Virus record (IMG/VR): IMGVR_UViG_3300046002_004363
Span: 35,578-99,577 of that record
Direction: 5' to 3' (one strand)
From: a virus
DNA length: 64,000 nucleotides
Shown: positions 1-64,000 of the stretch, one piece after another
Numbering within the stretch: position 1 is the stretch's first letter
Layout: each line of letters starts with the position of its first letter
Notes under the pieces: model-generated
Told to the model about the DNA's origin: nothing
What the model saw: only the letters and a program-made list of their open reading frames with translations
Databases searched by the model: none
Position numbers and translations under genes: made by a program

Positions 1-1
1 T

Positions 2-676
2 AGACATATACGAAAAGATACAAATCAAGTGTTTTATATTGGCATAGGAACAAGGTCAGGGCTTCATAGAGCAAAAAGCAAATCTTGTAGAAATAAAATA
101 TGGAATAGTATTGTGTCTAAAACAGAATATGAAGTAGAAATACTTTTTGAAGACGTTTCTTGGGATTTTGCTGTTGAAAAAGAAATTGAATTTATAAAAC
201 TATATGGCAAGATTATAGATAAAAACGGAACATTATCTAATTTAACTGATGGAGGAGAAGGATGCGCAGGTTTTAGTCATTCAGAAGAAACTAAAATAAG
301 ATTAAGTAAAAGTAAAAAAGGAGAAAAAAATCCAATGTATGGTACAGTATCGCCAAATAAAGGGAAAAAAACTTCAGAAGAAGTAAGAGAAAAAATAAGA
401 TTATCAAATACAGGTAAATTTAAAGGAGAAAAAAATCCTTACTATGGCAAAAAACACTCTGATGAGATTAGAAAAAAAATGTCAGATATACAGAAAACAA
501 TATCTAAAAAAGGAGAAGATAATCCTATGAGTAGAAAAATAATAAACTCAAACAATGGCAAGGTATATGACTGCATAAGAGAAGCCGCTGAAGATTTTGG
601 ATTTACATACTCAAAAGTAAAATGCCTATTAAATGGGAAAACAAAGGTAAACAACACAGGTCTTGAGTATCTATAA
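2..676 (+). CDS. GIY-YIG homing endonuclease with NUMOD3 repeats (5' end cut by window)
   Basis: The reading frame is open to the window edge and encodes RHIRKDTNQVFYIGIG before the first GTG, so the gene starts outside the window and the GTG at 29 is not its start. VFYIGIG is the first strand of a GIY-YIG nuclease core. From about window residue 95 there are three NUMOD3-type DNA-binding repeats of the pattern HSEETKxRLSxxxKGEKNPMYG, and the C-terminus (CIREAAEDFGFTYSKVKCLL) looks like a NUMOD1 or helix-turn-helix DNA-binding tail. Free-standing endonucleases of this build cut and copy themselves into allelic phage genomes. It is convergent with the capsid gene and shares a hairpin terminator with it. 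It resembles the gene at 3233-4135 in domain plan. Confidence 0.9.
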   Translation, partial: RHIRKDTNQVFYIGIGTRSGLHRAKSKSCRNKIWNSIVSKTEYEVEILFEDVSWDFAVEKEIEFIKLYGKIIDKNGTLSNLTDGGEGCAGFSHSEETKIRLSKSKKGEKNPMYGTVSPNKGKKTSEEVREKIRLSNTGKFKGEKNPYYGKKHSDEIRKKMSDIQKTISKKGEDNPMSRKIINSNNGKVYDCIREAAEDFGFTYSKVKCLLNGKTKVNNTGLEYL

Positions 677-678
677 AA

Positions 679-705
679 AAAAGAGAGGCATTACACCTCT
701 CTTTT
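679..705. terminator. Bidirectional hairpin terminator
   Basis: A 10-bp perfect stem (AAAAGAGAGG at 679-688 with CCTCTCTTTT at 696-705) with a 7-base loop ends in T-runs on both strands. It lies between the convergent ends of the endonuclease gene and the major capsid gene and can stop transcription from both sides. Confidence 0.85.
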
Positions 706-738
706 ATTATTTATAACTTATTGATTTTCAAATAGTTA

Positions 739-2097
739 CTAACCTTTAACAAGTACGAAATTATTACGACCCATCGTACATAAGGCTCTTTCTGTCAACA
801 TGTGTAGTTGGTTAGCATCTAAGTCTGAATTACTTACATTTCCAGCTCCACCAACGCTCCACACTTTATAACGTCTGTCTTCAGTAGCAGACTTACGGTA
901 TTTAACGTGTAAGAATGGCAAAGTAGCATTAGCTCCTAAAACTTCATCTCTAACTGTTTTTGTTCCAGAAGGACATAGAACAGAGTTGATTGCAGAGTTA
1001 CCAGAGAACAAACCACGAGCAGTTGGATCATCTAAGTATTTCCATTGAGATTTGTAGATTTCGTAACCAGCAACTTTGAAACCTGAGAAACCTAAGTTTA
1101 AAGCTGTATCTTCGCTGTTATTGAAAGCTCCGTAAGAAGTACCTCCAACACCATAAGAATTTTGAGCAGCTAACAAGTAATCAATAGCTCTGTCTTGTTC
1201 GAAATCATTCATCATCATATATTCAGAAATAGCACCTTGTTTGTTTAAACGAGATAAGATTTCATCTACATCATCCATAGTAGAGATTACACCAGAGAAT
1301 ACGTTACCTTGAGCAACAGCTTCGAAGAAACCTTCAGTACCTGTGTACCCAGCAGTAGCAGCAGCAGAACCACTTTCGAAAGAAACACCCTCTACCATAC
1401 CCATCTCGATATAGTCATCAAATCTTTGACGAGATTGCGCTCTTGATTTTAAGTACCATAAGTACCCATTACCACCTTCACCTTCAACTTCAATCCAACC
1501 AACTTGAGCCATATCAGAACCATTAACTTCATCTAATTCCTTGATGATGATTGGTTTGTTATCAAAGATGTCTGGAGTAGCCTCTAAAGATTCAGCTCTA
1601 CCATTAGTTCCTTTTCTATACTCATTAGAGTAAGTGAATACGTTGATTCCTGAAGCAGCTAAAGCACCAGTATTACCAGCAGTACCGAAACCAGCAGATG
1701 TAGAAGCAGCAACTGTAAATGTATTTGCGTCTTCCGCTGTTACAATACCTTTCATTTCAACTGTACCATCATTTAAGATTACAGTATCATTTAAACGGAA
1801 AGAATGTCCATTCAAAGTAAATACAGCTCCTGAACGAGTTACACCTGTACCAACTGGTCTTAAACGACCTTCTTCAGACCATTTAATTAAGTCAGATTGG
1901 ATAGCCATCTCTTGACCCATTTTCTCTAAGAAACCTTTTAACGATTGGTTTCCGTAACGAGCGAATTCTTTTTCATACAATTCAGGTAAGAATTGATTTG
2001 TGAAGTCGAAATCAGAAGCATCTAAGTAGTTGCTATTTAAGATTTCTTTTGTTGCAGTAGGAGTTAATTTTACTCCTGGACTTGAATTTAATGCCAT
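739..2097 (-). CDS. Major capsid protein
   Basis: A 452-residue protein, normal length for an HK97-fold capsid subunit. It lies directly after a scaffold-like gene and in the order terminase, portal, scaffold, capsid on one strand, which is the standard head gene order. The sequence is rich in small residues and beta-type segments, with no signal peptide or membrane segment; an early helix-rich stretch (residues 30-75) would fit the N-arm and the segment around 195-235 (GWIEVEGEGGNGYLWYLKSR) the E-loop/P-domain region. The C-terminal stretch ending MGRNNFVLVKG recalls capsid proteins of crAss-like and marine Bacteroidota podoviruses (from memory, not searched). Codon use looks cleaner and less A-rich than in neighbouring genes, as expected for a highly expressed virion gene. 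Confidence 0.85.
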   Translation of the reverse strand: MALNSSPGVKLTPTATKEILNSNYLDASDFDFTNQFLPELYEKEFARYGNQSLKGFLEKMGQEMAIQSDLIKWSEEGRLRPVGTGVTRSGAVFTLNGHSFRLNDTVILNDGTVEMKGIVTAEDANTFTVAASTSAGFGTAGNTGALAASGINVFTYSNEYRKGTNGRAESLEATPDIFDNKPIIIKELDEVNGSDMAQVGWIEVEGEGGNGYLWYLKSRAQSRQRFDDYIEMGMVEGVSFESGSAAATAGYTGTEGFFEAVAQGNVFSGVISTMDDVDEILSRLNKQGAISEYMMMNDFEQDRAIDYLLAAQNSYGVGGTSYGAFNNSEDTALNLGFSGFKVAGYEIYKSQWKYLDDPTARGLFSGNSAINSVLCPSGTKTVRDEVLGANATLPFLHVKYRKSATEDRRYKVWSVGGAGNVSNSDLDANQLHMLTERALCTMGRNNFVLVKG

Positions 2098-2132
2098 TTG
2101 TGTGTGTTTTTGTTTTTTTTATTATTTCTTTT

Positions 2133-3152
2133 TTATACTAATTTAAACTTTGTGCCAGTAGATATGCTCTCTGGCGCTCTACGCATTCCCATATCTATGT
2201 TCTTACTATTTCTAACCTCATCCTCTATAGCCTTAGCCTTAGCTGTTTCATATACGTTTGATAAGATTGATTCGTAGTTCATAGCTACATACAATGCTTT
2301 GTGGTATCCTTCAGGGTCTTTGATAAAACCATTCTCATCTAAGAACTTTCCTAAAAAATTCATCACGTTTGATTGTGTCTCTTTCGTAGATTGAATATTT
2401 GAAGGTTTGTGATTAATAACTTCTTCACCAACTTTAAATTCAAAACCTTTGAATTCATTGCTAAATAAATTATCAGTCTCCTTCAAGAATATTTCATTCT
2501 GTTTTTGAGATAATTCCTCTTGCCCTTTAATAGAATCTACAAACTCCTTAGCACTTTTATATTCAGCTGGAATTTCTGTATCACTAGACCCTAATGGTAC
2601 AGCATATTTTTCCTTTTGTTTATTAAAGTATTCTAAGGCATCTGCGTGAGCCTTCTTAAATGCACGAGTCTTTTTTCTTATATCCTTGTCATCATCAAGG
2701 TCTTCATCATAAGCGTATGCATCTAAAAATTCATCTTGAATATCTTCATTGTCGAATTCAGGATTCATTTCTCGCATATACTTCTTAACAATATCTTGTT
2801 CGTCTAATTCAGAAAAGTCTTTTTGGTATTCTAAAAAATCATTATACCCCCTACCTGTTTCCTCTTTAAACTCTAAGTACTTCTTAACATCTTCTGGTAA
2901 TTCCTTGCTTTCGCTTTTAGGAGCTACCTTAGATAATAATTCTTCCTTAGTCTTAAGGTATTCTAATACGTCATCGTCATTATTAAATGTAAGAACTTGT
3001 TTGTCTTCTATAATCTCATCAGGTGTATCATTTGTTGTTGTAACCGAATCTGTAATTTGGTCGTTCACTTCAGACACTCCTTCATTGTCAATGATCACAT
3101 CATTATTTTGAACATCAGAGTACTCAGACCCTTCTAATTTCATTTTAAACAT
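2133..3152 (-). CDS. Probable head scaffolding protein
   Basis: A 339-residue, strongly charged, acidic protein with long predicted helices (for example DEQDIVKKYMREMNPEFDN around residues 115-135) and no catalytic motif. Its place immediately upstream of the capsid gene and downstream of the portal gene is where tailed phages keep the scaffold that guides procapsid assembly and is removed before packaging. A capsid-maturation protease was not found nearby, so how the scaffold leaves is unknown. The function is assigned from position and composition. A -7 promoter box at 3181-3189 can drive it and the capsid gene independently of the portal gene. Confidence 0.65.
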   Translation of the reverse strand: MFKMKLEGSEYSDVQNNDVIIDNEGVSEVNDQITDSVTTTNDTPDEIIEDKQVLTFNNDDDVLEYLKTKEELLSKVAPKSESKELPEDVKKYLEFKEETGRGYNDFLEYQKDFSELDEQDIVKKYMREMNPEFDNEDIQDEFLDAYAYDEDLDDDKDIRKKTRAFKKAHADALEYFNKQKEKYAVPLGSSDTEIPAEYKSAKEFVDSIKGQEELSQKQNEIFLKETDNLFSNEFKGFEFKVGEEVINHKPSNIQSTKETQSNVMNFLGKFLDENGFIKDPEGYHKALYVAMNYESILSNVYETAKAKAIEDEVRNSKNIDMGMRRAPESISTGTKFKLV

Positions 3153-3180
3153 ATAGTATTTGATTTAATTAAATTTCTCT

Positions 3181-3189
3181 GCAAAATTA
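3181..3189 (-). promoter_or_regulatory. Bacteroidota -7 promoter box for scaffold/capsid
   Basis: On the minus strand the box reads TAATTTTGC, matching TAnnTTTG, 28 bases before the scaffold start codon. It follows the end of the homing endonuclease gene, so it would restore separate transcription of the two genes after the endonuclease insertion. No clear -33 box is seen. Confidence 0.55.
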
Positions 3190-3232
3190 CAAAATAATAG
3201 TTTTTATTTATCGTGGTTAAAATTCTGATAAT

Positions 3233-4135
3233 TTAAACATATATTAGACTTGTTTTATTTGGTCTATTTCCACTTAAGTAATTATTCAGTGTAGATATAT
3301 TTATATTTCTAGCCACAGCAGCTTCTCTTACGCAATAATAATATATTCCACTATCTAAATCTAAGACTAATTTTGATTTGTAATTATTTTCCCCAGATAT
3401 ACTTTTGCTTCTTTTTTCTAAGCACTCTTTTGATAACACCCTTCCTTTTAATGCGTTGGATATTTTCTCCCTTCTTTCTTTTGAAAATACAGTTCCTTTA
3501 TTGCTTTCTGATATTTTCTTTCTAGTTTCAATAGATACTTTTCTACCTACTAATCCTTTTGATATTTTTATTTTACTTTCTTCTGTATGCTTAAATCCTT
3601 TAAGTGAATTAGATATTTTCTCTTTAGATTCGTCTGAATGATTTTTGCCAAGCATATTTTTATTGCCTTTTTTTGATTCAGATATTTTATCTTTAGTTTC
3701 TTCAGTATGATTTTTACCATACATTGGATGTTTTTCCCCAGAAAATTTACCCTTCATTACAATAGACATATTCTCTATTTGCTCTGCGCTTCTTTTTTTA
3801 CCTTTATTAGAAAATCCTATTTTTGACTTTGTTTCTTCTGAATGCTTACCACTAAGAGAATCTGTTTCTGTAAGTTTACAATTCAATCCTTCATTTCCTG
3901 TGGAGTTATAATGATCTTGCCAAAACCTTTCCTTTTCGTTTAATTCGTTTATAAAGCACTCTTCAATAATATCAAAACTATGATTTTTAAATCCATAACT
4001 TAAGATAGAATTATACAATCTAACTTGATTTTTACAGTTGTTATTTCTGTATTTTCTTATTCTGCTGTTTATATTTGTACTTTGACCTATATATATTTTC
4101 CCAGACGGAGAAGTTATCTTGTATATTCCTATCAT
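3233..4135 (-). CDS. GIY-YIG homing endonuclease with many NUMOD3 repeats
   Basis: The 300-residue protein begins with a GIY-YIG core (GIYKITSPSGKIYIGQSTNI, residues 3-22) followed by the catalytic-core arginine region and a conserved glutamate (NEKERFWQDHY near residue 67-77). Residues about 95-245 are a run of seven or eight NUMOD3-like repeats (KHSEETKSKI, KNHTEETKDKI, KNHSDESKEKI and so on) that wrap along DNA. The C-terminus (CVREAAVARNINISTLNNYL) is a NUMOD1/HTH-like domain. It sits between the portal and scaffold genes, a place that splits a normally contiguous head operon, which indicates insertion of a selfish gene. Its own promoter box lies 12 bases upstream. Confidence 0.92.
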   Translation of the reverse strand: MIGIYKITSPSGKIYIGQSTNINSRIRKYRNNNCKNQVRLYNSILSYGFKNHSFDIIEECFINELNEKERFWQDHYNSTGNEGLNCKLTETDSLSGKHSEETKSKIGFSNKGKKRSAEQIENMSIVMKGKFSGEKHPMYGKNHTEETKDKISESKKGNKNMLGKNHSDESKEKISNSLKGFKHTEESKIKISKGLVGRKVSIETRKKISESNKGTVFSKERREKISNALKGRVLSKECLEKRSKSISGENNYKSKLVLDLDSGIYYYCVREAAVARNINISTLNNYLSGNRPNKTSLIYV

Positions 4136-4146
4136 ATTTTTTTATT

Positions 4147-4155
4147 GCAAATATA
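4147..4155 (-). promoter_or_regulatory. -7 promoter box for the inserted endonuclease
   Basis: The minus strand reads TATATTTGC, a consensus Bacteroidota -7 box, ending 11 bases before the endonuclease start codon. The transcript leader would be only a few bases long. Confidence 0.65.
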
Positions 4156-4163
4156 ACTATTTT

Positions 4164-6605
4164 TTATCTAGGGTCAAAAGAACTTAAGTCAAACCCATTA
4201 AGACTATCTTCATTACTCTCGAATGACACCGCAGGTAAATCTTTTTTACGTTGCTCTATCATCTTAGATTGCTGTGTAGCTTGTAATTTTGTTCTCTCGT
4301 CTTTTCTATCCTCCTTCATTTGTTCTTTGGTCTTCATACCATCAACCTCAATCCCCTTAAGTTGCATTTGGTATCCAAACTCTTTCTCCATAAGCATAAG
4401 CTTCATTTCAACTTCAGCCTTCATCTTCTCTATCTCGGCAGCTACTCTTGCTTGCTCTACCATCGCTTTACTTTGACCTTCTAATTGAATTAACTGAGCC
4501 TTGCCTTCTGAAGCAGCTTGAGCAGATTGCATATTACCTTGAGTTTGAGCATTAATTTCTTGCATTTTTTGCTCTTGTCTCTCCTTCATTCTCTTCTCCT
4601 TCTTAATTGAAAGGTATTTAGATGCTAAGGATAAATTCTTAATACCAAGAATAGCATACTTATCTTCTACACCAAGATTTCCTTGTTGAATTTCAAATGT
4701 AATATCCCCTTCTAATTTAGCTCTTTCTTCTTCGTCAGGTGTTAATTCGATGTTTATAGCAAAGTCGTGGATATACATATTCTTAATCTTATCCAACGCA
4801 GTAACATTGTTAGCTGATATTTTATTTATCAAGTCTTGTTTGGTCTCAGAGAATTGTAATACGTCTGCAATACGAATTGTAATGCATTTAGCTAACTCTC
4901 TTGTAACAAACATACTGCCTGCTAATATGTGTCTTGTCGCTACATTTGAAGAATACGCTGCCATCTTTTGAATACCAACTAAACTATTCTTATCAGGATT
5001 ACTTGCATCAATAGCTTGATTAATTCCTGTTACAGATGCAATCATATCCATAGATATTTGAATTGAATCCCATAATGAACTAATCTTATCTTGACCTGAT
5101 GAATGTCTAATCTCTTGAATAGGCACTTTAGCATTGTTAAATTCACCGCCTACATTAGAACTTCTACCGATAACAGAACCTGTTTGGAAGTACATATTCA
5201 TAGCGTCTTCTACGGTGTATTTATTTCCACCACCAAGATTAATACCTACTAGCCCATCAACATCAATGTATTGACCATCAGGAACAACTCTTTGTTTTAT
5301 TTGTTGTAGCTTTAACCAAGACATCTGAATGTCATCTGCAAATGGTATCATTCTGTTCACAGTTGAGTCTATATGTCCTTTATACATTTTAGGAGCAATA
5401 CCAATGTAGTTAGGCTGTACTTTGTTTAAGTTTGATTTCTCCTTAACCATATTCTTACAAACCTCCCACTTTAATAAGATATTTGTTCCTAGTACTAAAA
5501 TACCTTCGAACCACACCTCTTCAATCTTAGTTAATTTCTCAAAGTCGGCATCACCTGTTCCTTTATATACAAAGTCATTATCTTTTGCGATAACTTTTAA
5601 TCCACCCTTTGAATTCTTCTTCTTCTTCCAAACTTTCTCTCTTGAGGTTTTGTAATTAAAGTACAATAAGCCTAATTTACCATCTAATACATCTTGAGAT
5701 TGACCATTAAGGTTCAATTCATAATAGTTATTCCAAGATGAAGATATGCTTTGTAGTCTTTGTTTTTGCTCATCAGTTAGATTTGGAAATTCCTTATAAA
5801 CTTCTGATAAATTTGTATTCTTGTATTCTCCGTAGTAGAAGCAATCTTGAAAGTAAGGGTCTTCTGTGTACGACCAAATTAAGTTTGCAGGGTCAACATA
5901 TTCAATCTTAATTCCGTCTCCAGGAACGAATCTATGTTTTCCAAAACCAACACCAATCTCGATTATATCCTTCTCTATTTTTCTTCTTGTAATTTCGTTG
6001 TAGTTATTCTCTTTAAATACCGTTTCAACAGCTATCTCTACAGCTTGTTCAATTGGTGGCTTAAATTCAAACTCCATCTTAATATCTATCTCATCTTCAC
6101 TTTCTGGTATTTGATCTAAAGGAACAGAAGTTACTTCAATCCCAACATCATTCTTTATTTTTTGAGCTAACTCCTTCCCAATCATATCTGTCTTAAGATT
6201 CTCTCTCTTCTTTGATTTTTCTTCAACAGATGTAGGGTCTACTGCAATAGCATTAATAGAGAATTCTCTCTGAGCCATTCCATTAGCAATTATATCTACA
6301 TACTTAGGGATAACTGGTATAACCTTCCAATCTAAATTCAAATAAGACATATCTCCATTAACAGCGAAGTACTCCTTATATCTTGCAACACTCTGCAATC
6401 CATTAGCATACATTCTTCTCTTGTGAAATTCATCTCTTTGTTGATAATACTTACAGGTAGAGCTTTCTCTTTTAAACCATTCTGCTTGAATACTTTCGCC
6501 AACTTGTAATCCATAATCTTTTCCCTTTTGAACCTCAAATGGTACATTTTGATTTGGAAAACTTCTGTAAGGAATGGAAATACCTTCCGCTTTCTTCTTT
6601 ATCAT
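4164..6605 (-). CDS. Portal protein
   Basis: An 813-residue protein directly downstream of the large terminase gene, the normal portal position. Portals form the dodecameric ring through which DNA enters and leaves the head. The protein opens with helical, basic segments, has a central segment around residues 395-520 that would form the wing/stem (FADDIQMSWLKLQQIKQRVV, then a D/I-rich helix with GINQAIDASNPDKN), and ends with a long coiled-coil tail from about residue 660 to 790 rich in K, E, Q and M (KKEKRMKERQEQKMQEINAQ), a barrel-like extension as in long podovirus portals. The last residues (GFDLSSFDPR) are uncharged. Length and layout agree with portals of crAss-like podoviruses. No catalytic motif is expected or seen. 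Confidence 0.82.
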   Translation of the reverse strand: MIKKKAEGISIPYRSFPNQNVPFEVQKGKDYGLQVGESIQAEWFKRESSTCKYYQQRDEFHKRRMYANGLQSVARYKEYFAVNGDMSYLNLDWKVIPVIPKYVDIIANGMAQREFSINAIAVDPTSVEEKSKKRENLKTDMIGKELAQKIKNDVGIEVTSVPLDQIPESEDEIDIKMEFEFKPPIEQAVEIAVETVFKENNYNEITRRKIEKDIIEIGVGFGKHRFVPGDGIKIEYVDPANLIWSYTEDPYFQDCFYYGEYKNTNLSEVYKEFPNLTDEQKQRLQSISSSWNNYYELNLNGQSQDVLDGKLGLLYFNYKTSREKVWKKKKNSKGGLKVIAKDNDFVYKGTGDADFEKLTKIEEVWFEGILVLGTNILLKWEVCKNMVKEKSNLNKVQPNYIGIAPKMYKGHIDSTVNRMIPFADDIQMSWLKLQQIKQRVVPDGQYIDVDGLVGINLGGGNKYTVEDAMNMYFQTGSVIGRSSNVGGEFNNAKVPIQEIRHSSGQDKISSLWDSIQISMDMIASVTGINQAIDASNPDKNSLVGIQKMAAYSSNVATRHILAGSMFVTRELAKCITIRIADVLQFSETKQDLINKISANNVTALDKIKNMYIHDFAINIELTPDEEERAKLEGDITFEIQQGNLGVEDKYAILGIKNLSLASKYLSIKKEKRMKERQEQKMQEINAQTQGNMQSAQAASEGKAQLIQLEGQSKAMVEQARVAAEIEKMKAEVEMKLMLMEKEFGYQMQLKGIEVDGMKTKEQMKEDRKDERTKLQATQQSKMIEQRKKDLPAVSFESNEDSLNGFDLSSFDPR

Positions 6606-6613
6606 TTTTTACT

Positions 6614-9244
6614 TTATTTATTATAAGTCTTAAAATTTATAACTATATCCTCAGTCACCTTCTGTGCTGGAGCATACATTTTTCTATTTACTGCCATTAT
6701 AGCTAAACCAGAACTAATAGAGGCATCAAACTTTGTTCTATTATTAATATCAAACTTAATCCAATCCTTTAGTGTGTCATTAAACACTATATTCTGAGGC
6801 ACTTCATCGTCATCTGCATTACTACCAACGTATTTCTCTATGTAAGATTCAATAGCTGTTGCGTGCATTTGCTTAACATCTTCAGAGGAGTTAGGCATAC
6901 CTCCTAATTCTTTCTCTGTTGGTGAAAGCCTATTTTCAGCCTTATCAAAACGAGTTATACTAAAACCTCTATACCCTCTATTCTTAAAGTGATATAATAA
7001 ACGTGGCTTATTATTCTCTGCTAATATAGGCATACCATAAAATACACACGCCATTAATACATCTTCAAAGAATATCTCTGCGGTTTTTGGTCTTGCTACA
7101 TACTCTAAAAAGAACGTATGATTAGGTGCATTAGAAAAACTAAATCCCGTTAGTCCGTGTAAAGCTCCCTTTGAAGCTCTATTGGTATCTTCATCGTAAG
7201 AACCATCTTTTCTAACACCTTCTACTGTTCCTGATATATCGTATGTATCACAACCGAAAGCCCCTATATCTCCATTTAATGGGTATTTTGAGTGTCCTCC
7301 TGGACCACTTTTTGTCTCAAATTTATTCCTCATCTCCTCTGGAGGTATCCAAGATAGCTTAAATCTTCCTTTCTCATTAGGGTGGAAATCAACTATTGTA
7401 TCTTTAATACCATCTCTCCATTGGAAATTACCAACCGCAATTTTGCTATCAGCATCGTGGTCTTCATTTATCTTTATTTGGTCTATTATCTTTTCTATGT
7501 TAAAGGTAGATTGCAACAACTCATCTCTAAATGCTTCATCTATAGTCATAGGGAATGCTCTTAATTCCTCATTATAAGAAATGTCGCTTTCCTTTCTCTT
7601 ACTACTTCTCTTCGCCTCTAAGAATTGAACACTACCAATAGTCTTCTTATCACCATACACATTGTAGTAAAAACTACCCTTCTCTATAACTTCGTGGCAA
7701 ACACCATATTTATCTGTGAATTCCTCCATATTCTTATGAGCTGGAAGAAAGTACGAGTACAACCCTGATGGTGTTCTACCTGTAATCTTATTTCTCTTCT
7801 TAATACTTGATGACTTGTATAGTTTGAAGAATTCTTCTCCACCCTTATTCATCGCATTAACGGTTGAGCCTATAAATGCCTTCCCTACAATTTTACCACC
7901 TGTATCGAATGTTGGTGATACTTGACCCCAATGCTTCTCGAAGTTAGCAGGCTTTTCCCACTTAGATGCCTCATCTCCAAGATATCTAAACATCTTTTGA
8001 CCATCATAAGCTGAATCCTTTGTTGGTAAGAAGTCTACTAACGTATTTAAGTAATCATCTGTATTTGTATCTCTATTCTTCTTAGATAACTTACTCTTGT
8101 CTTGCGGTCTTGCAAAATCTAAGGCTTTCTTTGAATCTTCAATACCCCTTACAATAGGTTTAAAGAAGAATGGTAAATTAAGGAATGCATAACTAAACTT
8201 AGAGAATGCCTTTGCAGCATCATCATTAGTTTTTGATGTCATACCTATTCTTGCATTTGAAGTTGAGGTTGCATCATTAAGTAGTTGACATATAATTTGA
8301 TAGGTATAACCTGTACGTCTTGATTTTACAAATAACTCACCTAAACATCGAGGGTCTACAATACAAGCCTCTGTGAAATAAAACATATCTCTTTGGGCTG
8401 TCCTGAAGTCCATATATCCACCTGAATCTTCCATCTTTACCCATTGAAGTGCAAAGTAATGACTACCAGTTAGATACTGAGGTTTTCCATTATTCATAAA
8501 CCAGATACCCTCTCTTCTTCTCCTAAATTCCTCTATAATGTATTCAGTGTATGCTTCTGCGTTTTCTTGAGATAAACCACTTGGCACATCTAATCTTCTC
8601 CAATATTGATCTTCCTTCTTCTTATCCCAGAATAATATATCTTTTCTGTAAGGTACTTTTGGTAGAGTTATATTTAAACCACTAAGGTTTATTACCTCAC
8701 CCCTTGTACCATTAGGGTCTAATATGATTGAATCATTTTCTTCATCATACCATTCTTTATAATAGTTCTTTCTTGGTAAAAACTCTCCACAAGCAAACTT
8801 CTCAGGATACCCTCTCTTAAACTCATTCTCCTTAAGATTAATTTTATCAGCATCTATTTGAAGTCTTAATTCAATAAGTGATGAATCAATTTCTACAATC
8901 GCTTGATGAATTGATGGTTTAACTGAAATAGCTAAGTGGTGTTTTGAAGGATCTAAATCATCGTAGTCAATCTTTGAACGTAAAGCGTCTCTAAGGACTC
9001 CTAAGGCAATATCTCCAGCCTTAACAAGTCTTACTACATATTTCTTAAATTTATCCTCAGAAGGAGCGTTTGTGCTGTTTTGCCATCTAAGTAGTAATTC
9101 CTTACCATACTTAAATGAATCAACCTTAGCCTTTACAATAGTCTTTACCTTGTCAGGTTCAATTAAAGACATATCAGTGCTATACTCTAATCCTTCGATT
9201 ACAGTTTCAACAGCTATCTCTATATCTTTACTTAATCCTATCAT
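6614..9244 (-). CDS. terL: Terminase large subunit (DNA packaging ATPase/nuclease)
   Basis: This 876-residue protein carries a terminase ATPase: a Walker A-like loop KSRRTGYTYQ near residues 306-315 (the arginine-rich P-loop variant common in terminases), and a Walker B region YLGDEASKWEK near 420-430 whose DE pair supplies the catalytic acid. The C-terminal half has an RNase H-type nuclease region; GAFGCDTYDISG near 662-673 gives the first metal-binding aspartates. It powers DNA translocation through the portal and cuts the concatemer. Its start overlaps the end of the upstream GroES-like gene by four bases (ATGA), so translation is probably coupled. A long N-terminal extension of about 200 residues precedes the ATPase core. 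No small terminase was recognised nearby. Confidence 0.88.
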   Translation of the reverse strand: MIGLSKDIEIAVETVIEGLEYSTDMSLIEPDKVKTIVKAKVDSFKYGKELLLRWQNSTNAPSEDKFKKYVVRLVKAGDIALGVLRDALRSKIDYDDLDPSKHHLAISVKPSIHQAIVEIDSSLIELRLQIDADKINLKENEFKRGYPEKFACGEFLPRKNYYKEWYDEENDSIILDPNGTRGEVINLSGLNITLPKVPYRKDILFWDKKKEDQYWRRLDVPSGLSQENAEAYTEYIIEEFRRRREGIWFMNNGKPQYLTGSHYFALQWVKMEDSGGYMDFRTAQRDMFYFTEACIVDPRCLGELFVKSRRTGYTYQIICQLLNDATSTSNARIGMTSKTNDDAAKAFSKFSYAFLNLPFFFKPIVRGIEDSKKALDFARPQDKSKLSKKNRDTNTDDYLNTLVDFLPTKDSAYDGQKMFRYLGDEASKWEKPANFEKHWGQVSPTFDTGGKIVGKAFIGSTVNAMNKGGEEFFKLYKSSSIKKRNKITGRTPSGLYSYFLPAHKNMEEFTDKYGVCHEVIEKGSFYYNVYGDKKTIGSVQFLEAKRSSKRKESDISYNEELRAFPMTIDEAFRDELLQSTFNIEKIIDQIKINEDHDADSKIAVGNFQWRDGIKDTIVDFHPNEKGRFKLSWIPPEEMRNKFETKSGPGGHSKYPLNGDIGAFGCDTYDISGTVEGVRKDGSYDEDTNRASKGALHGLTGFSFSNAPNHTFFLEYVARPKTAEIFFEDVLMACVFYGMPILAENNKPRLLYHFKNRGYRGFSITRFDKAENRLSPTEKELGGMPNSSEDVKQMHATAIESYIEKYVGSNADDDEVPQNIVFNDTLKDWIKFDINNRTKFDASISSGLAIMAVNRKMYAPAQKVTEDIVINFKTYNK

Positions 9245-9783
9245 AAATGCAATATAATTCTATTTTGATTAATCATATATAACTTCTCGTCAAATATCTT
9301 GAACTCGTATTCTGAATCTTTCTTAACGCCAATCAACGAACCTTCGTTTAGATTAGTCATATCTTTATTCTTATACTTTAAGATACATATTTGTTCATTC
9401 TCTTTATGTCCTTCATACTTATCATTGATAGTTGTAGGCTCTATAAAACAAAATGGAGGTAATGCAATTTTATCATCACCCTTTATAACCATATAAGCTA
9501 ATTCCTTCTCAACATAAAATAAGTCATCTTTAATATGATATTTACTCTCCAAAGGAAACCCTTGATTATTATATTGAATCCTAAATGTATTGTGATGTAC
9601 AACTATTGTATCTCCAATTTCTACATCCCCTTCATAACCAATAGGTGTTGATACTACTTCTGCTAATCTTTGTGTGAAGTTGTGGTCCTCAACAGATATA
9701 TTTAAAATTAATCCATTAGATGAATTATTAGAATACCTCTCTTTATTGAAAGGTCTAACTATAAAATAATGTGGACTTCTCAT
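9241..9783 (-). CDS. GroES-fold-like protein in the packaging operon
   Basis: A 180-residue protein of uncertain role. Residues 22-70 resemble a Cpn10 barrel: GLILNISVEDHNFTQRLAEV looks like the strand and mobile-loop region, and GYEGDVEIGDTIVVHHN matches the GxxVxVGDxVxxH pattern of GroES. The C-terminus (YEFKIFDEKLYMINQNRIIL) resembles the closing strands. The remaining 90 residues have no recognised fold. Such GroES-like proteins sit near terminase or capsid genes in some crAss-like phages, from memory. It may help the capsid or portal fold, or be a structural protein that reuses the fold. The assignment is by motif only; a second, cleaner co-chaperonin lies at 15837. Confidence 0.5.
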   Translation of the reverse strand: MRSPHYFIVRPFNKERYSNNSSNGLILNISVEDHNFTQRLAEVVSTPIGYEGDVEIGDTIVVHHNTFRIQYNNQGFPLESKYHIKDDLFYVEKELAYMVIKGDDKIALPPFCFIEPTTINDKYEGHKENEQICILKYKNKDMTNLNEGSLIGVKKDSEYEFKIFDEKLYMINQNRIILHL

Positions 9784-9787
9784 AAGA

Positions 9788-10012
9788 CTATAATTGCGTA
9801 TAGTATTCGATATGAATTACATTGCTTAAATTAAAAGACTTCCATATAGCTTTTACATCGCTATCTATTTCCTTTACATAGATGTCAAAGAACATATCTT
9901 CCTTTATTATATCTGAAACTACTCCAGAGCCACCAAATACATTACTGTTCACTTGGTAGTGCATAATATTGTTATTATCCATTTTAACGGATATCTTTCT
10001 TACTAAATTCAT
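9788..10012 (-). CDS. Small hypothetical protein, first gene of the packaging operon
   Basis: A 74-residue protein with no recognised family. It is beta-rich (HYQVNSNVFGGSGVVSDIIK in the middle) with no membrane segment. It is the first gene after the promoter at 10036-10044 and is followed with 4 bases spacing by the GroES-like gene and then terminase, so it is co-transcribed with packaging genes. Confidence 0.6.
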   Translation of the reverse strand: MNLVRKISVKMDNNNIMHYQVNSNVFGGSGVVSDIIKEDMFFDIYVKEIDSDVKAIWKSFNLSNVIHIEYYTQL

Positions 10013-10035
10013 ATTAAATTAAATTAAAAATATAT

Positions 10036-10044
10036 GCAAAGATA
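10036..10044 (-). promoter_or_regulatory. -7 promoter box of the packaging operon
   Basis: The minus strand reads TATCTTTGC, 24 bases before the start of the 74-residue gene. The same nine bases recur before several other minus-strand operons (14219, 20677, 57711, 63729), suggesting they are expressed as one class. Confidence 0.7.
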
Positions 10045-10045
10045 A

Positions 10046-10606
10046 TTAAAATATAGGGATACCGATTCCTAATGAAATATAAGGCTTTAACGTTTGTGTT
10101 TCATATCCAACACCTCCCTTTAATAATATCTTATTCTTTATGTTCCAATCAATTCCTAAATTCAATTGATTGTTTGTATTGTACGATGCCGAAACAAAAG
10201 CCTTACTCCTATCTCTGTATTTTGTAATTGTGGTTTCTCTTATTGTATCGTTAACTTCTACCTCTGAACAGAAATCTAACAATTCCCCAGTTGTTGTGAT
10301 ATGGGCAATACCTTTAACTCTCTTGCCTTCTATCGGTTGGTTGTATACTTTTGCTGTAATTGACGTTGTGTCTGGTTTATCTAAATACACTAAAGACGTA
10401 TCAGTTTTTCTTATATACACAGTCTTGTACTTAGTAACAATATTATTGTCTTTTACCCTTAAAGTATCTGTTATCTTTATTATTTTATCTTTGTATGTTA
10501 TTGTTTCAGAGACACCTCTATATTCACAGAAATGCAATACAGAAAAAGCCATTACAACCCCAATAGCTATAAATATAACTCGATTTAATATTTTAGAATA
10601 AATCAT
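10046..10606 (-). CDS. Membrane-anchored periplasmic protein, possible spanin
   Basis: The 186-residue protein has one N-terminal membrane anchor (VIFIAIGVVMAFSVLHFC, residues 10-27) and a long polar remainder that would face the periplasm, with strand-forming repeats and a final stretch KPYISLGIGIPIF that resembles an outer-membrane strand ending in phenylalanine. It lies at the end of the operon that holds the M15 peptidase and the two small membrane proteins, so a spanin-like role in breaching the outer membrane is plausible. Its start overlaps the preceding fibre-like gene by 14 bases. No lipobox is seen. The role is inferred from topology and neighbours. Confidence 0.5.
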   Translation of the reverse strand: MIYSKILNRVIFIAIGVVMAFSVLHFCEYRGVSETITYKDKIIKITDTLRVKDNNIVTKYKTVYIRKTDTSLVYLDKPDTTSITAKVYNQPIEGKRVKGIAHITTTGELLDFCSEVEVNDTIRETTITKYRDRSKAFVSASYNTNNQLNLGIDWNIKNKILLKGGVGYETQTLKPYISLGIGIPIF

Positions 10607-11801
10607 CGTTTAAAAAATTTGATATTGATTCAGATATTGTTCCATCACATAATTCTACTCCATTTGTAATTACGTCTGGATATAGAGTAACTTTTACATC
10701 TATAGGTCTTTCCCCAATAGTAGTGCTAAGAGAAGAAAAATTAAATGGAAACGTAATATAGTTACTAGTTAATGAAACATTTGTATTATATATATCTGTT
10801 CTTGTTTTCTTAATTTCAGCACCTGATTCAAACTCAATAAATACCGAAGCAACCTTAACATTGCTTGTTGTATTCTTGAATATAGGATCATTAAACTTTA
10901 CTCTTATAGAGTTTATTGGACTTGTAACATCATATACATAGTTTTGACCGTCTGAAAAATAAGTGGTATTTGTTAATGAATCTCTAAGCTCAATATGATT
11001 TGCATACGGTCTATTGTAGTATTGCGAGTTAATTGTATATACACCATCGCTTGATTCAATAGATATGTTATCTCCATCTGCTAATTCTTGAATTTCAATA
11101 GTAGGTATGTCTGATAAATAAGCAATCGTACCAGATGCATTTTGGAATGTAGCTGTTCTTGCAGTTGTTAGACCTGCTGGTTTTTGAATTGAGAATTTAT
11201 CGTTTGTAGAGTTATTGTTTCTTAATGTAATGTATCCACTTCCAGCTTCAAGTATATTATTTAGTTGACGGTTTTGAAATATGAAAGTGTCTTTATCTGT
11301 AAATATCTTACCGTAACTAGTATTTGTTTCATCATACAAGAATAAAGAACCTATTTTTGCGTCTTCCTGAGATACATTTCCTTGATTCAATACGTTATCT
11401 AAATCTTGTAGATTTGCATTAATTATAGATGTAATATCTATTTCTGTAAAATCACCTGATACAACTTGAGTTTCATCAACGCCATAAGTATCGTTATTTT
11501 TTCTAAATATAAATGTTCTTCCATTTAAAATTAAGAATACAATCTCATAATGTAATACAATAATTGGAGTTTCTGAATTGTTGAAATAATCCTCAGGAGT
11601 TGTTTCCTCTGAATCATTATCTACAATTGTAGTTATCTTTAGATTACCTCCAGTCTCTGGATCTAACCCACTTACTATGTATTGTCTTAATGCTGATACT
11701 TGATAATTCTTTGTTTGGTCAAAGTTATCGTTATCACTTCCAATTATAATATCGTTATCTGATATTAAGTTATCTATTGTGTATGTCTTTATTCTTGCCA
11801 T
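10593..11801 (-). CDS. Fibre- or spike-like virion protein
   Basis: A 402-residue beta-rich protein without membrane segments. The N-terminus (DNDIIIGSDNDNFDQTKNYQ) is of a type often found at the start of tail or fibre proteins in flavobacterial phages, where it probably attaches to the virion; the middle has a Gly/Asn/Thr-rich region with NNSTNDKFSIQKPAGLTTAR-type repeats typical of fibre shafts, and the C-terminal 150 residues are a separate beta domain (FNDPIFKNTTSNVKVASVFI) that could bind receptor. It lies just after the lysis genes in transcription order. Function inferred from composition and neighbours. Confidence 0.55.
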   Translation of the reverse strand: MARIKTYTIDNLISDNDIIIGSDNDNFDQTKNYQVSALRQYIVSGLDPETGGNLKITTIVDNDSEETTPEDYFNNSETPIIVLHYEIVFLILNGRTFIFRKNNDTYGVDETQVVSGDFTEIDITSIINANLQDLDNVLNQGNVSQEDAKIGSLFLYDETNTSYGKIFTDKDTFIFQNRQLNNILEAGSGYITLRNNNSTNDKFSIQKPAGLTTARTATFQNASGTIAYLSDIPTIEIQELADGDNISIESSDGVYTINSQYYNRPYANHIELRDSLTNTTYFSDGQNYVYDVTSPINSIRVKFNDPIFKNTTSNVKVASVFIEFESGAEIKKTRTDIYNTNVSLTSNYITFPFNFSSLSTTIGERPIDVKVTLYPDVITNGVELCDGTISESISNFLNDDLF

Positions 11802-11808
11802 AGTTACT

Positions 11809-12273
11809 TTATTCTTTTATTTCAAAATGCATCCAATCGTAATTCTTCTCTCTACCTAACGATATAAATCCGTGTTTATAAAATATATCAATCATAGGTT
11901 TATATTCTGGTCTAGCAAATCTTGCTGTTTTTGACGTTTCTTTTAATTGGTTTCTACCAGGATCTAAATCAATCGAAATTCCCCAAGAATGAGTACTCCA
12001 GTCATCACCACCTCTCATCTTTCTAAAGTTAAAACAACCTCCAAATAAATCAATACCAAGATCAACTATTTTATTATAGCCATAAACTCTATGTATTTCA
12101 TTAAATACAGCAAGGAATCTAGCGCCAACTAATTTATGGCATCTCATTTTAGTAACCTTTGTATCTGTATCCCAAGCTAATCGCATAGGGTACGGAAGAT
12201 TAATAGTCATAAGATAACCTTCACCAGTTACATTAGGTTTTCCGTATTTAGAAATTATCTCCTTTGTTGTCAT
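11809..12273 (-). CDS. M15-family peptidoglycan peptidase (endolysin)
   Basis: A 154-residue zinc peptidase of the VanY/endolysin M15 family. The zinc motif SxHxxGxxxD is present as STHSWGISID, giving His95 and Asp102, and the third ligand is His149 in DWMHFE with Asp146 as the likely catalytic acid. Such enzymes cut the peptide cross-bridges of peptidoglycan and act as endolysins. There is no signal peptide, so release to the periplasm should depend on a holin; two small membrane-protein genes lie directly upstream, the nearer overlapping its start by 26 bases. All catalytic residues are intact. Confidence 0.9.
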   Translation of the reverse strand: MTTKEIISKYGKPNVTGEGYLMTINLPYPMRLAWDTDTKVTKMRCHKLVGARFLAVFNEIHRVYGYNKIVDLGIDLFGGCFNFRKMRGGDDWSTHSWGISIDLDPGRNQLKETSKTARFARPEYKPMIDIFYKHGFISLGREKNYDWMHFEIKE

Positions 12274-12427
12274 TCTTTTTATTCTTTAATAATTCTATGG
12301 TCTTCAATATGGTATAAATAATAGATACGCATAAAAGGAATATCTTTAATGTAGCTTCTACATTAGAAAAACTTACAGCCATAGCAAGCGAATTTAGTCC
12401 GTATATCTTCAAATCGTTAAGTGACAT
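12248..12427 (-). CDS. Small one-helix membrane protein, holin candidate
   Basis: A 59-residue gene: ATG at 12427, stop at 12248. It encodes a short polar N-terminus, one hydrophobic segment (ATLKIFLLCVSIIYTILKTI, residues 25-44) and a Lys/Asn-rich tail (KNKKNDNKGDNF). This plan matches small phage holins in Bacteroidota phages. It overlaps the preceding 68-residue gene by 11 bases and the following peptidase gene by 26 bases, so all three are probably translated as a coupled lysis cassette. It could also be an antiholin to the neighbour. Confidence 0.6.
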   Translation of the reverse strand: MSLNDLKIYGLNSLAMAVSFSNVEATLKIFLLCVSIIYTILKTIELLKNKKNDNKGDNF

Positions 12428-12623
12428 TATTGTTCTTTGCTTTAATTAAACGTTCTGCTATATTTGTAGCGCCTTCTACAGCTATATACATTGTAGCTAC
12501 TATAGTCCAATTATCTGAATCAACCTTACTAAAGAATAATGCAATTGAAGCAACAATAAATACTGTTAACTTTCTGCTTATCCATTTATTTAAGTAAAGG
12601 TCTATTTTTTCTTTTCTACTCAT
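12417..12623 (-). CDS. Holin-like small membrane protein
   Basis: A 68-residue protein with a basic N-terminus (MSRKEKIDLYLNKWISRK), two short hydrophobic segments (LTVFIVASIALFF, about 19-31, and TIVATMYIAVEGATNIA, about 40-56) and a basic tail. Size, topology and position two genes before the M15 peptidase fit a class II-type holin that permeabilises the inner membrane at lysis time. It is followed by a second small membrane protein, so which of the two forms the lethal hole is not decided. Confidence 0.6.
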   Translation of the reverse strand: MSRKEKIDLYLNKWISRKLTVFIVASIALFFSKVDSDNWTIVATMYIAVEGATNIAERLIKAKNNNVT

Positions 12624-12819
12624 CTATACAAGGCGTATATTCAATCCTTTCTAACTCATTTAATTGGTCGTGAATTGGCTGAAATGGTTCGTATGTAAGT
12701 GCGTCAAGACCTATAAACCATTTATCTGCCCCATCTTTTATAAACTCTAACCTGCAAACACCATTTGTGTAACCATTTAAAGCATTGTATTGTTCTGTAT
12801 TTGGATGTAAAACTATCAT
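12616..12819 (-). CDS. Small hypothetical protein of the lysis/fibre operon
   Basis: A 67-residue acidic soluble protein of unknown role. It overlaps the holin-like gene by 8 bases and follows the 266-residue fibre-type gene by 1 base, so it is part of the same tightly packed transcript. The aromatic-rich centre (DKWFIGLDALTYEPFQP) suggests a small folded domain, perhaps a tail-fibre accessory. Confidence 0.55.
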   Translation of the reverse strand: MIVLHPNTEQYNALNGYTNGVCRLEFIKDGADKWFIGLDALTYEPFQPIHDQLNELERIEYTPCIDE

Positions 12820-12820
12820 A

Positions 12821-13621
12821 TTAAACTAAATTTGTCATATAAGTATTAATTGCATTGTATAAATTTGTGTTCAAAGTTGCATCACCTCCAGAAGTGACTA
12901 AAGAAGCTCCCATTCCATAAACGGAAATTGTGTGAGTTCCGTAAGTTGTTAATGACCTAAAAACTAATTGAGGTGTTGTAGTTAATGCTGAACTATTACT
13001 AGTTCCACTTACACTTAAATTTGTATTTTGAAAGACTCTTATTTGATTACTTGCAGGTCTGTTAATTGATTTCAAACCCGTTCCTGATAAAGCACCAATA
13101 GCATTACTTGTTGTTCCATTGTTGATGTTTTGAGGTAAAACTGCATCAAAAGTAAATCTATTCGATAAACTACCGCTCACACCATCGATAGTTCCTGTAC
13201 CAGCAGTGTGTACCCAAGCAAATCTACTCGCATCACTTAGTTTATATTCTACCCCATTAGTTGAAGGAATAAAGTTTGTTGAAATAGAACCAGTGCTAGT
13301 ATTAGTAAATCCATTATTTGTAGCAAAAGTTAATGGATTGTTTAATGTAGATTGATATAATGTGGGAGTTTTCCAATTCAATGAAGCAAACGCATTTGTA
13401 GCACCCGTCCCAGTCGCAAAAACATAAAACACATCAAGTTTATCCCAAATGCCTCCTGCTTTTAAATCTAAAACTAACTGATTTTGTACAATTTGTTGTG
13501 CAGATGAAGGTATTGGATATCCAAGACTAGTAGCTCTATCTAATACAGCTTTGTAAGATGTGTCGTATTTAATACCAGAAGACCTATTAGCTCCTATTGC
13601 ATTTGCTATTGCTATAAACAT
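12821..13621 (-). CDS. Virion surface (fibre/adhesin-like) protein
   Basis: A 266-residue protein. The N-terminus (residues 1-85) contains a helical module with YKAVLDRATSLGYPIPSSAQ and LKAGGIWDKLDVFYVFATG, a pattern seen in tail-associated proteins of Bacteroidota phages. The remainder is a Ser/Thr/Asn/Gly-rich beta domain of about 180 residues with a lectin-like look. No membrane segment. It probably decorates the tail or head and binds surface sugars; this is inference from composition. Confidence 0.55.
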   Translation of the reverse strand: MFIAIANAIGANRSSGIKYDTSYKAVLDRATSLGYPIPSSAQQIVQNQLVLDLKAGGIWDKLDVFYVFATGTGATNAFASLNWKTPTLYQSTLNNPLTFATNNGFTNTSTGSISTNFIPSTNGVEYKLSDASRFAWVHTAGTGTIDGVSGSLSNRFTFDAVLPQNINNGTTSNAIGALSGTGLKSINRPASNQIRVFQNTNLSVSGTSNSSALTTTPQLVFRSLTTYGTHTISVYGMGASLVTSGGDATLNTNLYNAINTYMTNLV

Positions 13622-13622
13622 A

Positions 13623-13889
13623 TTACCAAAGAGCTATGATGTTAGATGCTGTTGTTCCTGTTGAATAAACCCTAACTACCTGCACTGGTAAGAAACTACC
13701 ATCTTGGAAGTTTGTAAAAGTTACTTCATCTCCTCCGACAGTCAATACTTTTAAATTACCTTTCGTACCAACGTAAAGCACACAGCCTCTATTCGGTGTT
13801 CCTGCTTCTGAAGATAATGATGGAATATTAGCTGTATTACTTGGTGTTACAGCAGCAGCTCTATTTGCTTGTAATTTTTGATATGACAT
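13623..13889 (-). CDS. Small conserved virion protein
   Basis: An 88-residue protein with the pattern MSYQKLQANRAAAVTPSNTA, GCVLYVGTKGNLKVLTVGGD and a C-terminal ...NIIALW. Very similar small proteins accompany structural genes in many marine and Bacteroidota phages (recognised from memory). A beta-sandwich decoration or spike role is likely but unproven. It lies 1 base from the next gene. Confidence 0.6.
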   Translation of the reverse strand: MSYQKLQANRAAAVTPSNTANIPSLSSEAGTPNRGCVLYVGTKGNLKVLTVGGDEVTFTNFQDGSFLPVQVVRVYSTGTTASNIIALW

Positions 13890-13915
13890 TTTATTTTATA
13901 TTTTTAAGTTATTAT

Positions 13916-14188
13916 TTACCATTTTTCTTTGTCAGCCCAATATGCAGCAGACATTTTTCCTTTCGCTATATTCTTTCCGTGTCTTGCTTTAAATGAAGCT
14001 CTTTTCTTCTTCATCTTATCGCTTTCTCCTGCTTTAGGTTTTCCTGCTGTCTTAGCTCCTTGCTCTCCAAATCTAATTATCTTCTCTTTCCCTCCTTCGC
14101 AAGCCTTTACTATATGACTTTTCTTAGGGTGAGATGGTGTACGTTTTGCAACATTACATTTCATCTCAGACTTATTTACCTTTAGCAT
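13916..14188 (-). CDS. Basic DUF5872-like small protein
   Basis: A 90-residue, very basic, lysine-rich protein with the pattern HIVKACEGGKEKIIRFGEQG and KKRASFKARHGKNIAKGKMS, ending in AAYWADKEKW. This pattern belongs to a small conserved family in phages and large DNA viruses that I associate with DUF5872; its function is unknown. The charge suggests DNA or RNA binding, perhaps packaged with DNA. First gene of its operon, 31 bases from a promoter box. Confidence 0.65.
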   Translation of the reverse strand: MLKVNKSEMKCNVAKRTPSHPKKSHIVKACEGGKEKIIRFGEQGAKTAGKPKAGESDKMKKKRASFKARHGKNIAKGKMSAAYWADKEKW

Positions 14189-14218
14189 AGTTAATTATAA
14201 TATTTTTAATAAATCTCT

Positions 14219-14227
14219 GCAAAGATA
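14219..14227 (-). promoter_or_regulatory. -7 promoter box of fibre/lysis operon
   Basis: The minus strand reads TATCTTTGC 31 bases before the start of the DUF5872-like gene. It is back-to-back with the GroEL promoter, the two -7 boxes being 17 bases apart, so access to one may affect the other. Confidence 0.7.
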
Positions 14228-14243
14228 CGAAATAAAAAAAGTG

Positions 14244-14252
14244 TATATTTGC
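14244..14252 (+). promoter_or_regulatory. -7 promoter box of the chaperonin operon
   Basis: TATATTTGC ends 22 bases before the GroEL start codon. The leader is A-rich and has no Shine-Dalgarno sequence, as is normal in Bacteroidota. Confidence 0.7.
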
Positions 14253-14274
14253 AATATAAAAAATCAAATTTATT

Positions 14275-15837
14275 ATGGTTATAAAAGAAGTTAAATTTAA
14301 TCAAGAAGCAAAAGAGCCTTTAATTAAAGGTATCTCAACAGTTTGTGATGCAGTTGCTACAACTATGGGATATAGAGGTAGAACAGTATTAATTGAGAGT
14401 CCAGGAGGGCTTCCAATCGTAACAAAGGATGGTGTATCGGTAGCGGAAAGTATTTTCCTTGAAGATGCAACAGAAAGTTTAGGTTGTGAGTTTGTAAAGC
14501 AAGCTTGTAGAAAAACAGTTAATGAAGCAGGTGATGGTACAACTGGCACAGCCGTACTTACAAAGGCTATTATAGACAATAGTCAGAAGTATTTAAAGAA
14601 GGGTGAGTCGGCAATTGATTTAAAGAATGGTATTGACTTTGCTGTAAAGGAAGTTGTTGAGTACATCAAGAGTACATCTAAAGAAGTTGACGATTCGTAC
14701 TTGTTTGATGTGGCAAGAATATCAGCAAACAATGATTCTGAATTAGGGGAGATAATTGCAAAAGCCTTTATATCTGCTGGAAAGAATGGTGTTGTATCTT
14801 ACGAGCAATCAGAAAGTTCAGAAACCTATTTAGACTTTATTGATGGTATGCCAATCGCAAGAGGGTATGAATTTGAGGGGTTTGTAAATAAACCAGAAAA
14901 TAGATCAATCGAATTCAATAATAACCCCCTTATCTTACTATCAAACAGAAGATTTCAGAACATTACAGAATTACTACCTGTTATAGAGTTTTGTCACCAC
15001 GCAAAGAAAGAGCTACTTATCATCTCTGAAATGGAGTTTGAGGTTATGAAGGTTTTGTATGCTAATAAAAAGAATGGTCTTAAGGTAGCTACTATTATAC
15101 CGCCAAGTATAGGAGAGAAGCGTAGAGATTATTTAACAGATATTTCTTTAGCAACAGGTGGTTTAATTATTGATTTAGACACCTCTACAAATATTGAAGG
15201 GTATGATATGAATGAACTACTTGGTAAATGTAGTCGATTGACTGTAACTAAAGATGACACTGTATTATTCTTTAATGAAAAACCTAATGCAGATAGGGTT
15301 CAATCAAAGATTGAAGAGTTAAATAAAGTAATCAAGAACTCAAACAATAATTTAGAAAAGGAATACCTGAGAGACCGTATATCAAAATTAGCTTGTGGTG
15401 TTTCTGTAATTAAGGTTGGAGGAACAACTGAGGTAGAGATTAAGGAGAAGATTGATAGGGTTGACGATGCAATTAATGCAGTTAAGAGTGCAATAGCTGA
15501 AGGTGTGGTTGTAGGAGGTGGTTTAGCGCTATATAACGCCTCTTTAAAGCTTGTTCCTGTATCGAAAGGATATAAGTGTCTTCTTGAGTCAATTCAAGCT
15601 CCTATTCGCACTATTTTAAGTAATGCAGGTATTAAGTTAGATTCAATTGAAATGAACTTACTAACATATCAAGATAACTATGGATACGATGTTAAGGATT
15701 ACGAAATTGTAGATATGTTTGAGAAAGGAATTATAGATCCTTCAAAGGTAATTAGATTAGCCTTAGAGAATGCTGCAAGTGTAGCTACAACAGTTTTATT
15801 AACCAATACGACAATAACACATAAAAGAAGTAACTAA
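14275..15837 (+). CDS. groEL: Phage-encoded chaperonin GroEL
   Basis: A 520-residue group I chaperonin. Nucleotide-site residues keep the numbering of Escherichia coli GroEL: Asp52 in VTKDGVS, Asp87 in GDGTTGTAV and Asp398 in RVDDAINAV, and the equatorial AEGVVVGGGLALYNA segment follows. The ATPase should therefore be active. It is about 28 residues shorter than GroEL and lacks the C-terminal GGM-repeat tail. The phage capsid or giant virion protein may be the client. It is translated with the downstream GroES-like gene, whose ATG overlaps its stop (TAATG). It stands alone on the plus strand between minus-strand structural operons, and is terminated by the hairpin at 16131. Confidence 0.95.
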   Translation: MVIKEVKFNQEAKEPLIKGISTVCDAVATTMGYRGRTVLIESPGGLPIVTKDGVSVAESIFLEDATESLGCEFVKQACRKTVNEAGDGTTGTAVLTKAIIDNSQKYLKKGESAIDLKNGIDFAVKEVVEYIKSTSKEVDDSYLFDVARISANNDSELGEIIAKAFISAGKNGVVSYEQSESSETYLDFIDGMPIARGYEFEGFVNKPENRSIEFNNNPLILLSNRRFQNITELLPVIEFCHHAKKELLIISEMEFEVMKVLYANKKNGLKVATIIPPSIGEKRRDYLTDISLATGGLIIDLDTSTNIEGYDMNELLGKCSRLTVTKDDTVLFFNEKPNADRVQSKIEELNKVIKNSNNNLEKEYLRDRISKLACGVSVIKVGGTTEVEIKEKIDRVDDAINAVKSAIAEGVVVGGGLALYNASLKLVPVSKGYKCLLESIQAPIRTILSNAGIKLDSIEMNLLTYQDNYGYDVKDYEIVDMFEKGIIDPSKVIRLALENAASVATTVLLTNTTITHKRSN

Positions 15838-16088
15838 TGAAGGTAGTATTAAGTAACATTTTAGTTAAGGAGATTAAGGAAGACGTGAAGACAAGTAGCG
15901 GTCTTTATTTAGGAGATGGTCAAGACATTAAGTTTCACAGAGGTGAAGTAATTGAGATTGGAGAGAATGTAGATAAGGTCAATGTTGGAGAGACCATTTG
16001 GTTTGATAGACACAGAACATACCCAATTAACTATCAAGGAATCGAGTACTTGGTTATGGGATATGAGAATGTAGTGATTGTAGAATAG
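15837..16088 (+). CDS. groES: Phage co-chaperonin GroES
   Basis: An 83-residue GroES-like protein. MKVVLSNILVKEIKEDVKTS matches the start of Cpn10; DVKTSSGLYLGDGQDIKF aligns with the mobile loop that contacts GroEL, GEVIEIGENVDKVNVGETIW with the barrel core, and GIEYLVMGYENVVIVE with the C-terminal strands. It is about 14 residues shorter than E. coli GroES, mainly in the roof hairpin, as in T4 gp31-type variants with altered dome volume. The start codon overlaps the groEL stop. Confidence 0.9.
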   Translation: MKVVLSNILVKEIKEDVKTSSGLYLGDGQDIKFHRGEVIEIGENVDKVNVGETIWFDRHRTYPINYQGIEYLVMGYENVVIVE

Positions 16089-16129
16089 GTATAGGCGCAA
16101 CAACTTCCATTTTCAATAGAACGCAAAAA

Positions 16130-16155
16130 AAGAGAGGGTTTAATCACCCTCTCTT
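16130..16155. terminator. Bidirectional terminator after groES
   Basis: AGAGAGGG at 16131-16138 pairs with CCCTCTCT at 16147-16154 with a T-rich loop, flanked by A and T runs. It lies between convergent genes and overlaps the last codons of the 230-residue minus-strand gene. Confidence 0.8.
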
Positions 16156-16832
16156 ATTATTTCATCCTCTAAGTGATTTCCTAAACCACCATTTAAAATT
16201 TCATTCCTCTTCTTATTATACTCAACCATAAGTTTTGCAATCCTCTTATCCTTGTAGCTTGTCTCGTAGCTATTAAAGAATTTATTACTTGAAGAGTATT
16301 CGCTAATTTCTTCTTGCATAGTTAGTTTCTTGTATATACTAGAAACCCTTCTATTTGCCTTTATGGTTAATCTATATAATCTGTTTCCTGCAACCTTAAT
16401 CATTGTATTACCAGGAAGAGCCTCTATCAATCCTAAATCAATAAATCTCTTTATGCTCTTATTTTTTTGAAGCATTGCAGAGTTATATACATCAAACTCC
16501 TTCTTTGAGAATAGTGGTTCTGAGTAAAAGTACATAAGCATCTCTATTTCATCAATGGTTAAATCATACATTACAGAAGCCCATCTCTTTACAATACCAT
16601 AAAACTTCATAAAGTCAAACTCCCTATTACAAGAAATAACCTTTATAACCTTCTTCTTGAGTGGTCTTTTCTTTGACCTCTCATACTTCCGCTTCATTGG
16701 TCTATACTTCTTTGCTTTATGTATAGTACTATCTGCAATTGGTTTTATTAAGAAACTATTGATTTCAGACAAGACTTTCTCTTCCTTGAGTGTTTTTTCA
16801 TTCTGCTCTAAAAAGTCCTTAAAATCGCTCAT
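16140..16832 (-). CDS. Basic protein with probable winged-helix DNA-binding domain
   Basis: A 230-residue protein. Residues 38-65 are strongly basic (KKYRPMKRKYERSKKRPLKK), and residues about 75-160 look like a winged helix: DLTIDEIEMLMYFYSEPLFS, SAMLQKNKSIKRFIDLGLIE, then a beta-wing (LPGNTMIKVAGNRLYRLTIK). This layout is MarR-like but no effector pocket is evident. It might regulate late genes or bind the packaged genome. It is the last gene of the operon running from 18142. Confidence 0.5.
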   Translation of the reverse strand: MSDFKDFLEQNEKTLKEEKVLSEINSFLIKPIADSTIHKAKKYRPMKRKYERSKKRPLKKKVIKVISCNREFDFMKFYGIVKRWASVMYDLTIDEIEMLMYFYSEPLFSKKEFDVYNSAMLQKNKSIKRFIDLGLIEALPGNTMIKVAGNRLYRLTIKANRRVSSIYKKLTMQEEISEYSSSNKFFNSYETSYKDKRIAKLMVEYNKKRNEILNGGLGNHLEDEIIREGD

Positions 16833-16835
16833 AAA

Positions 16836-17114
16836 TTATTTCTTTTTGCCTCTTGCTCGGACATCGCCTGGTGCATCTTTTTTACTTCCCCTATTAACTG
16901 ATTGTGGTTTTAATACCATACCATTCTTTGTGTGGCTTTGGTCTTTTCCATCACCAACACTACTTGTTCCGTTTTTATGGCTCTTTCTATTTGCTTTATT
17001 CAATTCAACCCTCTTCTTAACCTGTTCAGGTTTTTTATTGTACTCTTTTTGGTACTCATCCTTTTTTGCTTTAGCCTTAGGATTGTCTTTATAATACTTA
17101 GCAGTTTCTTTCAT
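16836..17114 (-). CDS. Small basic conserved phage protein
   Basis: A 92-residue lysine-rich protein. The N-terminus (YYKDNPKAKAKKDEYQKEYN) is helical; the C-terminal half contains QSHTKNGMVLKPQSVNRGSKKD, a pattern present in small proteins of marine podoviruses and resembling the substrate loop of HNH-like folds, but without catalytic histidines in the right order. It overlaps the next gene by 17 bases. Unknown function, possibly DNA-associated virion protein. Confidence 0.5.
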   Translation of the reverse strand: MKETAKYYKDNPKAKAKKDEYQKEYNKKPEQVKKRVELNKANRKSHKNGTSSVGDGKDQSHTKNGMVLKPQSVNRGSKKDAPGDVRARGKKK

Positions 17115-17493
17115 ATTTCTTCATTTCGTTTAATAATTCGTATCTTTCTCTTGTAATTAATTCATCTTCAATCAGTTGCTCCGCTTCATCAAGTCTGCCT
17201 TCGTATACTAGATCATCTAACTCATCAGAGAATACAATTGAGTTTGATTCTAATAGCACATCACCTCTCCTGTCGTATATAATATCCTCTTCTTGATTAC
17301 ACACAATAGAGGCTATAATTGATATTGGTATTGAAGTTGACATATAGTCGTCTTTATCTACGTCATATAATTGGTCTATTGAATCGTAAATCATTCTAGC
17401 TAATTCATAGTTGTTATCTTCGTCTATAAAGTTATCTACTCGATTAAACAATTCTACATTTATTGCAGTAAATTCTGGGCTGTTGCTTTCCAT
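17098..17493 (-). CDS. Acidic hypothetical protein
   Basis: A 131-residue, strongly acidic, helical protein (for example RVDNFIDEDNNYELARMIYD). No motif recognised. It overlaps both neighbours (17 and 34 bases), so translation is coupled with the HAD phosphatase gene upstream. Strong negative charge next to a basic partner gene suggests the two products could interact, which is speculation. Confidence 0.5.
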   Translation of the reverse strand: MESNSPEFTAINVELFNRVDNFIDEDNNYELARMIYDSIDQLYDVDKDDYMSTSIPISIIASIVCNQEEDIIYDRRGDVLLESNSIVFSDELDDLVYEGRLDEAEQLIEDELITRERYELLNEMKKYERNC

Positions 17494-17813
17494 TGATTGT
17501 CTGTTACGTTAATTACTTCTGTATATGTGCTTCTACTTATTTCTCTTAATTCTGTTTCATCATTATCAAAGTGTATATCTACTCCTTCCATATAATGTTG
17601 CTTCTTGTCTCCATCAGTGTAAATCACTTTGTTTATACCGAGTTTATCAGTTACCTTTATTAAGTCTTGATTAAGATACTTACTATGTCTTGTTGTTGTT
17701 ACAATTACGTTGTATTCACCTTCAATTAATTCCTTAGCATATTCTTGTACTGATGGTAATGATAATGTTGCGTCAAAATCAAAACTTACTGTTATATTAC
17801 TATTCTCTACCAT
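17460..17813 (-). CDS. HAD-superfamily phosphatase-like protein
   Basis: A 117-residue minimal HAD fold. FDFDATLS (residues 11-18) holds the nucleophile Asp12 and acid Asp14, VTTTR (38-42) is motif II, a lysine pair follows near 70-71, and DIHFDND (79-85) supplies the metal-binding acids of motif IV. No cap domain is present. Such phage HAD proteins dephosphorylate nucleic-acid ends or nucleotides; the substrate is not evident here. All motif residues are intact. Confidence 0.75.
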   Translation of the reverse strand: MVENSNITVSFDFDATLSLPSVQEYAKELIEGEYNVIVTTTRHSKYLNQDLIKVTDKLGINKVIYTDGDKKQHYMEGVDIHFDNDETELREISRSTYTEVINVTDNQWKATAQNLLQ

Positions 17814-17815
17814 AT

Positions 17816-18142
17816 CTAGTTCACATCATTAAAGTACATTTCATCATCATTCTCTTCGTACACAAAAGACCATTTAGTGTAATGATAGAACTTTGCATTT
17901 TGCAATAGACTTAATCTATCTAAAATTGCGTAATCATCAACATTAATTATATTGTCATCTATTTTGCCGAACATATCGTAGAAATCAGTACCTATCAAGA
18001 CCACTACATCAGGCATAGAATCGTCAGATTGAAAATTAACCAATATTTCCCCCTTGAATTTATTTGCTAGTAGTAATGAGAATAAAAATACATTTGGTCT
18101 CTTTATCTGTGAGTTAAAATCCTCTATAAATTTTTCAATCAT
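17816..18142 (-). CDS. Hypothetical protein, first gene of its operon
   Basis: A 108-residue acidic protein with mixed strands (VVVLIGTDFYDMFGKIDDNI). No family recognised. It is followed 2 bases later by the HAD phosphatase gene. Confidence 0.5.
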   Translation of the reverse strand: MIEKFIEDFNSQIKRPNVFLFSLLLANKFKGEILVNFQSDDSMPDVVVLIGTDFYDMFGKIDDNIINVDDYAILDRLSLLQNAKFYHYTKWSFVYEENDDEMYFNDVN

Positions 18143-18158
18143 AAGTTAAATCTTTTCA

Positions 18159-18166
18159 CAAAAGTA
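18159..18166 (-). promoter_or_regulatory. -7-like promoter box
   Basis: The minus strand reads TACTTTTG, 16 bases before the 108-residue gene and directly after the terminator of the upstream operon, so an independent promoter is expected here. Confidence 0.45.
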
Positions 18167-18200
18167 ATAAAAAAAGACCAAACAAAATGAATGGTCTTTT
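18167..18200 (-). terminator. Terminator of the virion-protein operon
   Basis: On the minus strand AAAAGACCA (18200-18192) pairs with TGGTCTTTT (18180-18172), an 11-base loop between, followed by a T run. It lies 28 bases after the 104-residue virion gene stop. Confidence 0.8.
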
Positions 18201-18227
18201 AATTGTAATCTGATTAAGTAATTTAAT

Positions 18228-18542
18228 CTACGATACCGCAGTTACACTGTAGCTTATCCAAGCTGTACTTGATATTCTTAAATATAATAAACCACCAGCT
18301 GTGATACTTCTGCAAACAACCTTAGTTCCTACTGGGAAAGTAGCTACTGGGTACGTTGAATTTAAAGTAGCTAATGATAATGCAGATGTAGTAGTGTTAT
18401 TTACCGTAAAATCAACACCATCAATTAAATCCTCTATCGTATAAGGTTCTGTTAAGCTATTTTGTTGAGCTGCTTTTCTCTCTGTTAGATCTGCATCAGT
18501 TGAAATACCGATAAATCTTGTTCCTGCTGGAATTGTTGCCAT
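18228..18542 (-). CDS. Small virion protein with shared N-terminal module (paralogue 1)
   Basis: A 104-residue protein. Its first 40 residues (PAGTRFIGISTDADLTERKA then a YTIEDL motif) match the first 40 residues of the proteins at 18560-19315 and 19879-20511. The rest is a short beta domain. The shared N-terminus probably docks three different distal domains on the same virion site. No membrane segment. Confidence 0.6.
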   Translation of the reverse strand: MATIPAGTRFIGISTDADLTERKAAQQNSLTEPYTIEDLIDGVDFTVNNTTTSALSLATLNSTYPVATFPVGTKVVCRSITAGGLLYLRISSTAWISYSVTAVS

Positions 18543-18559
18543 AGTTTTTGTTTTATATA

Positions 18560-19315
18560 TTAATTGTAAAGTCTTAATTCAAAGTTTATTCTTCCACCAT
18601 AAGACCAACCCACAGCAGGCGTTCCACTTACCTTATAACTAGCTAGTTCGATTGTATCAAAACCTAATAATGAAGGTGTAATTACGTGATATATACTGTT
18701 TTGAAGATAATTTGATGCGCTTAGATATGGATTTGTTAGTGTAATTAATTCAGATCCTAACACGATATTTATTTTTCCTGACACCCAGCTAACTGTTACA
18801 GTTGTGCCTAAAGTGTTCTCTAAAACATTTGTAGTTACAACAGATATAGATTCTGGGATTATTTGAGCAACATAAGACTTATAAGCTAATGCTTCTCCAG
18901 AAGCTCCTTGCGGTCCTGTTGGTCCTTGCGCACCTTGTGGTCCTGTAGCTCCTTGAGAGGCTAGTAAAGCCCATTTAGTTGTAGCCACCTCTGGATTAGA
19001 GTTACCTGTACCTGTGACTGCTGAAATACAAAACCAAGATGAACCATTAAAACCTACGGCATCATCTATTGCGTATGATGTATTTGTATTCCAAGCTCCT
19101 CTCCATTCTAATCCTGCTGGTCCTACTGGTCCTGGAGGTCCTGCTGGTCCTTGAACTCCTTGAGGTCCTTGAGATCCTGCTCCGATTGTTGCTGTAATAT
19201 CCTCTAATGTAAAGTACTCTGACTTTCTATCTACCTTAGTACCTTTCTTTTCGGTTAGGTCTGTAAACGCAGGGTCTACACCTAAAAACTTTGTTCCGCT
19301 TGGAATTGTTGCCAT
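18560..19315 (-). CDS. Collagen-like virion protein with carbohydrate-binding-like insert (paralogue 2)
   Basis: A 251-residue protein built of modules: a shared docking module (PSGTKFLGVDPAFTDLTEKK, residues 4-23, then YFTLEDI), a collagen-like Gly-X-Y run (GPQGVQGPAGPPGPVGPAG near 48-67), a segment about 68-115 (EWRGAWNTNTSYAIDDAVGF, SSWFCI) that resembles ChtBD3/CBM5-12 sugar-binding modules with conserved Trp residues, a second Gly-X-Y run (GATGPQGAQGPTGPQGASG), and a 110-residue beta tip. Collagen-like trimers form rods in phage fibres. It probably protrudes from head or tail and binds surface polysaccharide. Confidence 0.75.
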   Translation of the reverse strand: MATIPSGTKFLGVDPAFTDLTEKKGTKVDRKSEYFTLEDITATIGAGSQGPQGVQGPAGPPGPVGPAGLEWRGAWNTNTSYAIDDAVGFNGSSWFCISAVTGTGNSNPEVATTKWALLASQGATGPQGAQGPTGPQGASGEALAYKSYVAQIIPESISVVTTNVLENTLGTTVTVSWVSGKINIVLGSELITLTNPYLSASNYLQNSIYHVITPSLLGFDTIELASYKVSGTPAVGWSYGGRINFELRLYN

Positions 19316-19331
19316 ATTTTATGTTTTCTTA

Positions 19332-19859
19332 TTAATTTGCTATTCTTATTTTGTTCAAATCTTTAAGCGCTTTCAGGTCTTTTGCTGTAAGTGTTTTTTT
19401 ATTCCCAGTATTAACTTTAACAAAGTTTAAATTATTACTAGCTCTATTGGCGTAATCTGTACTGTCTCTTACAAATTGTTTTCTAAACTCAGGATTAAAT
19501 TTTTCTCCAGGCTTAGTTGTTGTTTTAGCCTCGCTAACTACCTTTCCTTTTGAGTCAAAAACTCTGTCTTTTTGACCAGACTTTCCGTATTCGTACTTCT
19601 TAGGGTATTGTTTTACTTCAGCTTTACCTCCAGAGTATTTAACTCCGCTTGACTCGAATTTACCTTCTTTTACGTTTTTATCAATTTTTTTTGCGCTTTC
19701 AGTAAATTTCTTTGTGTATTCAATGTTAGGCGTAGTTGGTGTAGTAACTGTTTTCTTAGTAGTTACAATTGTCTTCTTCTCGTCTTTCTTAACCGCTGGG
19801 GTTTTAGCAGGAGTTGTTTTAGTTACCTCTTTTTTCTTTTCTTTTAAAGCTATAGCCAT
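19332..19859 (-). CDS. Lys/Thr-rich hypothetical protein
   Basis: A 175-residue, highly basic protein with low-complexity Lys/Thr/Pro N-terminus (KKEVTKTTPAKTPAVKKDEK) and a charged, helical C-terminal half (RDSTDYANRASNNLNFVKVN). It lies between two paralogous virion genes, so a virion or DNA-binding role is likely. The N-terminus is probably disordered. Nothing more can be assigned. Confidence 0.5.
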   Translation of the reverse strand: MAIALKEKKKEVTKTTPAKTPAVKKDEKKTIVTTKKTVTTPTTPNIEYTKKFTESAKKIDKNVKEGKFESSGVKYSGGKAEVKQYPKKYEYGKSGQKDRVFDSKGKVVSEAKTTTKPGEKFNPEFRKQFVRDSTDYANRASNNLNFVKVNTGNKKTLTAKDLKALKDLNKIRIAN

Positions 19860-19878
19860 ATCTTTATTATTTTATTTG

Positions 19879-20511
19879 TTAAAATGTTTTGCTTAATGTA
19901 AATATCTCTGAATAAATTGAATCTTCTGCATTAGCTGAACCCCATTTAGCGGTTACGTCTAGCGTGTTATTTATTGTTGTATTGAATGTATTTATAGTAC
20001 TAAAGTTAGTTCCCTCAAATGCCAATCCAGCATTTCTATTATATGAGAATATACCGCCAGACGCTACAGATCCATTACTACCAACACTTCTGACTGTAAA
20101 GTATATGTTTAGCTCCCAGTGTCTATTACTTATTGTGTCTAAATCAATTATTCCTGTATCAGCAAGTATTACAGATCCTGCCTTAATATTTAATCTTAAG
20201 GTTGCAGCTGAGTTGCAAGATATATGACCAATTAACTTTGCGTGATATGAATCCCCAACCTTAAATGCATTTGCAGGAACAGATAATGATCCAACACCAC
20301 TACCAATTAAACTACTTTCTGTAGCTGTGTTTGCTATTGGAGTGCTACTTGTTGTTTGAGCGAATAGACCTACTAGTGGATTTATATAACCATAAATATC
20401 TTGTAGCGAGTAGTATTCGGTTTTTGAATCATTAAGAGACCCTTTCTTCTCGCTTAAATCAACCTTAGAAGAATCTACACCTAAGAATCTTGTATTGGTA
20501 TCTATAGACAT
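19879..20511 (-). CDS. Virion protein with shared N-terminal module (paralogue 3)
   Basis: A 210-residue protein that begins TNTRFLGVDSSKVDLSEKKG, the docking module shared with the proteins at 18228 and 18560, then YYSLQDI. The remaining 165 residues are a beta-sandwich-like domain (NAFKVGDSYHAKLIGHISCN; KAGSVILADTGIIDLDTISN) similar in look to phage fibre-head or decoration domains. No membrane segment. Confidence 0.6.
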   Translation of the reverse strand: MSIDTNTRFLGVDSSKVDLSEKKGSLNDSKTEYYSLQDIYGYINPLVGLFAQTTSSTPIANTATESSLIGSGVGSLSVPANAFKVGDSYHAKLIGHISCNSAATLRLNIKAGSVILADTGIIDLDTISNRHWELNIYFTVRSVGSNGSVASGGIFSYNRNAGLAFEGTNFSTINTFNTTINNTLDVTAKWGSANAEDSIYSEIFTLSKTF

Positions 20512-20514
20512 AAT

Positions 20515-20649
20515 CTATTTCTTCTTAAAAGCCGTACCCATCTTCTCTTTCTTCTCAAAAGCCTTACCTTCTTTTTTCTCGTGCTTAGCCTTAGCTGTTT
20601 TAGAAGTGTATTTTTCTTTTCCTCCGTATTCTTTAATCATTTTTTTCAT
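20515..20649 (-). CDS. Small basic protein
   Basis: A 44-residue Lys/Glu-rich peptide starting MKKMIKEYGGKEKYTSKTAK. A longer frame opens at 20697, but those first 16 codons overlap the -7 promoter box (20677-20685), so they cannot be in the transcript made from it; the ATG at 20649 is chosen. First gene of the operon of paralogous virion proteins. Function unknown. Confidence 0.55.
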   Translation of the reverse strand: MKKMIKEYGGKEKYTSKTAKAKHEKKEGKAFEKKEKMGTAFKKK

Positions 20650-20676
20650 ATCGTAGAATGTTTTTATTTTTGATTT

Positions 20677-20685
20677 GCAAAGATA
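20677..20685 (-). promoter_or_regulatory. -7 promoter box of the paralogous virion operon
   Basis: Minus strand TATCTTTGC, 27 bases before the chosen start at 20649. It sits at the end of the 72-residue gene upstream. Confidence 0.65.
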
Positions 20686-20689
20686 CAAA

Positions 20690-20908
20690 TTATTCAACCA
20701 CCTTTATAAAGTTTCCATTCTTATCGTGTAGTGTAGTTAACTCAAACTTTTTATCTAAACCACTAAGTACCACTTCATTTAATTGAAATACCATTTGAAA
20801 TACATTGAAGTCAACTGAACCTCCGTTCTCTTTGTAGTATCTGTAAAACCAACCTATATCGAATTGATTGGTATTTCTCATTTGTATATATTGTTCTCTA
20901 TATTTCAT
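20690..20908 (-). CDS. Small hypothetical protein
   Basis: A 72-residue protein (MKYREQYIQMRNTNQFDIGW start; YYKENGGSVDFNVFQMVFQL in the middle). Short proteins of this kind recur in Bacteroidota phages near structural genes, but the function is unknown. It follows the HTH gene by 3 bases and is probably co-transcribed with it. Confidence 0.6.
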   Translation of the reverse strand: MKYREQYIQMRNTNQFDIGWFYRYYKENGGSVDFNVFQMVFQLNEVVLSGLDKKFELTTLHDKNGNFIKVVE

Positions 20909-20911
20909 AAT

Positions 20912-21760
20912 TTATTTATTTAATTTATCCCAATGTTTAGTTACAGTTATTCTTGACACACCTGATTTTTCTGAAACAGAATTTTTATTTATCTTTTCGT
21001 TATTCAATTTCATTTCATTTATAACGGATTGTATTTCATTTATCTTTTCTTGCTTATTTAATTCATTTTTATTTACAACCAAGTCATAACCTTCAAGTCT
21101 TATGTTTTTAGATACATATTCTTCGTAATGTCTTTTAACTGTATTGAATGATATTTTTGTTCTATCTACTATCTCGTTTATATAGCATTTATCTAAACCA
21201 TCTTTTTCTTCATTTATTATCTTGATAGTCTCAATTATTAAATCTCTTTTATTCATACTTTTTACTTTATTTAAAAATGTTAATGCTTCTTTTTGTTTTT
21301 TCTTTGCTTTAAAATCAGAATAATATTTATCTTTTTTATAACCATCAAGTGAATTATACATATCTAATTCTTCTTTAGTCATAACAAATAATTCATCTAA
21401 ATTTGTTTTCCACATTATTTTTTTGTCTTCATAAATCATATTCAACATTTCTTGACTAAATTCTTTGTTAAAACATTCTTCTGCTATCGAATATATATCA
21501 TACTCTGAAACATATATCCCCTTTATCTTTTTTGTTTTCCTTATTAAAGATATACCCTCATCTACCAACATACCAATATTAACATCATCATTCAAATACA
21601 TTAGTTTATAGAAAAAAGACTCAACATTCCTCATTGCAGATGCTCTTGTATAATTAATACCAACATATCTTGCATCAACACAAGTATATCCATCTGGATA
21701 ATACCAAAAGTATTTATGCTCAATAGCTGTGGTTTTATTTATAGTTCTATAGTAAATCAT
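20912..21760 (-). CDS. Helix-turn-helix protein, possible regulator
   Basis: A 282-residue protein. The C-terminal third has two helix-turn-helix-like segments: INEIVDRTKISFNTVKRHYE (about residues 195-215) and SGVSRITVTKHWDKL (at the end), joined by a charged helical linker. The N-terminal half (YYPDGYTCVDARYVGINYTR) has no known fold. The frame is open to 21811, but the promoter box at 21765-21773 lies inside that extension, so ATG 21760 is the likely start and its mRNA would be nearly leaderless. It borders the divergence zone at 21.8-22.9 kb, where a switch regulator would be expected. Confidence 0.55.
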   Translation of the reverse strand: MIYYRTINKTTAIEHKYFWYYPDGYTCVDARYVGINYTRASAMRNVESFFYKLMYLNDDVNIGMLVDEGISLIRKTKKIKGIYVSEYDIYSIAEECFNKEFSQEMLNMIYEDKKIMWKTNLDELFVMTKEELDMYNSLDGYKKDKYYSDFKAKKKQKEALTFLNKVKSMNKRDLIIETIKIINEEKDGLDKCYINEIVDRTKISFNTVKRHYEEYVSKNIRLEGYDLVVNKNELNKQEKINEIQSVINEMKLNNEKINKNSVSEKSGVSRITVTKHWDKLNK

Positions 21761-21764
21761 ATAT

Positions 21765-21773
21765 GCAAATATA
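21765..21773 (-). promoter_or_regulatory. -7 promoter box giving a near-leaderless transcript
   Basis: Minus strand TATATTTGC ends 4 bases before ATG 21760. With transcription usually starting 5-7 bases after this box, the mRNA would begin at or next to the start codon. Confidence 0.6.
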
Positions 21774-21811
21774 CGAAAAATATGTATATAAATTACGCTA
21801 TCAATATACAA

Positions 21812-22348
21812 TTATTAACTTATATTAAAAATGTATATACCTATTCAAACCATCCTTTTATAATATACGGACATTAATGGTGTATACACTTTTATCAATA
21901 ATTTGTTATATATTCTATGTTAGATAAGTCTGTTGTAGTTAGTATGGTCTGTTGTTGTGATTATAACCCCACCCTACGATCACCACCCTCCCCACCAAAA
22001 CCATCCACCAAAGCCTACGGGGGTAACCTTTCAAAATGTTTCTCCAAAAGTTTTTACCTTTTTAGCCTGGATTGATGTCGTGGTACATTACAGCCTACTT
22101 ATTTAACGGCACAATATTGTAGTTAATCCATTCAACGTTTTAGGTAATCAACTTTTAAAACCAAAATACAAAGGTTTTATTTTTTTGTGGTGTGAAGTGG
22201 CTTTTGTCGGTGCAACTAATCCCAAAACCTAAAGCAATTTTAACCTAAAATAACTACATTCTAAAAGTTAAGTTCTTAAATTATAATAATATCATAAAAT
22301 TGTATAAAATGTAACTACTTGAAAATCAAAGGCTTTAATAATAATCAA
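21812..22348. other. Gene-free divergence zone with C-rich tract, possible origin
   Basis: No credible gene lies in this stretch. Transcription points away from it on both sides. Positions 21967-22023 are a C-rich island in otherwise AT-rich DNA; its minus strand carries several GG, GGG and GGGG runs that could form a G-quadruplex. AT-rich DNA surrounds it. A replication origin or strand-switch element is possible, but no iterated initiator-binding repeats were found. Confidence 0.35.
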
Positions 22349-22370
22349 GTTAAAAAGTGTTAAAGTTTTG
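22349..22370 (+). repeat. Direct repeat upstream of promoter A (copy 1)
   Basis: The sequence around AAAGTGTTAAAGTTTT is repeated at 22587-22610 with only small length changes in A and T runs. In both places it lies just before a promoter, so it may be a regulator-binding or UP-like site. Confidence 0.6.
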
Positions 22371-22379
22371 TTAAAGGTA

Positions 22380-22409
22380 TTGTTATCTAAAATTAAATAC
22401 CTATATTTG
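22380..22409 (+). promoter_or_regulatory. Promoter A
   Basis: TTG at 22380-22382, 19 bases, then TATATTTG at 22402-22409: the Bacteroidota -33/-7 arrangement. No gene of fair size follows for 470 bases; it should make non-coding RNA A. Confidence 0.65.
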
Positions 22410-22415
22410 TAGTGT

Positions 22416-22586
22416 AATAATGAAACAAAGTTCTTTTATATACATTATGTAATACACGATAAGGCTAAACCACAGGTATACTATAAAATAAGTAAATGTG
22501 AAATAGGCAAACATCCGAGTATTGTAAGTTAGTTGGTCACACGTTACGCAAAGCAGTATGGTACACAAGGCGATAAGATAGCAAAT
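22416..22586 (+). ncRNA. Non-coding unit A
   Basis: The region between promoter A and repeat copy 2 has no gene apart from a possible 10-codon peptide. It shares, in the same order, ACCACAGG, ACTATAAAATA and TGGTCAC with unit B downstream, which suggests both derive from one ancestral structured RNA. The fold was not worked out. Confidence 0.35.
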
Positions 22587-22610
22587 GTTAAAAAAGTGTT
22601 AAAGTTTTTG
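22587..22610 (+). repeat. Direct repeat upstream of promoter B (copy 2)
   Basis: Second copy of the repeat at 22349-22370; here its TTTTTG end supplies the -33 box of promoter B. Confidence 0.6.
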
Positions 22611-22638
22611 TATATTAAATAACTTGTTATATATTTGC
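22607..22638 (+). promoter_or_regulatory. Promoter B (near-consensus)
   Basis: TTTG at 22607-22610, 19 bases, TATATTTGC at 22630-22638: close to the ideal Bacteroidota promoter. It likely drives the early operon that starts at 22887. Confidence 0.8.
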
Positions 22639-22643
22639 AGTGT

Positions 22644-22876
22644 TAAGTAGAGACAAACTACTTCAAAATAAATCAGCTGATACCACAGGCTTACGATGTG
22701 GAGGTAGTCATAAAAGACTATAAAATAGGGTGTGGTCACTCAGGAATAAGCGGTAAAAAGTAATCCGTGAAGTCCGAGACTACGATACTGCCAACTACAT
22801 AGGTATAAGGTCGTTAAGCGTATAAGGATGTGTTATCCTTACTGAAGAGAGGCAGAACCTCGAAACGCTTTTTAAA
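22644..22876 (+). ncRNA. Structured leader B
   Basis: The leader starts with an AAGTAG/CTACTT hairpin and has a later hairpin TAAGGAT/ATCCTTA (22823-22829 with 22835-22841). Near its end CTGCC (22788-22792, in a loop) can pair with GGCAG (22851-22855) while AAGCGT (22816-22821) pairs with ACGCTT (22865-22870), which is followed by a T run: the same crossing order and the same CTCGAAA spacer (22859-22865) as the leaders at 31885 and 34523. It may be an attenuator for the early operon. An alternative GAGG/CCTC hairpin competes with the pseudoknot. Confidence 0.5.
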
Positions 22877-22886
22877 ATTATACACT

Positions 22887-22997
22887 ATGAAGAATAAACT
22901 TAAGGTTATAGCGCTACTAATTGTGGCGCTATTTCTATTAGCAGTAGCAGAAAAACATTGTGAAACCAAAAATAAATACTATGAAGGGCAGAAGTAA
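22887..22997 (+). CDS. Small membrane peptide
   Basis: A 36-residue peptide with one hydrophobic helix (LKVIALLIVALFLLAVA, residues 5-21) and a polar tail. It is the first start codon after the structured leader B. Small membrane peptides at the start of early operons can act on host membranes or exclude other phages, but no function is shown. Confidence 0.5.
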   Translation: MKNKLKVIALLIVALFLLAVAEKHCETKNKYYEGQK

Positions 22998-23124
22998 TTC
23001 AAGTAGCAGAAGGTTAGCCTTAACCATCAGCACAAGCAGTACAATGAATGATTTTATTAACAAAAAATTAGGAGTAACTAAAGAAAACAAACGACCAATT
23101 TTAATCAAACCAACTAAAAAATAA
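22981..23124 (+). CDS. Small basic peptide
   Basis: A 47-residue Ser/Lys-rich peptide (MKGRSNSSSRRLALTISTSS start) whose ATG lies inside the previous gene, overlapping by 17 bases. It ends 6 bases before the next gene. Unknown function; overlap and spacing support it as real. Confidence 0.4.
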   Translation: MKGRSNSSSRRLALTISTSSTMNDFINKKLGVTKENKRPILIKPTKK

Positions 23125-23130
23125 TATATT

Positions 23131-23319
23131 ATGGACAAATCTTATTCAATTTTTTGCATCGCAAGTCAGTTATTAAAAGATAACGAAAGAGAGTTAGATA
23201 TAGTTTGGCAAAATGCAACCGAACTATACAACGAATTTTTAAATAGTAGTTTCGATAATGTTAACGAATCGGAGTTGGACTGCATAAATGATTTTTTAAA
23301 TTATAAAAATCTAATATAA
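23131..23319 (+). CDS. Small hypothetical early protein
   Basis: A 62-residue acidic helical protein (ASQLLKDNERELDIVWQNAT). It overlaps the next gene by one base (TAATG). No family recognised; typical of small early genes that target host functions. Confidence 0.5.
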   Translation: MDKSYSIFCIASQLLKDNERELDIVWQNATELYNEFLNSSFDNVNESELDCINDFLNYKNLI

Positions 23320-23660
23320 TGAAAACACTACAAATTAATTTGGGATTAAATAATAATCCAATGGATCGTGATCAGGTAGCTAACTACTTTTATGCACTAT
23401 CTGAGTATAGACTAATGGCTTATATCATCAAGGATAAGACCTTTAATGGTGAAGTAGAGCCTACTTTTGTAGCCTTATTAGAGCATAAGTACACACGTGA
23501 CAGCAAAATACTATCTGATGCTGAAAATTGGTGTAGCCTATTCACTCAGGAGTCAATTGCAGTAGTGACTGATAAAATGGAGGTGCTTGCATTCAATACG
23601 AAGTACGAAGGAGATACCTACAAATTTGATTCTAGTCTATTTGAATACATTAAAATATAA
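23319..23660 (+). CDS. Hypothetical early protein
   Basis: A 113-residue protein (NNPMDRDQVANYFYALSEYR near the start) with an alpha-beta look and no known motif. Its ATG overlaps the preceding stop. It precedes the hammerhead ribozyme region. Confidence 0.5.
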   Translation: MKTLQINLGLNNNPMDRDQVANYFYALSEYRLMAYIIKDKTFNGEVEPTFVALLEHKYTRDSKILSDAENWCSLFTQESIAVVTDKMEVLAFNTKYEGDTYKFDSSLFEYIKI

Positions 23661-23664
23661 CCTT

Positions 23665-23730
23665 ATGAGAGCAATTATAAAATTTTTAGAAGAGTTAGCT
23701 AAGAATTGTCCGAGCGAGACAAAATGGTAG
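23665..23730 (+). CDS. 21-residue peptide ending in the ribozyme
   Basis: A short frame MRAIIKFLEELAKNCPSETK-W starts 5 bases after the previous stop. Its TAG stop ends at 23730, which is the first base of ribozyme stem I. A ribosome stopping there would cover stem I, so translation could control ribozyme folding. It may equally be the remnant of a gene cut by the ribozyme element. Confidence 0.35.
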   Translation: MRAIIKFLEELAKNCPSETKW

Positions 23731-23787
23731 GCAAACTGATGAGGTTTTAATAACCGAAACTTGGATCTTCGGATCTGAGTCTTTGTC
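23730..23787 (+). ncRNA. Type I hammerhead ribozyme
   Basis: All core parts are present in order. Stem I: GGCAAA (23730-23735) with TTTGTC (23782-23787), 6 bp. Core CTGATGA at 23736-23742. Stem II: GGTT/AACC (23743-23746, 23752-23755) with a 5-base loop. GAA at 23756-23758. Stem III: nine pairs, 23759-23767 with 23772-23780, capped by a TTCG tetraloop and including the A15.1-U16.1 pair. The cleavage triplet is GTC, predicting cutting after C23781. The open helix is stem I, so it is type I. It would release a 5'-OH mRNA 28 bases upstream of the ATG at 23810. Confidence 0.9.
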
Positions 23788-23809
23788 AAACTTTAAAAAC
23801 AATACTAAT

Positions 23810-24061
23810 ATGAGAACAAAACAAGTTTTAGAATACATAGAAAACACACTAAATCAAACACCTAGACACAATTGTACAGCACTAGCTAAGGCTATAACCC
23901 AAGCTAGTAAAAAATTCAAGCAGGACCAATTCGATATGATGATGTTACTACTGGAAAATAAACCAATAGGAGGTCACACTCATAGCTATGGTTTCCACAC
24001 GTCATACGGAAGAGATCTAATAGACACAATGTCAAACTATTACTATAAATTTAATAACTAA
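23810..24061 (+). CDS. Hypothetical early protein downstream of the ribozyme
   Basis: An 83-residue protein starting MRTKQVLEYIENTLNQTPRH. A TTG start at 23783 is possible on paper but lies within ribozyme stem I, so ATG 23810 is preferred. It contains KKFKQDQFDMMMLLLENKPI and a histidine-rich loop (GGHTHSYGFHTSYG). No known family. Its mRNA would start with a 5'-OH about 28 bases upstream if the ribozyme cuts. Confidence 0.55.
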   Translation: MRTKQVLEYIENTLNQTPRHNCTALAKAITQASKKFKQDQFDMMMLLLENKPIGGHTHSYGFHTSYGRDLIDTMSNYYYKFNN

Positions 24062-24074
24062 AACCAAGCATATT

Positions 24075-24491
24075 ATGAGTAATTATAAAACATTTTACGA
24101 AAATACAATTGTAGACAATATAGATTTAGAGTCTTATGGTTTATCTAATGACGTATACCTATACGATAAAATTAAAACAACGTACAACATATTCAAACAA
24201 GAGTATGGTTTTATGATTGATAGAGTAGGCGAAGTAAACGCATTTAAAGAATGGTTAATGGGATTACCAAGTGTCTTAAGTGTTCCGTTTATGAATAGCG
24301 AAATATTGTCTTTAGCAAAAGATAATGGATTCCTTAACGTGCAATGCATAACAAACCATATAGATGGTAGTAAAACAACTGAATATGTTTATGCAGAAGG
24401 CAGAATGTTAGAACGTATAGAAGATAGATTTTTAAATAACTATTGGACTAACTTAGCCTTAGCTTTTTTTAACTTAAAAGATAACCTTTAA
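24075..24491 (+). CDS. Hypothetical early protein
   Basis: A 138-residue soluble protein without known motifs; helical N-terminal half with YNIFKQEYGFMIDRVGEVNA and a C-terminal FLNNYWTNLALAFFNLKDNL. Part of the run of small early genes with short spacers. Confidence 0.5.
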   Translation: MSNYKTFYENTIVDNIDLESYGLSNDVYLYDKIKTTYNIFKQEYGFMIDRVGEVNAFKEWLMGLPSVLSVPFMNSEILSLAKDNGFLNVQCITNHIDGSKTTEYVYAEGRMLERIEDRFLNNYWTNLALAFFNLKDNL

Positions 24492-24503
24492 AATTATATA
24501 ACT

Positions 24504-24800
24504 ATGGAATTTACAAACGAATTTAAGAGTACAAGAAGTGGTTTTAATCACACGTCTAAACTATGGAGTAGCAAAGGAGAGTTATTAGCCGTAGCGGTCT
24601 GCAGATACTTAAATAGAACATGGGAAAGTTATGCATTTCAATCATCAATGAAGTCTGCGGTTTATCAGGCTATAGAAAATCAAGTGCAAAAAGAAAAACA
24701 ACTGCAAAGGATAACAAGACTAACCAAGAGTAAGAGACTAGAGATAGAAAATTACTCATCAATTATAAATGAATTAAAGGAACTATATAAGACATTGTAA
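24504..24800 (+). CDS. Hypothetical early protein
   Basis: A 98-residue basic protein; the N-terminal half has strands (FNHTSKLWSSKGELLAVAVC) and the C-terminal half is a helix rich in Lys/Gln/Glu that could be a coiled coil. It overlaps the next gene by one base (TAATG). Confidence 0.5.
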   Translation: MEFTNEFKSTRSGFNHTSKLWSSKGELLAVAVCRYLNRTWESYAFQSSMKSAVYQAIENQVQKEKQLQRITRLTKSKRLEIENYSSIINELKELYKTL

Positions 24801-25093
24801 TGAATATAAAAGACCAATTCAATAAAAGCAAAGGACTCCCTTTATATGAGATAGAAGTAACTAATCTAATTAGTAATAAAGATGACTTCATTATCTTCGA
24901 TATAACGGCATATAAAAATTATTTCAAGGTAACACATCAGCCACTTACTGAAGAGCAAGAAAATAGCTGTAAAATAGCCTCATTCTTTATGCCTATAGAT
25001 AATGAGGTTTCTTTAGAAGAACACCTTAATGAGTTATACCAAAAATGTTGTGAAGAAATAACAAGTAGTGATTATTATATTTTAAATGATTAA
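24800..25093 (+). CDS. Hypothetical acidic early protein
   Basis: A 97-residue acidic protein (LISNKDDFIIFDITAYKNYF). No family recognised. Its stop lies just before the chosen start of the following gene. Confidence 0.5.
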   Translation: MNIKDQFNKSKGLPLYEIEVTNLISNKDDFIIFDITAYKNYFKVTHQPLTEEQENSCKIASFFMPIDNEVSLEEHLNELYQKCCEEITSSDYYILND

Positions 25094-25097
25094 AGAT

Positions 25098-25277
25098 ATG
25101 AGACCGAGAATTAATAGACGTGTGAATGTTCAGCAAGTGATTGAACACCTAGAGAACAAACGTAGAGTGTATTCAGAAGCTATTACAGACCTTATGAATG
25201 AAGAAGGTATATCTTATACCAAAGCAAAAGAATTGTTAAATAAAAGGCTATACGATAAGGTGGTCTTTAAATTTTAA
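25098..25277 (+). CDS. Small basic protein
   Basis: A 59-residue protein starting MRPRINRRVNVQQVIEHLEN, with helices and a C-terminal ELLNKRLYDKVVFKF. An ATG at 25086 is in frame, but AAAGATATG before 25098 matches the junction used by many genes here, so 25098 is preferred. The basic helical make-up suggests nucleic-acid binding. Confidence 0.5.
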   Translation: MRPRINRRVNVQQVIEHLENKRRVYSEAITDLMNEEGISYTKAKELLNKRLYDKVVFKF

Positions 25278-25280
25278 GGT

Positions 25281-25439
25281 ATGGTAATAGTAAACCAAAT
25301 TGATAATGAATTTTGGCAAATGAGATTGTTTGAACCGAGTAATAATATTTGGTTTGAACTTCTCTGCCTTGATTTAGAATCATTAACGCTACAAGCGAGT
25401 GTAATATATAACGTAGATTTAAACGAAGTCTTAAACTAA
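25281..25439 (+). CDS. Small hypothetical protein
   Basis: A 52-residue protein (MVIVNQIDNEFWQMRLFEPS start) following the previous stop by 3 bases. It fills the space before the gene at 25472. Acidic, soluble, no motif. Confidence 0.45.
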   Translation: MVIVNQIDNEFWQMRLFEPSNNIWFELLCLDLESLTLQASVIYNVDLNEVLN

Positions 25440-25471
25440 TGAGAGTGAGAGACGCTAAATAATTCTAAGAT

Positions 25472-25678
25472 ATGACAGAAACTGCACAAATACACGGAAG
25501 TCAATTACATTTAGGAGAATTTATCTATGTAATAAATAGATACGGAAGATTCCTTAGGAAGATTACTTGGCTAAATACATACTACTTTGAATGGAATTCA
25601 GGTTATAGTAGTATAAACGAATTAGAATTAAATACAGATCAAAAAAGTAAAGTTAAATTTTTATTAAAAGAAGAATAA
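25472..25678 (+). CDS. Small hypothetical protein
   Basis: A 68-residue protein with aromatic-rich strands (LRKITWLNTYYFEWNSGYSS). It begins with the TAAGATATG junction. Unknown function. Confidence 0.5.
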   Translation: MTETAQIHGSQLHLGEFIYVINRYGRFLRKITWLNTYYFEWNSGYSSINELELNTDQKSKVKFLLKEE

Positions 25679-25681
25679 ATT

Positions 25682-25822
25682 ATGGAAGAGTATAGTAATT
25701 GCTGTGGTGCAGGTAGACACCACATATATAACGAACTTTGTGCTGACTGTTTAGAGCATTGTGAGTTTGAAGAAGATGAAGACTTTGAATATGATGCGGA
25801 CATCGAGGATTTACAAAGTTAG
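25682..25822 (+). CDS. Small zinc-finger-like acidic protein
   Basis: A 46-residue peptide with NCCGAGRHHIYNELCADCLE, whose CC...HH...CxxC spacing suggests a zinc ribbon, and a very acidic tail (EFEEDEDFEYDADIEDLQS). It starts 3 bases after the previous stop and overlaps the next gene. Likely a protein-interaction or DNA-mimic type peptide; not proven. Confidence 0.45.
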   Translation: MEEYSNCCGAGRHHIYNELCADCLEHCEFEEDEDFEYDADIEDLQS

Positions 25823-25997
25823 ATGTACATTGAATGTACGAAACCAAATAATTAAGGGTATTATAACAAGAGGTAAGGCATACGATGTTATATGGAGTAA
25901 TGAGTACGGCTTTACCTTCCTTAATGATAAGGGTAAATTGTCTTTAGGTAGATTTAAAAATTGTCATATAATAAATGGCGATTGGGAAGTAATTTAA
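25794..25997 (+). CDS. Small hypothetical protein
   Basis: A 67-residue protein (start MRTSRIYKVRCTLNVRNQII) that looks like a small beta-barrel (KGKLSLGRFKNCHI). Several in-frame starts exist upstream within the preceding gene; 25794 is a compromise that leaves a 29-base overlap. Confidence 0.45.
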   Translation: MRTSRIYKVRCTLNVRNQIIKGIITRGKAYDVIWSNEYGFTFLNDKGKLSLGRFKNCHIINGDWEVI

Positions 25998-26020
25998 GAA
26001 ACAAAATATAAAAATATAAA

Positions 26021-26368
26021 ATGGAAGTAAAGAAATTCACATTATTTGAGGTGGCTAAGATATTAAGAAATCAACACCTAAACAAACTAAACTACAAAGA
26101 CTACAATAAATTTACTCAAGATGATTTTGAAGGTGTTGAGTATGTAAGGGTTAATAACAAGACAAGACCAAAAGATTTAGTAGGTAAGAGTGGTAGGGTA
26201 TCTAAGATGATCACCGCAATATCACCTAAGGGTAAGGAGATTGTATTCGATGGTGTTACAGATATTTGCGAGGCCTTAGATATTAAGGCTAAGAACTACT
26301 GGAGAAAGATGGCAGAGAATCAAGGGTACACTATTGTAAGTGTAGAAGAAGTAGCTAAATTAATTTAA
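26021..26368 (+). CDS. NUMOD1-like DNA-binding protein
   Basis: A 115-residue protein. The C-terminal half (AISPKGKEIVFDGVTDICEA then LDIKAKNYWRKM) resembles a NUMOD1/helix-turn-helix DNA-binding unit like those at the ends of homing endonucleases, but no nuclease domain is attached. The N-terminal half is helical (TLFEVAKILRNQHLNKLNYK). It could be a free regulator or a leftover DNA-binding part of an endonuclease. Confidence 0.5.
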   Translation: MEVKKFTLFEVAKILRNQHLNKLNYKDYNKFTQDDFEGVEYVRVNNKTRPKDLVGKSGRVSKMITAISPKGKEIVFDGVTDICEALDIKAKNYWRKMAENQGYTIVSVEEVAKLI

Positions 26369-26379
26369 AGAAAAATAAG

Positions 26380-26547
26380 ATGAAAAAAATACTTAAAAAA
26401 TTAGAGAAATTAAATAAAATAAGTGGTGATACCAATATGATACAGATATTCTCAGATGGCAGTGGCTTTGTATTGTATGAAACAGAAGATATTAGATTTG
26501 AATTTCTGAGTATTAAGCAATTAAAGAAATACCTTAAAACAATTTAA
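26380..26547 (+). CDS. Small basic hypothetical protein
   Basis: A 55-residue protein, MKKILKKLEKLNKISGDTNM start, followed by strands (FSDGSGFVLYETEDIRFEFL). Spacing to both neighbours is short (11 bases). Function unknown. Confidence 0.45.
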   Translation: MKKILKKLEKLNKISGDTNMIQIFSDGSGFVLYETEDIRFEFLSIKQLKKYLKTI

Positions 26548-26558
26548 AAAGAAATAAG

Positions 26559-26771
26559 ATGGAAAATAAAGAAATACTTGAAGAAGTTGCTGAACAATTT
26601 GAATATACTAATGGTATATATGGATTTAAACAAGGTGCTAAATGGCAACAAGAACAAGACAAGAATAAGTATAGTGAAGAAGAAGTAATTCAACTACTAA
26701 TAAAATTCAATCAAGAAATTCAAGAAGTGGAAAATGTTAGAGGTTGGTTTGAAGAATTTAAAAAGAAATAA
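26559..26771 (+). CDS. Small phage protein of the GxxxGAKWQQ family
   Basis: A 70-residue helical acidic protein. The motif YGFKQGAKWQQEQ plus YSEEEVIQLLIKFNQEIQEV and a terminal WFEEFKKK is common in small proteins of flavobacterial phages. Function unknown. Confidence 0.6.
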   Translation: MENKEILEEVAEQFEYTNGIYGFKQGAKWQQEQDKNKYSEEEVIQLLIKFNQEIQEVENVRGWFEEFKKK

Positions 26772-26774
26772 GAT

Positions 26775-26960
26775 ATGGAACACTTTAAATACAGATGGAA
26801 AATAGTTAATGTATACTACGAAACTATAGATGATGATCCAGAGTTAAGACCAGATATAGTACTTGATGCCGTTTATTATAATGGTATAGACATATTGCCA
26901 ATAATGAATGAAGTAGATTGTATTGAGTTAAAAGAAGAAATGTATAATCAATTATTTTAA
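26775..26960 (+). CDS. Small acidic hypothetical protein
   Basis: A 61-residue acidic protein (YYETIDDDPELRPDIVLDAV) of mixed fold beginning at a TAAGATATG junction. No family recognised. Confidence 0.5.
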   Translation: MEHFKYRWKIVNVYYETIDDDPELRPDIVLDAVYYNGIDILPIMNEVDCIELKEEMYNQLF

Positions 26961-26963
26961 AAT

Positions 26964-27131
26964 ATGAATAAGGTAGAAATTATTGCAGAATTAGATAAAC
27001 TAATGTATATTGCAGAACAATTAGAGAATACTTTTTTAGTTGGTAGACTTGAGGCAATAAAGCAATCACTTATAAAGGATTGGAATGAGAGTGATGCTTA
27101 CTATAAAATTATAAGTAATCAATTGAAATAA
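26964..27131 (+). CDS. Small helical protein at the left edge of the cassette array
   Basis: A 55-residue helical protein (AELDKLMYIAEQLENTFLVG). Its TAA stop lies inside the R'' box of the first attC-like site, so the gene ends exactly where the cassette array begins. Confidence 0.5.
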   Translation: MNKVEIIAELDKLMYIAEQLENTFLVGRLEAIKQSLIKDWNESDAYYKIISNQLK

Positions 27132-27249
27132 CGGTTCTCGGCTTGGCGAAGTTGCAGAATGTTGAAATTAAACACTAAATATTACAGATTATGACTAAAC
27201 ATTCAGAAAATACCAAAAGTAGCAATAGCACAAAACCTGTGTTACAATC
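27125..27249 (+). repeat. attC-like site 1
   Basis: R'' box GAAATAAC (27125-27132); left arm GGCTTGGCGAAGTTGC (27140-27155); right arm GCAATAGCACAAAACC (27222-27237); R' box GTTACAATC (27241-27249). The arms pair at 11 of 16 positions, the weakest of the four sites, as expected if the left flank was exchanged. The loop contains ATG 27191, the start of the cassette A gene. Confidence 0.65.
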
Positions 27250-27463
27250 AGTTTTTTTTGACTTTGATTATTGGAATAAATGCAATGCTTTATGGAATGT
27301 TTCTCCGCATCATTCTTTTGAAAATTTAGTAGTCATTGAATATGTTGGAACAAGTAAAATGAGAATTTCTATTTGTGTTGAAAAAAATGAATTTGAATTA
27401 GGTTTAAATAGATTTTGGAGTGAGTTCAAACGTCAAAGTGAAAATAATGCGTTACGTAATTAA
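27191..27463 (+). CDS. Cassette A protein with attC-encoded N-terminus
   Basis: A 90-residue protein. Its first 17 residues, MTKHSENTKSSNSTKPV, are encoded by the attC-like site, and the cassette body starts at about residue 18. The rest (DFDYWNKCNALWNVSPHHSF; ISICVEKNEFELGLNRFW) belongs to no family I recognise. Unlike usual cassettes there is no in-frame ATG near the cassette start, so use of the attC ATG seems needed. The same N-terminus precedes the YopX-like gene at 28716. Confidence 0.6.
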   Translation: MTKHSENTKSSNSTKPVLQSVFFDFDYWNKCNALWNVSPHHSFENLVVIEYVGTSKMRISICVEKNEFELGLNRFWSEFKRQSENNALRN

Positions 27464-27467
27464 AATT

Positions 27468-27603
27468 GATTGTAACGTATGTGGCTTTAAGCAGTTGCCA
27501 ATAAAACTGCCTTAACTTTTGATTTAAAACTAATGATTACAGATACAAAACAACCTTTAAATTTAGCCGAAAGTGGCAATTGCTTAAAGCCGCTGTTACA
27601 AGC
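27468..27603 (+). repeat. attC-like site 2
   Basis: R'' GATTGTAAC (27468-27476); left arm GGCTTTAAGCAGTTGCC (27483-27499); right arm GGCAATTGCTTAAAGCC (27575-27591); R' GTTACAAGC (27595-27603). Arms pair at 16 of 17 positions plus one G-T. The spacers beside the R boxes are of unequal length (6 and 3 bases), a usual attC feature. The loop carries ATG 27533. Confidence 0.8.
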
Positions 27604-27985
27604 AGTGTTTTTAGTTCCTTATGTTCCGTATTATTTACGAATATTTGAACCAATTTACAACGAAAAATATACACTTGTTGGAATTATTGAAAATGAACTT
27701 TATTGCAAAGAAACTGAAATAGATGATTGTTTCTCTTTTGAAATAGACGAAAATACATTTCCAATATTAAGACCGTTGTCTGATTTTTACGATATAAATG
27801 CACCCGCATTTATTGATACAAATTTTGATATTCCAACACAATTAGTTTTGGTTGATTTATGCTCTAAAAAACAACATTATTCAAGCGTAAGATATTCAGA
27901 TATGCAAGAGTTTTTACGTGAACATATTGACATTTTCAATCTTATTGAACAAGATTTAGCCGTTTCAATCCACGATGTTGTGTAA
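27533..27985 (+). CDS. Cassette B protein with attC-encoded N-terminus
   Basis: A 150-residue acidic soluble protein. The first about 21 residues (MITDTKQPLNLAESGNCLKP then L) come from the attC-like site; the pattern GNCLKPLLQ parallels SNSTKPVLQ of cassette A. The body (YNEKYTLVGIIENELYCKET; IPTQLVLVDLCSKKQHYSSV) has no family I recognise. It stops 4 bases before the next R'' box. Confidence 0.6.
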   Translation: MITDTKQPLNLAESGNCLKPLLQAVFLVPYVPYYLRIFEPIYNEKYTLVGIIENELYCKETEIDDCFSFEIDENTFPILRPLSDFYDINAPAFIDTNFDIPTQLVLVDLCSKKQHYSSVRYSDMQEFLREHIDIFNLIEQDLAVSIHDVV

Positions 27986-27989
27986 CATT

Positions 27990-28110
27990 GCTTATAACGT
28001 TCCCACGCTTGGCATCAGTTGCCTAACGGAATAATCAAATGAATTAATAAAAAACAATAATGTCAAACGAAACACTAATAGGCGATTGTGCCAAACGTGT
28101 GTTAAAAAAC
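27990..28110 (+). repeat. attC-like site 3
   Basis: R'' GCTTATAAC (27990-27998); left arm CACGCTTGGCATCAGTTGCC (28004-28023); right arm GGCGATTGTGCCAAACGTG (28081-28099); R' GTTAAAAAAC (28101-28110). Eighteen of 19 positions pair when T28015 is left extrahelical. The loop holds a short leader frame from 28060. Confidence 0.8.
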
Positions 28111-28122
28111 GTATTAAAATGA
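28060..28122 (+). CDS. attC leader peptide coupled to cassette C gene
   Basis: A 20-residue frame, MSNETLIGDCAKRVLKNVLK, starts in the loop of attC-like site 3 and crosses the R' box. Its stop overlaps the start of the 75-residue gene as ATGA. GDCAKRVL parallels SNSTKPVL and GNCLKPLL of the other sites. Because the cassette gene is not in this frame, it would be translated by reinitiation. Confidence 0.5.
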   Translation: MSNETLIGDCAKRVLKNVLK

Positions 28123-28346
28123 AACAACAAACAGCAGTAGAATGGTTAGAAGAACAATTATTTGGTTCATTAGGAATTGAATTAACAGAACATCAATCAA
28201 AAATGGCTAATGAAATATTCTTTAAACAAGCCAAAGAAATGTTTGAAAGTCAAATTATTAATGCACATACATCAGGGCAATTAGAAAATGATTTACTACC
28301 AAACGAAAAAGCACAACAATATTATAAGCAAACTTTTAAAAAATAA
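28119..28346 (+). CDS. Cassette C protein 1, TAVEWL family
   Basis: A 75-residue protein starting MKQQTAVEWLEEQLFGSLGI with a later KQAKEMFESQIINAH and a terminal YYKQTFKK. It is a homologue of the phage-backbone proteins at 38866 and 39131. Starts further upstream (TTG 28086) are less likely because the leader frame covers them. The family is frequent in flavobacterial phages; function unknown. Confidence 0.65.
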   Translation: MKQQTAVEWLEEQLFGSLGIELTEHQSKMANEIFFKQAKEMFESQIINAHTSGQLENDLLPNEKAQQYYKQTFKK

Positions 28347-28351
28347 AAATT

Positions 28352-28630
28352 ATGATTTTTAAATTAATTTTTGAGGACAAACAAGAATATGCACAAGCTA
28401 AATCACAACTTCATTTATTACAAAAATGGAATAAAGAATATGATGATTTTGAAGATATTTTAGAGGTAATTGAAATATCAGAAGAAGAAGCAAAAATAAT
28501 TATGCTTTCAAACAATGAGTATGACCCTGAATTGCCAATTGACGATGAATTTAATTACCCTGAATTTTCATTATATGATACCGTTGTAGGCGATGATTTC
28601 GTAGTAGTTGGTTCAACGGAATGGGATTAA
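28352..28630 (+). CDS. Cassette C protein 2
   Basis: A 92-residue acidic protein (MIFKLIFEDKQEYAQAKSQL start; EVIEISEEEAKIIMLSNNEY). It follows its partner by 5 bases, making cassette C a two-gene cassette. The stop is 3 bases before the next R'' box. Unknown function. Confidence 0.6.
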   Translation: MIFKLIFEDKQEYAQAKSQLHLLQKWNKEYDDFEDILEVIEISEEEAKIIMLSNNEYDPELPIDDEFNYPEFSLYDTVVGDDFVVVGSTEWD

Positions 28631-28633
28631 TAT

Positions 28634-28774
28634 GTTTTTTAACGTTATCAGGCTTTGTGTCTGTTGCGACCAAAAATAAAACAAATTTTAATTTAAACAC
28701 TAAAAATTACAGATTATGATTAAACATTCAGAAAACACCGAGCCAAGCAATAGCACAAAACCTGTGTTAGCAAA
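28634..28774 (+). repeat. attC-like site 4
   Basis: R'' GTTTTTTAAC (28634-28643); left arm GGCTTTGTGTCTGTTGC (28651-28667); right arm GCAATAGCACAAAACC (28747-28762); R' GTTAGCAAA (28766-28774). Fifteen of 16 positions pair when T28660 is extrahelical. The right arm is identical to that of site 1. The loop contains ATG 28716. Confidence 0.8.
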
Positions 28775-29144
28775 TCGTATTTTTAAACTTCGTGCTTGGG
28801 TTAGAAATGAATTAATGGTTAATGTCGTAAGTATAGATTTCAATAATGAATTTATAACTTGGGACGACAATCAATACGATAGATGTGTTCCTCCAAATAA
28901 ATGCTATGAAATTGAAACTTTTGATGATATTGTTTTAATGCAATTTACAAATTTTAAAGATAAAAAAGGAATTGACATTTATGAAGGAGATAAAATAAAA
29001 TACAAAAATTTCAAAGGTTATTCAACAATTGTTTTTGAAAACGGTGCTTTTGGTTATTACGGAATTTCTTGTTTTATTACTCTTTTAGAAACAAATGCAG
29101 AACATATAGAAGTTATTGGAAACGTCTTTCAGTATTCTGAATAA
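28716..29144 (+). CDS. Cassette D protein, YopX family, with attC-encoded N-terminus
   Basis: A 142-residue protein. Residues 21 onward (RIFKLRAWVRNELMVNVVSI; FTNFKDKKGIDIYEGDKIKY; HIEVIGNVFQYSE) match the YopX domain found in many phages, whose own start is usually the ...FRAW motif. The first 18 residues, MIKHSENTEPSNSTKPVL, are supplied by the attC-like site and are nearly identical to those of cassette A. YopX proteins are of unknown function. It stops 4 bases before the last R'' box. Confidence 0.75.
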   Translation: MIKHSENTEPSNSTKPVLANRIFKLRAWVRNELMVNVVSIDFNNEFITWDDNQYDRCVPPNKCYEIETFDDIVLMQFTNFKDKKGIDIYEGDKIKYKNFKGYSTIVFENGAFGYYGISCFITLLETNAEHIEVIGNVFQYSE

Positions 29145-29148
29145 TATG

Positions 29149-29157
29149 TTTGCTAAC
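29149..29157 (+). repeat. attC remnant (R'' box) at the right end of the array
   Basis: TTTGCTAAC is the exact reverse complement of GTTAGCAAA at the start of cassette D. No GGCTT-type arm follows, so the site is cut off at the array edge. Confidence 0.6.
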
Positions 29158-29210
29158 TACAACATTACATCATAAAAAATATTATTTTCTATTATTAACA
29201 CTTATAAACA

Positions 29211-29411
29211 ATGGAAATTTATACAGAAGTACATAGCTTTACTTTAACGAAAGAACAAAAGAAAATCTTAACCGATTTAAAGGCAAACAAAGTGAATGTT
29301 TCAAAGTTAATAAGAGAAATACTATTTAAGGAATTAACGTCAAAAGTTGACAAAAGAAAGAAACCAACAATTGACGATTTAAAAAATAGTTTAGATAACG
29401 TGTTTATTTAA
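29211..29411 (+). CDS. Ribbon-helix-helix-like small protein
   Basis: A 66-residue basic protein: a strand (EVHSFTLTKEQ), then helices (KKILTDLKANKVNVSKLIRE), the order of a CopG/Arc-type DNA-binding protein, and a helical tail. It could repress a nearby early promoter. Inferred from pattern only. Confidence 0.5.
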   Translation: MEIYTEVHSFTLTKEQKKILTDLKANKVNVSKLIREILFKELTSKVDKRKKPTIDDLKNSLDNVFI

Positions 29412-29421
29412 ATATAAATAC

Positions 29422-29430
29422 TATATTTGC
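29422..29430 (+). promoter_or_regulatory. -7 promoter box before the SSB-like gene
   Basis: TATATTTGC, followed by a 55-base leader with GC-rich start and no clear -33 box. It gives the SSB-like gene its own transcript. Confidence 0.6.
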
Positions 29431-29485
29431 ATACGGAGAAGCCGAACACCGAACATAGTAGGCAATACATTTTAAATTATATTAT

Positions 29486-29797
29486 ATGGCTCAATTGATT
29501 GCAGTTAGCGTTGACCTAACAAAAATTGACAAAACAAGAATCGTTGAAGGTAGAAATGGAGGTAAATACATAAACCTTACCATCTCTGTAAACGATGAGG
29601 AGGACCAATACGGAAACAATGTTTCTTTATGGCAGTCACAAACTAAGGAAGAGCGTGAGGCTAAGGAGAATAGATTGTTCTTAGGTAATGGGAAGTCATT
29701 ATGGAGTGATAGTGATAAAGGCACAAAAGCATCTAAGACTTCTAAGAAAGAAGAGGCTATTGCAAATGACGAACAACACAATGACCTGCCATTCTAA
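29486..29797 (+). CDS. Single-stranded DNA-binding-like protein
   Basis: A 103-residue protein. The N-terminal half (KTRIVEGRNGGKYINLTISV) is a compact OB-like set of strands seen in small ssDNA-binding proteins of Bacteroidota phages, and the C-terminus is acidic with the tip NDLPF, like the DDIPF partner-binding tip of SSB. It is shorter than bacterial SSB. It would coat single strands and recruit the neighbouring replication and recombination proteins. Confidence 0.6.
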   Translation: MAQLIAVSVDLTKIDKTRIVEGRNGGKYINLTISVNDEEDQYGNNVSLWQSQTKEEREAKENRLFLGNGKSLWSDSDKGTKASKTSKKEEAIANDEQHNDLPF

Positions 29798-29814
29798 AAA
29801 GGTAGTAAAATAAA

Positions 29815-29846
29815 TTTGTAATTACCATTTTAATTCTCTATATTTG
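29815..29846 (+). promoter_or_regulatory. Near-consensus promoter before an HNH gene
   Basis: TTTG (29815-29818), 20 bases, TATATTTG (29839-29846), 22 bases before ATG 29869. The endonuclease gene thus brings its own promoter. Confidence 0.75.
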
Positions 29847-29868
29847 TATATCTTAAAAATATATAAGT

Positions 29869-30375
29869 ATGGAGAATTTAATTTTAAAAAAGGTTTGTTT
29901 TAAGTGTAATGAAGAAAAAGAAATCACAGAATATTACAAACATAAAGAAATGTCTGACGGTCATTTAAACAAGTGTAAAAATTGTACTAAAAAAGATTCT
30001 AAAATAACTTTAGAATTAAAAACATCTACTACAGAAGGTTTAGAAAAAGAACGTGCAAGGCATAGAGAAAAGTATAAGCGTTTAGGATATAAAGATAAGC
30101 AAAAAAAATGGGATGAAAAAAGACCACATACTAAAAGTAGTAAGTATAAAAACTTAAGTAGAAATAATAAAATACCTAAAGGTTTTGAAATACACCATTG
30201 GAATTATTTAGACATTTTTTTAGAAGACTTTTTTATACTACCAATAAAAGAACAACGAAAAGCACATACTTTTTTAAATAAACTAAATAATATTTTTGAA
30301 GGTTTAAATGGTGAAATATTAGACACAAGGGAAAAGCATTTTAATTATTTAGTTAGTAAAGGAATAGTGTTTTAG
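29869..30375 (+). CDS. HNH-type endonuclease with zinc ribbon
   Basis: A 168-residue protein. Residues 8-43 carry a CxxC...CxxC zinc ribbon (CFKCNEEKEITEYY, HLNKCKNCTKK), followed by a Lys-rich linker, and GFEIHHWNY near 108-116 gives the paired histidines of an HNH nuclease. A third metal residue is likely in DTREKHFNYL near the end. It is a free-standing homing-type nuclease among replication genes. Confidence 0.7.
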   Translation: MENLILKKVCFKCNEEKEITEYYKHKEMSDGHLNKCKNCTKKDSKITLELKTSTTEGLEKERARHREKYKRLGYKDKQKKWDEKRPHTKSSKYKNLSRNNKIPKGFEIHHWNYLDIFLEDFFILPIKEQRKAHTFLNKLNNIFEGLNGEILDTREKHFNYLVSKGIVF

Positions 30376-30458
30376 CAATCAAGCACTTAGATTATTAATT
30401 AAAACATTTGATTTAGAGGTTTTCATTGAGAAATACTACTAAATAACACAACTAACCT

Positions 30459-30491
30459 AAAGAGAGGTATCGTATGGTACTTCTCTTTTTT
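30459..30491 (+). terminator. Rho-independent terminator
   Basis: An 11-bp stem (30459-30469 with 30478-30488, one G-T pair) with an 8-base loop and T run follows the HNH gene, 20 bases before the ERF gene. ERF-gene expression must then come from read-through or an unseen promoter. Confidence 0.8.
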
Positions 30492-30511
30492 AATACAAAA
30501 CAAATTAAATT

Positions 30512-31126
30512 ATGGCAACAAAAAACACAGAAAAGAAAATGAATTTATTTCAAAAATTATTAGAGATTCAAAAAGTAGTAGTTGGTCTTGGTAAGGATTC
30601 AAAATCATTCGGATACCAATATGTATCAGGTTCAAAGGTATTAGAACACATTAAGCCTATGATGAATGACTTAGGTATTATCTTAAAGCAAGAGATAATT
30701 GACATTGAGAATACAAGACAAGATTACGCAACAAAGAATGGATCTAAGACAGAGATACTAACTAAGGCGATTATGAGATTCACTTGGGTAGATTGTGAGA
30801 CTGGAGATAAAGATGAAAATTTATTTGCTGCTAATGGATTCAATGATTTTGATAAAGGCGTTGGATCTGCATTAACTTATGCCGAGAGATACTTCTTACT
30901 TAAGTACTTTCACATTGCTACTGATGAGGATGACATCGATAATCCTAATCGTAAGCCTACTGAGGTTACAAAACCTAATAACTCCACAACACCAACCCCT
31001 AAGAAACCAACAATAAGCGACTTATCAAAGGTTAAAGATGCACTAAAGAAAGATATGGAGACAACATTAAAGATGCTTGAGAAGTACGATATAACACCAG
31101 AACAGAAAAGAGAGTTGGGAATTTAA
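30512..31126 (+). CDS. ERF-family single-strand annealing recombinase
   Basis: A 204-residue protein. KSFGYQYVSGSKVLEHIKPM, the strand GIILKQEI and especially GVGSALTYAERYFLLKYFHI followed by DEDDIDNPN are the ERF core signature. The C-terminal tail is Pro/Thr-rich and ends in a helix. ERF proteins anneal complementary strands during phage recombination and recircularisation. The partner exonuclease follows 26 bases later. Confidence 0.88.
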   Translation: MATKNTEKKMNLFQKLLEIQKVVVGLGKDSKSFGYQYVSGSKVLEHIKPMMNDLGIILKQEIIDIENTRQDYATKNGSKTEILTKAIMRFTWVDCETGDKDENLFAANGFNDFDKGVGSALTYAERYFLLKYFHIATDEDDIDNPNRKPTEVTKPNNSTTPTPKKPTISDLSKVKDALKKDMETTLKMLEKYDITPEQKRELGI

Positions 31127-31152
31127 TTCCTGACTCTTAAATAAAGTAAGAT

Positions 31153-31866
31153 ATGAATAAAATAATTTTAATAGACGCTGACAGTTTTGCATACATAGGT
31201 AATAACTGCGAAGAAGTAGACCAAGCATACGATAAAGTAGACCAAGCAATATCAAATATCATAGCGACATCTGGAGCAAGTCATTACAAGGTTTTCATTG
31301 AAGCAATTGGAAACCAAACATTTAGACGTATTGCATTTAATTCTTATAAGTCAGGAAGAAAAAATAAAGAACTGCCAAAGTATTATAAAGACATAAAGCA
31401 ATACATAATTGAAACTTATAACCCATTCATTAGTTGTGGTGTTGAGAGTGATGATTCTATAATTTCAACACACAAGCATTTAAAAGAAGAATATCCGTTC
31501 ACAGAAATAATAATTGCAGCAATGGATAAAGACTATCTAACACACGAAATATCAAGGTTTGATACTTATTACAGCAGATTCGGAGAAATAAAAACAGTTA
31601 GCAAAAAAGAAGCTGAATTTAATTTTTATAAACAAATGATAGAAGGTGACTCTAGCGACTCCGTTTCTGGCGTTAAAGGTTCTGGTAAGGTAATGGCAGA
31701 GAAAGTCCTTAAAAATAGCTATAATTACTTTATATCGACCTGTAGGCATTATAAGTTAAAGCATAAGAATAAATGGAGGGATAGTTTTAAGAAAAATTAC
31801 TTCCTATTAAGGATAAGAGATGATGTTAGGTTTTGTAAAGAACTTGATTTAGTTGAGTTTGAATAA
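31153..31866 (+). CDS. 5'-3' exonuclease (FEN/PIN-like)
   Basis: A 237-residue nuclease. The acidic residues of a FEN-type metal site occur as LIDADSFAY (7-15), VESDDSIIS (about 97-105) and AAMDKDYL (about 119-126), and QMIEGDSSDSVSGVKGSGKV (about 163-182) is the helix-3-turn-helix region that binds DNA. It should resect 5' ends for ERF annealing and remove RNA primers, like T7 gp6. Confidence 0.85.
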   Translation: MNKIILIDADSFAYIGNNCEEVDQAYDKVDQAISNIIATSGASHYKVFIEAIGNQTFRRIAFNSYKSGRKNKELPKYYKDIKQYIIETYNPFISCGVESDDSIISTHKHLKEEYPFTEIIIAAMDKDYLTHEISRFDTYYSRFGEIKTVSKKEAEFNFYKQMIEGDSSDSVSGVKGSGKVMAEKVLKNSYNYFISTCRHYKLKHKNKWRDSFKKNYFLLRIRDDVRFCKELDLVEFE

Positions 31867-31882
31867 TTTTTTTGTATCTTTG
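31853..31882 (+). promoter_or_regulatory. Promoter before the second HNH gene
   Basis: TTG (31853-31855), 19 bases, TATCTTTG (31875-31882). It overlaps the end of the exonuclease gene and starts the structured leader at 31885. Confidence 0.7.
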
Positions 31883-31884
31883 TG

Positions 31885-31977
31885 TTGCATTTGAAATCTC
31901 GACAATATAATGCAATAAAAATATTTGCCTTGCGATACGGATAGGAGTCGAGACCTTGAAGTATTGTGAGGCTTTTT
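31885..31977 (+). ncRNA. Pseudoknotted structured leader (type member 1)
   Basis: Hairpin TTGCAT/ATGCAA (31885-31890, 31910-31915) displays TCTCGAC (31897-31903) in its loop. That segment pairs with GTCGAGA (31947-31953). Between them GCCTTGCGATAC (31927-31938) pairs, including G-T pairs, over 12 positions with GTATTGTGAGGC (31961-31972), which a T run follows. The two helices cross, so this is a pseudoknot; the spacer between them is CCTTGAA. The terminal helix plus T run looks like an attenuator. The layout is repeated at 34523. Confidence 0.65.
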
Positions 31978-31990
31978 AATTTTAAAAGAT

Positions 31991-32725
31991 ATGTTAAAAA
32001 AATGTAGTAAATGTAAAGAAGAAAAAAAAATTGTTGAGTTTTCAAAAGACAAAACAAGAAAAGATGGTTATTATCATCAATGCAAAAGTTGTAGAAAAGA
32101 ATGGAGATTAAATAATAAAGAAAAGCAAAAAAAATACTATGATAATAATAAAGAAAGGATAAAAGAACGAGATAAAAAATATTATAAAGAAAATAAAGAA
32201 ATAATATCAATACAAAAAAAACAATACAAGCAAAAAAATAAAGAAAATATAACAGAACAAAGAAAACAATATAGAAAAGAAAATAAAGAATATATAAACA
32301 AATACGGAAAACAATACTATGAAAAAAATAAGGGTAAAATAAAAAAATGGCATGAAGAAAATAAAGAAAAAAGAAATGAATATGCAAGAAAATATAACAA
32401 ACAAAGAAAACAAACAGACTCATTATTCAAATTAAGAAATAATATTGGCTCTTTAATTTGTCATTCAATGAAAAATAAAGGATATACTAAACGTTCTAAA
32501 ACATTTGAGATACTAGGTTGTTCTTATGAAGAATTTAAGTTGCACATAGAAAAACAATTCAAAGATGGTATGAGTTGGGAAAATACTGGACAATGGCACT
32601 ACGACCATATTTACCCTGTATCTTTAGCTAAAGATGAAGAAGAATTAATTAAATTAAATCATTACACTAATTTTCAGCCGTTATGGGCTATTGATAACTT
32701 AAAAAAAGGAAATAAAATAATATAG
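31991..32725 (+). CDS. HNH homing endonuclease with zinc ribbon
   Basis: A 244-residue protein. CSKCKEEKKIVEFSKDKTRK and HQCKSCRKEW form an N-terminal zinc ribbon; residues 40-140 are an extremely Lys/Glu/Asn/Tyr-rich helical linker with KxYxxNKE-type repeats; the C-terminus HYDHIYPVSLAKDEEELIKL then HYTNFQPLWAIDNLKKGNK is an HNH nuclease with Asp-His metal/catalytic residues. Free-standing homing endonuclease. Base composition is more A-rich than its neighbours. It follows the structured leader by 13 bases. Confidence 0.88.
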   Translation: MLKKCSKCKEEKKIVEFSKDKTRKDGYYHQCKSCRKEWRLNNKEKQKKYYDNNKERIKERDKKYYKENKEIISIQKKQYKQKNKENITEQRKQYRKENKEYINKYGKQYYEKNKGKIKKWHEENKEKRNEYARKYNKQRKQTDSLFKLRNNIGSLICHSMKNKGYTKRSKTFEILGCSYEEFKLHIEKQFKDGMSWENTGQWHYDHIYPVSLAKDEEELIKLNHYTNFQPLWAIDNLKKGNKII

Positions 32726-32729
32726 AATT

Positions 32730-33038
32730 ATGGCAAAACAAAAGGTAGAAGCATTTTTCCCTAAGGAGGAAGAAATCGCAATGGTAGGAGTGATTAATAA
32801 GGAGGTTAAGGTAGCTTTCTCAGTTGAGAAGGCAGACTACGGATTTTATGTGGTTAGGTATAACCTTAATGATAATTTAGAAGGTATTAAAGATACCATA
32901 AGTTATAAGAGGATTGATACGAATGAGAGTGATAGCAAAAGAAATAGAGTTATCTTTAGTAATCAAAGTGATGCGGAGAGAGAGGTTATTAAATCGTACA
33001 ATCAAGTGTTTAACTATATTCAAGAAAAAAGAAAGTAA
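32730..33038 (+). CDS. Hypothetical protein
   Basis: A 102-residue protein (EAFFPKEEEIAMVGVINKEV; FSVEKADYGFYVVRYNLND) with a beta-barrel look. It follows the HNH gene by 4 bases and precedes the gene at 33041 by 2 bases. Unknown, perhaps part of the replication set. Confidence 0.5.
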   Translation: MAKQKVEAFFPKEEEIAMVGVINKEVKVAFSVEKADYGFYVVRYNLNDNLEGIKDTISYKRIDTNESDSKRNRVIFSNQSDAEREVIKSYNQVFNYIQEKRK

Positions 33039-33040
33039 TT

Positions 33041-33292
33041 ATGGAAACAATTAAGGAGAAAATTATCAGTAGAGTAAATGTGATATACAATACTCTAATC
33101 AAGGTAAACAAAAAAGACTCTGTATCTGAAGATGTTAAGAGCATTAGGTTTGTAGTATTCAATGGTAAGACCACAGAAGAATCAATTAAGATTAAGAAAA
33201 TGTTTGATGTAGTCTTCGAGAGAGAATTAAGCAAGAGGTTACAAGAGGCAAACAACGAATTAAGTATAATTAATAACCATATAAATAAATAA
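33041..33292 (+). CDS. Hypothetical helical protein
   Basis: An 83-residue helical, charged protein (KKMFDVVFERELSKRLQEAN). No motif. Likely translated together with its close neighbours. Confidence 0.45.
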   Translation: METIKEKIISRVNVIYNTLIKVNKKDSVSEDVKSIRFVVFNGKTTEESIKIKKMFDVVFERELSKRLQEANNELSIINNHINK

Positions 33293-33296
33293 GATT

Positions 33297-33779
33297 ATGT
33301 ATTTAGACGAAGTAATCTACAATATTGTAGTAAATGAAGCAAAAGAGATTAAGGGAGAAGAAACTAAATCATTTGTGGGCAGAAAAATTAAGTGTATGAA
33401 AGACAATGCCAACCATACATTAGCTGTGAAGGGAGAGGTAGTTGAAGTGATTCATCAAGACGGAAGTGTATTAACCATAAGCAAACCAATAAATGGTATT
33501 GATGGTATGAAGATAACTTCTTGTATGATTGGTAAGGAATTTAAACTACTGAAGAAGAAAGGCAAGAAAGACACCATAGTTGAAGCAATTGTAGATAAAT
33601 TTAATGATAGAAGTGATGTTGGTATTAAGAAATACAACACTACATTAGATAGGGAAGACCTTACAACAGAGCAGTGGATTGATCACGCAATTGAGGAAGG
33701 AATGGATATGATTCTGTACTTAGAGAGATTGAAGAGAGATATAACCAATATTAAGAAAGCTGTAAGAGATGGAGAATAA
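33297..33779 (+). CDS. Hypothetical protein with barrel-like N-terminus
   Basis: A 160-residue protein. VGRKIKCMKDNANHTLAVKG then EVVEVIHQDGSVLTISKPIN look like a small beta-barrel; the C-terminal 60 residues contain LTTEQWIDHAIEEGMDMILY, a helical pattern common to phage proteins related to dATP/ATP-grasp or nucleoside pyrophosphatase regulators, but I cannot name the family. It overlaps the next gene by 11 bases. Confidence 0.5.
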   Translation: MYLDEVIYNIVVNEAKEIKGEETKSFVGRKIKCMKDNANHTLAVKGEVVEVIHQDGSVLTISKPINGIDGMKITSCMIGKEFKLLKKKGKKDTIVEAIVDKFNDRSDVGIKKYNTTLDREDLTTEQWIDHAIEEGMDMILYLERLKRDITNIKKAVRDGE

Positions 33780-33999
33780 GACACTACAGAGGGTAATCTT
33801 TGAACTATCTGGGCAAAAGAACAATAGGGAGTTTGCAAAGTACATCAGGAGATCAGAGAGTTATACATCGAATATGATAAACTCAGATAAGAATATAAGT
33901 GTTGAACTTGGAATTGATATGATGCAGAGAATGTACTTAGATAAGGAGTTAATTAAGGAGGTTATATTAAATTATATAGATGAGGCTTTCTTTATTTAG
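33769..33999 (+). CDS. Cro/CI-like helix-turn-helix protein
   Basis: A 76-residue protein. NREFAKYIRRSESYTSNMIN (about 19-38) is a helix-turn-helix of Cro/CI type and the flanking helices fit a five-helix repressor fold. It overlaps the previous gene and lies just before the non-coding RNA promoter at 34011, which it may regulate. Confidence 0.55.
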   Translation: MENKTLQRVIFELSGQKNNREFAKYIRRSESYTSNMINSDKNISVELGIDMMQRMYLDKELIKEVILNYIDEAFFI

Positions 34000-34010
34000 A
34001 AGATAGTTCT

Positions 34011-34019
34011 TATATTTGC
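34011..34019 (+). promoter_or_regulatory. -7 promoter box of the tRNA-like RNA gene
   Basis: TATATTTGC, a consensus -7 box, 12 bases after the HTH gene stop. No clear -33 box. No protein gene follows for over 600 bases, so it should make a non-coding RNA. Confidence 0.65.
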
Positions 34020-34145
34020 AAAGGTGCTTATCGCTGTCGGTATTCGGCAGTATCAGGAATAAGTTAAATGGTAGTTCATTCAGCCTTAAAGTAAAATAGC
34101 TAAGCTGTGTAAAGCGTTCAAACTGATAATTGATTAGAAGCTAAA

Positions 34146-34324
34146 TCGGGTGTGGCGGAATGCTAACAATGTGAGTTAAATCGTTAAGGTGTTTAATTCC
34201 TGTTGTTACTAGGTAGACGCAAAAAGATAAGGATAGTGTCATCGTGGGTGTGGAATGGAAAAAGCCCACACGAGTCCTTACTTGGAAATCCACAATTGCA
34301 GGTTCGAATCCTGTCACCCGAGCA
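34146..34324 (+). ncRNA. tRNA-Leu-like domain with D-loop and anticodon-arm insertions
   Basis: The 7-bp acceptor stem is perfect (TCGGGTG 34146-34152 with CACCCGA 34315-34321). TGGCGGAAT and GGTAGACGC give the D-arm of a leucine tRNA (stem GCG/CGC), but about 50 bases at 34162-34211, forming helices TAACAA/TTGTTA and GAGTTAAA/TTTAATTC, separate its halves. The T-arm GCAGG-TTCGAAT-CCTGT (34298-34314) is canonical and a short variable arm (TGGA/TCCA) precedes it. In place of a 7-base anticodon loop there is a long TAAGGA/TCCTTA-based arm. The end is GCA rather than a CCA. It cannot decode as it stands; a decoy, primer or processing signal is possible. Confidence 0.7.
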
Positions 34325-34329
34325 TAGTA

Positions 34330-34440
34330 GTTTTCTTATGATAAAAATCTTTACAAATCCTGTAAGGTAGCTATTCCACTTGGTCGTTTCAACTGACAGT
34401 ATAAGAAAACGGTAAACTCATAATTGACTGTCAAAAGTGG
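34330..34440 (+). ncRNA. Pseudoknotted domain of the tRNA-like RNA
   Basis: GTTTTCTTAT (34330-34339) pairs perfectly with ATAAGAAAAC (34401-34410). Inside lies a CTTTACA/TGTAAGG hairpin. CCACTT (34376-34381) pairs with AAGTGG (34435-34440) and TGACAGT (34394-34400) with ACTGTCA (34427-34433); both helices open inside the first and close outside it, so they cross it as a pseudoknot. Confidence 0.6.
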
Positions 34441-34453
34441 ATATGGATTGACA

Positions 34454-34478
34454 AATCGGAAAGACGATTATTTTTTTT
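34454..34478 (+). terminator. Terminator of the tRNA-like RNA
   Basis: AATCG/CGATT hairpin (34454-34458, 34465-34469) with an A then eight Ts. It marks the 3' end of the RNA. Confidence 0.7.
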
Positions 34479-34510
34479 AAACATATCTAAAATTGAATAT
34501 AAATATTTTG

Positions 34511-34519
34511 TATCTTTGC
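34511..34519 (+). promoter_or_regulatory. -7 promoter box of the T5orf172-type gene
   Basis: TATCTTTGC, followed at once by the structured leader. A TTG lies 15 bases upstream, closer than ideal. Confidence 0.65.
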
Positions 34520-34522
34520 TGA

Positions 34523-34620
34523 GTAATTTCTGTGGAGGATTAATTACAATTGAAAATATTACAATATCATTAGAAACCTTATAAGGATTAGAGCCTCCAC
34601 CTCGAAACTTATAGGGTTTT
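34523..34620 (+). ncRNA. Pseudoknotted structured leader (type member 2)
   Basis: Hairpin GTAATT/AATTAC (34523-34528, 34542-34547) shows GTGGAGG (34532-34538) in its loop, which pairs with CCTCCAC (34594-34600). AAACCTTATAAG (34574-34585) pairs over 12 positions with CTTATAGGGTTT (34608-34619), and the helices cross. The spacer is CTCGAAA and the segment before the second strand is GATTAGAG (8 bases; GGATAGGA in the leader at 31885). Sequence of the paired parts differs from that leader while architecture is kept, which argues for selected structure. Confidence 0.65.
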
Positions 34621-34639
34621 CTGTTTTAAATAATTTAGT

Positions 34640-35173
34640 ATGGAAAATAAAATAATTAACAATCAATTAAAAGCGTTTCAACTTATTGAGAGTGAAGATT
34701 CAGTCATATTTTTTAACGGATCTTGCTATGAAAACCCCTCAATTGATGAATTAAAGAGAATTAAAAAGCTAATAGATTCAACGATAAATAATTATGAATC
34801 TATATCTTTGGCTATACAAAAATCAAACAATATAATTCAAGAAGAAAGATTTAAAGAATTTGAAGATATATTTAAGCCAAAAAAAGCTAACAAACCTAAA
34901 AAAGGTATAATATATATTATGAAGTGTGGAAGAACAAATCTATATAAAATAGGTTTAACAACTGGAAATGTAAATACAAGATTTAATTCTTTAAAAACAG
35001 CAAATCCTAATATAAACTTGTTTAAATACTACAAAGAAGTAGTTGACCTATACAGCAAAGAAAGAGAATTACATGATTTATTTTGTAATAAAAGAATAGA
35101 TGGAGAATGGTTCGAACTTAATGAGTCAGACTTATGTGAAATAGATTTATTTTTTAACGTTGTGCCTTTTTAA
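34640..35173 (+). CDS. T5orf172/GIY-YIG-family protein
   Basis: A 177-residue protein. The C-terminal 90 residues are the T5orf172 version of the GIY-YIG fold: KKGIIYIMKCGRTNLYKIGL, then TTGNVNTRFNSLKTANPNIN, and a conserved glutamate in ELHDLF followed by GEWFEL. The N-terminal 85 residues are a helical domain of unknown role (SIDELKRIKKLIDSTINNYE). It may be a homing or defence-type nuclease. It overlaps no credible start of the next gene, whose chosen start is 35193. Confidence 0.78.
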   Translation: MENKIINNQLKAFQLIESEDSVIFFNGSCYENPSIDELKRIKKLIDSTINNYESISLAIQKSNNIIQEERFKEFEDIFKPKKANKPKKGIIYIMKCGRTNLYKIGLTTGNVNTRFNSLKTANPNINLFKYYKEVVDLYSKERELHDLFCNKRIDGEWFELNESDLCEIDLFFNVVPF

Positions 35174-35192
35174 TTTTTTAAACATAAAACAA

Positions 35193-36134
35193 ATGAATCA
35201 TAGTTTTAACGTAGATATAGCAAAAAAATATGGTGTAGAATTGGCTATAATTTTAGAAAATATGCAGTGGTGGATTGCTAAAAATAAAGCTAATAAAAAG
35301 CATTTTCATCAAGGAAGTTACTGGACATATAATTCTGTAAAAGCATTTTCTGAACTATTTCCTTATTGGTCTGTACATCAAATAGGCAGGTTTTTAAGAA
35401 GACTAGAAGACGAAGGTTTGATAGTGTCTAAAAACTTTAATAAGGCTGGATATGACAAGACAAAGTGGTATACAGTCAATGATAGCTTGATTTTGCAAAA
35501 TTGCAACATCGAATGTGCAGAAATGCACAATCCATTGTGTGAAAATGCACAACCTATACCAGATATAAACACAGATATAAATAATTCTCTTGTAGGGTCT
35601 TCTCAGACACCTACGAAAAAAGATTCTAAGAAAGATTTATTTAAAACCAAATTGTCAGAAATTGATGTTACTACACTTGATAAGCAAGAACAAGTATATT
35701 TTAAAATAGCTATTGGTTTTAGAGATTTGTTTATAAAGAACAAAAAGGCTTTAGGTGTTAATGATTTTAGAGACCAAGAAAACGCTACTTACAAAAATTA
35801 TGTTGACCCAATAAGATTATCTTTTACGCAAGATAAAAAAACAGAGGAAGATTTTAGAAAGGTGTATGCTTTTTTAATGAATGATGAATTCTGGATGAAG
35901 AATATAATGTCTACATCTAAGTTAAGAGAAAAAATGTCTGATTTACTGATAAGATCATCTTCTGTTCCGACTAAGAAACAAGTACTACCATCAGACTTTT
36001 GGGTAAGGGAATTAAGTGATGAGCAAAAGAAATTACTAAGCGATAAAGACTTAGCTACTTGGGAAAGACAGAAGACAGCAAGGCTTATGGAGGGTGGTAG
36101 AATGTTACCTATAAAAATAGAATATGAAAAATAA
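35193..36134 (+). CDS. Replication initiator-like protein (winged helix)
   Basis: A 313-residue protein starting MNHSFNVDIAKKYGVELAII. Residues 1-105 (FHQGSYWTYNSVKAFSELFP; SVHQIGRFLRRLEDEGLIVS) form a replisome-organiser winged helix as in phage O/DnaD-type initiators. A low-complexity linker follows, then a C-terminal domain (residues about 150-260) that would bind the helicase. An ATG at 35160 is in frame but overlaps the upstream gene. It is followed 4 bases later by the primase/ATPase gene, a normal pairing for origin recognition and helicase loading. Confidence 0.75.
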   Translation: MNHSFNVDIAKKYGVELAIILENMQWWIAKNKANKKHFHQGSYWTYNSVKAFSELFPYWSVHQIGRFLRRLEDEGLIVSKNFNKAGYDKTKWYTVNDSLILQNCNIECAEMHNPLCENAQPIPDINTDINNSLVGSSQTPTKKDSKKDLFKTKLSEIDVTTLDKQEQVYFKIAIGFRDLFIKNKKALGVNDFRDQENATYKNYVDPIRLSFTQDKKTEEDFRKVYAFLMNDEFWMKNIMSTSKLREKMSDLLIRSSSVPTKKQVLPSDFWVRELSDEQKKLLSDKDLATWERQKTARLMEGGRMLPIKIEYEK

Positions 36135-36138
36135 AGAT

Positions 36139-37971
36139 ATGAAAGTAGCGGTATTTAACAACATTAACGATACGTCTGAACCAAGATATGTAGAGGTTAG
36201 TAAGATATTAAAGGCGATAAAAGATGGAGCTTTTAAGGATAAGGTAGAAGCTATTAGAAACGAGAACGATAAGGGTAATCAAAGTAGATTAAAGTCGTCT
36301 TTAACATCAATACTATTCTCTTCATCTAAACAAGAAGGTGTTGAATCAGGTAGAAACAATAAGGTTTCCTGGAGAACAGATAAGGGATTGGTAGAGCATA
36401 GCGGTCTTATGTGTCTTGACTTAGATAAGTTTAGTAATGAGTTCGAGATGATTTCTATTAAGGATGATTTAATGAATGATGACTATGTATTCTCTGTATT
36501 CGTATCTCCATCTGGTGAAGGTTTAAAGGTATTAGTTAAAGTTCCAACTCAAATTGAAAACCACAGGAAATACTTTTATGGTCTTAAGGAACACTTTAAT
36601 TCACCTAACTTTGATGATTCTTGTGTTAATGAGGCAAGAGTTTGTTATGTTTCTTACGATGAAGGCATTTACATAAATGAGGATTCTTTAGTATTCGATA
36701 AGATGCTTGAACAAAAAACTCAAATAGTAGAGGTTAAGGAAGTAAAGGTTCAGGTTAAGGCTGATAATAATAGAATTATAGACGGTCTTTATAAGTGGTG
36801 GTCAGATAGATACGGTCTTATAGACGGAGAAAGAAATAGGAATACCTACATCCTTGCTATGGCTTTCAATGAATTTGGAATACCAGAGTTACAAGCTAAG
36901 TCTTTTATGTCTCAGTTCGAACACACTGGTTTTGAAATTCAAGAGATTAATTCTTGTATAGAGAGTGCTTATAATAAGACACACGTATTTGGAACTAAGT
37001 CATTTACAGATGAAGAGACCATAATAAAAGAATACCTACCTAATGATGTAGCTCCAAAACAAAGTATATCTGTAAACCTTGAGAATATATACAAGGCTTC
37101 ATTTGTTGATGTGACTAAGAAGATTGAGTATCCACCAGTAGCTGTATCAATTGGAACACACAGAATGGGAAGTAAAGATTTCCCTATACCATTTGGAACT
37201 TACGGAAACTTTAGTTGTATTGTTGGGGCATCTAAGTCTAAGAAGACATTCTTAAAGTCTCTGATTACAGCATCATTTATTGGAGGTCAAACATCTAACT
37301 ATACATCTTCTATAAAAAGCCACAGAGATAGAGAATGCTTTATCATTGATTTGGATACTGAGCAATCAAGTTGGCACGCACAGAATGTATTTAAGAGGGT
37401 TACAAGATTAGTTGGTGTTGAAAATTACGAGTTTTATAAACCATTTGCATTAAGACCATACGAACCTAAAGAGAGACTTCAGTTTATAGAGTGGTTGATT
37501 TACGAAAGCGAGATGAAGGATAATATCGGTTTTATAGCAATTGATGGTCTTGCAGATTTAGTTAATGACTTTAATGATCTAAAAGAAAGTCAGGCTGTAA
37601 TACAAAAAGTTATGACTTGGACTGATGATAAGCAATTTCACTTAACAACTATCTTGCACTCCAACTTTGGAACTACTAAAGCTGTAGGGCATATAGGTTC
37701 ATCTATGTTAAAGAAGGCAGAAACTGTATGTCAAGTAACTCCAGAAGGTGATTGTGTTAAAGCTCACTTTAGCCACACAAGGGGATTTCCAATAGCAGAT
37801 TTTTGTTATTCAGTTAATGAAGATGGTCTTCCGTACTTATTGAATGAGAATGCAGAACCTATAATTAGAAAGGCTGTAAAGGAAATTGATGAGTGTGATG
37901 CTCCATTACCGACACCAACACCAGACCAAGCATTTGGACCAATAGATATTAATAACGCAATACCATTTTAA
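36139..37971 (+). CDS. BT4734/VirE_N-type primase-like domain fused to RecA-like ATPase
   Basis: A 610-residue replication protein. Residues about 85-190 are a BT4734/VirE_N domain (HSGLMCLDLDKFSNEF, FVSPSGEGLKVLVKV, EARVCYVSYDEGIYIN), a relative of archaeo-eukaryotic primases common in Bacteroidota. Residues 205-285 look like a primase C-terminal or DnaB-loading region (DGERNRNTYILAMAFNEFGI). Residues from about 345 form a RecA/RepA-like ATPase with Walker A GASKSKKT (363-370, the middle Gly replaced) and Walker B FIAIDGLADLV (near 462-472). It probably primes and unwinds DNA. ATG 36139 follows a TAAAGATATG junction and is preferred to 36124. Confidence 0.85.
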   Translation: MKVAVFNNINDTSEPRYVEVSKILKAIKDGAFKDKVEAIRNENDKGNQSRLKSSLTSILFSSSKQEGVESGRNNKVSWRTDKGLVEHSGLMCLDLDKFSNEFEMISIKDDLMNDDYVFSVFVSPSGEGLKVLVKVPTQIENHRKYFYGLKEHFNSPNFDDSCVNEARVCYVSYDEGIYINEDSLVFDKMLEQKTQIVEVKEVKVQVKADNNRIIDGLYKWWSDRYGLIDGERNRNTYILAMAFNEFGIPELQAKSFMSQFEHTGFEIQEINSCIESAYNKTHVFGTKSFTDEETIIKEYLPNDVAPKQSISVNLENIYKASFVDVTKKIEYPPVAVSIGTHRMGSKDFPIPFGTYGNFSCIVGASKSKKTFLKSLITASFIGGQTSNYTSSIKSHRDRECFIIDLDTEQSSWHAQNVFKRVTRLVGVENYEFYKPFALRPYEPKERLQFIEWLIYESEMKDNIGFIAIDGLADLVNDFNDLKESQAVIQKVMTWTDDKQFHLTTILHSNFGTTKAVGHIGSSMLKKAETVCQVTPEGDCVKAHFSHTRGFPIADFCYSVNEDGLPYLLNENAEPIIRKAVKEIDECDAPLPTPTPDQAFGPIDINNAIPF

Positions 37972-37974
37972 GAT

Positions 37975-38214
37975 ATGAAATTAATAGAAAAGTTTGAAAG
38001 AATTAAAATAAGTCAAAAAAACACAACTGCAACTTTAAATATAGATTTAGATACAGCAAAAGAATGTGAACAAATAGTAGATGAAGTTGCTATTGAATTT
38101 GGTAATTGGTTGAATAACCATGTAATTAACACTGATGGTAGACATCATAATTTATGTTTTAATAGTAGAGTAAGTCAATTATTTCCTATATTTAAAAAAG
38201 AAAAAGGACTATGA
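37975..38214 (+). CDS. Small phage protein, paralogue of 38211
   Basis: A 79-residue protein ending FPIFKKEKGL with a central helix VDEVAIEFGNWLNNH. It shares the frame DE.A..F..W...and I.KKEKGL end with the next gene and, less closely, with 40158-40352, so it is one of a small family. Unknown function. Overlaps the next gene as ATGA. Confidence 0.6.
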   Translation: MKLIEKFERIKISQKNTTATLNIDLDTAKECEQIVDEVAIEFGNWLNNHVINTDGRHHNLCFNSRVSQLFPIFKKEKGL

Positions 38215-38480
38215 AATTAGTAGATAAAATACAAGAGGCACGCAGTAATAAACTTAGCGATTACTCTAAAATTTACACACCTACCGCTGAAGTTATTGAG
38301 GGGATAGCAGATGAGTTTGCTTTAAGTTTTATTGATTGGTATAATACTTCCGAAACTTGCGAAAGGTATTTAAGAAGGAATTATCCGAAAAATATAACAA
38401 TGTGCGGTTCTCACTATAAAAAAGTTTTAGAGGTTAATAAAGAACTATTAGAAATCTTCAAAAAGGAAAAAGGACTGTGA
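38211..38480 (+). CDS. Small phage protein, paralogue of 37975
   Basis: An 89-residue protein (ADEFALSFIDWYNTSETCER; LLEIFKKEKGL at the end) of the same family as 37975-38214. Starts at ATG overlapping the upstream stop by four bases, and overlaps the next start (GTGA) by four bases, so three genes are translationally linked. Confidence 0.65.
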   Translation: MKLVDKIQEARSNKLSDYSKIYTPTAEVIEGIADEFALSFIDWYNTSETCERYLRRNYPKNITMCGSHYKKVLEVNKELLEIFKKEKGL

Positions 38481-38854
38481 AGACATACACCATAAAAGAT
38501 ATAGCTGAGTATTGCAATATAGATAAAACAACTATAACGCATAGAATGAAGGTATTAGGTATAGTAAAGGATAATAGGAGGAGCGGTAAGGTACTTTACT
38601 TTGATGAAGAAGAGTTTGAGAGTATTATAAACTTCAAGAAGAGTCCTTCTAAGAGGTTGTATTCATCACTTATGTATTCAAAGAAGAAGATATATATAAT
38701 AGAGTATTTCTTGTCTAATAAAGATAATTCAAGCCCAGAGATTGCATCTTACTTCGATGTACCTGAGAGTTTTGTAAATGCCACGCTTACAGAATATTTA
38801 GAAAATAATTCAACAATTTTAGTTGGTAGTAAAATTAATTTAGTAGATTTGTAA
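38477..38854 (+). CDS. MerR/HTH-like DNA-binding protein
   Basis: A 125-residue protein with a GTG start. MKTYTIKDIAEYCNIDKTTI then THRMKVLGIVKDNRR is a helix-turn-helix of MerR or XRE type; the C-terminal part (SSPEIASYFDVPESFVNATL) holds a second HTH-like segment. It probably regulates phage transcription or binds origin DNA. Confidence 0.6.
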   Translation: MKTYTIKDIAEYCNIDKTTITHRMKVLGIVKDNRRSGKVLYFDEEEFESIINFKKSPSKRLYSSLMYSKKKIYIIEYFLSNKDNSSPEIASYFDVPESFVNATLTEYLENNSTILVGSKINLVDL

Positions 38855-38865
38855 AAAAATAAGAT

Positions 38866-39087
38866 ATGGAAAAAACAGCAGTAGAATGGTTATGTGAACA
38901 ATATCATTTAAAACAAGATATAGAAATAGTTAAACAAGCCAAAGAAATGGAAAAGCAACAGATAATTGATGCACACGGGAATCAGACAAAAAAATCTGGT
39001 GGAATTTCAAATTACACCTACATATTAACTGGTGAGGAATATTATAACAAAACGTTTACTAATCGTTTAAACATAAACCCTAAATAA
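38866..39087 (+). CDS. TAVEWL-family small phage protein
   Basis: A 73-residue protein: MEKTAVEWLCEQYHLKQDIE, KQAKEMEKQQIIDAHGNQTK, then GEEYYNKTF. A small conserved family in flavobacterial phages; one relative lies in cassette C (28119) and one follows at 39131. Function unknown. Confidence 0.65.
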   Translation: MEKTAVEWLCEQYHLKQDIEIVKQAKEMEKQQIIDAHGNQTKKSGGISNYTYILTGEEYYNKTFTNRLNINPK

Positions 39088-39096
39088 TGGGGTTTT
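39075..39096 (+). terminator. Weak hairpin terminator
   Basis: AAACCC (39075-39080) pairs with GGGTTT (39090-39095) followed by four Ts in total. It overlaps the end of the TAVEWL gene. Six pairs and a short T run make it weak. Confidence 0.35.
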
Positions 39097-39130
39097 AATT
39101 GACATAAAAAGTAAGCTAAAAATATAAAAA

Positions 39131-39352
39131 ATGAAACAAACAGCAGTAGAATGGTTATTAGAGCAACTTAAAATAAATAATTATATACAATTAAGTGATA
39201 ATGCTCATTGGGTAATTGATGAAGCCAAAGAAATGGAAAAGGAACATATTATAAATGCTTTTGAAATAGGTTATGAAAATGGCGCTGGTGTTAACGAAGG
39301 CGAGGGTATTCATTACGGAAGTAATTATTATAATGAAAAATTTAAAAAATAA
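39131..39352 (+). CDS. TAVEWL-family small phage protein
   Basis: A 73-residue protein: MKQTAVEWLLEQLKINNYIQ, DEAKEMEKEHIINAFEIGYE, then HYGSNYYNEKFKK. Paralogue of the genes at 38866 and 28119 and typical in having the KEMEK..II.A core. Function unknown. Confidence 0.65.
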   Translation: MKQTAVEWLLEQLKINNYIQLSDNAHWVIDEAKEMEKEHIINAFEIGYENGAGVNEGEGIHYGSNYYNEKFKK

Positions 39353-39355
39353 GAT

Positions 39356-39541
39356 ATGGAATTACAACTTAAATCATACGGAAAAACAATAACCTTTAAA
39401 ACTGAACACGATGATGTTTCTTTAGAGGAATACTTTGAGGCTTTTGAAGGATTACTTGTTCAAGCTACATTTAATCAAAAAAGTGTTAGAGAGTTTATTA
39501 TAGAGTGGGGAAAAGAATTAGAGGATTTTAAAGACAAATAA
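39356..39541 (+). CDS. Small acidic hypothetical protein
   Basis: A 61-residue protein (MELQLKSYGKTITFKTEHDD start; helical second half EEYFEAFEGLLVQATFNQKS). It is placed between TAAGATATG junctions. The strand-then-helix layout with conserved FNQKSVREFIIEWG recalls small phage proteins that bind other proteins; unproven. Confidence 0.55.
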   Translation: MELQLKSYGKTITFKTEHDDVSLEEYFEAFEGLLVQATFNQKSVREFIIEWGKELEDFKDK

Positions 39542-39544
39542 GAT

Positions 39545-39832
39545 ATGGGAAAAGAAATGATTGAAGAAGTTTGTTCGTTTTGCAATGGAACAGGTCAAGT
39601 AGTATCTTCTACAACAATAAGTAGATTTAAAACTTGTGATTGTAAAATCATTCCAAAAGAAGAAATTAAACAAGAAAGAAGTTATAGCGAAGAAGATGTG
39701 AAATACGCTTACGAACAAGGAGCAATATTAGCCTTACTTAGTCAGTCGCCTTTAGCATTGCATAAGGGAGAGTTTCCAAATCCTGAAGAATGGTTTAACC
39801 AATATAAAGAAGAAAATAAGATATGGATATAA
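39545..39832 (+). CDS. Small zinc-binding hypothetical protein
   Basis: A 95-residue protein. Residues 10-34 (CSFCNGTGQVV and FKTCDCK) hold four cysteines in a zinc-knuckle-like pattern close to the DnaJ CxxCxGxG motif. The C-terminal half (YSEEDVKYAYEQGAILALLS; NPEEWFNQYKEENK) is the common phage YSEEDM...WFEQFK family. Two modules are thus fused. Confidence 0.6.
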   Translation: MGKEMIEEVCSFCNGTGQVVSSTTISRFKTCDCKIIPKEEIKQERSYSEEDVKYAYEQGAILALLSQSPLALHKGEFPNPEEWFNQYKEENKIWI

Positions 39833-40122
39833 AATGTTATTGCGGTCATACAGATAGATGTGATTGCGAGCCTGAGATAGAGGTAATTAAAAGTCAAGAG
39901 CTTTTGTTTAATGGGAATACCATAAAGATTAAGTTCGAAGAGTGGCATCATCAATGTGGTGATGGTTGTTGTGATAGCTACGGAACATACTTATACTTGA
40001 ATGGTAAGAAATTAGAACACCCTAATTCTGAAATACACGATAATAGTTACTTAGGAGAAGATGTTCAGACTGCTTTAGAGGCTGTATTAAAAGAGTTAGG
40101 ATATAAAGTTGAGTTTGATTAG
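39823..40122 (+). CDS. Cysteine-rich hypothetical protein
   Basis: A 99-residue protein: MDIKCYCGHTDRCDCEPEIE start and WHHQCGDGCCDSYGTYLYLN in the middle, giving at least six Cys and several His that could bind zinc. It overlaps the preceding gene by 10 bases. No family name is certain. Confidence 0.55.
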   Translation: MDIKCYCGHTDRCDCEPEIEVIKSQELLFNGNTIKIKFEEWHHQCGDGCCDSYGTYLYLNGKKLEHPNSEIHDNSYLGEDVQTALEAVLKELGYKVEFD

Positions 40123-40157
40123 AGAATAGTATTTACGAATTATTTAGAGAGTAAGAT

Positions 40158-40352
40158 ATGACGACACTACAATACGAAGATAGTAATTATAGACAAAAGC
40201 AATTACAAAAAGAAAAAGAAGATTTTGCTATTAAATTTTCTGAATGGGTAGAAAGTTTAAGAAGTAGTGAAATTGACACTATTGACTATGACTTATACTT
40301 AAAATACAATACGGAAGAACTATTAGAAATTTATAAAAAAGAAATAAAATGA
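40158..40352 (+). CDS. Small phage protein, third member of the 37975 family
   Basis: A 64-residue protein with KEDFAIKFSEWVESLRSSEI and TEELLEIYKKEIK, comparable to the FALSF.DW and LLEIFKKEKG parts of the protein at 38211. It overlaps the phosphoesterase gene by 4 bases. Confidence 0.55.
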   Translation: MTTLQYEDSNYRQKQLQKEKEDFAIKFSEWVESLRSSEIDTIDYDLYLKYNTEELLEIYKKEIK

Positions 40353-41032
40353 GCTTAAGAATACTTCACGTCTCAGATACCCATTCCTATCATTATTTAT
40401 TAAAAATACCTAATAACATTGATATGATTATACATTCAGGTGATTGTAGTAATTCAAGAGACCCTTACAACAATGAACCAGAGGTTAGAGACTTCATTGA
40501 TTGGTATAAAGAATTACCTATAAAATACAAGATTTATGTTGCAGGCAATCACGATACCTCAATTGAGAAAAAACTTGTAACAAAGAAAGATTTCGAAGAT
40601 GCTGGTATTATTTATCTTGAAAATGAATCTGTAACAATTGATGGGATTAAGATATTTGGATCACCACACACACCTAACTTTGGTAATTGGGCTTTTATGA
40701 AGGAAAGAACAAAGCTTGAGAGATTCTGGAGATTGGCAATTGATGAAGATGTAGATATTGTTGTAACTCACGGACCACCAAAAGGAATCTTAGATAAGTC
40801 TTACGACCAAAGAAATAATATAGAATCTTGCGGAGATAAGTCTTTATTAAATAGGATATTAGAGGTACAGCCTGCTTATTGTCTTTTTGGACATATCCAC
40901 AACTGCAAAGATATTATTAATGCTGGTGTGCAAAAATTAAGTATTTGCGATACTTGGTTTAGTAATGGCTCAGTTGTAACAGATGGTAGATTTGGTAAAT
41001 TAAGTAGTAACGGAAATATATTTGAAATATGA
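40349..41032 (+). CDS. Calcineurin-like metallophosphoesterase
   Basis: A 227-residue enzyme with the full set of metal motifs: HVSDTHSYH (DxH, about 6-14), HSGDCSN (GDxx, about 29-35), VAGNHDTS (GNHD, about 67-74), VTHGPP (about 136-141) and LFGHIHNC (GHxH, about 173-180). It hydrolyses phosphodiesters or phosphomonoesters; in phages these enzymes act on nucleotides or nucleic-acid ends. All ligands are intact. Confidence 0.88.
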   Translation: MSLRILHVSDTHSYHYLLKIPNNIDMIIHSGDCSNSRDPYNNEPEVRDFIDWYKELPIKYKIYVAGNHDTSIEKKLVTKKDFEDAGIIYLENESVTIDGIKIFGSPHTPNFGNWAFMKERTKLERFWRLAIDEDVDIVVTHGPPKGILDKSYDQRNNIESCGDKSLLNRILEVQPAYCLFGHIHNCKDIINAGVQKLSICDTWFSNGSVVTDGRFGKLSSNGNIFEI

Positions 41033-41334
41033 AAAAATGGCTAAAACAAAAAATAGCTAAGTGGCTAAAAATTACAGATGAAGACATTAAGGCGAATGAT
41101 TATTATCATCCTAAGCTTTTTGGAGAAGGTAAAACTGTTTCTTATGAAATAAAAGGGCTAGCCGAATCATTTTGTCAATTAACAGAGTGGACCAATGGAG
41201 AAGGTTACGACATATCTTTTCAAACAAAAACAGATACAAAGAATAATACTTGGGAAGATAAAAGAATATCTTTACACACAGATGAACTTGATGTATTCTT
41301 CGCTTGCCTTAATCACTTTAAATACTTTGGGTAA
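41029..41334 (+). CDS. Hypothetical protein
   Basis: A 101-residue protein. The basic N-terminus (MKKWLKQKIAKWLKITDEDI) is amphipathic, the rest is mixed (GLAESFCQLTEWTNGEGYDI). It overlaps the phosphoesterase gene by 4 bases and touches the next start. Function unknown. Confidence 0.55.
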   Translation: MKKWLKQKIAKWLKITDEDIKANDYYHPKLFGEGKTVSYEIKGLAESFCQLTEWTNGEGYDISFQTKTDTKNNTWEDKRISLHTDELDVFFACLNHFKYFG

Positions 41335-41508
41335 ATGAAAGAATTAGAATCAGTAAGGATGAAGCTTTGGTGCGATGTATATGTAGCTTATGTATCAGCA
41401 CCTAATACTATTAAGAATGATGGAGCTTATATATGGGCTAACATTGCGTTAAGAAGATTTGATGAAACATTTAAAGAAGAAGAAAATGAGAATAAAGGTG
41501 GAATTTGA
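41335..41508 (+). CDS. Small hypothetical protein
   Basis: A 57-residue protein starting MKELESVRMKLWCDVYVAYV and containing NDGAYIWANIALRRFDETF, a short family seen in flavobacterial phages (helical, binding partner unknown). Its ATG directly follows the preceding stop and it overlaps the next gene by 23 bases. Confidence 0.55.
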   Translation: MKELESVRMKLWCDVYVAYVSAPNTIKNDGAYIWANIALRRFDETFKEEENENKGGI

Positions 41509-41677
41509 AATAGAAGTTGAAGATGGTTTTTGGTTTAATCCAGATTGCCCAGAAGAAACCGAGTGGTTTATGAATATGCTCAATGATAAAGAAAATACGT
41601 TTGCAATACTTCATAGTAATGATGTTGGAGATAGTTTAGGTCAGTCAAATAATTTTAAATACGAAATAATAAAATGA
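41486..41677 (+). CDS. Small acidic hypothetical protein
   Basis: A 63-residue protein starting MRIKVEFEIEVEDGFWFNPD, where the first strand leads to a conserved acidic tail. ATG 41486 is preferred because the longer frame starts with TTG within the upstream gene. It overlaps the next gene by 4 bases. Confidence 0.5.
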   Translation: MRIKVEFEIEVEDGFWFNPDCPEETEWFMNMLNDKENTFAILHSNDVGDSLGQSNNFKYEIIK

Positions 41678-42096
41678 GAAAGTTTAAATTAGCAAAGAGC
41701 TATCCAGGAAGTCCTGAATTAGGTGTAGAAGTAGAGAGACATACGGAATCTGCGTCTCAGTTTTATAGAACTGAAGATAAAACAATTTCTATTTTTAAAT
41801 CACATGTTGAAGACAACCCTGAATATTGGGAAGAGATTATCGAAAATAAGTTTATGGTATCTACAAGAAATTCAGCTTTTCTAAATGCGTATAGCGTAGC
41901 AAAAGTAAACCCTAATTATAAATGCAATGAATATGAGGTATTGTTCAATTCAAGAGAACACGCTAAGGAATTTATACTTTACAATAAACCTTGCTTGAGT
42001 TATTGGGATTTGATGTGGAACTTTGTGGAGGATACAAAAAATAATAGGCTTAATGTAAATATAGATGAATTAGTTGAATTAATAAAGACAAAGTAA
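41674..42096 (+). CDS. Hypothetical protein
   Basis: A 140-residue protein (MRKFKLAKSYPGSPELGVEV start; DNPEYWEEIIENKFMVSTRN). The LAKxYPGSPxLG...NPEYWE pattern recurs in small proteins of flavobacterial phages. Function unknown. Confidence 0.55.
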   Translation: MRKFKLAKSYPGSPELGVEVERHTESASQFYRTEDKTISIFKSHVEDNPEYWEEIIENKFMVSTRNSAFLNAYSVAKVNPNYKCNEYEVLFNSREHAKEFILYNKPCLSYWDLMWNFVEDTKNNRLNVNIDELVELIKTK

Positions 42097-42098
42097 AT

Positions 42099-42371
42099 AT
42101 GACGGTAGAAGAAAGACTTAATAAATACAACGAAGAAGCCGTAGATATCCTGTTTGAACCTCAACCAAAAACAGAAAAGTTTGAAGGATTTATAAGTGTA
42201 TTTGAAAACAAAAAAGATAATATTATGAATAAAGAAAGACAATACCTTGAGTTAATAAAGTCTCAGGAACAAATAATTAAAGATTTAAAGGCAAGTAATT
42301 ATATTATACTGCTCTGGGGAATTATAGCAGGATTTACACTTGCACACGCAATATTAACCTTAACAAAGTAA
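42099..42371 (+). CDS. Tail-anchored membrane protein
   Basis: A 90-residue protein: helical charged N-terminal 65 residues followed by one hydrophobic segment (YIILLWGIIAGFTLAHAIL, about 67-85) at the C-terminus. It would be a small tail-anchored inner-membrane protein, perhaps for superinfection exclusion or host takeover. Confidence 0.55.
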   Translation: MTVEERLNKYNEEAVDILFEPQPKTEKFEGFISVFENKKDNIMNKERQYLELIKSQEQIIKDLKASNYIILLWGIIAGFTLAHAILTLTK

Positions 42372-42374
42372 ACT

Positions 42375-42545
42375 ATGAGCTGTACATCACATCAAATCGA
42401 ATTAGAAAGACTTCATAAAGAGTTAGAGGAAGTTATGAAAGAAATCGACTTCTACTATCTTCAAGGCCACAATGACGAGACCTTAAATAGAAAATACCAC
42501 AAACTACTATCAGAGATTAATCAAACTAAATTAAGTAAATTTTAA
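42375..42545 (+). CDS. Small helical hypothetical protein
   Basis: A 56-residue protein, MSCTSHQIELERLHKELEEV start, forming a probable coiled coil of two helices. It sits 3 bases after the preceding stop and is followed by a TAAGATATG junction. Confidence 0.5.
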   Translation: MSCTSHQIELERLHKELEEVMKEIDFYYLQGHNDETLNRKYHKLLSEINQTKLSKF

Positions 42546-42548
42546 GAT

Positions 42549-43046
42549 ATGAAGGAGACAATAAACTTTTTAAAGGATAATAAAGGGAAGTATCTTAACT
42601 TCAAGGATATAAACAAGACGTACTACACTGATTCATTTGTAAATGCAACACCAATACCAAACATTAAGGATGCAATTAAATTAGCAGAACACTTTAAGTT
42701 AGAGGTTAAGAGTGTTGATGTTGAGTTATTCAAGACGGAATACTCTAAGATAGTATCAAAGATATTAGTTGTTGGTGAGTTATTATACAGAGAATTGAAT
42801 AGGTATAATGATGACATACCAGTTATTCCAGGATTAAATAAACATGTTAGGAATGCTGTTCGTAATGCTTCAGATAAGTTAAAGGCTTTCCATAAACTAT
42901 CTGATTCTATTGTTGCAACTGGTAAAGACGAGTTATTTTTCGAGGCTTCAGGAGACTTTGAGGAGTTAATGAATTGCATTGTTGATGGTCTTGAGAAAGA
43001 TACTATGAAAGATTTGGTAAAAAAACTTAAGAAAAACACTAAATAA
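42549..43046 (+). CDS. Hypothetical helical protein
   Basis: A 165-residue mostly helical protein (VVGELLYRELNRYNDDIPVI; RNAVRNASDKLKAFHKLSDS). No motif recognised. It is the last gene before a possible promoter at 43062. Confidence 0.5.
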   Translation: MKETINFLKDNKGKYLNFKDINKTYYTDSFVNATPIPNIKDAIKLAEHFKLEVKSVDVELFKTEYSKIVSKILVVGELLYRELNRYNDDIPVIPGLNKHVRNAVRNASDKLKAFHKLSDSIVATGKDELFFEASGDFEELMNCIVDGLEKDTMKDLVKKLKKNTK

Positions 43047-43061
43047 TCAAATTTTTTTATA

Positions 43062-43069
43062 TAACTTTG
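43062..43069 (+). promoter_or_regulatory. Possible -7 promoter box
   Basis: TAACTTTG, matching TAnnTTTG, 20 bases before ATG 43090, without a convincing -33 box. Confidence 0.4.
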
Positions 43070-43089
43070 ACATCAAATAAGAAATTATT

Positions 43090-43536
43090 ATGGCGAAGTA
43101 TGATAGAAGATTAATTAAATCGAAGAAGATTACCATTGATGGTATCAACTTCTCGTCTCGTTTAGAGGGTACAATGTACAAACTTCTTAAGGAAAACAAT
43201 ATAAAATTTAAATACGAGTCAGAGAGCTACACACTTTCTGACTCTTTCATTTTCAATAATAATTACCACGCAAGGTTATCATCTGGTAAAGGTGATTATA
43301 TTAATCGTGGTTTTAAGAAGGTAAATGATATGTCTTATAAACCTGACTTTGTAATTAGACATAATGACTATTATGCAATCATAGAGACCAAAGGTTTACC
43401 AACAGAACCTTACAATATGCGAATGAAGCTATTTAAGAGTATGTTAAATCGACAGAATATTAAATGTGACATATATGTTCCGCAAACAAATTTAGAGTGC
43501 GTAGAAACGATTAAATTAATCCTTGAAAGAATATAA
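43090..43536 (+). CDS. DUF1064-like nuclease (T7 endonuclease I/Holliday-resolvase type)
   Basis: A 148-residue protein of the DUF1064 type. SRLEGTMYKLLKENNIKFKY (about 22-41) has the early catalytic glutamate, YKPDFVIRHNDYYAIIETKG (about 83-102) the PD-(D/E)xK motif with catalytic Asp, Glu and Lys. Related phage proteins cut branched DNA and debranch replication intermediates. The motif is intact. Confidence 0.78.
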   Translation: MAKYDRRLIKSKKITIDGINFSSRLEGTMYKLLKENNIKFKYESESYTLSDSFIFNNNYHARLSSGKGDYINRGFKKVNDMSYKPDFVIRHNDYYAIIETKGLPTEPYNMRMKLFKSMLNRQNIKCDIYVPQTNLECVETIKLILERI

Positions 43537-43542
43537 ATAAAG

Positions 43543-43773
43543 ATGGAAATTAAACACCCAAGACACCAAGTAAATAAGGCACTCCTAGAAAGCGAGAGAA
43601 TTGTCTTAATCAATCGAATGATGAAAAAAATTAATCAAGCAACTGATTTCTTGTACGAGAGTATGGTAGACCACGAAAGAGCCTACACATTTTCTGCGAT
43701 AGATAAGATACAATCTTACTGCGAGGAAATCAAGAATGACTTTGATAAATACCTAAAAAAAGATGGACAATAA
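43543..43773 (+). CDS. Small helical hypothetical protein
   Basis: A 76-residue basic helical protein (HQVNKALLESERIVLINRMM; HERAYTFSAIDKIQSYCEEI). It overlaps the next gene by 11 bases, so it may work with the phosphoesterase-like protein. Confidence 0.5.
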   Translation: MEIKHPRHQVNKALLESERIVLINRMMKKINQATDFLYESMVDHERAYTFSAIDKIQSYCEEIKNDFDKYLKKDGQ

Positions 43774-45046
43774 TCTTAAAGAAAAATTATTAAATAGAGT
43801 TAGCGAACTTTATTTAGAGAGTCAGAATATAACTCAGTCTTGTATCACTGCTTGTCGTGAGAGTGAGGTTGAGTATAACGACAGTTTACGGAGGTCTTTC
43901 TCAAAGAAATTAAAAGACTTAGGTCTTACAAATGACTCTGAGTCAGATAGTAATAATTACTCAAACGATAAAGAAAAAAAACCTAAAGGATTTACAGCTA
44001 TAGGTCCTGATGGTCAGTTAATGTCTATTGAGAAGTATTGCGAGTTTTATGGTTTAGATTGTAGTAAGATTAGGAGTTATAAATTAATATCTCACTCAGG
44101 AATACCATTTTACAATGTTGTATTTTATTCTTCTGAAGATGAGGTTATGTTTAACCTTGAAGATAGCTTTGAAGAAATAGTAAAGAAACATATAAAACCA
44201 GTTGTCTTTGAAGATCTAAAAACGTTAGACAATAATGATTGGTTTGATAGACTTGTTTATACTGACACCCATATAGCTATGAATGTAAATGGTAAGGATG
44301 GAGATTCTTTATATGAAGGGAAGTGGGATAAAGAAGAGGTATTAAATAGGTTGCATAAAATGATTAGTCACGTTAAGAGATTCTCTACATGTAATACATT
44401 GATTATAGATGATTTAGGTGATTTTATGGATGGTCTTGGAGGTAATACAACTAGAAAAGGTCACGAACTTCCTCAGAATATGAATGACAAAGAGGCTTTT
44501 GATTTAGCCTTAGAGTTTAAGATTTACTTAGTAGATTCATTGATTCATAGTTATGATACAATAGTTTGTAATAATATAACCAATGACAACCACTCAGGAG
44601 TATTTTCTTACTTTGTTTCTCAAGCTGTAAAGAATATTTTAGAAGCTAAATACCCTAACAAAGTTTATGTAAACTCTATAAAGAGATTTATACACCATTA
44701 CTCTGTTGGTAATCATACATTTGTAATATCTCACGGAAAAGATATTGGTGAGCAGAAGTTTGGATTTAAACCAAAGTTAGATGCTATTCAGGCTGAAAAG
44801 ATAGACCAATATTGTAAGGAACATAGATTGTATAATGGTAATTACATAGAATTTAGTAAAGGTGATTCTCATCAAGCTATATATGACGATACTACAAGTA
44901 ATGATTTCAGTTACTATAACTATCCAGCATTCTCTCCTCCAAGCAATTGGGTTAAGACCAACTTTAAGAATAGTAAGTCTGGATTTAATTTTTTCAATAT
45001 AGATAAAGAAAATAATACAAAAATATCAATACCTTACTGGTTTTAA
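43763..45046 (+). CDS. Phage metallophosphoesterase-like DNA metabolism protein
   Basis: A 427-residue protein. Its N-terminal 140 residues have a helical start and small beta domain. The catalytic half carries TDTHIAMN (D-H motif near 172), IDDLGDFMDG (GD motif near 212-221), CNNITNDNHSG (in place of GNHD, near 270-280), ISHGKD (near 330) and KGDSHQAIY (near 373-381), the order of an SbcD/Mre11-like fold. Phage relatives often follow replication genes; a nuclease role is likely. No partner SbcC-type ATPase is seen in the window. Confidence 0.65.
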   Translation: MDNNLKEKLLNRVSELYLESQNITQSCITACRESEVEYNDSLRRSFSKKLKDLGLTNDSESDSNNYSNDKEKKPKGFTAIGPDGQLMSIEKYCEFYGLDCSKIRSYKLISHSGIPFYNVVFYSSEDEVMFNLEDSFEEIVKKHIKPVVFEDLKTLDNNDWFDRLVYTDTHIAMNVNGKDGDSLYEGKWDKEEVLNRLHKMISHVKRFSTCNTLIIDDLGDFMDGLGGNTTRKGHELPQNMNDKEAFDLALEFKIYLVDSLIHSYDTIVCNNITNDNHSGVFSYFVSQAVKNILEAKYPNKVYVNSIKRFIHHYSVGNHTFVISHGKDIGEQKFGFKPKLDAIQAEKIDQYCKEHRLYNGNYIEFSKGDSHQAIYDDTTSNDFSYYNYPAFSPPSNWVKTNFKNSKSGFNFFNIDKENNTKISIPYWF

Positions 45047-45059
45047 AAAAAACAAAAAT

Positions 45060-45443
45060 ATGGAAATAAATAAAGCAATTGAAATGGTATCACAATTTAT
45101 GATAGCTTGTGACCAAGAAGTAAAGGGGAGACCATCTAATGTAGAAGATAAAGTAGCTTCACTTAGATATAACCTTATGTCTGAAGAGAATAGAGAGTAC
45201 TTTGTGGCTTGCTTACAGAATAATAAAGTAGAAATACTTGATGCCTTAATTGATATGGCGTATGTATTATTTGGTACAGTCGCTGCACACGGAATGACTG
45301 AAGAGTTTATCAAGGGATTTACTTTGGTTCACGAGAATAATATGACTAAGGTTCAAGATGATGGAAAGGTGTTGAAGAATCCTGATGGTAAGATTTTAAA
45401 GCCTATGGGATATACATCTGTTAATCTGAATGCATTATTATAA
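45060..45443 (+). CDS. MazG-like nucleotide pyrophosphohydrolase
   Basis: A 127-residue protein. The all-alpha NTP-PPase signature is visible: SEENREYFVACLQN carries the EExxE-like acidic cluster and EILDALIDMAYVLFGTVAAH the second helix with ExxD; then FTLVHENNMTKV and the C-terminal YTSVNLNALL match phage PRA-PH/MazG-type proteins. It would hydrolyse NTPs or ppGpp-type alarmones during infection. Terminated by the following hairpin. Confidence 0.75.
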   Translation: MEINKAIEMVSQFMIACDQEVKGRPSNVEDKVASLRYNLMSEENREYFVACLQNNKVEILDALIDMAYVLFGTVAAHGMTEEFIKGFTLVHENNMTKVQDDGKVLKNPDGKILKPMGYTSVNLNALL

Positions 45444-45452
45444 AACAAAAAA

Positions 45453-45482
45453 GGAGGGGAATTTAACCCCTCCAATTTTTTT
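45453..45482. terminator. Bidirectional terminator
   Basis: GGAGGGG (45453-45459) pairs with CCCCTCC (45467-45473) around a 7-base loop, with T runs on both strands. It separates the early plus-strand region from the minus-strand tail block. Confidence 0.88.
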
Positions 45483-45486
45483 ATCC

Positions 45487-48400
45487 TTAATTAGCTCTAT
45501 TACCATTTACCTTTAAATCTTTTCCTTCCTTATAACTTGGAAATCTTGACTTCAACTGAGTTTCTTTAACTCCTGGTATTACCCTTGATTTACGGAATTG
45601 ATTATCAGTACTATCCTTCTCTACATCCTCTTTACTTCTAAGAATATCAATCTTTGATTCTTCTATATCCTTGATTATATTCTCTCTGTACTTACCATTT
45701 GTATTTTGGTATATAACATCATTCCTCATCTTAGAATCTATCTTAGAAAAATCATTTACCCCTAAGATACCTAGTGGTGTAAATCTAACTAAGTCAGGTA
45801 TAGCATAATCAGTAGCCATATATCTATCCATCTTCGTTAATGCAGGGAATAATATATTAAACACATCTTGAGTTAACTGTTGCTTGCTTGCTTTTTCAGT
45901 TAATCCAGCCTTCACTGGTGTTTGAAATACATTATCCTTAAACGCATCATAACCTCTTTCACCTCTTCTAGCCTGAATCAACTGCTTATTAGCTAACTCA
46001 GCAGCATAATTGTAGGCTGCCTTTGTAAAGTTATTAGATCTTGATAACATCATTCCCATAAACAATTTAAGACCCTCAGTTGTAGTTATATCACCAATAG
46101 ATTTATTACTTCTGTAATCAGACAATATACTTGCTGTCTTCGTAATTATAAGTCTGTCTATCTGTTTGTTAGACTCTCTTATAGCTCTATTACTTAAGAA
46201 CTTAGTGTCAGACATATACTTCTCTAACTTTAAAGTGTAAGAATCGATTTGGTCTTGCGTAAATAACTTATAACCTTGTTGTGAATTAAGAAGTCCTAAT
46301 ACGCCTATAATCTCATCATCTGATTTACCAAATCCTTTATCCATATCAGAGAAGAATACCTCAACAAGTGATTTATCGTATTCGTATTTACCACTATTTA
46401 TTTCTCCTATTTTGTTCTTAACTTGATTGTCAAATAAATCTCTGTTAACATAACCATAAACAATGTCGTAAGCCGCAGCAAAATCTTTATTTTGCATAAG
46501 TTTATCTCTCATCTTGTTATACTTAACCAAATCCTCTCTAGTCAATTCAATTATATTACCATCAGCATCTTTTTGTATTGGGTAGTCTAATAATGAATTA
46601 TTTACCTCCTTAATGAAATCATCATCGCCTGACAACTTATCGAAAGATACTTTTAATTTCTCTTCATCATCGTCATCTCCTTTGAATAATCCCCATATAG
46701 CTCCAGTTATATAGTTGATTGCTAATGAATAAGAAGCTAATCTTATAGCTCCACCAAGAAATCTTCTTGCATTTCTACCTTCTTGATTCTCTATGTATGT
46801 ATTAACAGCTGTATTCATATCGTTTCTAGCATTCATATCGAAACTAGCAAATAAGTATGCTGCTTTATTCACAAGTGCATTAACTGCTCCAGGAACTGAG
46901 TTCTTAACTTGTTTTGATGCAATCTCCATAATACCAACCTTCTTCTCCATAGGGTTTGTACTACCATATAGATCGGCATTTTCCTGGTTAGCTTTATTAG
47001 ATGCTTTACTTATAGCGTCTTTATACTTCTTAAGGTATTCAACATCTCCTCTTGCTATCTTCTCTACATTAACATCTTCTCCTGTTTGTTTTAAGAATTC
47101 TTCGTAGAAAACACCGTTCCAAGATATTGCATAAGGCTTAACGTCTCCAAATCCTAGTAATGTATCCACAGCTCCAGATGCAGTATCTCTTATAGGGCCT
47201 GTAATATTGGTTTTAATCTTAAGACCTATATTTGATGATGGTAATCCCTTTGATAAGACCTCCTTATTAATACCTTTATTTATAAATTCAGTTCTCTCTG
47301 TATTTATCTTCTTAGATGAAATCATCTTGTTAACATCAGAAGCCTCAGCATTCTCATAGAAACTTCTTATCAACTCTGTTTCACTCTCACCGTCTTCCTT
47401 TATATTCACAAGAGCATTTGACACCTTATTACTGTATGAAATATACTTAGGATTTATAGTCATTAATTGCACCATATTCCCAGCAAAATCGACACCTCTA
47501 CTTATTATACTACCCAATGCTAACGTATAGAATGCTCTATCAGTTCCGTTTAATATCTTATCTGTAAGTGTAGGCTCTGTATGTATAGCTCCGTTTATAA
47601 GTAAGTCAAATTGAGAGTTCAAAGCTTTCTGAATACCCTTTAAATAAGGAAGTACATCGTTGTCTTTTGAATTCTCTGCAATAGCCTCATTTATAGCTTG
47701 AGTTATAGCTGCATACTCAGATCTTAATTGGTGTTGAAATAATACATTCCTAACACTTGAGAAGGCAGATGTGAAAGGGTTTAAATCAATAGGGTGTGCA
47801 GTACCAGTCTTATCTTCTAAGTTACCAGCCTTTATTGACACACTATCAATACCAAACTTGCTTTTTAGTCTAGCTAAATCATTTTCAGCTTGTTTAACCA
47901 CACTATTAAATACAGGATAGTACTCTACAATCATTGGGGCTGCATTAGAGTTTTGAAAGAAATTAGCTTCGTATGCATTGATTTGATTTTCCTCTAATAC
48001 CATTCTAATAGCATTTGCGGCATTCGCTTCCTCTGGTGTTAAATCATCTATTTGATTATTATTAGCTCTAACTTTATCAATAAATCCTTGAACAAGACCC
48101 TTCATATAGTTATCTTCACTTATCTTAGAGTTAGGGTCGCTTACAGTAGCTTCAAAGTATTCCATAGCTGATATAGAAGAAGTTGTTCCTACATTATTCT
48201 TAGCCATTGTATCAATCAAGTGATAAACAATCTTCATATAAGACTCTTGTGGATTCTTTGAGTTCTTATCTAAATCCCTCTTAGCTCTAAGTAATACTGA
48301 TTCTACCTTTTCTTCAGTCGATGCTATTCTTGACATAGCCTTACCAAATGAAGACATAAATGCGTTAAATAAAGGTGTATCTCCATATACCTTTACAGCT

Positions 48401-51400
48401 GCATCTATAGCTGATAAATTAAAGAGCTTAATTCTTCTGTCAATTATTTTTTGAGTTATATTCTTCTTCCTGATATCGTTCCATAAAGCTACAGGATTAA
48501 GAGGCAACCCAATAATCTCTCTTATTTTAAGTGGTATTTTAGCCGCTTTAATTTTATATACCCCAAACTTACCTGCCTTTCTTAACGTATCTACTAATGC
48601 ATTTTTATAATTTGTCTTTAGTTTATATATATATAATTCCTCTGCGTAGTCATTTACAATGTCATCATAAACCATAGAGTTTAATGAGTTCAATACATTT
48701 GTAAGCATATTATCAGGCATAGAATCCACATCTGACTCACTAAGACCAATCAATGCGTCTAATATTCTCCACTCCAAACTACCTTTAGTAGCATTTGATG
48801 ATTCAAATACACTCTTAATTGACGGTAACAATTCTTTTATAGAGGCTTTCTTCTTAGCTATCTCTTCTTCTTTCTTAGCATCCCTTTCTAATTTCTTAGC
48901 TTCCTTATCAGCTAATGTTTCAGGAGTCTCTCTTTCTCTAAATTCAGATTTATTATTCTCTATGAAATCAGATTCACCTTTAGTTAAAGTACCACCAGCA
49001 TCTATAATTTGTTGTATTCTATTTACTTCAGCCACATAATCACTATATGGTTTTACAATTTTATCAAATATTTTCTCAATAGTAGGTAAATCTGTCTCCT
49101 CTAAAGTCAATCCTCTACCAGACAATCTACTAATATAGTCTTTGTATTGTTCGAAGTCAGCATCATCTAAAACCTTCTTAAGTCTCTTAGGCTCTAATTT
49201 AGTAAAGTTTACAATCTTAGATGACATAACTTTATCTCTGTCACCTCTTTTATCCAACTTACCAACCTTTCCAGACATTACATTATCAAATGCATTTTTA
49301 CTATCATCCTTAGCTGTATTTACATCTCTATTTGTGTATAGATTATCTAATACAGTATTTATGTCTAATAGTTTTTCCTCAAAGTTTTGGTCTGTAATAC
49401 TTTGTATTTTAGAAGCAATAGATGTAATAGCTCTGTTTCCTATGTCTCCAGCCTTTAAATCTGTAATAGAAGCTTTTATAAATGCATTTGCTTCTGCTTT
49501 CAAGCTTTTTATTAAGGCAGCCTTATCTTTTTCAGCTACTGTCTTAAGTTTTTGAAAAGCCACACCTATATCATAAGCTTTATTTATTCTTTTTTGCTCG
49601 GTAGCTTCAGGTTTAATACCAACTACTTTATTTATTTGGTCAGATAGTTTTTTAGGCTTCTGCATTCTAACTGAAGGTTTGTCAATTTTAATGATGCTTC
49701 TTCTGTTTCTCTCATTGTTTACAGTTGTTCCTTTAGCTATACCATCTAAACTTTCATATCTAAGTTTATCTCCATCTACATTTGTAATTAAAGACTCTCT
49801 TCCGTCAATAATAGCGTAATCACCATCTTTAAATGTATCTAGTGGTCTCTCTTTAAAATCAATAGCCTTATCAGAAGGAGTAAGCTCCTTAGTTGTTTGC
49901 GCTCTAAGTTCAGAACCTCTCCATTGAGTTACAGCTATATCAAAACCATTCTCATTAGCTATCTGAGTTATAAAAGCACCTCTATGATTGTTGGTAAATG
50001 CTTGACCAGGTCTAACTTCATTGAATCTTTTCTTAGCTTCTTTCTCAAAACCAAGTGGATCAGAATCTATGTCGTATACCTTATCTTTAGAGATTAAAAT
50101 ATTATGCTCTACATTTCCAACTCCAGTCTCTTTTTGACCTTCCATTGTATAGAACATAGCTAAACCTCCAACAGCACTCAAGGCAGAAGCCTCTTCTCTT
50201 GAAGTGATAGCATTATTTCCTTGACCTGTCTTGATTACATCTCTCTTTTGGTCTGAGTAATGCTTGAATACAAAGTTGCCATCTCCATCTTCAGTTAGCT
50301 TTTCAGTTACTTTTACAGGTAATTCTTTTTGTTGTCTTTTTGAAGGAATAGTAGATATTTCTTTTACACCAGATCCATATGGAGCTATAGCTTGTGATGC
50401 TTGACTATTTTTTCCTAAGTATTTTTTAGCCATTTCTTTAGGCATAACCTCAAGTGCGTTTATTTTTGAGTCTGGAACACCTATAACTTCTCCTTCAATT
50501 GTATTTTCATATGTAGAATGATTCGAACCAGCTCTAACACCAGTAGGTTTCAATACTAACATTATATCATTCTGTTCAAAACCATTATCCTTATAAAATC
50601 CATCTCTAAAATCATCTAAATTGAAATATCCATCTAATGATTTTATGTATTTGTGAAATTCAGTATTAGGTTTTTTACCACTTTCATTTATAGCAATCAA
50701 GAATGGTTTCCTACTTGTAGAATTTCTTAAATCATCCCAATTTTCAATATTGTTTAATATATCTGTTATATCCTTAGTCGGTTTTGTTTTTAAGACTTTA
50801 TTTTTAAAGTTATCAAAATCACCAAAATTAGATATCATTTTATCAAATACTTTTTTATTAAATAACTTACTCACAGTAGGAGAACCGCTAATGATAAATA
50901 TGTAATCTGATTTATTAATATTGTTATTGATAGAGTTAATATTCATACTACTAGCCCAGATATCTCCTTCTTTTTGGTGTGCAAAACTAGGTCCTCCATC
51001 AAAATCTTTATTTATTCCTAATTGGTCGGCAACCCAAAACCAAACTTTTTGTTTTTTAGCAACGATATCTTCCAATAAGGAATAGATGTCAACTTTTTTA
51101 TCTGGAGTAACTAATGAATTATCATAAGAATCCTTAAAGTCGATTTTAGATTCACGCTTTTTAGGTATTCTAATTTCAGTTGGATTTCCAATAGGATTAG
51201 TTCCATTATCCAATGTAGACACATCTTCTACTCTTATTTCTTTACCAGTAGCAACCCTTTTAGCAATGGTATTCAACACATCAAAAACCTCGTTAGTTTC
51301 GAATAACTCGACACCAAAAGATTTAGCTATATTGTTTAACCAGTTCTTTATAATTTCCTTTACTCTTGTAGAGAATGATTCATAATTTTCAGCCAACATA

Positions 51401-54400
51401 CCTACCAATTCAGCCAACTTCTCTTCGTCTTGTATATTCTCATCGTACATTGATGCGAAGTCCTCTAATTTAGCCTTTAAAGTAGGATTACCTTCTATCT
51501 TAGAAGTAATAACCTCAATCATTTTCTTTGTTACAACCTGAGCGTTAGCGTCTGTCTTAACCTTATCAAGTAGTATTGCGTGGAATATCTCGTGGGCTAC
51601 AGTTCTTTTGTTTGCTTTAGGCAGGTTTATATGTATCTCTCCATTAATGTAAAGACCAGAAGATTCTTGGTTCTTTGACTCGCCACTAACACTTCTAAAT
51701 GAAGTATCTGTATCGTGAATTATTACCTTTACATTAGGTAGTATTTTTGATATTGCCTTAACACCATTTAAAACAGCTTTTGCTATCTTCTTATCAGCTA
51801 TATTGGCTACCTGTTTTTTAGCTTGATTTATATCTTTAGCTACTTCGATTCCCTTTGACTTTGGTTTTAATCTTTGTTGTATCTCTTTAAATTCGGCTGG
51901 AGTTAGTTTTTTAGGGTTCATACCGTCAGAGCCAGTCTTAACATTCTCAAATGTATCTAAATCAAATAAAGACTCTTGACCCAACTCTTTTCCTATGGCA
52001 ATAGCCTCTTCTCTAACAGAAGGGTCTGCAACTATATTTATATCTATAGATGCCTGATTAGAATTAGGGAATTTATAGATACCAACCTTTACATTGTCAG
52101 CGCCTACCGATTCTGCATTCTCATCTACAAACGACTGAATAGCTTCTGGTGTTAATTCAGACGCATTCATATTCTTTGAAGCCAAAGGAATAACTAATCC
52201 TCCGTCTTCATATTTAGATCCGTCAAGATTCATTGTAGCCCCATCTTCAGATTCAATAGGTAGGGCTTTAACTCTATCCACCTCAATTGAAGTGTATGGA
52301 TCAGATATTTTTGTATTTACTTTTTCTTCACCTTGTTTGGTAACGACTTCTTGTTTGGTGTCTCCTTGCTCCATTTCTTGCAATCCCATTTCGGATTGTC
52401 CTGGCTGTAGCACGCCTTCATTTGTGATTTGCTCTTGAACGGCATCTTCTTGTGTTTTAATGTTATCTAATAATGGTTTAATTTGCGCATCATACTTGGC
52501 ATAAATTTCTTTAGCCTTTGCGTTATCTGATTCAGACACCTTTTTAGCGTCTACTTTCCCATCTGTAATGAAGTTCTCAGGGGTTTCTACATTCTCTGTT
52601 AGTTCATTAAGTTCTTGAACTCTAAGTTTATCTACTTCTTCTTGCAGCCCGACATTGCTTTTTTGCTGTGCTGCGCTAACGGTTTGTTCTTTGGTTGCGG
52701 CTGTAGGCTTTTCTTCACTGGCGATTTGCCCATCAGTTTGCTTTGTTTTTGCATCTTCTTGTATTTTTTGGTTATATAATTCTTTTGCTTTGTTGTTAAT
52801 TACTTCTGCATTAGGCTCTTGTATCTTATCTTTTTCAATGCCTTTGTCTACTTGCTCTTGTATTATAGCTTCTGCCGCTTCTACTTTAAGTTTAGTTTGC
52901 TCTTCTTCAGGAAGTATATCAAACGATGATTTTCTCCCAGAAACAATGTCCTCCCTAAGAGATTCATTCTTAATAAATTCGTCTTTCAATCCAGATAATA
53001 ATACAGCTTTTTGGTCTTTACTTATAGTTTTATCTTCATTTATTTGATTTGCTTTGTTTCTTAAATCAGAGCTTGCAATTTCAATGTCTATAACTTTATC
53101 TATAAGTTTGTCATCTAACTTGGCTGTATTTTGAATAATTTTAGTTAAACCATCTTCATTAGCCTTTACTATTTTATCTATTTTACTCTTAGCCTCTAAT
53201 TTTACAACTTCACTTGCTTCTTTATTATTTAATATTTTAGATAATTCCTCTATCTCTTTATTGTTTTTATCTAAGTTATATGTATAATCTTTTGGAGAAA
53301 ATGCATTTGCTACTTTAGCTATTGCTGTTGGAAATAAATTCAAACCAATAACCATAACGCCTGTATCCTTTACTAGTGACTTTACTTCTTGTTTAGCATT
53401 TTTAAATACATCCTTAGACTCTAAATCTAAAACAACAATATCAGTTATTTTTTGAGCGCCATAGGTTGTTAATTCTTCTTTTAATTCTCCAGTATAGTTT
53501 TTAACAAATTCTTTACCAGCATTAAATGTTTTTGTAGAAAGTGATTCTTTAAATAATTTTCTTGAAGGTTCATTTTTTAATGCTTTGGTTATAATGTTTT
53601 TACCTCCTCCAATCATTTTAAGGGTATTTGATTCAAGCATTTCTGAAGCACCATATAAGCCAGAAGCTAATACCATTTGCAACTTTGAATAATCAGTACT
53701 CCCTTCTGCGTTTGACGTAACCAATTCTGAGTATTTATTACCAGCAGAAGAAGCTCCAATACCATACATCATCGATGTTCCTCCAGTAAGATACCCTAGC
53801 GCTATATTAGGCGTTTGTGATATTAATACATCAGATCCATAATCAAGTATATCGTTTAGGTTTTTCGAATCTTTTACTTGTTTTTGTAGTTTTTCAGCAA
53901 CAAATCTATCCTTGTCATTTTTTAATTCAGCTATCTGCATAGCTGTTATATCTTGCATAGGACCTCCTTTTGCTACATTAGCTAATTGAAGTACTCCTAA
54001 TCCAAAATCAGATACAGCATTTAATAGTTTTCCTGCCTTATCTTCAAAACCATAAGACCTTTTAAATAAATCATATTCCTCCTCAGCAGTAGTTAATTCA
54101 CTAAGGTTTTTTTCGTAATTTTTGTATAGCTTAGTTCTTGTATTTATTTTTAAAGGAAGTTCTGCACTCAATTTATTATATCTATCTAAATCATTTGGAG
54201 ATAAACCATCGTTGTTTTTTGCTAATTTCTCTAATTCAACCAGCTCGCTATTATCTTCCTTTATATCTAAATCTAACGCCTTAAGTATATCAAATTGTTT
54301 ATTAACTTCAGGTGCTTTTATTCCTATTTGGTTAGACGAATTAATTTTCATTCTATCCTTAGTATCATTATCTAGATTATCTAAATAATCATTAGCTAAA

Positions 54401-55269
54401 GAAAGTTTTTTATCTTCTACTCTTTTCTTAACCTCTAAATTGATAGCTCCTTCGGTTAATATATCGTCAGTTATTTCATCTTCTTTTGCGCCTTGTTTTA
54501 AAAGTATTTTCTTATACTCCTCTTTTGCTTTAGGTAAAAATGTTACATCTGATTTTAATTGCTCAACTTCTTCTTTACTTGATGGCGCTCCTGGAATATA
54601 TGGCAGTATCTTATTCCATACATTTGAAGCTCCTTGAGTTATTGTATTCCAAACTCCTTTTCCTTGAACTTCATTATTTACTTCTTCAATTACTTGTTGT
54701 TCGTAGTTTTCTGGAAGAGCAGTTGCGTTTCTAAAGTCATTAACAAACACCTTCTCTTCTTCTCTTTTAACTTCTTGTTTAAATAGAGACGCTTCTTTTT
54801 TAGCTTCCTTAATTTCAGGTTTATCAAATTGTTCTTTTTTTACTGAAACAGATTTAATAGCAGAAGGAGTCTTAACATCAACTTTTGTTTTTGATGCCTG
54901 AACTCCTGCTTTCTTTTGCTCTTCTTTATCTTTAAAACCAAACTTATTAATTAAATCTTCACTTTTCCCAGCAGAAGATGCCGAAGCCCCAGTTTGAATA
55001 GGTTTTCCTCCAACCGATGTAGGTTTTCTTTCTCGTTGTTGTGTAGGAGAAACCGAAGGAGTTTTTGTTGAAGTGGTAGTCGAGTTTTGATTTTTTTTTT
55101 CAGGGTCTGTTTTTGGTTCTTGAGGTTCAGCATACTTCATATTAAAAGAAGACTCTAATTCTTCATTTGAAGCATAGTTCTCAGAAATGTACTGTAACTT
55201 CTCAGGAGTTAATTCAACACCTTTGCTAGAATATAATTGTTTTACAAAATTTGTATCAAGCTTTGACAT
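45487..55269 (-). CDS. Giant multidomain virion (ejection/polyvalent) protein
   Basis: A 3260-residue protein, by far the longest here. Visible parts: a low-complexity Q/T/K-rich N-terminal 150 residues; helical bundles with a hydrophobic, Gly-rich patch near 480-520 (NIALGYLTGGTSMMYGIGAS); charged coiled coils to about 1050; a zincin with HEIFHAILLDK (His1226-Glu-x-x-His1230) and a Glu-rich follow-up; an unassigned alpha/beta region near 1400-1600 (DFDGGPSFAHQKEGDIW near 1427); a region near 1680-1800 (EASALSAVGGLAMFYT); more coiled coils; and a hydrophobic stretch near 2875-2900 (IRLASYSLAINYITGAIWGL). This matches the polyvalent-protein or internal-virion type injected with DNA. It lies in the minus-strand tail/ejection block. 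Confidence 0.7.
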   Translation of the reverse strand: MSKLDTNFVKQLYSSKGVELTPEKLQYISENYASNEELESSFNMKYAEPQEPKTDPEKKNQNSTTTSTKTPSVSPTQQRERKPTSVGGKPIQTGASASSAGKSEDLINKFGFKDKEEQKKAGVQASKTKVDVKTPSAIKSVSVKKEQFDKPEIKEAKKEASLFKQEVKREEEKVFVNDFRNATALPENYEQQVIEEVNNEVQGKGVWNTITQGASNVWNKILPYIPGAPSSKEEVEQLKSDVTFLPKAKEEYKKILLKQGAKEDEITDDILTEGAINLEVKKRVEDKKLSLANDYLDNLDNDTKDRMKINSSNQIGIKAPEVNKQFDILKALDLDIKEDNSELVELEKLAKNNDGLSPNDLDRYNKLSAELPLKINTRTKLYKNYEKNLSELTTAEEEYDLFKRSYGFEDKAGKLLNAVSDFGLGVLQLANVAKGGPMQDITAMQIAELKNDKDRFVAEKLQKQVKDSKNLNDILDYGSDVLISQTPNIALGYLTGGTSMMYGIGASSAGNKYSELVTSNAEGSTDYSKLQMVLASGLYGASEMLESNTLKMIGGGKNIITKALKNEPSRKLFKESLSTKTFNAGKEFVKNYTGELKEELTTYGAQKITDIVVLDLESKDVFKNAKQEVKSLVKDTGVMVIGLNLFPTAIAKVANAFSPKDYTYNLDKNNKEIEELSKILNNKEASEVVKLEAKSKIDKIVKANEDGLTKIIQNTAKLDDKLIDKVIDIEIASSDLRNKANQINEDKTISKDQKAVLLSGLKDEFIKNESLREDIVSGRKSSFDILPEEEQTKLKVEAAEAIIQEQVDKGIEKDKIQEPNAEVINNKAKELYNQKIQEDAKTKQTDGQIASEEKPTAATKEQTVSAAQQKSNVGLQEEVDKLRVQELNELTENVETPENFITDGKVDAKKVSESDNAKAKEIYAKYDAQIKPLLDNIKTQEDAVQEQITNEGVLQPGQSEMGLQEMEQGDTKQEVVTKQGEEKVNTKISDPYTSIEVDRVKALPIESEDGATMNLDGSKYEDGGLVIPLASKNMNASELTPEAIQSFVDENAESVGADNVKVGIYKFPNSNQASIDINIVADPSVREEAIAIGKELGQESLFDLDTFENVKTGSDGMNPKKLTPAEFKEIQQRLKPKSKGIEVAKDINQAKKQVANIADKKIAKAVLNGVKAISKILPNVKVIIHDTDTSFRSVSGESKNQESSGLYINGEIHINLPKANKRTVAHEIFHAILLDKVKTDANAQVVTKKMIEVITSKIEGNPTLKAKLEDFASMYDENIQDEEKLAELVGMLAENYESFSTRVKEIIKNWLNNIAKSFGVELFETNEVFDVLNTIAKRVATGKEIRVEDVSTLDNGTNPIGNPTEIRIPKKRESKIDFKDSYDNSLVTPDKKVDIYSLLEDIVAKKQKVWFWVADQLGINKDFDGGPSFAHQKEGDIWASSMNINSINNNINKSDYIFIISGSPTVSKLFNKKVFDKMISNFGDFDNFKNKVLKTKPTKDITDILNNIENWDDLRNSTSRKPFLIAINESGKKPNTEFHKYIKSLDGYFNLDDFRDGFYKDNGFEQNDIMLVLKPTGVRAGSNHSTYENTIEGEVIGVPDSKINALEVMPKEMAKKYLGKNSQASQAIAPYGSGVKEISTIPSKRQQKELPVKVTEKLTEDGDGNFVFKHYSDQKRDVIKTGQGNNAITSREEASALSAVGGLAMFYTMEGQKETGVGNVEHNILISKDKVYDIDSDPLGFEKEAKKRFNEVRPGQAFTNNHRGAFITQIANENGFDIAVTQWRGSELRAQTTKELTPSDKAIDFKERPLDTFKDGDYAIIDGRESLITNVDGDKLRYESLDGIAKGTTVNNERNRRSIIKIDKPSVRMQKPKKLSDQINKVVGIKPEATEQKRINKAYDIGVAFQKLKTVAEKDKAALIKSLKAEANAFIKASITDLKAGDIGNRAITSIASKIQSITDQNFEEKLLDINTVLDNLYTNRDVNTAKDDSKNAFDNVMSGKVGKLDKRGDRDKVMSSKIVNFTKLEPKRLKKVLDDADFEQYKDYISRLSGRGLTLEETDLPTIEKIFDKIVKPYSDYVAEVNRIQQIIDAGGTLTKGESDFIENNKSEFRERETPETLADKEAKKLERDAKKEEEIAKKKASIKELLPSIKSVFESSNATKGSLEWRILDALIGLSESDVDSMPDNMLTNVLNSLNSMVYDDIVNDYAEELYIYKLKTNYKNALVDTLRKAGKFGVYKIKAAKIPLKIREIIGLPLNPVALWNDIRKKNITQKIIDRRIKLFNLSAIDAAVKVYGDTPLFNAFMSSFGKAMSRIASTEEKVESVLLRAKRDLDKNSKNPQESYMKIVYHLIDTMAKNNVGTTSSISAMEYFEATVSDPNSKISEDNYMKGLVQGFIDKVRANNNQIDDLTPEEANAANAIRMVLEENQINAYEANFFQNSNAAPMIVEYYPVFNSVVKQAENDLARLKSKFGIDSVSIKAGNLEDKTGTAHPIDLNPFTSAFSSVRNVLFQHQLRSEYAAITQAINEAIAENSKDNDVLPYLKGIQKALNSQFDLLINGAIHTEPTLTDKILNGTDRAFYTLALGSIISRGVDFAGNMVQLMTINPKYISYSNKVSNALVNIKEDGESETELIRSFYENAEASDVNKMISSKKINTERTEFINKGINKEVLSKGLPSSNIGLKIKTNITGPIRDTASGAVDTLLGFGDVKPYAISWNGVFYEEFLKQTGEDVNVEKIARGDVEYLKKYKDAISKASNKANQENADLYGSTNPMEKKVGIMEIASKQVKNSVPGAVNALVNKAAYLFASFDMNARNDMNTAVNTYIENQEGRNARRFLGGAIRLASYSLAINYITGAIWGLFKGDDDDEEKLKVSFDKLSGDDDFIKEVNNSLLDYPIQKDADGNIIELTREDLVKYNKMRDKLMQNKDFAAAYDIVYGYVNRDLFDNQVKNKIGEINSGKYEYDKSLVEVFFSDMDKGFGKSDDEIIGVLGLLNSQQGYKLFTQDQIDSYTLKLEKYMSDTKFLSNRAIRESNKQIDRLIITKTASILSDYRSNKSIGDITTTEGLKLFMGMMLSRSNNFTKAAYNYAAELANKQLIQARRGERGYDAFKDNVFQTPVKAGLTEKASKQQLTQDVFNILFPALTKMDRYMATDYAIPDLVRFTPLGILGVNDFSKIDSKMRNDVIYQNTNGKYRENIIKDIEESKIDILRSKEDVEKDSTDNQFRKSRVIPGVKETQLKSRFPSYKEGKDLKVNGNRAN

Positions 55270-55296
55270 ATATTTAATTTTATCTTTTTTATTATT

Positions 55297-56652
55297 TTAT
55301 AAACCTCTATCTACGAATAGCGCTTTCTTGAAGTCCTCTATTGTCTGTAATTTAGTTCCAAACGCAGAGTTGTATACCGTTTTAAACGCATTAAATTCAG
55401 TACTGTCTTGAGGATACCATTTTGTGGTTTTATTAGAAACTCCTTCACCAGCACTACTTCCTTCATTACCAACTCCTTGACGAGAAGACTCGTTAAATGC
55501 AATTCCTATATACATTTTATTTGTAGCAGAGTCATATAAAACCCTATCAAGAGGCATACTATTTACCAATAGTGTTTTACCTGTTGGACTGCTTATAGTT
55601 AAAGACTTGGCTTTGCCAGGAGTTATAGAAACTGTACTAACACTTGTTCTTCCTGGAGTACTTCCTGGCTTCTCAGTAGTAATACTACTACTTTCCCACA
55701 ATGTAGGTGTTCCTACCGTAAGACCATCTTTACCTCCTCCACCTCCGCCACTTCTTTTTTGAGAGACAGACAAATCAATTTTTCTCTTATATGCATCTTT
55801 TAATAACGTAGAGAAGTATTCTTTCGCTTGTTTTTTTTCGTCTTCATCAAAGGCATTAGCTCTTGTTTCAAACTTGTCTATTGTTTTACCAAAGTGAGCC
55901 ATAGCCCTATCGTCACTAATAAATTCATTAGCCTTAGCGTCTATTCTATTTAGAACTCTTTCGTTATTCAATAGGTCTTCTGTTTTTACAGTTCCTAATT
56001 TACTCTTTGTGTCAATTTCTTTTTCAATTTCATCAAGTCTAAATGTATCTGCAAAACTATCAGCTTCTTTATTTGAATCAAATTTTAATGGAACTTCTAG
56101 CTTTGTTACATACTCGTATGGAGTTATGGCTTCATACATTAATTCTGTTTTAGCTGCATCTTTATATATATTATATCTAAGCTCTCCATCTCCTTTGTCA
56201 ACTACATTCACGTTAGCCTTATCTATGTTATCAACTAAGTCTTCTGCTCTCTTTAAATAGGTTTCATCATAAATACCCCTATTTGCAAATATTTTATTTA
56301 ATTTAGCATTTGTTTGTTTAACAGCGTTAGCTTCACTTTCTAATGAGGTTATCAATCTTTGCATACCATTATAATCACCAGCCGCTTTTAATGCTGTAAA
56401 TTCAGGAACTTTTGATTTATACCAATTATACCTTTGGTCTTGAAGACCATTAATGTTAAGCATTTCCATTTCTGGAAGAGATAACTTATTCAAGGCATCT
56501 TCCTTATCCTTATCAGCCTTAGCTTTAGCTGCAGCCTTAGCTTTTCTTTCCGCATCAAGTTTATCAAATTCAACCTTAACCATTCCTCCGAAGTCAGGAC
56601 CTTGAATTGGTTGTACTTGAGCGTATGTTCCTACATTACCTACTACTGCCAT
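55297..56652 (-). CDS. Probable internal virion (ejection) protein
   Basis: A 451-residue, helical, Lys/Glu/Asp-rich protein. AERKAKAAAKAKADKDKEDA (about 34-53) is a charged helix and residues up to about 300 are coiled coils; a Gly6 linker (about 305) then leads to a 140-residue beta-type C-terminal domain. No membrane segment. It is located between the giant protein and the Gln-rich protein, where podoviruses keep ejection proteins. Confidence 0.55.
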   Translation of the reverse strand: MAVVGNVGTYAQVQPIQGPDFGGMVKVEFDKLDAERKAKAAAKAKADKDKEDALNKLSLPEMEMLNINGLQDQRYNWYKSKVPEFTALKAAGDYNGMQRLITSLESEANAVKQTNAKLNKIFANRGIYDETYLKRAEDLVDNIDKANVNVVDKGDGELRYNIYKDAAKTELMYEAITPYEYVTKLEVPLKFDSNKEADSFADTFRLDEIEKEIDTKSKLGTVKTEDLLNNERVLNRIDAKANEFISDDRAMAHFGKTIDKFETRANAFDEDEKKQAKEYFSTLLKDAYKRKIDLSVSQKRSGGGGGGKDGLTVGTPTLWESSSITTEKPGSTPGRTSVSTVSITPGKAKSLTISSPTGKTLLVNSMPLDRVLYDSATNKMYIGIAFNESSRQGVGNEGSSAGEGVSNKTTKWYPQDSTEFNAFKTVYNSAFGTKLQTIEDFKKALFVDRGL

Positions 56653-56654
56653 AA

Positions 56655-57287
56655 TTATCCTTTATTAAAAATACCTAATAGTTGATTTGTCAAATTCGGG
56701 TCTGATACTGTTTGATTAGCAGCGTTTAAAGCCTCTGACCTTCCTCCAGGAGGCGGTGTTTTCTTTTTGTCTTTAATTGATTTATCCCAAGCCCCAAGTC
56801 CAGAAATACCTGCTTGAGCCACCCCTCCAATTCCATCCCACATCATTTGGTTTCCTGCATTGTATTGAGAAGATAGCCCTGATATATCAGCAACCTCTCT
56901 CTGTTCTTGCATACCTCTTATTTGAGCTTGGTCTTGAGCATACATTTGGTCTATTTGTTTTTGTTGCATATCTAAGTCAGCTCCGATCTGTCTATTAAGC
57001 ATTTGATTACCTGCCTCAACTCTTCCAAGACCACCAAGTAAACCTCTAACACCAGCGCCTTGTAAAGCACCAACTTGTGTAGAAGCTAGTCTCGCTTGCT
57101 CCTCTCTTTGTAGGTCTGCGCCTAAAGTAGAAACTTGTAGTCCTTCTGCAACATTATTAAACTCTTGTCTTTGATAATTATCTAAAGCATTTTTTGCGTC
57201 TTTCGCATCTTTTGCTCCCTTTATAGTTTGGTATCCAGAACCTAATAGTCCTACACCAGCCATTGCAATACTCGTAGCTGCAGCCAT
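56655..57287 (-). CDS. Gln/Ala-rich internal virion protein
   Basis: A 210-residue protein. A short hydrophobic N-terminal helix (ATSIAMAGVGLLGSGYQTIK, residues 4-23) is followed by Gln/Ala/Gly-rich helices (DLDMQQKQIDQMYAQDQAQI) and a disordered PPPGG-containing tail. This composition is that of T7 gp14-like ejection proteins that insert in the outer membrane. It starts the ejection run that ends with the 3260-residue protein. Confidence 0.6.
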   Translation of the reverse strand: MAAATSIAMAGVGLLGSGYQTIKGAKDAKDAKNALDNYQRQEFNNVAEGLQVSTLGADLQREEQARLASTQVGALQGAGVRGLLGGLGRVEAGNQMLNRQIGADLDMQQKQIDQMYAQDQAQIRGMQEQREVADISGLSSQYNAGNQMMWDGIGGVAQAGISGLGAWDKSIKDKKKTPPPGGRSEALNAANQTVSDPNLTNQLLGIFNKG

Positions 57288-57299
57288 TTTATATATTTT

Positions 57300-57707
57300 T
57301 TATAGTATTTTTATTAATTCAGTTGTTCCTCTTGTTCCTATAGAGAATCCGTTCTCTATATATTTATTAATTAAATTCTCGTTCTTAATAGATGAAAATG
57401 CAATCGAATAGCCTGACTCTTTAGCTGAGAAAGATAATTCTTCTAACACACTTAAAATAGCCTTATTTCTTTCTTCCGATGTGGTCTTAGGGTTTGTAAC
57501 TATAAACTCTATCCACACCATATTAGAATTAGTGGTATACATAAAACCGCAAGCTAAATCCTTACCACCTTCTGAGGCTATAACTCCATTGAATTTACCT
57601 AAATCATATTGTGGTAATGCCTTGATTGATGGGGCTGGAAATCTCCAAAAACCCCACCATTCTGTTAGCATTTTATAATCAGTATGTTCAGCAATTCTTA
57701 TATCCAT
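57300..57707 (-). CDS. GNAT-like acetyltransferase-fold protein in the ejection cluster
   Basis: A 135-residue protein with the GNAT layout: MDIRIAEHTDYKMLTEWWGF as the first strand and helix, MVWIEFIVTNPKTTSEERN as the strand and pyrophosphate-loop helix, and FSSIKNENLINKYIENGFSI as the motif B region. The acetyl-CoA binding loop (usually Q/R-x-x-G-x-A) is poorly kept, so it may be structural. In T7-like phages a GNAT-like fold occurs in internal virion proteins. The box at 57711-57719 gives a near-leaderless transcript. Confidence 0.6.
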   Translation of the reverse strand: MDIRIAEHTDYKMLTEWWGFWRFPAPSIKALPQYDLGKFNGVIASEGGKDLACGFMYTTNSNMVWIEFIVTNPKTTSEERNKAILSVLEELSFSAKESGYSIAFSSIKNENLINKYIENGFSIGTRGTTELIKIL

Positions 57708-57710
57708 ATT

Positions 57711-57719
57711 GCAAAGATA
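57711..57719 (-). promoter_or_regulatory. -7 promoter box for the ejection operon
   Basis: Minus strand TATCTTTGC ends 3 bases before the start codon at 57707, so the mRNA would begin at or just inside the start codon. It separates ejection genes from the tail-adaptor operon. Confidence 0.65.
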
Positions 57720-57725
57720 AAGTAT

Positions 57726-60700
57726 TTATTCAAAAGATTTTGCGACTTCTGAATTTATAGCATATACCTCAGCATAGTCTGTTGTTTGTAAATTAAAGCG
57801 TGTATTCATATAATACCCTCTAATGCCAGATGTCTCGATACTGCTTGGTTTTGAAGACAATATAAAATCACCAGCACTTAATCCTGCAACACTACTTAAC
57901 ACTATATTATTTAAATCACCTATAAATAGTATAGTTCCTATTAATGATAAAGAAGAGTTATATACGAGGTCTCCAATACTAACAGTACTTGGAACTTCTG
58001 TTAAATATAAGTTTATACCTATTATTCTATCAATGTTCCCTAATCCAGTAACAGCTATCGTCTTTAAATCTAAAGTATCATTTCCTCTTATATATGCATA
58101 CTGTACACCCTCTTTATTTTTAAAATCACCTTGATTTATGTATCCGTTCTGCATATCTGTATTCATACTTACATTCCAAGCTGAATTACCCTCTACTGAT
58201 ATATTCTTAAATATCTTTCTTGTTGAAGGCTCTTCGTTAAAGTTAAATGCAAATGAAGATTGACTTGATGTTCCATAAAATGTATTGTAAGACCCTATAT
58301 TGTGCTTATAAACATCTGCTCCTTTGAATGATAGAAATTCATTGTTCACTCTCACCATACTATCAGGATCGAATGATTGTCTACCTAAAAATCCATTTGC
58401 CTCTGGAGAATAAGACCAAGTGACATAATCATACTTAACTGGTAAAGGAGCATAGTCTTTTCCTTTTATCTTGTATTTAATATTTAATACATATATATCA
58501 AAGAATGCATCGTATTGACCAATAACATTTACAATCTCATTATCCCTAAATAGGGTTTTAAAATAATCCCTCATTCCAGAGTTACTTATCTCACTAAGAC
58601 CATTAGAGTTATTCATACCTAATACCACACCTCTCTTGTCGTCAGTACAGAAAGCATTTGTTCCGTAGTCATCGTAAGATTCGGGATGTAATGATATTCC
58701 GTACTCTCCAGAATACAATACTTGTTGACCTAACACATCTTCAATTCTTGATAAATTAGTTGTTGCATCTGTATTATACAATAAATCCTTACCATATAAT
58801 ACCTTACTCCACTTATCCTCTTGAATTACAAGTAAATCAGTTTGGTCTGAATCAAGCCTTATAATATTTCCATATTTCTTTTCTAAATCATCTTTGTAAT
58901 TACCTAAATACAAGTTAAATTCATTAAGTCTATTTACATTCGTACTCTCTTGGTAGACACCAGAGTATGTTAGATCTGCATATCTATTTACTTGTCTATA
59001 TATATCTTCGCTGACTGCATTTATAGCGTAGTCTAGATTTAAGAAGTTTGTAGTCATCTCATCCCTAACAGATATACTCTCAACACTATTACCAAAGCAA
59101 TAACAATTAAATACATCGTTTAAGGTGTGAGTTGTAAATTGATATTGACCATTATTTATCACATAAGTCTTAGGTGTTTCTATGTAAATGTTGTTATCAC
59201 TTTTTAATGGTATCGTCTCAAATACAGGTATGCTAGATTTAGTAACATATATATTTGTTTCTGTATATATATTTCTTTCGCCATCTCTAGTTGTTCTAGG
59301 TTTAAAAGCTATTTGAGTCCTACCTAATGCGTCTGGAAGCCAAATGTAATCCATTTTTGTGTTTCCTTCGTTTGCAAAAGCTTGATAAGCGTTTGATGGC
59401 TCAATGATATCCTCAAATACAGCTCTAAAATCAGCATAATCTCTTGTAAGTAAATATTCTTGGTCTATTTTATTTGTGAATTGTCTACTACCAAATGGTC
59501 TAGAGCAATTAGCTGAATATCTAACTATATTACCTGACGAAAATGTCAATGGTGTACCTATTGGAAGTTCTATTTTTGCTGATTCAATGTAGTAAGGAGT
59601 TTTATACGCTCCATTTTTTCCTAAGAACTCTAGAAAGTCGTTATCAGAAATTGTTAAATCAAAAGAACCTTGTTTTATTTTAAAGTAAAAACCGCTGTCA
59701 GACCCAGTAGTTATCTCGTCTTTTTCATAAAATCTAGCAGCTAACACCTTTACCTTTGTATATTCTACTAAAGGTCCGTTTAAATCACTCTTAATCACTA
59801 AGTAATCTCCTTCTTTAACCTTGTTTTTATTATCTGCCACAAGTTCTAGGTAAGAAAATAAATCTACATTGTAAATTTTTTTTGTAAAGATGGTTTCATA
59901 TTTATCCCTATCATATTTTACAGCAAACTTGTAGTATTTAGCCCAGCTTGGCGGAGTTCCAGTGGTTGTTACTTTTAATACATTTTGATTTACAGAATCT
60001 AAAGACTCTATATATACACTGTTATTCTTTGCATCTATAACGGTAGTCTTTCTTCCTTTATCATCTAAAAATACCATACCTACTTCGTAGTCTCTTGAGG
60101 AGTGCATACTTGTAAATAATGTTCCAGAAGAGTAAAATATTACAACTCCTTCACAGAAAACATAATCTGTTTTTCCTTCTAAATCACCACTTCCAGATTC
60201 CTCTATATCTATCGCCCTATTTGGTATTATTAAGTTTAATACATTTGTGGCAGCATTAAAACTAGTTAATAACGGATCAACCACAACATTAATAGCTCCA
60301 GGCAAATTGGAGTCTGCTAGTTCTAATTGTGTTGAAAAGAAAGTTTCAAGTTGAGATATAAAGTTGGAATTTGTTATAAAATCCTCTTTAGTTAAGTAAG
60401 TTCCATTTACAGTATATGGGAATGAATATAAATTAGGATTATCTATAGGAGGCAACAAGTCGTTTGGAGAGAAGTAACTTCTTATATCAAAATCAAATAA
60501 TATTTGCGTACCGTCTATTACAGGTATGTTTGTTAAATCAATATCTAAAGACTTTTTATTTATAACATTGTCGTCATTAGAGAATAATTGATAGTAATCG
60601 TCTGAATTAAATGCTTTTTGAACAGTTGTAGTTCCAAGAATATTAACCAATCTAAAAGTAATGATAGGTTTTAATAGTAATGGAAAATCACTCTCTATTT

Positions 60701-62126
60701 CAAAATAAACCTGAACACTTTCACCTGCAAGTAATGTATATCCTCCAGATATATTATTTGTCCAAGATCGAGTCTCGTTTATTTGATTAGTTCCTACCGA
60801 AAATGAAGTAGGTACACCATTAAAATACATTTTCAATGTAAATGGTACAGATGAAAAAGTAGCTTCTTTTTGCGTTTCAACAACAAGCCTTAACCTTCTA
60901 GGGTCAGTGGGGTGTGTATTTGTAATTGTAGCTATATTAGTTGTGTAATCCATGACTAATTCACTCATAATACTACCATCAACAGAACCCCATATATCTA
61001 AAAGAGTTGGTAATGCATCAGTATTTTCATAACTACCTACCTCCTCTATATCTATTGTATTAATTGCTTTGCTTTCATAGTCGACAGAGAATTCTATTTT
61101 AGAATCTATATCTCTACCCTCTACAAAGTTACCATAAACCAATCTATTTCCTATCCTAGCTTGAGTGTATGCGCTTAATGGTACGTTGTCAAAACTCCTA
61201 AAGAATTCATTTTCTGACAATACATTATAAACCTTATAGTTTTCAAATAAGTATGATTTATTAAAATTATTAGCCCATCCTTCGTCTTCTTTATTTAATT
61301 TAATAATAGAGTAAACATTGTTGTTGTTAGATAGTTTAAAAACTAACTCTATTATTTCCACCTCTCTTGGTCCTGTATTGAATGATATTTGATAAGCCCT
61401 AGATATATTTTCCATAGCTAAATTAGTTGATGTGTCTAAATCAACATTGAATGTACCTGGAGTAAATGCATAAGGACTCCACGAAGAAAACGAAGAGTAA
61501 TATCCATCTTTATATCTATATCTATAAGCAAACGACATAAACTTATCTCTAAGAAATCCTGCAAAATCAGAGTTATTAGATTGTACTTGATTTACGCTTG
61601 GGGCAAATATAGGAGAAGGCTTCATCACAGATACTTCATCTTCCGTAAATCCATCAATACCGTAAGTCTTAGCTCTTTCAATACTAATTATTCTAGGAGG
61701 ATTTAAACCATCTGTCCAAGACAATAAGTCATATCCTTCTACACTAACAAATAAGTCAGAATGCGATATGCGATATTCCTTATTAAAATTCAATACTCCT
61801 GTTCCGTGAGTAGACTGAAGTACTATCTCTGTACTGTTATCAATTAGATTATACTGAATTACATAATCGTAAGAAGGAGATGTAACAAAGTAGAAAGCTC
61901 TATTCTTTGCATCATCCTCTATACTTCCAATTGTTTCAGAATTAGCTATATTTAGATTAGTAACTTTTAAGTTACCTTTTACATTCTTTAATACACCAAC
62001 ACCACCATTGTCCTCAGAAATAACCATTACATTTTCTGCATCAGTCATTTGACCATTTGGTGTCAATCTTTCATCAAAATCTTTGTTAATCGTTGCCTTT
62101 AGGAAATTATTTTTTATTTTAGCCAT
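57726..62126 (-). CDS. Large tail stabilisation-like protein
   Basis: A 1466-residue beta-rich protein. The N-terminus (FLKATINKDFDERLTPNGQM, then DAENVMVISEDNGGVGVLKN) and EGYDLLSWTDGLNPPRIISI (about 128-147) are signature segments of the long tail-hub or stabilisation protein of crAss-like and marine podoviruses (from memory). The middle is a string of beta domains (YRYRYKDGYYSSFSSWSPYA) and the C-terminal half ends in repeated beta modules. It would form the tail knob or platform that closes the portal and anchors fibres. It overlaps the upstream gene by 13 bases. Confidence 0.7.
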   Translation of the reverse strand: MAKIKNNFLKATINKDFDERLTPNGQMTDAENVMVISEDNGGVGVLKNVKGNLKVTNLNIANSETIGSIEDDAKNRAFYFVTSPSYDYVIQYNLIDNSTEIVLQSTHGTGVLNFNKEYRISHSDLFVSVEGYDLLSWTDGLNPPRIISIERAKTYGIDGFTEDEVSVMKPSPIFAPSVNQVQSNNSDFAGFLRDKFMSFAYRYRYKDGYYSSFSSWSPYAFTPGTFNVDLDTSTNLAMENISRAYQISFNTGPREVEIIELVFKLSNNNNVYSIIKLNKEDEGWANNFNKSYLFENYKVYNVLSENEFFRSFDNVPLSAYTQARIGNRLVYGNFVEGRDIDSKIEFSVDYESKAINTIDIEEVGSYENTDALPTLLDIWGSVDGSIMSELVMDYTTNIATITNTHPTDPRRLRLVVETQKEATFSSVPFTLKMYFNGVPTSFSVGTNQINETRSWTNNISGGYTLLAGESVQVYFEIESDFPLLLKPIITFRLVNILGTTTVQKAFNSDDYYQLFSNDDNVINKKSLDIDLTNIPVIDGTQILFDFDIRSYFSPNDLLPPIDNPNLYSFPYTVNGTYLTKEDFITNSNFISQLETFFSTQLELADSNLPGAINVVVDPLLTSFNAATNVLNLIIPNRAIDIEESGSGDLEGKTDYVFCEGVVIFYSSGTLFTSMHSSRDYEVGMVFLDDKGRKTTVIDAKNNSVYIESLDSVNQNVLKVTTTGTPPSWAKYYKFAVKYDRDKYETIFTKKIYNVDLFSYLELVADNKNKVKEGDYLVIKSDLNGPLVEYTKVKVLAARFYEKDEITTGSDSGFYFKIKQGSFDLTISDNDFLEFLGKNGAYKTPYYIESAKIELPIGTPLTFSSGNIVRYSANCSRPFGSRQFTNKIDQEYLLTRDYADFRAVFEDIIEPSNAYQAFANEGNTKMDYIWLPDALGRTQIAFKPRTTRDGERNIYTETNIYVTKSSIPVFETIPLKSDNNIYIETPKTYVINNGQYQFTTHTLNDVFNCYCFGNSVESISVRDEMTTNFLNLDYAINAVSEDIYRQVNRYADLTYSGVYQESTNVNRLNEFNLYLGNYKDDLEKKYGNIIRLDSDQTDLLVIQEDKWSKVLYGKDLLYNTDATTNLSRIEDVLGQQVLYSGEYGISLHPESYDDYGTNAFCTDDKRGVVLGMNNSNGLSEISNSGMRDYFKTLFRDNEIVNVIGQYDAFFDIYVLNIKYKIKGKDYAPLPVKYDYVTWSYSPEANGFLGRQSFDPDSMVRVNNEFLSFKGADVYKHNIGSYNTFYGTSSQSSFAFNFNEEPSTRKIFKNISVEGNSAWNVSMNTDMQNGYINQGDFKNKEGVQYAYIRGNDTLDLKTIAVTGLGNIDRIIGINLYLTEVPSTVSIGDLVYNSSLSLIGTILFIGDLNNIVLSSVAGLSAGDFILSSKPSSIETSGIRGYYMNTRFNLQTTDYAEVYAINSEVAKSFE

Positions 62127-62974
62127 TTCTTTCTACCATTAAATAATATGAATAATTCACCACCTCTTAAATCTAACATTCTGATATTAGCATTTTGTAG
62201 GTCTCTATAGTAGTCTTTCTTAGCTCTATTAATTATGTATTCCTGAACACCATACTTATTATTCAAGATAGCGTACTTAACGTAACTATATAAAGCTTGC
62301 TCAGCTAATTTATTCACCATTACTTCGTCTCCGTTGTTATACTCAAGACCATCAGACACATACTCTAATACAATTACTCTGCCACCAATATTAGAGGAAA
62401 AAGACATTACGCCTTTTCTCTTATCTATACTGAAGTATCCATTCGCATTAAGTGAAGGATTAATACCGTAGTTAGGACCAGTTAAGTCGTGATTACAAAA
62501 ACTATTATCCCTACTAATTACTCTTTCATTGTACTTTTTAAATGTTTCTGTTTCATTAGCCTCTAATGGGTATCCATTTTCATCAAACAATATATTGAAT
62601 TCGTGGTCTTGTAAATAAGCTGTACCAATTAGCGTTCTTGAATCTTTAGACAATGTTCTTAATAGTCCATCAGCACCTAGCACAGAAACCCTAACATAAG
62701 AAACAAAGTCGTGAGGAAGTGTAAGCAATAAAGAATCACTTAACTCCAACTCTACAACCTTAACTTCTTTTAATGTATCGTAATTGAATTCCTGAATACC
62801 TCTCTTAAAATGCTGTAATACATTATATCTCTTTACATTAGATAATAACCTATCGTCTCCAATTTGTTCTAACATAAAATTATTAACCAATTGAGATAGA
62901 GATACATACTGATAACTACCCCAATTATCCTCATTATTATAGTAATCTATTGGTGGTAAAATTTGGTGTGCCAT
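62114..62974 (-). CDS. Tail tubular/adaptor protein (P22 gp4-like)
   Basis: A 286-residue protein. Helices of the adaptor core appear as SQLVNNFMLEQIGDDRLLSN and KRGIQEFNYDTLKE; strands VVELELSDSLLLTLPHDFVS then YVRVSVLGADGLLR, and RVIVLEYVSDGLEYNNGDEV before the helical C-terminus (LAEQALYSYVKYAILNNKYG) fit the gp4/T7-gp11 pattern of proteins that bind under the portal. It should connect portal and tail. Confidence 0.7.
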   Translation of the reverse strand: MAHQILPPIDYYNNEDNWGSYQYVSLSQLVNNFMLEQIGDDRLLSNVKRYNVLQHFKRGIQEFNYDTLKEVKVVELELSDSLLLTLPHDFVSYVRVSVLGADGLLRTLSKDSRTLIGTAYLQDHEFNILFDENGYPLEANETETFKKYNERVISRDNSFCNHDLTGPNYGINPSLNANGYFSIDKRKGVMSFSSNIGGRVIVLEYVSDGLEYNNGDEVMVNKLAEQALYSYVKYAILNNKYGVQEYIINRAKKDYYRDLQNANIRMLDLRGGELFILFNGRKKWLK

Positions 62975-62984
62975 CTATTATATT

Positions 62985-63710
62985 TTATAATTGTTCGTTA
63001 CTTATACTTGCAGCCTCCATTGTTTGTGCTACCTGAATTACGTCATTCTCTCTAATTTCAATACCACAATACCCTAATATCTTTATAACTAAATCAGAAA
63101 AAAATTGTTCTGGTAATTCAAAATCTTGATAGTCAAGAGACGATTGATTAAACAATGGATTACCTCCTATATTTTGATATGTCCACTTCGGAGTCTTTGG
63201 TTTTCTAATGTAAGTTCCTATTAATTTTATAGTTATATCTAAAATTGGAAATACCCTATATTCTCCATCAACACTAATATATACTGGATACTCAATTGTA
63301 GGGGCTATTAAATTATTATTAAGAAGTTTTGTTATCTCTAATTTACTAACCTCTTCTATATCTATTCTATTAGAAAATATATCTTGACCTCCGTTAATTA
63401 TTTCTAATTTTATACCTCTATAGAAATCATTAGGAGTAAATTTATACACACCAGGTCTTAATATAGTTAAATCTCCTTCAGATACAAACATGTCGAATAC
63501 CTCCCTAATGTGTTTTGGTATATCTGAAAATTCAGAGTGATACATTCTTGCATTTTGCTTAGATATAGCCTTAGAGTATTTGTGGAATAACTCTTCGAAT
63601 ATAGACATCTGCGCTAATTCAGAATATAAATTAAATTCCAAAGGACTGACATATCCTCTGTTGTCTTTATTTAATATAGCTAATACCGTAGTATATACTT
63701 GATTTATCAT
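62985..63710 (-). CDS. Tail-associated conserved podovirus protein
   Basis: A 241-residue protein beginning VYTTVLAILNKDNRGYVSPL and EFNLYSELAQMSIFEELFHK, an N-terminal pattern shared by conserved neck or tail proteins of crAss-like and marine podoviruses. The C-terminus (PKWTYQNIGGNPLFNQSSLD; DFELPEQFFSDLVIKILGYC) matches the same family. First gene of the tail operon, 19 bases after a promoter box. Confidence 0.65.
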   Translation of the reverse strand: MINQVYTTVLAILNKDNRGYVSPLEFNLYSELAQMSIFEELFHKYSKAISKQNARMYHSEFSDIPKHIREVFDMFVSEGDLTILRPGVYKFTPNDFYRGIKLEIINGGQDIFSNRIDIEEVSKLEITKLLNNNLIAPTIEYPVYISVDGEYRVFPILDITIKLIGTYIRKPKTPKWTYQNIGGNPLFNQSSLDYQDFELPEQFFSDLVIKILGYCGIEIRENDVIQVAQTMEAASISNEQL

Positions 63711-63728
63711 TTGTAAGTAAATTTATTT

Positions 63729-63737
63729 GCAAAGATA
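63729..63737 (-). promoter_or_regulatory. -7 promoter box of the tail operon
   Basis: Minus strand TATCTTTGC, 18 bases before the start at 63710, directly after a terminator hairpin. Confidence 0.7.
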
Positions 63738-63743
63738 CAAAAT

Positions 63744-63768
63744 AAAAAAAGAGAGGGGTTTCCTCTCT
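63744..63768 (-). terminator. Terminator of the upstream minus-strand gene
   Basis: On the minus strand AGAGAGG (63768-63762) pairs with CCTCTCT (63756-63750) and a run of seven Ts follows (63750-63744). It ends the partial gene at 63825-64000. Confidence 0.8.
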
Positions 63769-63824
63769 AATTTTAACTACCTAACCTATACTCTGCTTTC
63801 GCTGTCCAAGTAATCAGTCTGTTA

Positions 63825-64000
63825 TTATTTTATCTTACTTTGAACGTACTTATTAAAGGCTTTTCCTTCGTCTGTATCATTCATCCATCTTGCAAGCGTA
63901 TTAAACTTGTCTGTCTCATCAAATGGAACTTTACACAATAATGTTTCGCCATTATAGAATGCATTTCCTTTGTACTGAGCAAGATTTAATTCTGTAGTCA
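63825..64000 (-). CDS. Partial small protein at the window edge
   Basis: The frame is open at the window edge and ends at a TAA at 63827-63825. The visible 57 residues begin TTELNLAQYKGNAFYNGETL and end KAFNKYVQSKIK. The next base outside would make ATG if it is A, so the gene may be nearly complete. Acidic and soluble, unknown. Confidence 0.55.
   Translation of the reverse strand, partial: TTELNLAQYKGNAFYNGETLLCKVPFDETDKFNTLARWMNDTDEGKAFNKYVQSKIK

Follow-up and report, generated by a model that had tools for sequence, protein, structure and literature searches.

A tRNA-Leu-like phage RNA without a normal anticodon arm and with a pseudoknot tail: a candidate tRNA mimic in an Elemovirus-like genome

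The RNA unit and its genomic setting

The virus record is 99,577 bp long, and the window, i.e., the whole 64-kb stretch of DNA analysed here, covers record positions 35578–99577. At window positions 34011–34478 (+) lies a stand-alone RNA unit built of five parts: a promoter, leader modules, a tRNA-Leu-like body, a pseudoknot element named F, and a terminator. The unit is flanked by a small ORF that ends at 33999 and by a gene with a T5orf172 domain that starts at 34640. The initial annotation of this DNA had proposed a stand-alone RNA gene framed by a promoter and a terminator; both signals are present (34011–34019 and 34454–34478), no convincing ORF lies between them (34011–34478), and together these features support that proposal.

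The promoter is a Bacteroidetes-type TAnnTTTG box (TATATTTGC, 34011–34019, +), a similar box begins the homologous cassettes, and the window holds 29 TAnnTTTG boxes against 15.8 expected. The intrinsic terminator (AATCG-GAAAGA-CGATT followed by T8, 34454–34478, +) has a GAAAGA loop and a stem that differs compensatorily between alleles; the automated scan made no call there because the stem contains only two G-C pairs. Downstream of the promoter, leader module E1 (34024–34087, +) forms the hairpins CTTAT/ATAAG and CTGTCG/CGGCAG. The tRNA-Met allele of the elemo phages and locus L033 have this leader too, and its outer stem shows a compensatory change from CTTAT/ATAAG to CTTGT/ACAAG. Leader module E2 (34088–34145, +) is the leader of the allele annotated as tRNA-Ala and is 98% identical in elemoA_7-9A; it resembles the D-arm and anticodon arm (loop CTGATAA) of tRNA-Ile(GAU), with neither acceptor nor T-arm, and a weak tRNA-model match of 14.4 bits, the best in its own record, lies mostly over E2. 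The window unit is thus a composite, i.e., E1 of the tRNA-Met-allele type, E2 of the "tRNA-Ala"-allele type and then the Leu-like body, and E1 and E2 are exchangeable leader modules.

The record itself is a tandem of two homologous phage genomes (spacing about 62 kb, blocks of 73–98% identity); these are two related Elemovirus-like genomes, joined probably during assembly. Each carries its own RNA cassette, and the tRNA body differs between the two. The T5orf172/MUG113-domain gene (34640–35173) stands directly downstream of the window cassette. Different small genes occupy this slot in relatives, which suggests an insertion hot spot. Between the cassette and the next gene, at 34511–34632, there is a second promoter box with a conserved structured leader (GTGGAGGATTA ... 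GATTAGAGCCTCCACC ... ACTTATAGGGTTTTCTG), which looks like an attenuator; other relatives carry an alternative leader ending in TTGGGATTTTTTGTTTT.

Structure of the tRNA-Leu-like body and of the F element

The tRNA-Leu-like body extends from the acceptor to the discriminator G73 (34146–34322, +). It contains all the tRNA parts reported for it earlier, i.e., an acceptor with seven of seven pairs (TCGGGTG/CACCCGA), the two halves of a Leu-type D-arm (GCGGAAT and GGTAGACGC) with G18G19 present, and a canonical T-arm (GCAGG-TTCGAAT-CCTGT, 34298–34314, +) with five of five stem pairs. A 7-bp acceptor with a 5-bp T-stem and a TTCRA loop, as expected of a tRNA, is therefore at hand, and a 7/7 acceptor combined with a canonical T-arm occurs at this one place only on both strands of the 64-kb window. 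The body is also more stable in its fold than shuffled sequences (z = -2.55).

Two regions depart from a tRNA. The extra D-loop hairpin of about 50 bases that had been described is a 51-nt insert (34162–34212, +) that folds as a hairpin, and 32 further viral Leu-like bodies, all distinct, have inserts of this kind. The second region is an expanded anticodon/variable segment of 76 nt (34222–34297, +), comprising the stem TAAGGAT/GTCCTTA (34228–34234 with 34274–34280), a large loop, and a possible loop-variable pseudoknot in which TGTGGA (34249–34254) can pair with TCCACA (34289–34294), a pairing reached by 0/30 shuffles of the window body. A 5-bp anticodon stem with a 7-nt loop and U33 is absent from the window body, the best candidate reaching four of five pairs without U33, which confirms the earlier statement that the anticodon arm is replaced and has no normal loop. 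Judged from this architecture, the window body as a decoding tRNA is excluded because its anticodon arm is missing. ARAGORN, also in the intron mode proposed as a check at the outset, makes no call on the body, and Rfam gives no match there, the gathering threshold of RF00005 (29 bits) not being reached. The initial anatomy was thus right in the parts that it named; it had left out the F pseudoknot, the two leader modules and the loop-variable pairing.

The F element (34323–34452, +; 124.7 bits) begins at the tRNA 3' end and is a pseudoknot RNA with helices H1–H4, matching no Rfam family. Its H-type pseudoknot fold is common to eight divergent tails. The order is H1 5' strand, an A-rich loop, hairpin H4, the 5' strands of H3 and H2, and the H1 3' strand, followed by an invariant UCAUAAU and then by the 3' strands of H2 and H3. 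In the hand register of the eight sequences, 74/74 (H1), 56/56 (H3) and 47/47 (H2) positions are paired, and most pairs of H1–H3 differ in type between sequences, i.e., compensatory change is extensive. In a MAFFT alignment the nested helices are 89.4% paired (66.7% in shuffles), with 14 pairs changed on both sides by the count of the tool; the covariation is 0.656 versus 0.220 in shuffles, a value reached by 0/500 of them, and sliding the register by one column destroys the signal. F is a new structured RNA family.

The F model finds one element per phage record and two in the composite record of the window. At L047 (4135–4264, -) the F tail follows directly 3' of a protein gene without any tRNA, therefore F is not merely a tRNA trailer; at L044 (5714–5835) it lies behind the end of an SSB-like gene with only a T-arm-like hairpin. 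The F model gave no real match over the loci with Leu-like bodies; F is therefore a feature of the Elemovirus-like lineage, not one shared by the whole Leu-like class described below. A first, wide F pattern had returned 10 stretches with neither tRNA nor F structure, and the 12 matches of the F pattern in bacterial genomes were all chance or coding. The F model found none in 397 Flavobacteriaceae genomes, a weak negative since it was run without a positive control. We also considered UCAUAAU as a possible CAU-like loop mimicking an anticodon; no conserved stem supports it.

Exchange of the body and recurrence of the architecture

Elemovirus phages of Flavobacterium (isolated on strain BAL314) and IMG/VR contigs carry the homologous unit at the same place, flanked on one side by the genes after the 5'-3' exonuclease and on the other by the replication genes. 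These relatives retain the promoter, the 3' tail and the terminator, as well as a C[AT]NAGTA junction that immediately follows the discriminator base, and the tRNA body is swapped at the exact tRNA ends within this fixed frame. The elemo phages carry a normal tRNA-Met(CAU). The allele annotated as tRNA-Ala has an anticodon stem ATCAA/TTGAT around 10 nt (8 nt with a U-G pair) and a T-stem that changes compensatorily between alleles from GAAGT/ACTTC to GAAGG/CCTTC; its deposition as a decoding tRNA in the elemo phages is probably a misannotation. In L005 (1590–1665, MT497017.1) and in our own record (C1:7231–7307) the anticodon loop of this allele lacks U33. L035 has a body without an anticodon arm, L033 and L036 have Leu-like bodies with expanded anticodon regions (L036 also a Met-type body with an altered anticodon arm), and L039/L044 contain further rearranged bodies, one of them Leu-like with a 44-nt D-loop insert. 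Please note that in the Met-type body at L044 6628–6705 (identical to L039 3388–3465) the CAU anticodon arm seems to lie 5' of a D-loop-like segment, so that this is possibly a rearranged tRNA.

Viral contigs were searched with a Leu-type D-arm pattern that allows 11–52 nt between the halves. With 40–52 nt, 17 stretches were found versus five with the reversed-pattern control; with 11–39 nt there were 35 stretches, the reversed control covering the 40–52-nt range. Acceptor, T-stem and T-loop match in 35 of 53 places (window included), most of them perfectly, versus 3% of random downstream regions, whereby the search pattern and the pair filter favour tRNA-like frames and the Leu-specific pattern defines the class. 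The distinct Leu-like bodies in viral contigs number 33. G18, i.e., the G before GTAGACGC, is kept in 32/33, and the discriminator is A73 in 26/33, G73 in the window body and three others, and C73 in three. The region from D-arm to T-stem ranges from 19 to 191 nt (19 nt in L113, 30 nt in L111), and a normal anticodon arm is missing in nearly all 33; single members may still decode, because a few reach 4–4.5 of 5 on a loose anticodon-arm score. ARAGORN makes no tRNA call on any class member tested, and some relatives lie barely above the RF00005 threshold (e.g., L084, 30.9 bits). The class has probably been overlooked so far because standard tRNA annotation misses its members.

The window's own body was seen once, and the covariation evidence comes from subfamilies of the class, where relatives had been proposed as the place to look for it: both strands of the acceptor, the T-stem, the D-insert stem and the anticodon stem vary while their pairs are preserved. 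The stem around the loop ATGNTTATAGCA, for example, occurs as ACAG/CTGT, CTAG/CTAG and TTGG/CCAA. The insert TGGCGCTGGGATAAAAACTGGGGCC is conserved in L081/L084/L106 and the 12-nt loop ATGGTTATAGCA in L101/L119. A motif TGGCGYTGGGATAAAAACTGRGGCC recurs in the D-loop inserts of L081, L084, L100, L106, L114 and L115 with a varying outer stem. With D-loop inserts, stems and elbow bases conserved or covarying within subfamilies, the term "degenerate" used for the body in the initial annotation does not fit. Several copies may stand on one contig; the four of L088 have identical frames and different middles. The acceptor AGTCAGG is common to fourteen class members.

The loop-variable pseudoknot was rejected as a class-wide feature, being strong in part of the members only (8/41 at ≤1/30 shuffles, about 2.6 expected). 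Group I introns and permuted introns were also rejected, with no Rfam match. No D-loop-expanded Leu-like body was found in 397 Flavobacteriaceae genomes, in which 11/11 controls returned ordinary Leu D-arms, and the AGTCAGG acceptor with this D-arm was not found in 60 flavobacterial genomes. A BLAST comparison of three relatives with isolated phages produced no match at E ≤ 0.01; to date the Leu-like class is therefore documented in metagenomic contigs.

Proposed function and comparison with known systems

The window RNA and its relatives appear to form a genuine class of tRNA mimic that had gone unnoticed, and do not look like a decaying gene. We read them as mimics because what stays constant in the class coincides with the region of a tRNA to which RNase P, RNase Z, the CCA-adding enzyme, EF-Tu and several host effectors bind; such retention was first suggested from the window alone and recurs in the 33 bodies, as does the architecture that makes decoding unlikely. 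Most likely, with a rough probability of 0.4 and on sequence evidence, the locus encodes a decoy for host proteins that grip the tRNA acceptor and elbow. The phage RNA would be a stand-alone transcript bounded by the promoter and the terminator of the unit. Its core retains three features of a class II (Leu-type) tRNA, namely acceptor stem, T-arm and D/T elbow, and for this reason could plausibly be matured by host RNase P, RNase Z and the CCA-adding enzyme. The replaced anticodon domain and the hairpin in the D-loop would preclude decoding, and F, at the tRNA 3' end, probably shields the RNA or helps its release. The mimic may then occupy host proteins that hold tRNA by acceptor and elbow, the likeliest targets being tRNA-attacking defence effectors, which would find no anticodon in it to cleave. 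Phage tRNAs are known to counter defences that target tRNA (PMC10264068, PMC11555353), and one host effector, Cas12a3, grips acceptor, CCA tail and T-arm (PMC12851939). We put forward more tentatively that phages widely encode non-decoding tRNA mimics, often several per genome, as interchangeable decoys in the arms race over tRNA, set in Elemovirus-like phages into a fixed frame with the F pseudoknot, and, equally tentatively and as one with it, that such decoys are a counter-defence principle unlike the supply of resistant decoding tRNAs. The G73 discriminator of the window body, which differs from most of the class, is a point against the decoy reading.

The bodies could instead be tRNA scaffolds whose frame serves processing and stability and whose function lies in the variable inserts, either protein-binding or antisense. 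This is rather unlikely taken alone, and still nearly as good an explanation as a decoy: the frame is conserved while the inserts vary between phages, some of them being kept within subfamilies, and insert variability equally fits a scaffold with other payloads. The window inserts, however, have no long antisense match to their own phage record beyond chance, and retention of G18 and the elbow suggests that the tRNA shape itself matters. That host LeuRS charges the bodies, which would then compete for EF-Tu or donate leucine outside translation, is improbable. Leucine identity in E. coli depends on A73 and D/T-loop contacts and not on the anticodon or variable arm, and minimal tRNA-Leu variants are leucylated (PMC9976931), which agrees with A73 and G18 in most bodies; against charging stand the G73 that the window body shares with three others, the three bodies with C73, and the sister alleles at the locus that are not Leu-type.

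A captured tRNA-Leu broken by insertions is slightly less probable still. An intact tRNA-Met does sit at this locus in related phages, the elemo phages, as anticipated for simple decay, and the window body was seen once; that tRNA-Met, however, has no sequence relationship to the window body and is exchanged precisely at the tRNA ends, many viral contigs contain similar expanded bodies with preserved acceptor, T-arm and G18, and the promoter, the F element and the terminator of the unit are all intact. We consider decay unlikely because the elbow bases are preserved, the class stems covary, the copies are multiple and the exchange is precise. The least probable explanation, and a very improbable one, is that the D-loop and anticodon inserts are introns, spliced from the transcript to leave an ordinary decoding tRNA-Leu. 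Without its insert the D-loop would indeed be normal, both in the window and in L083, but no excision yields U33 with a Leu anticodon in the window, neither ARAGORN with introns nor Rfam intron models find anything, and the anticodon region is too short in some members, such as L113 and L111.

Returning to the decoy reading, we found no description of such RNAs in the open-access literature, which is not proof of novelty, and several known systems invite comparison. YrlA, a bacterial Y RNA, is a tRNA mimic whose anticodon arm is replaced by another helix. The window RNA shares this replacement and differs in its full Leu-type D-arm and F pseudoknot; the Rfam Y-RNA model matches neither it nor its relatives, and a Ro/TROVE protein is encoded in 0/18 phage records (the positive control was detected; the search covered the phage side). 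The tRNA-like domain of tmRNA likewise combines acceptor and T-arm without an anticodon arm and has pseudoknots nearby. Here, by contrast, the D-arm is kept, the third acceptor pair is G-C and not G-U, and neither the G3-U70 pair, a tag ORF nor an ARAGORN tmRNA call was found. Plant-virus tRNA-like structures are viral RNAs that imitate the upper half of tRNA, with pseudoknots; the RNA here differs as a predicted separate transcript of a DNA phage, with a true D-arm and a body 5' of the pseudoknot. Some GOLLD/ROOL-type RNAs lie near tRNA genes. GOLLD and ROOL are large structured noncoding phage RNAs (e.g., PMC12286853), alike in kind to the RNA described here, which is much smaller, of other architecture and without a GOLLD/ROOL match in Rfam.

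Phage tRNAs that counter defences aimed at tRNA (van den Berg 2023, PMC10264068; PMC11555353) are likewise phage-encoded and altered in the anticodon region, and a role in the tRNA arms race is probably common to both. Those escape tRNAs decode and carry point changes in the anticodon loop, whereas the RNAs here have D-loop hairpins and no usable anticodon arm, i.e., the window body is not an intact decoding tRNA with changed loop bases. Decoys of elbow and acceptor would be an obvious candidate for a phage answer to Cas12a3, for which viral countermeasures to tRNA-tail cleavage are unknown according to its authors (PMC12851939). Since sister cassettes are present in Elemovirus isolates whose Flavobacterium host is in culture, the idea is testable now, and the F pseudoknot adds a further structured RNA family. 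What purpose phage tRNAs serve has been asked for over 50 years (PMC10264068); if our reading is true, part of that purpose is tRNA mimicry and not translation.
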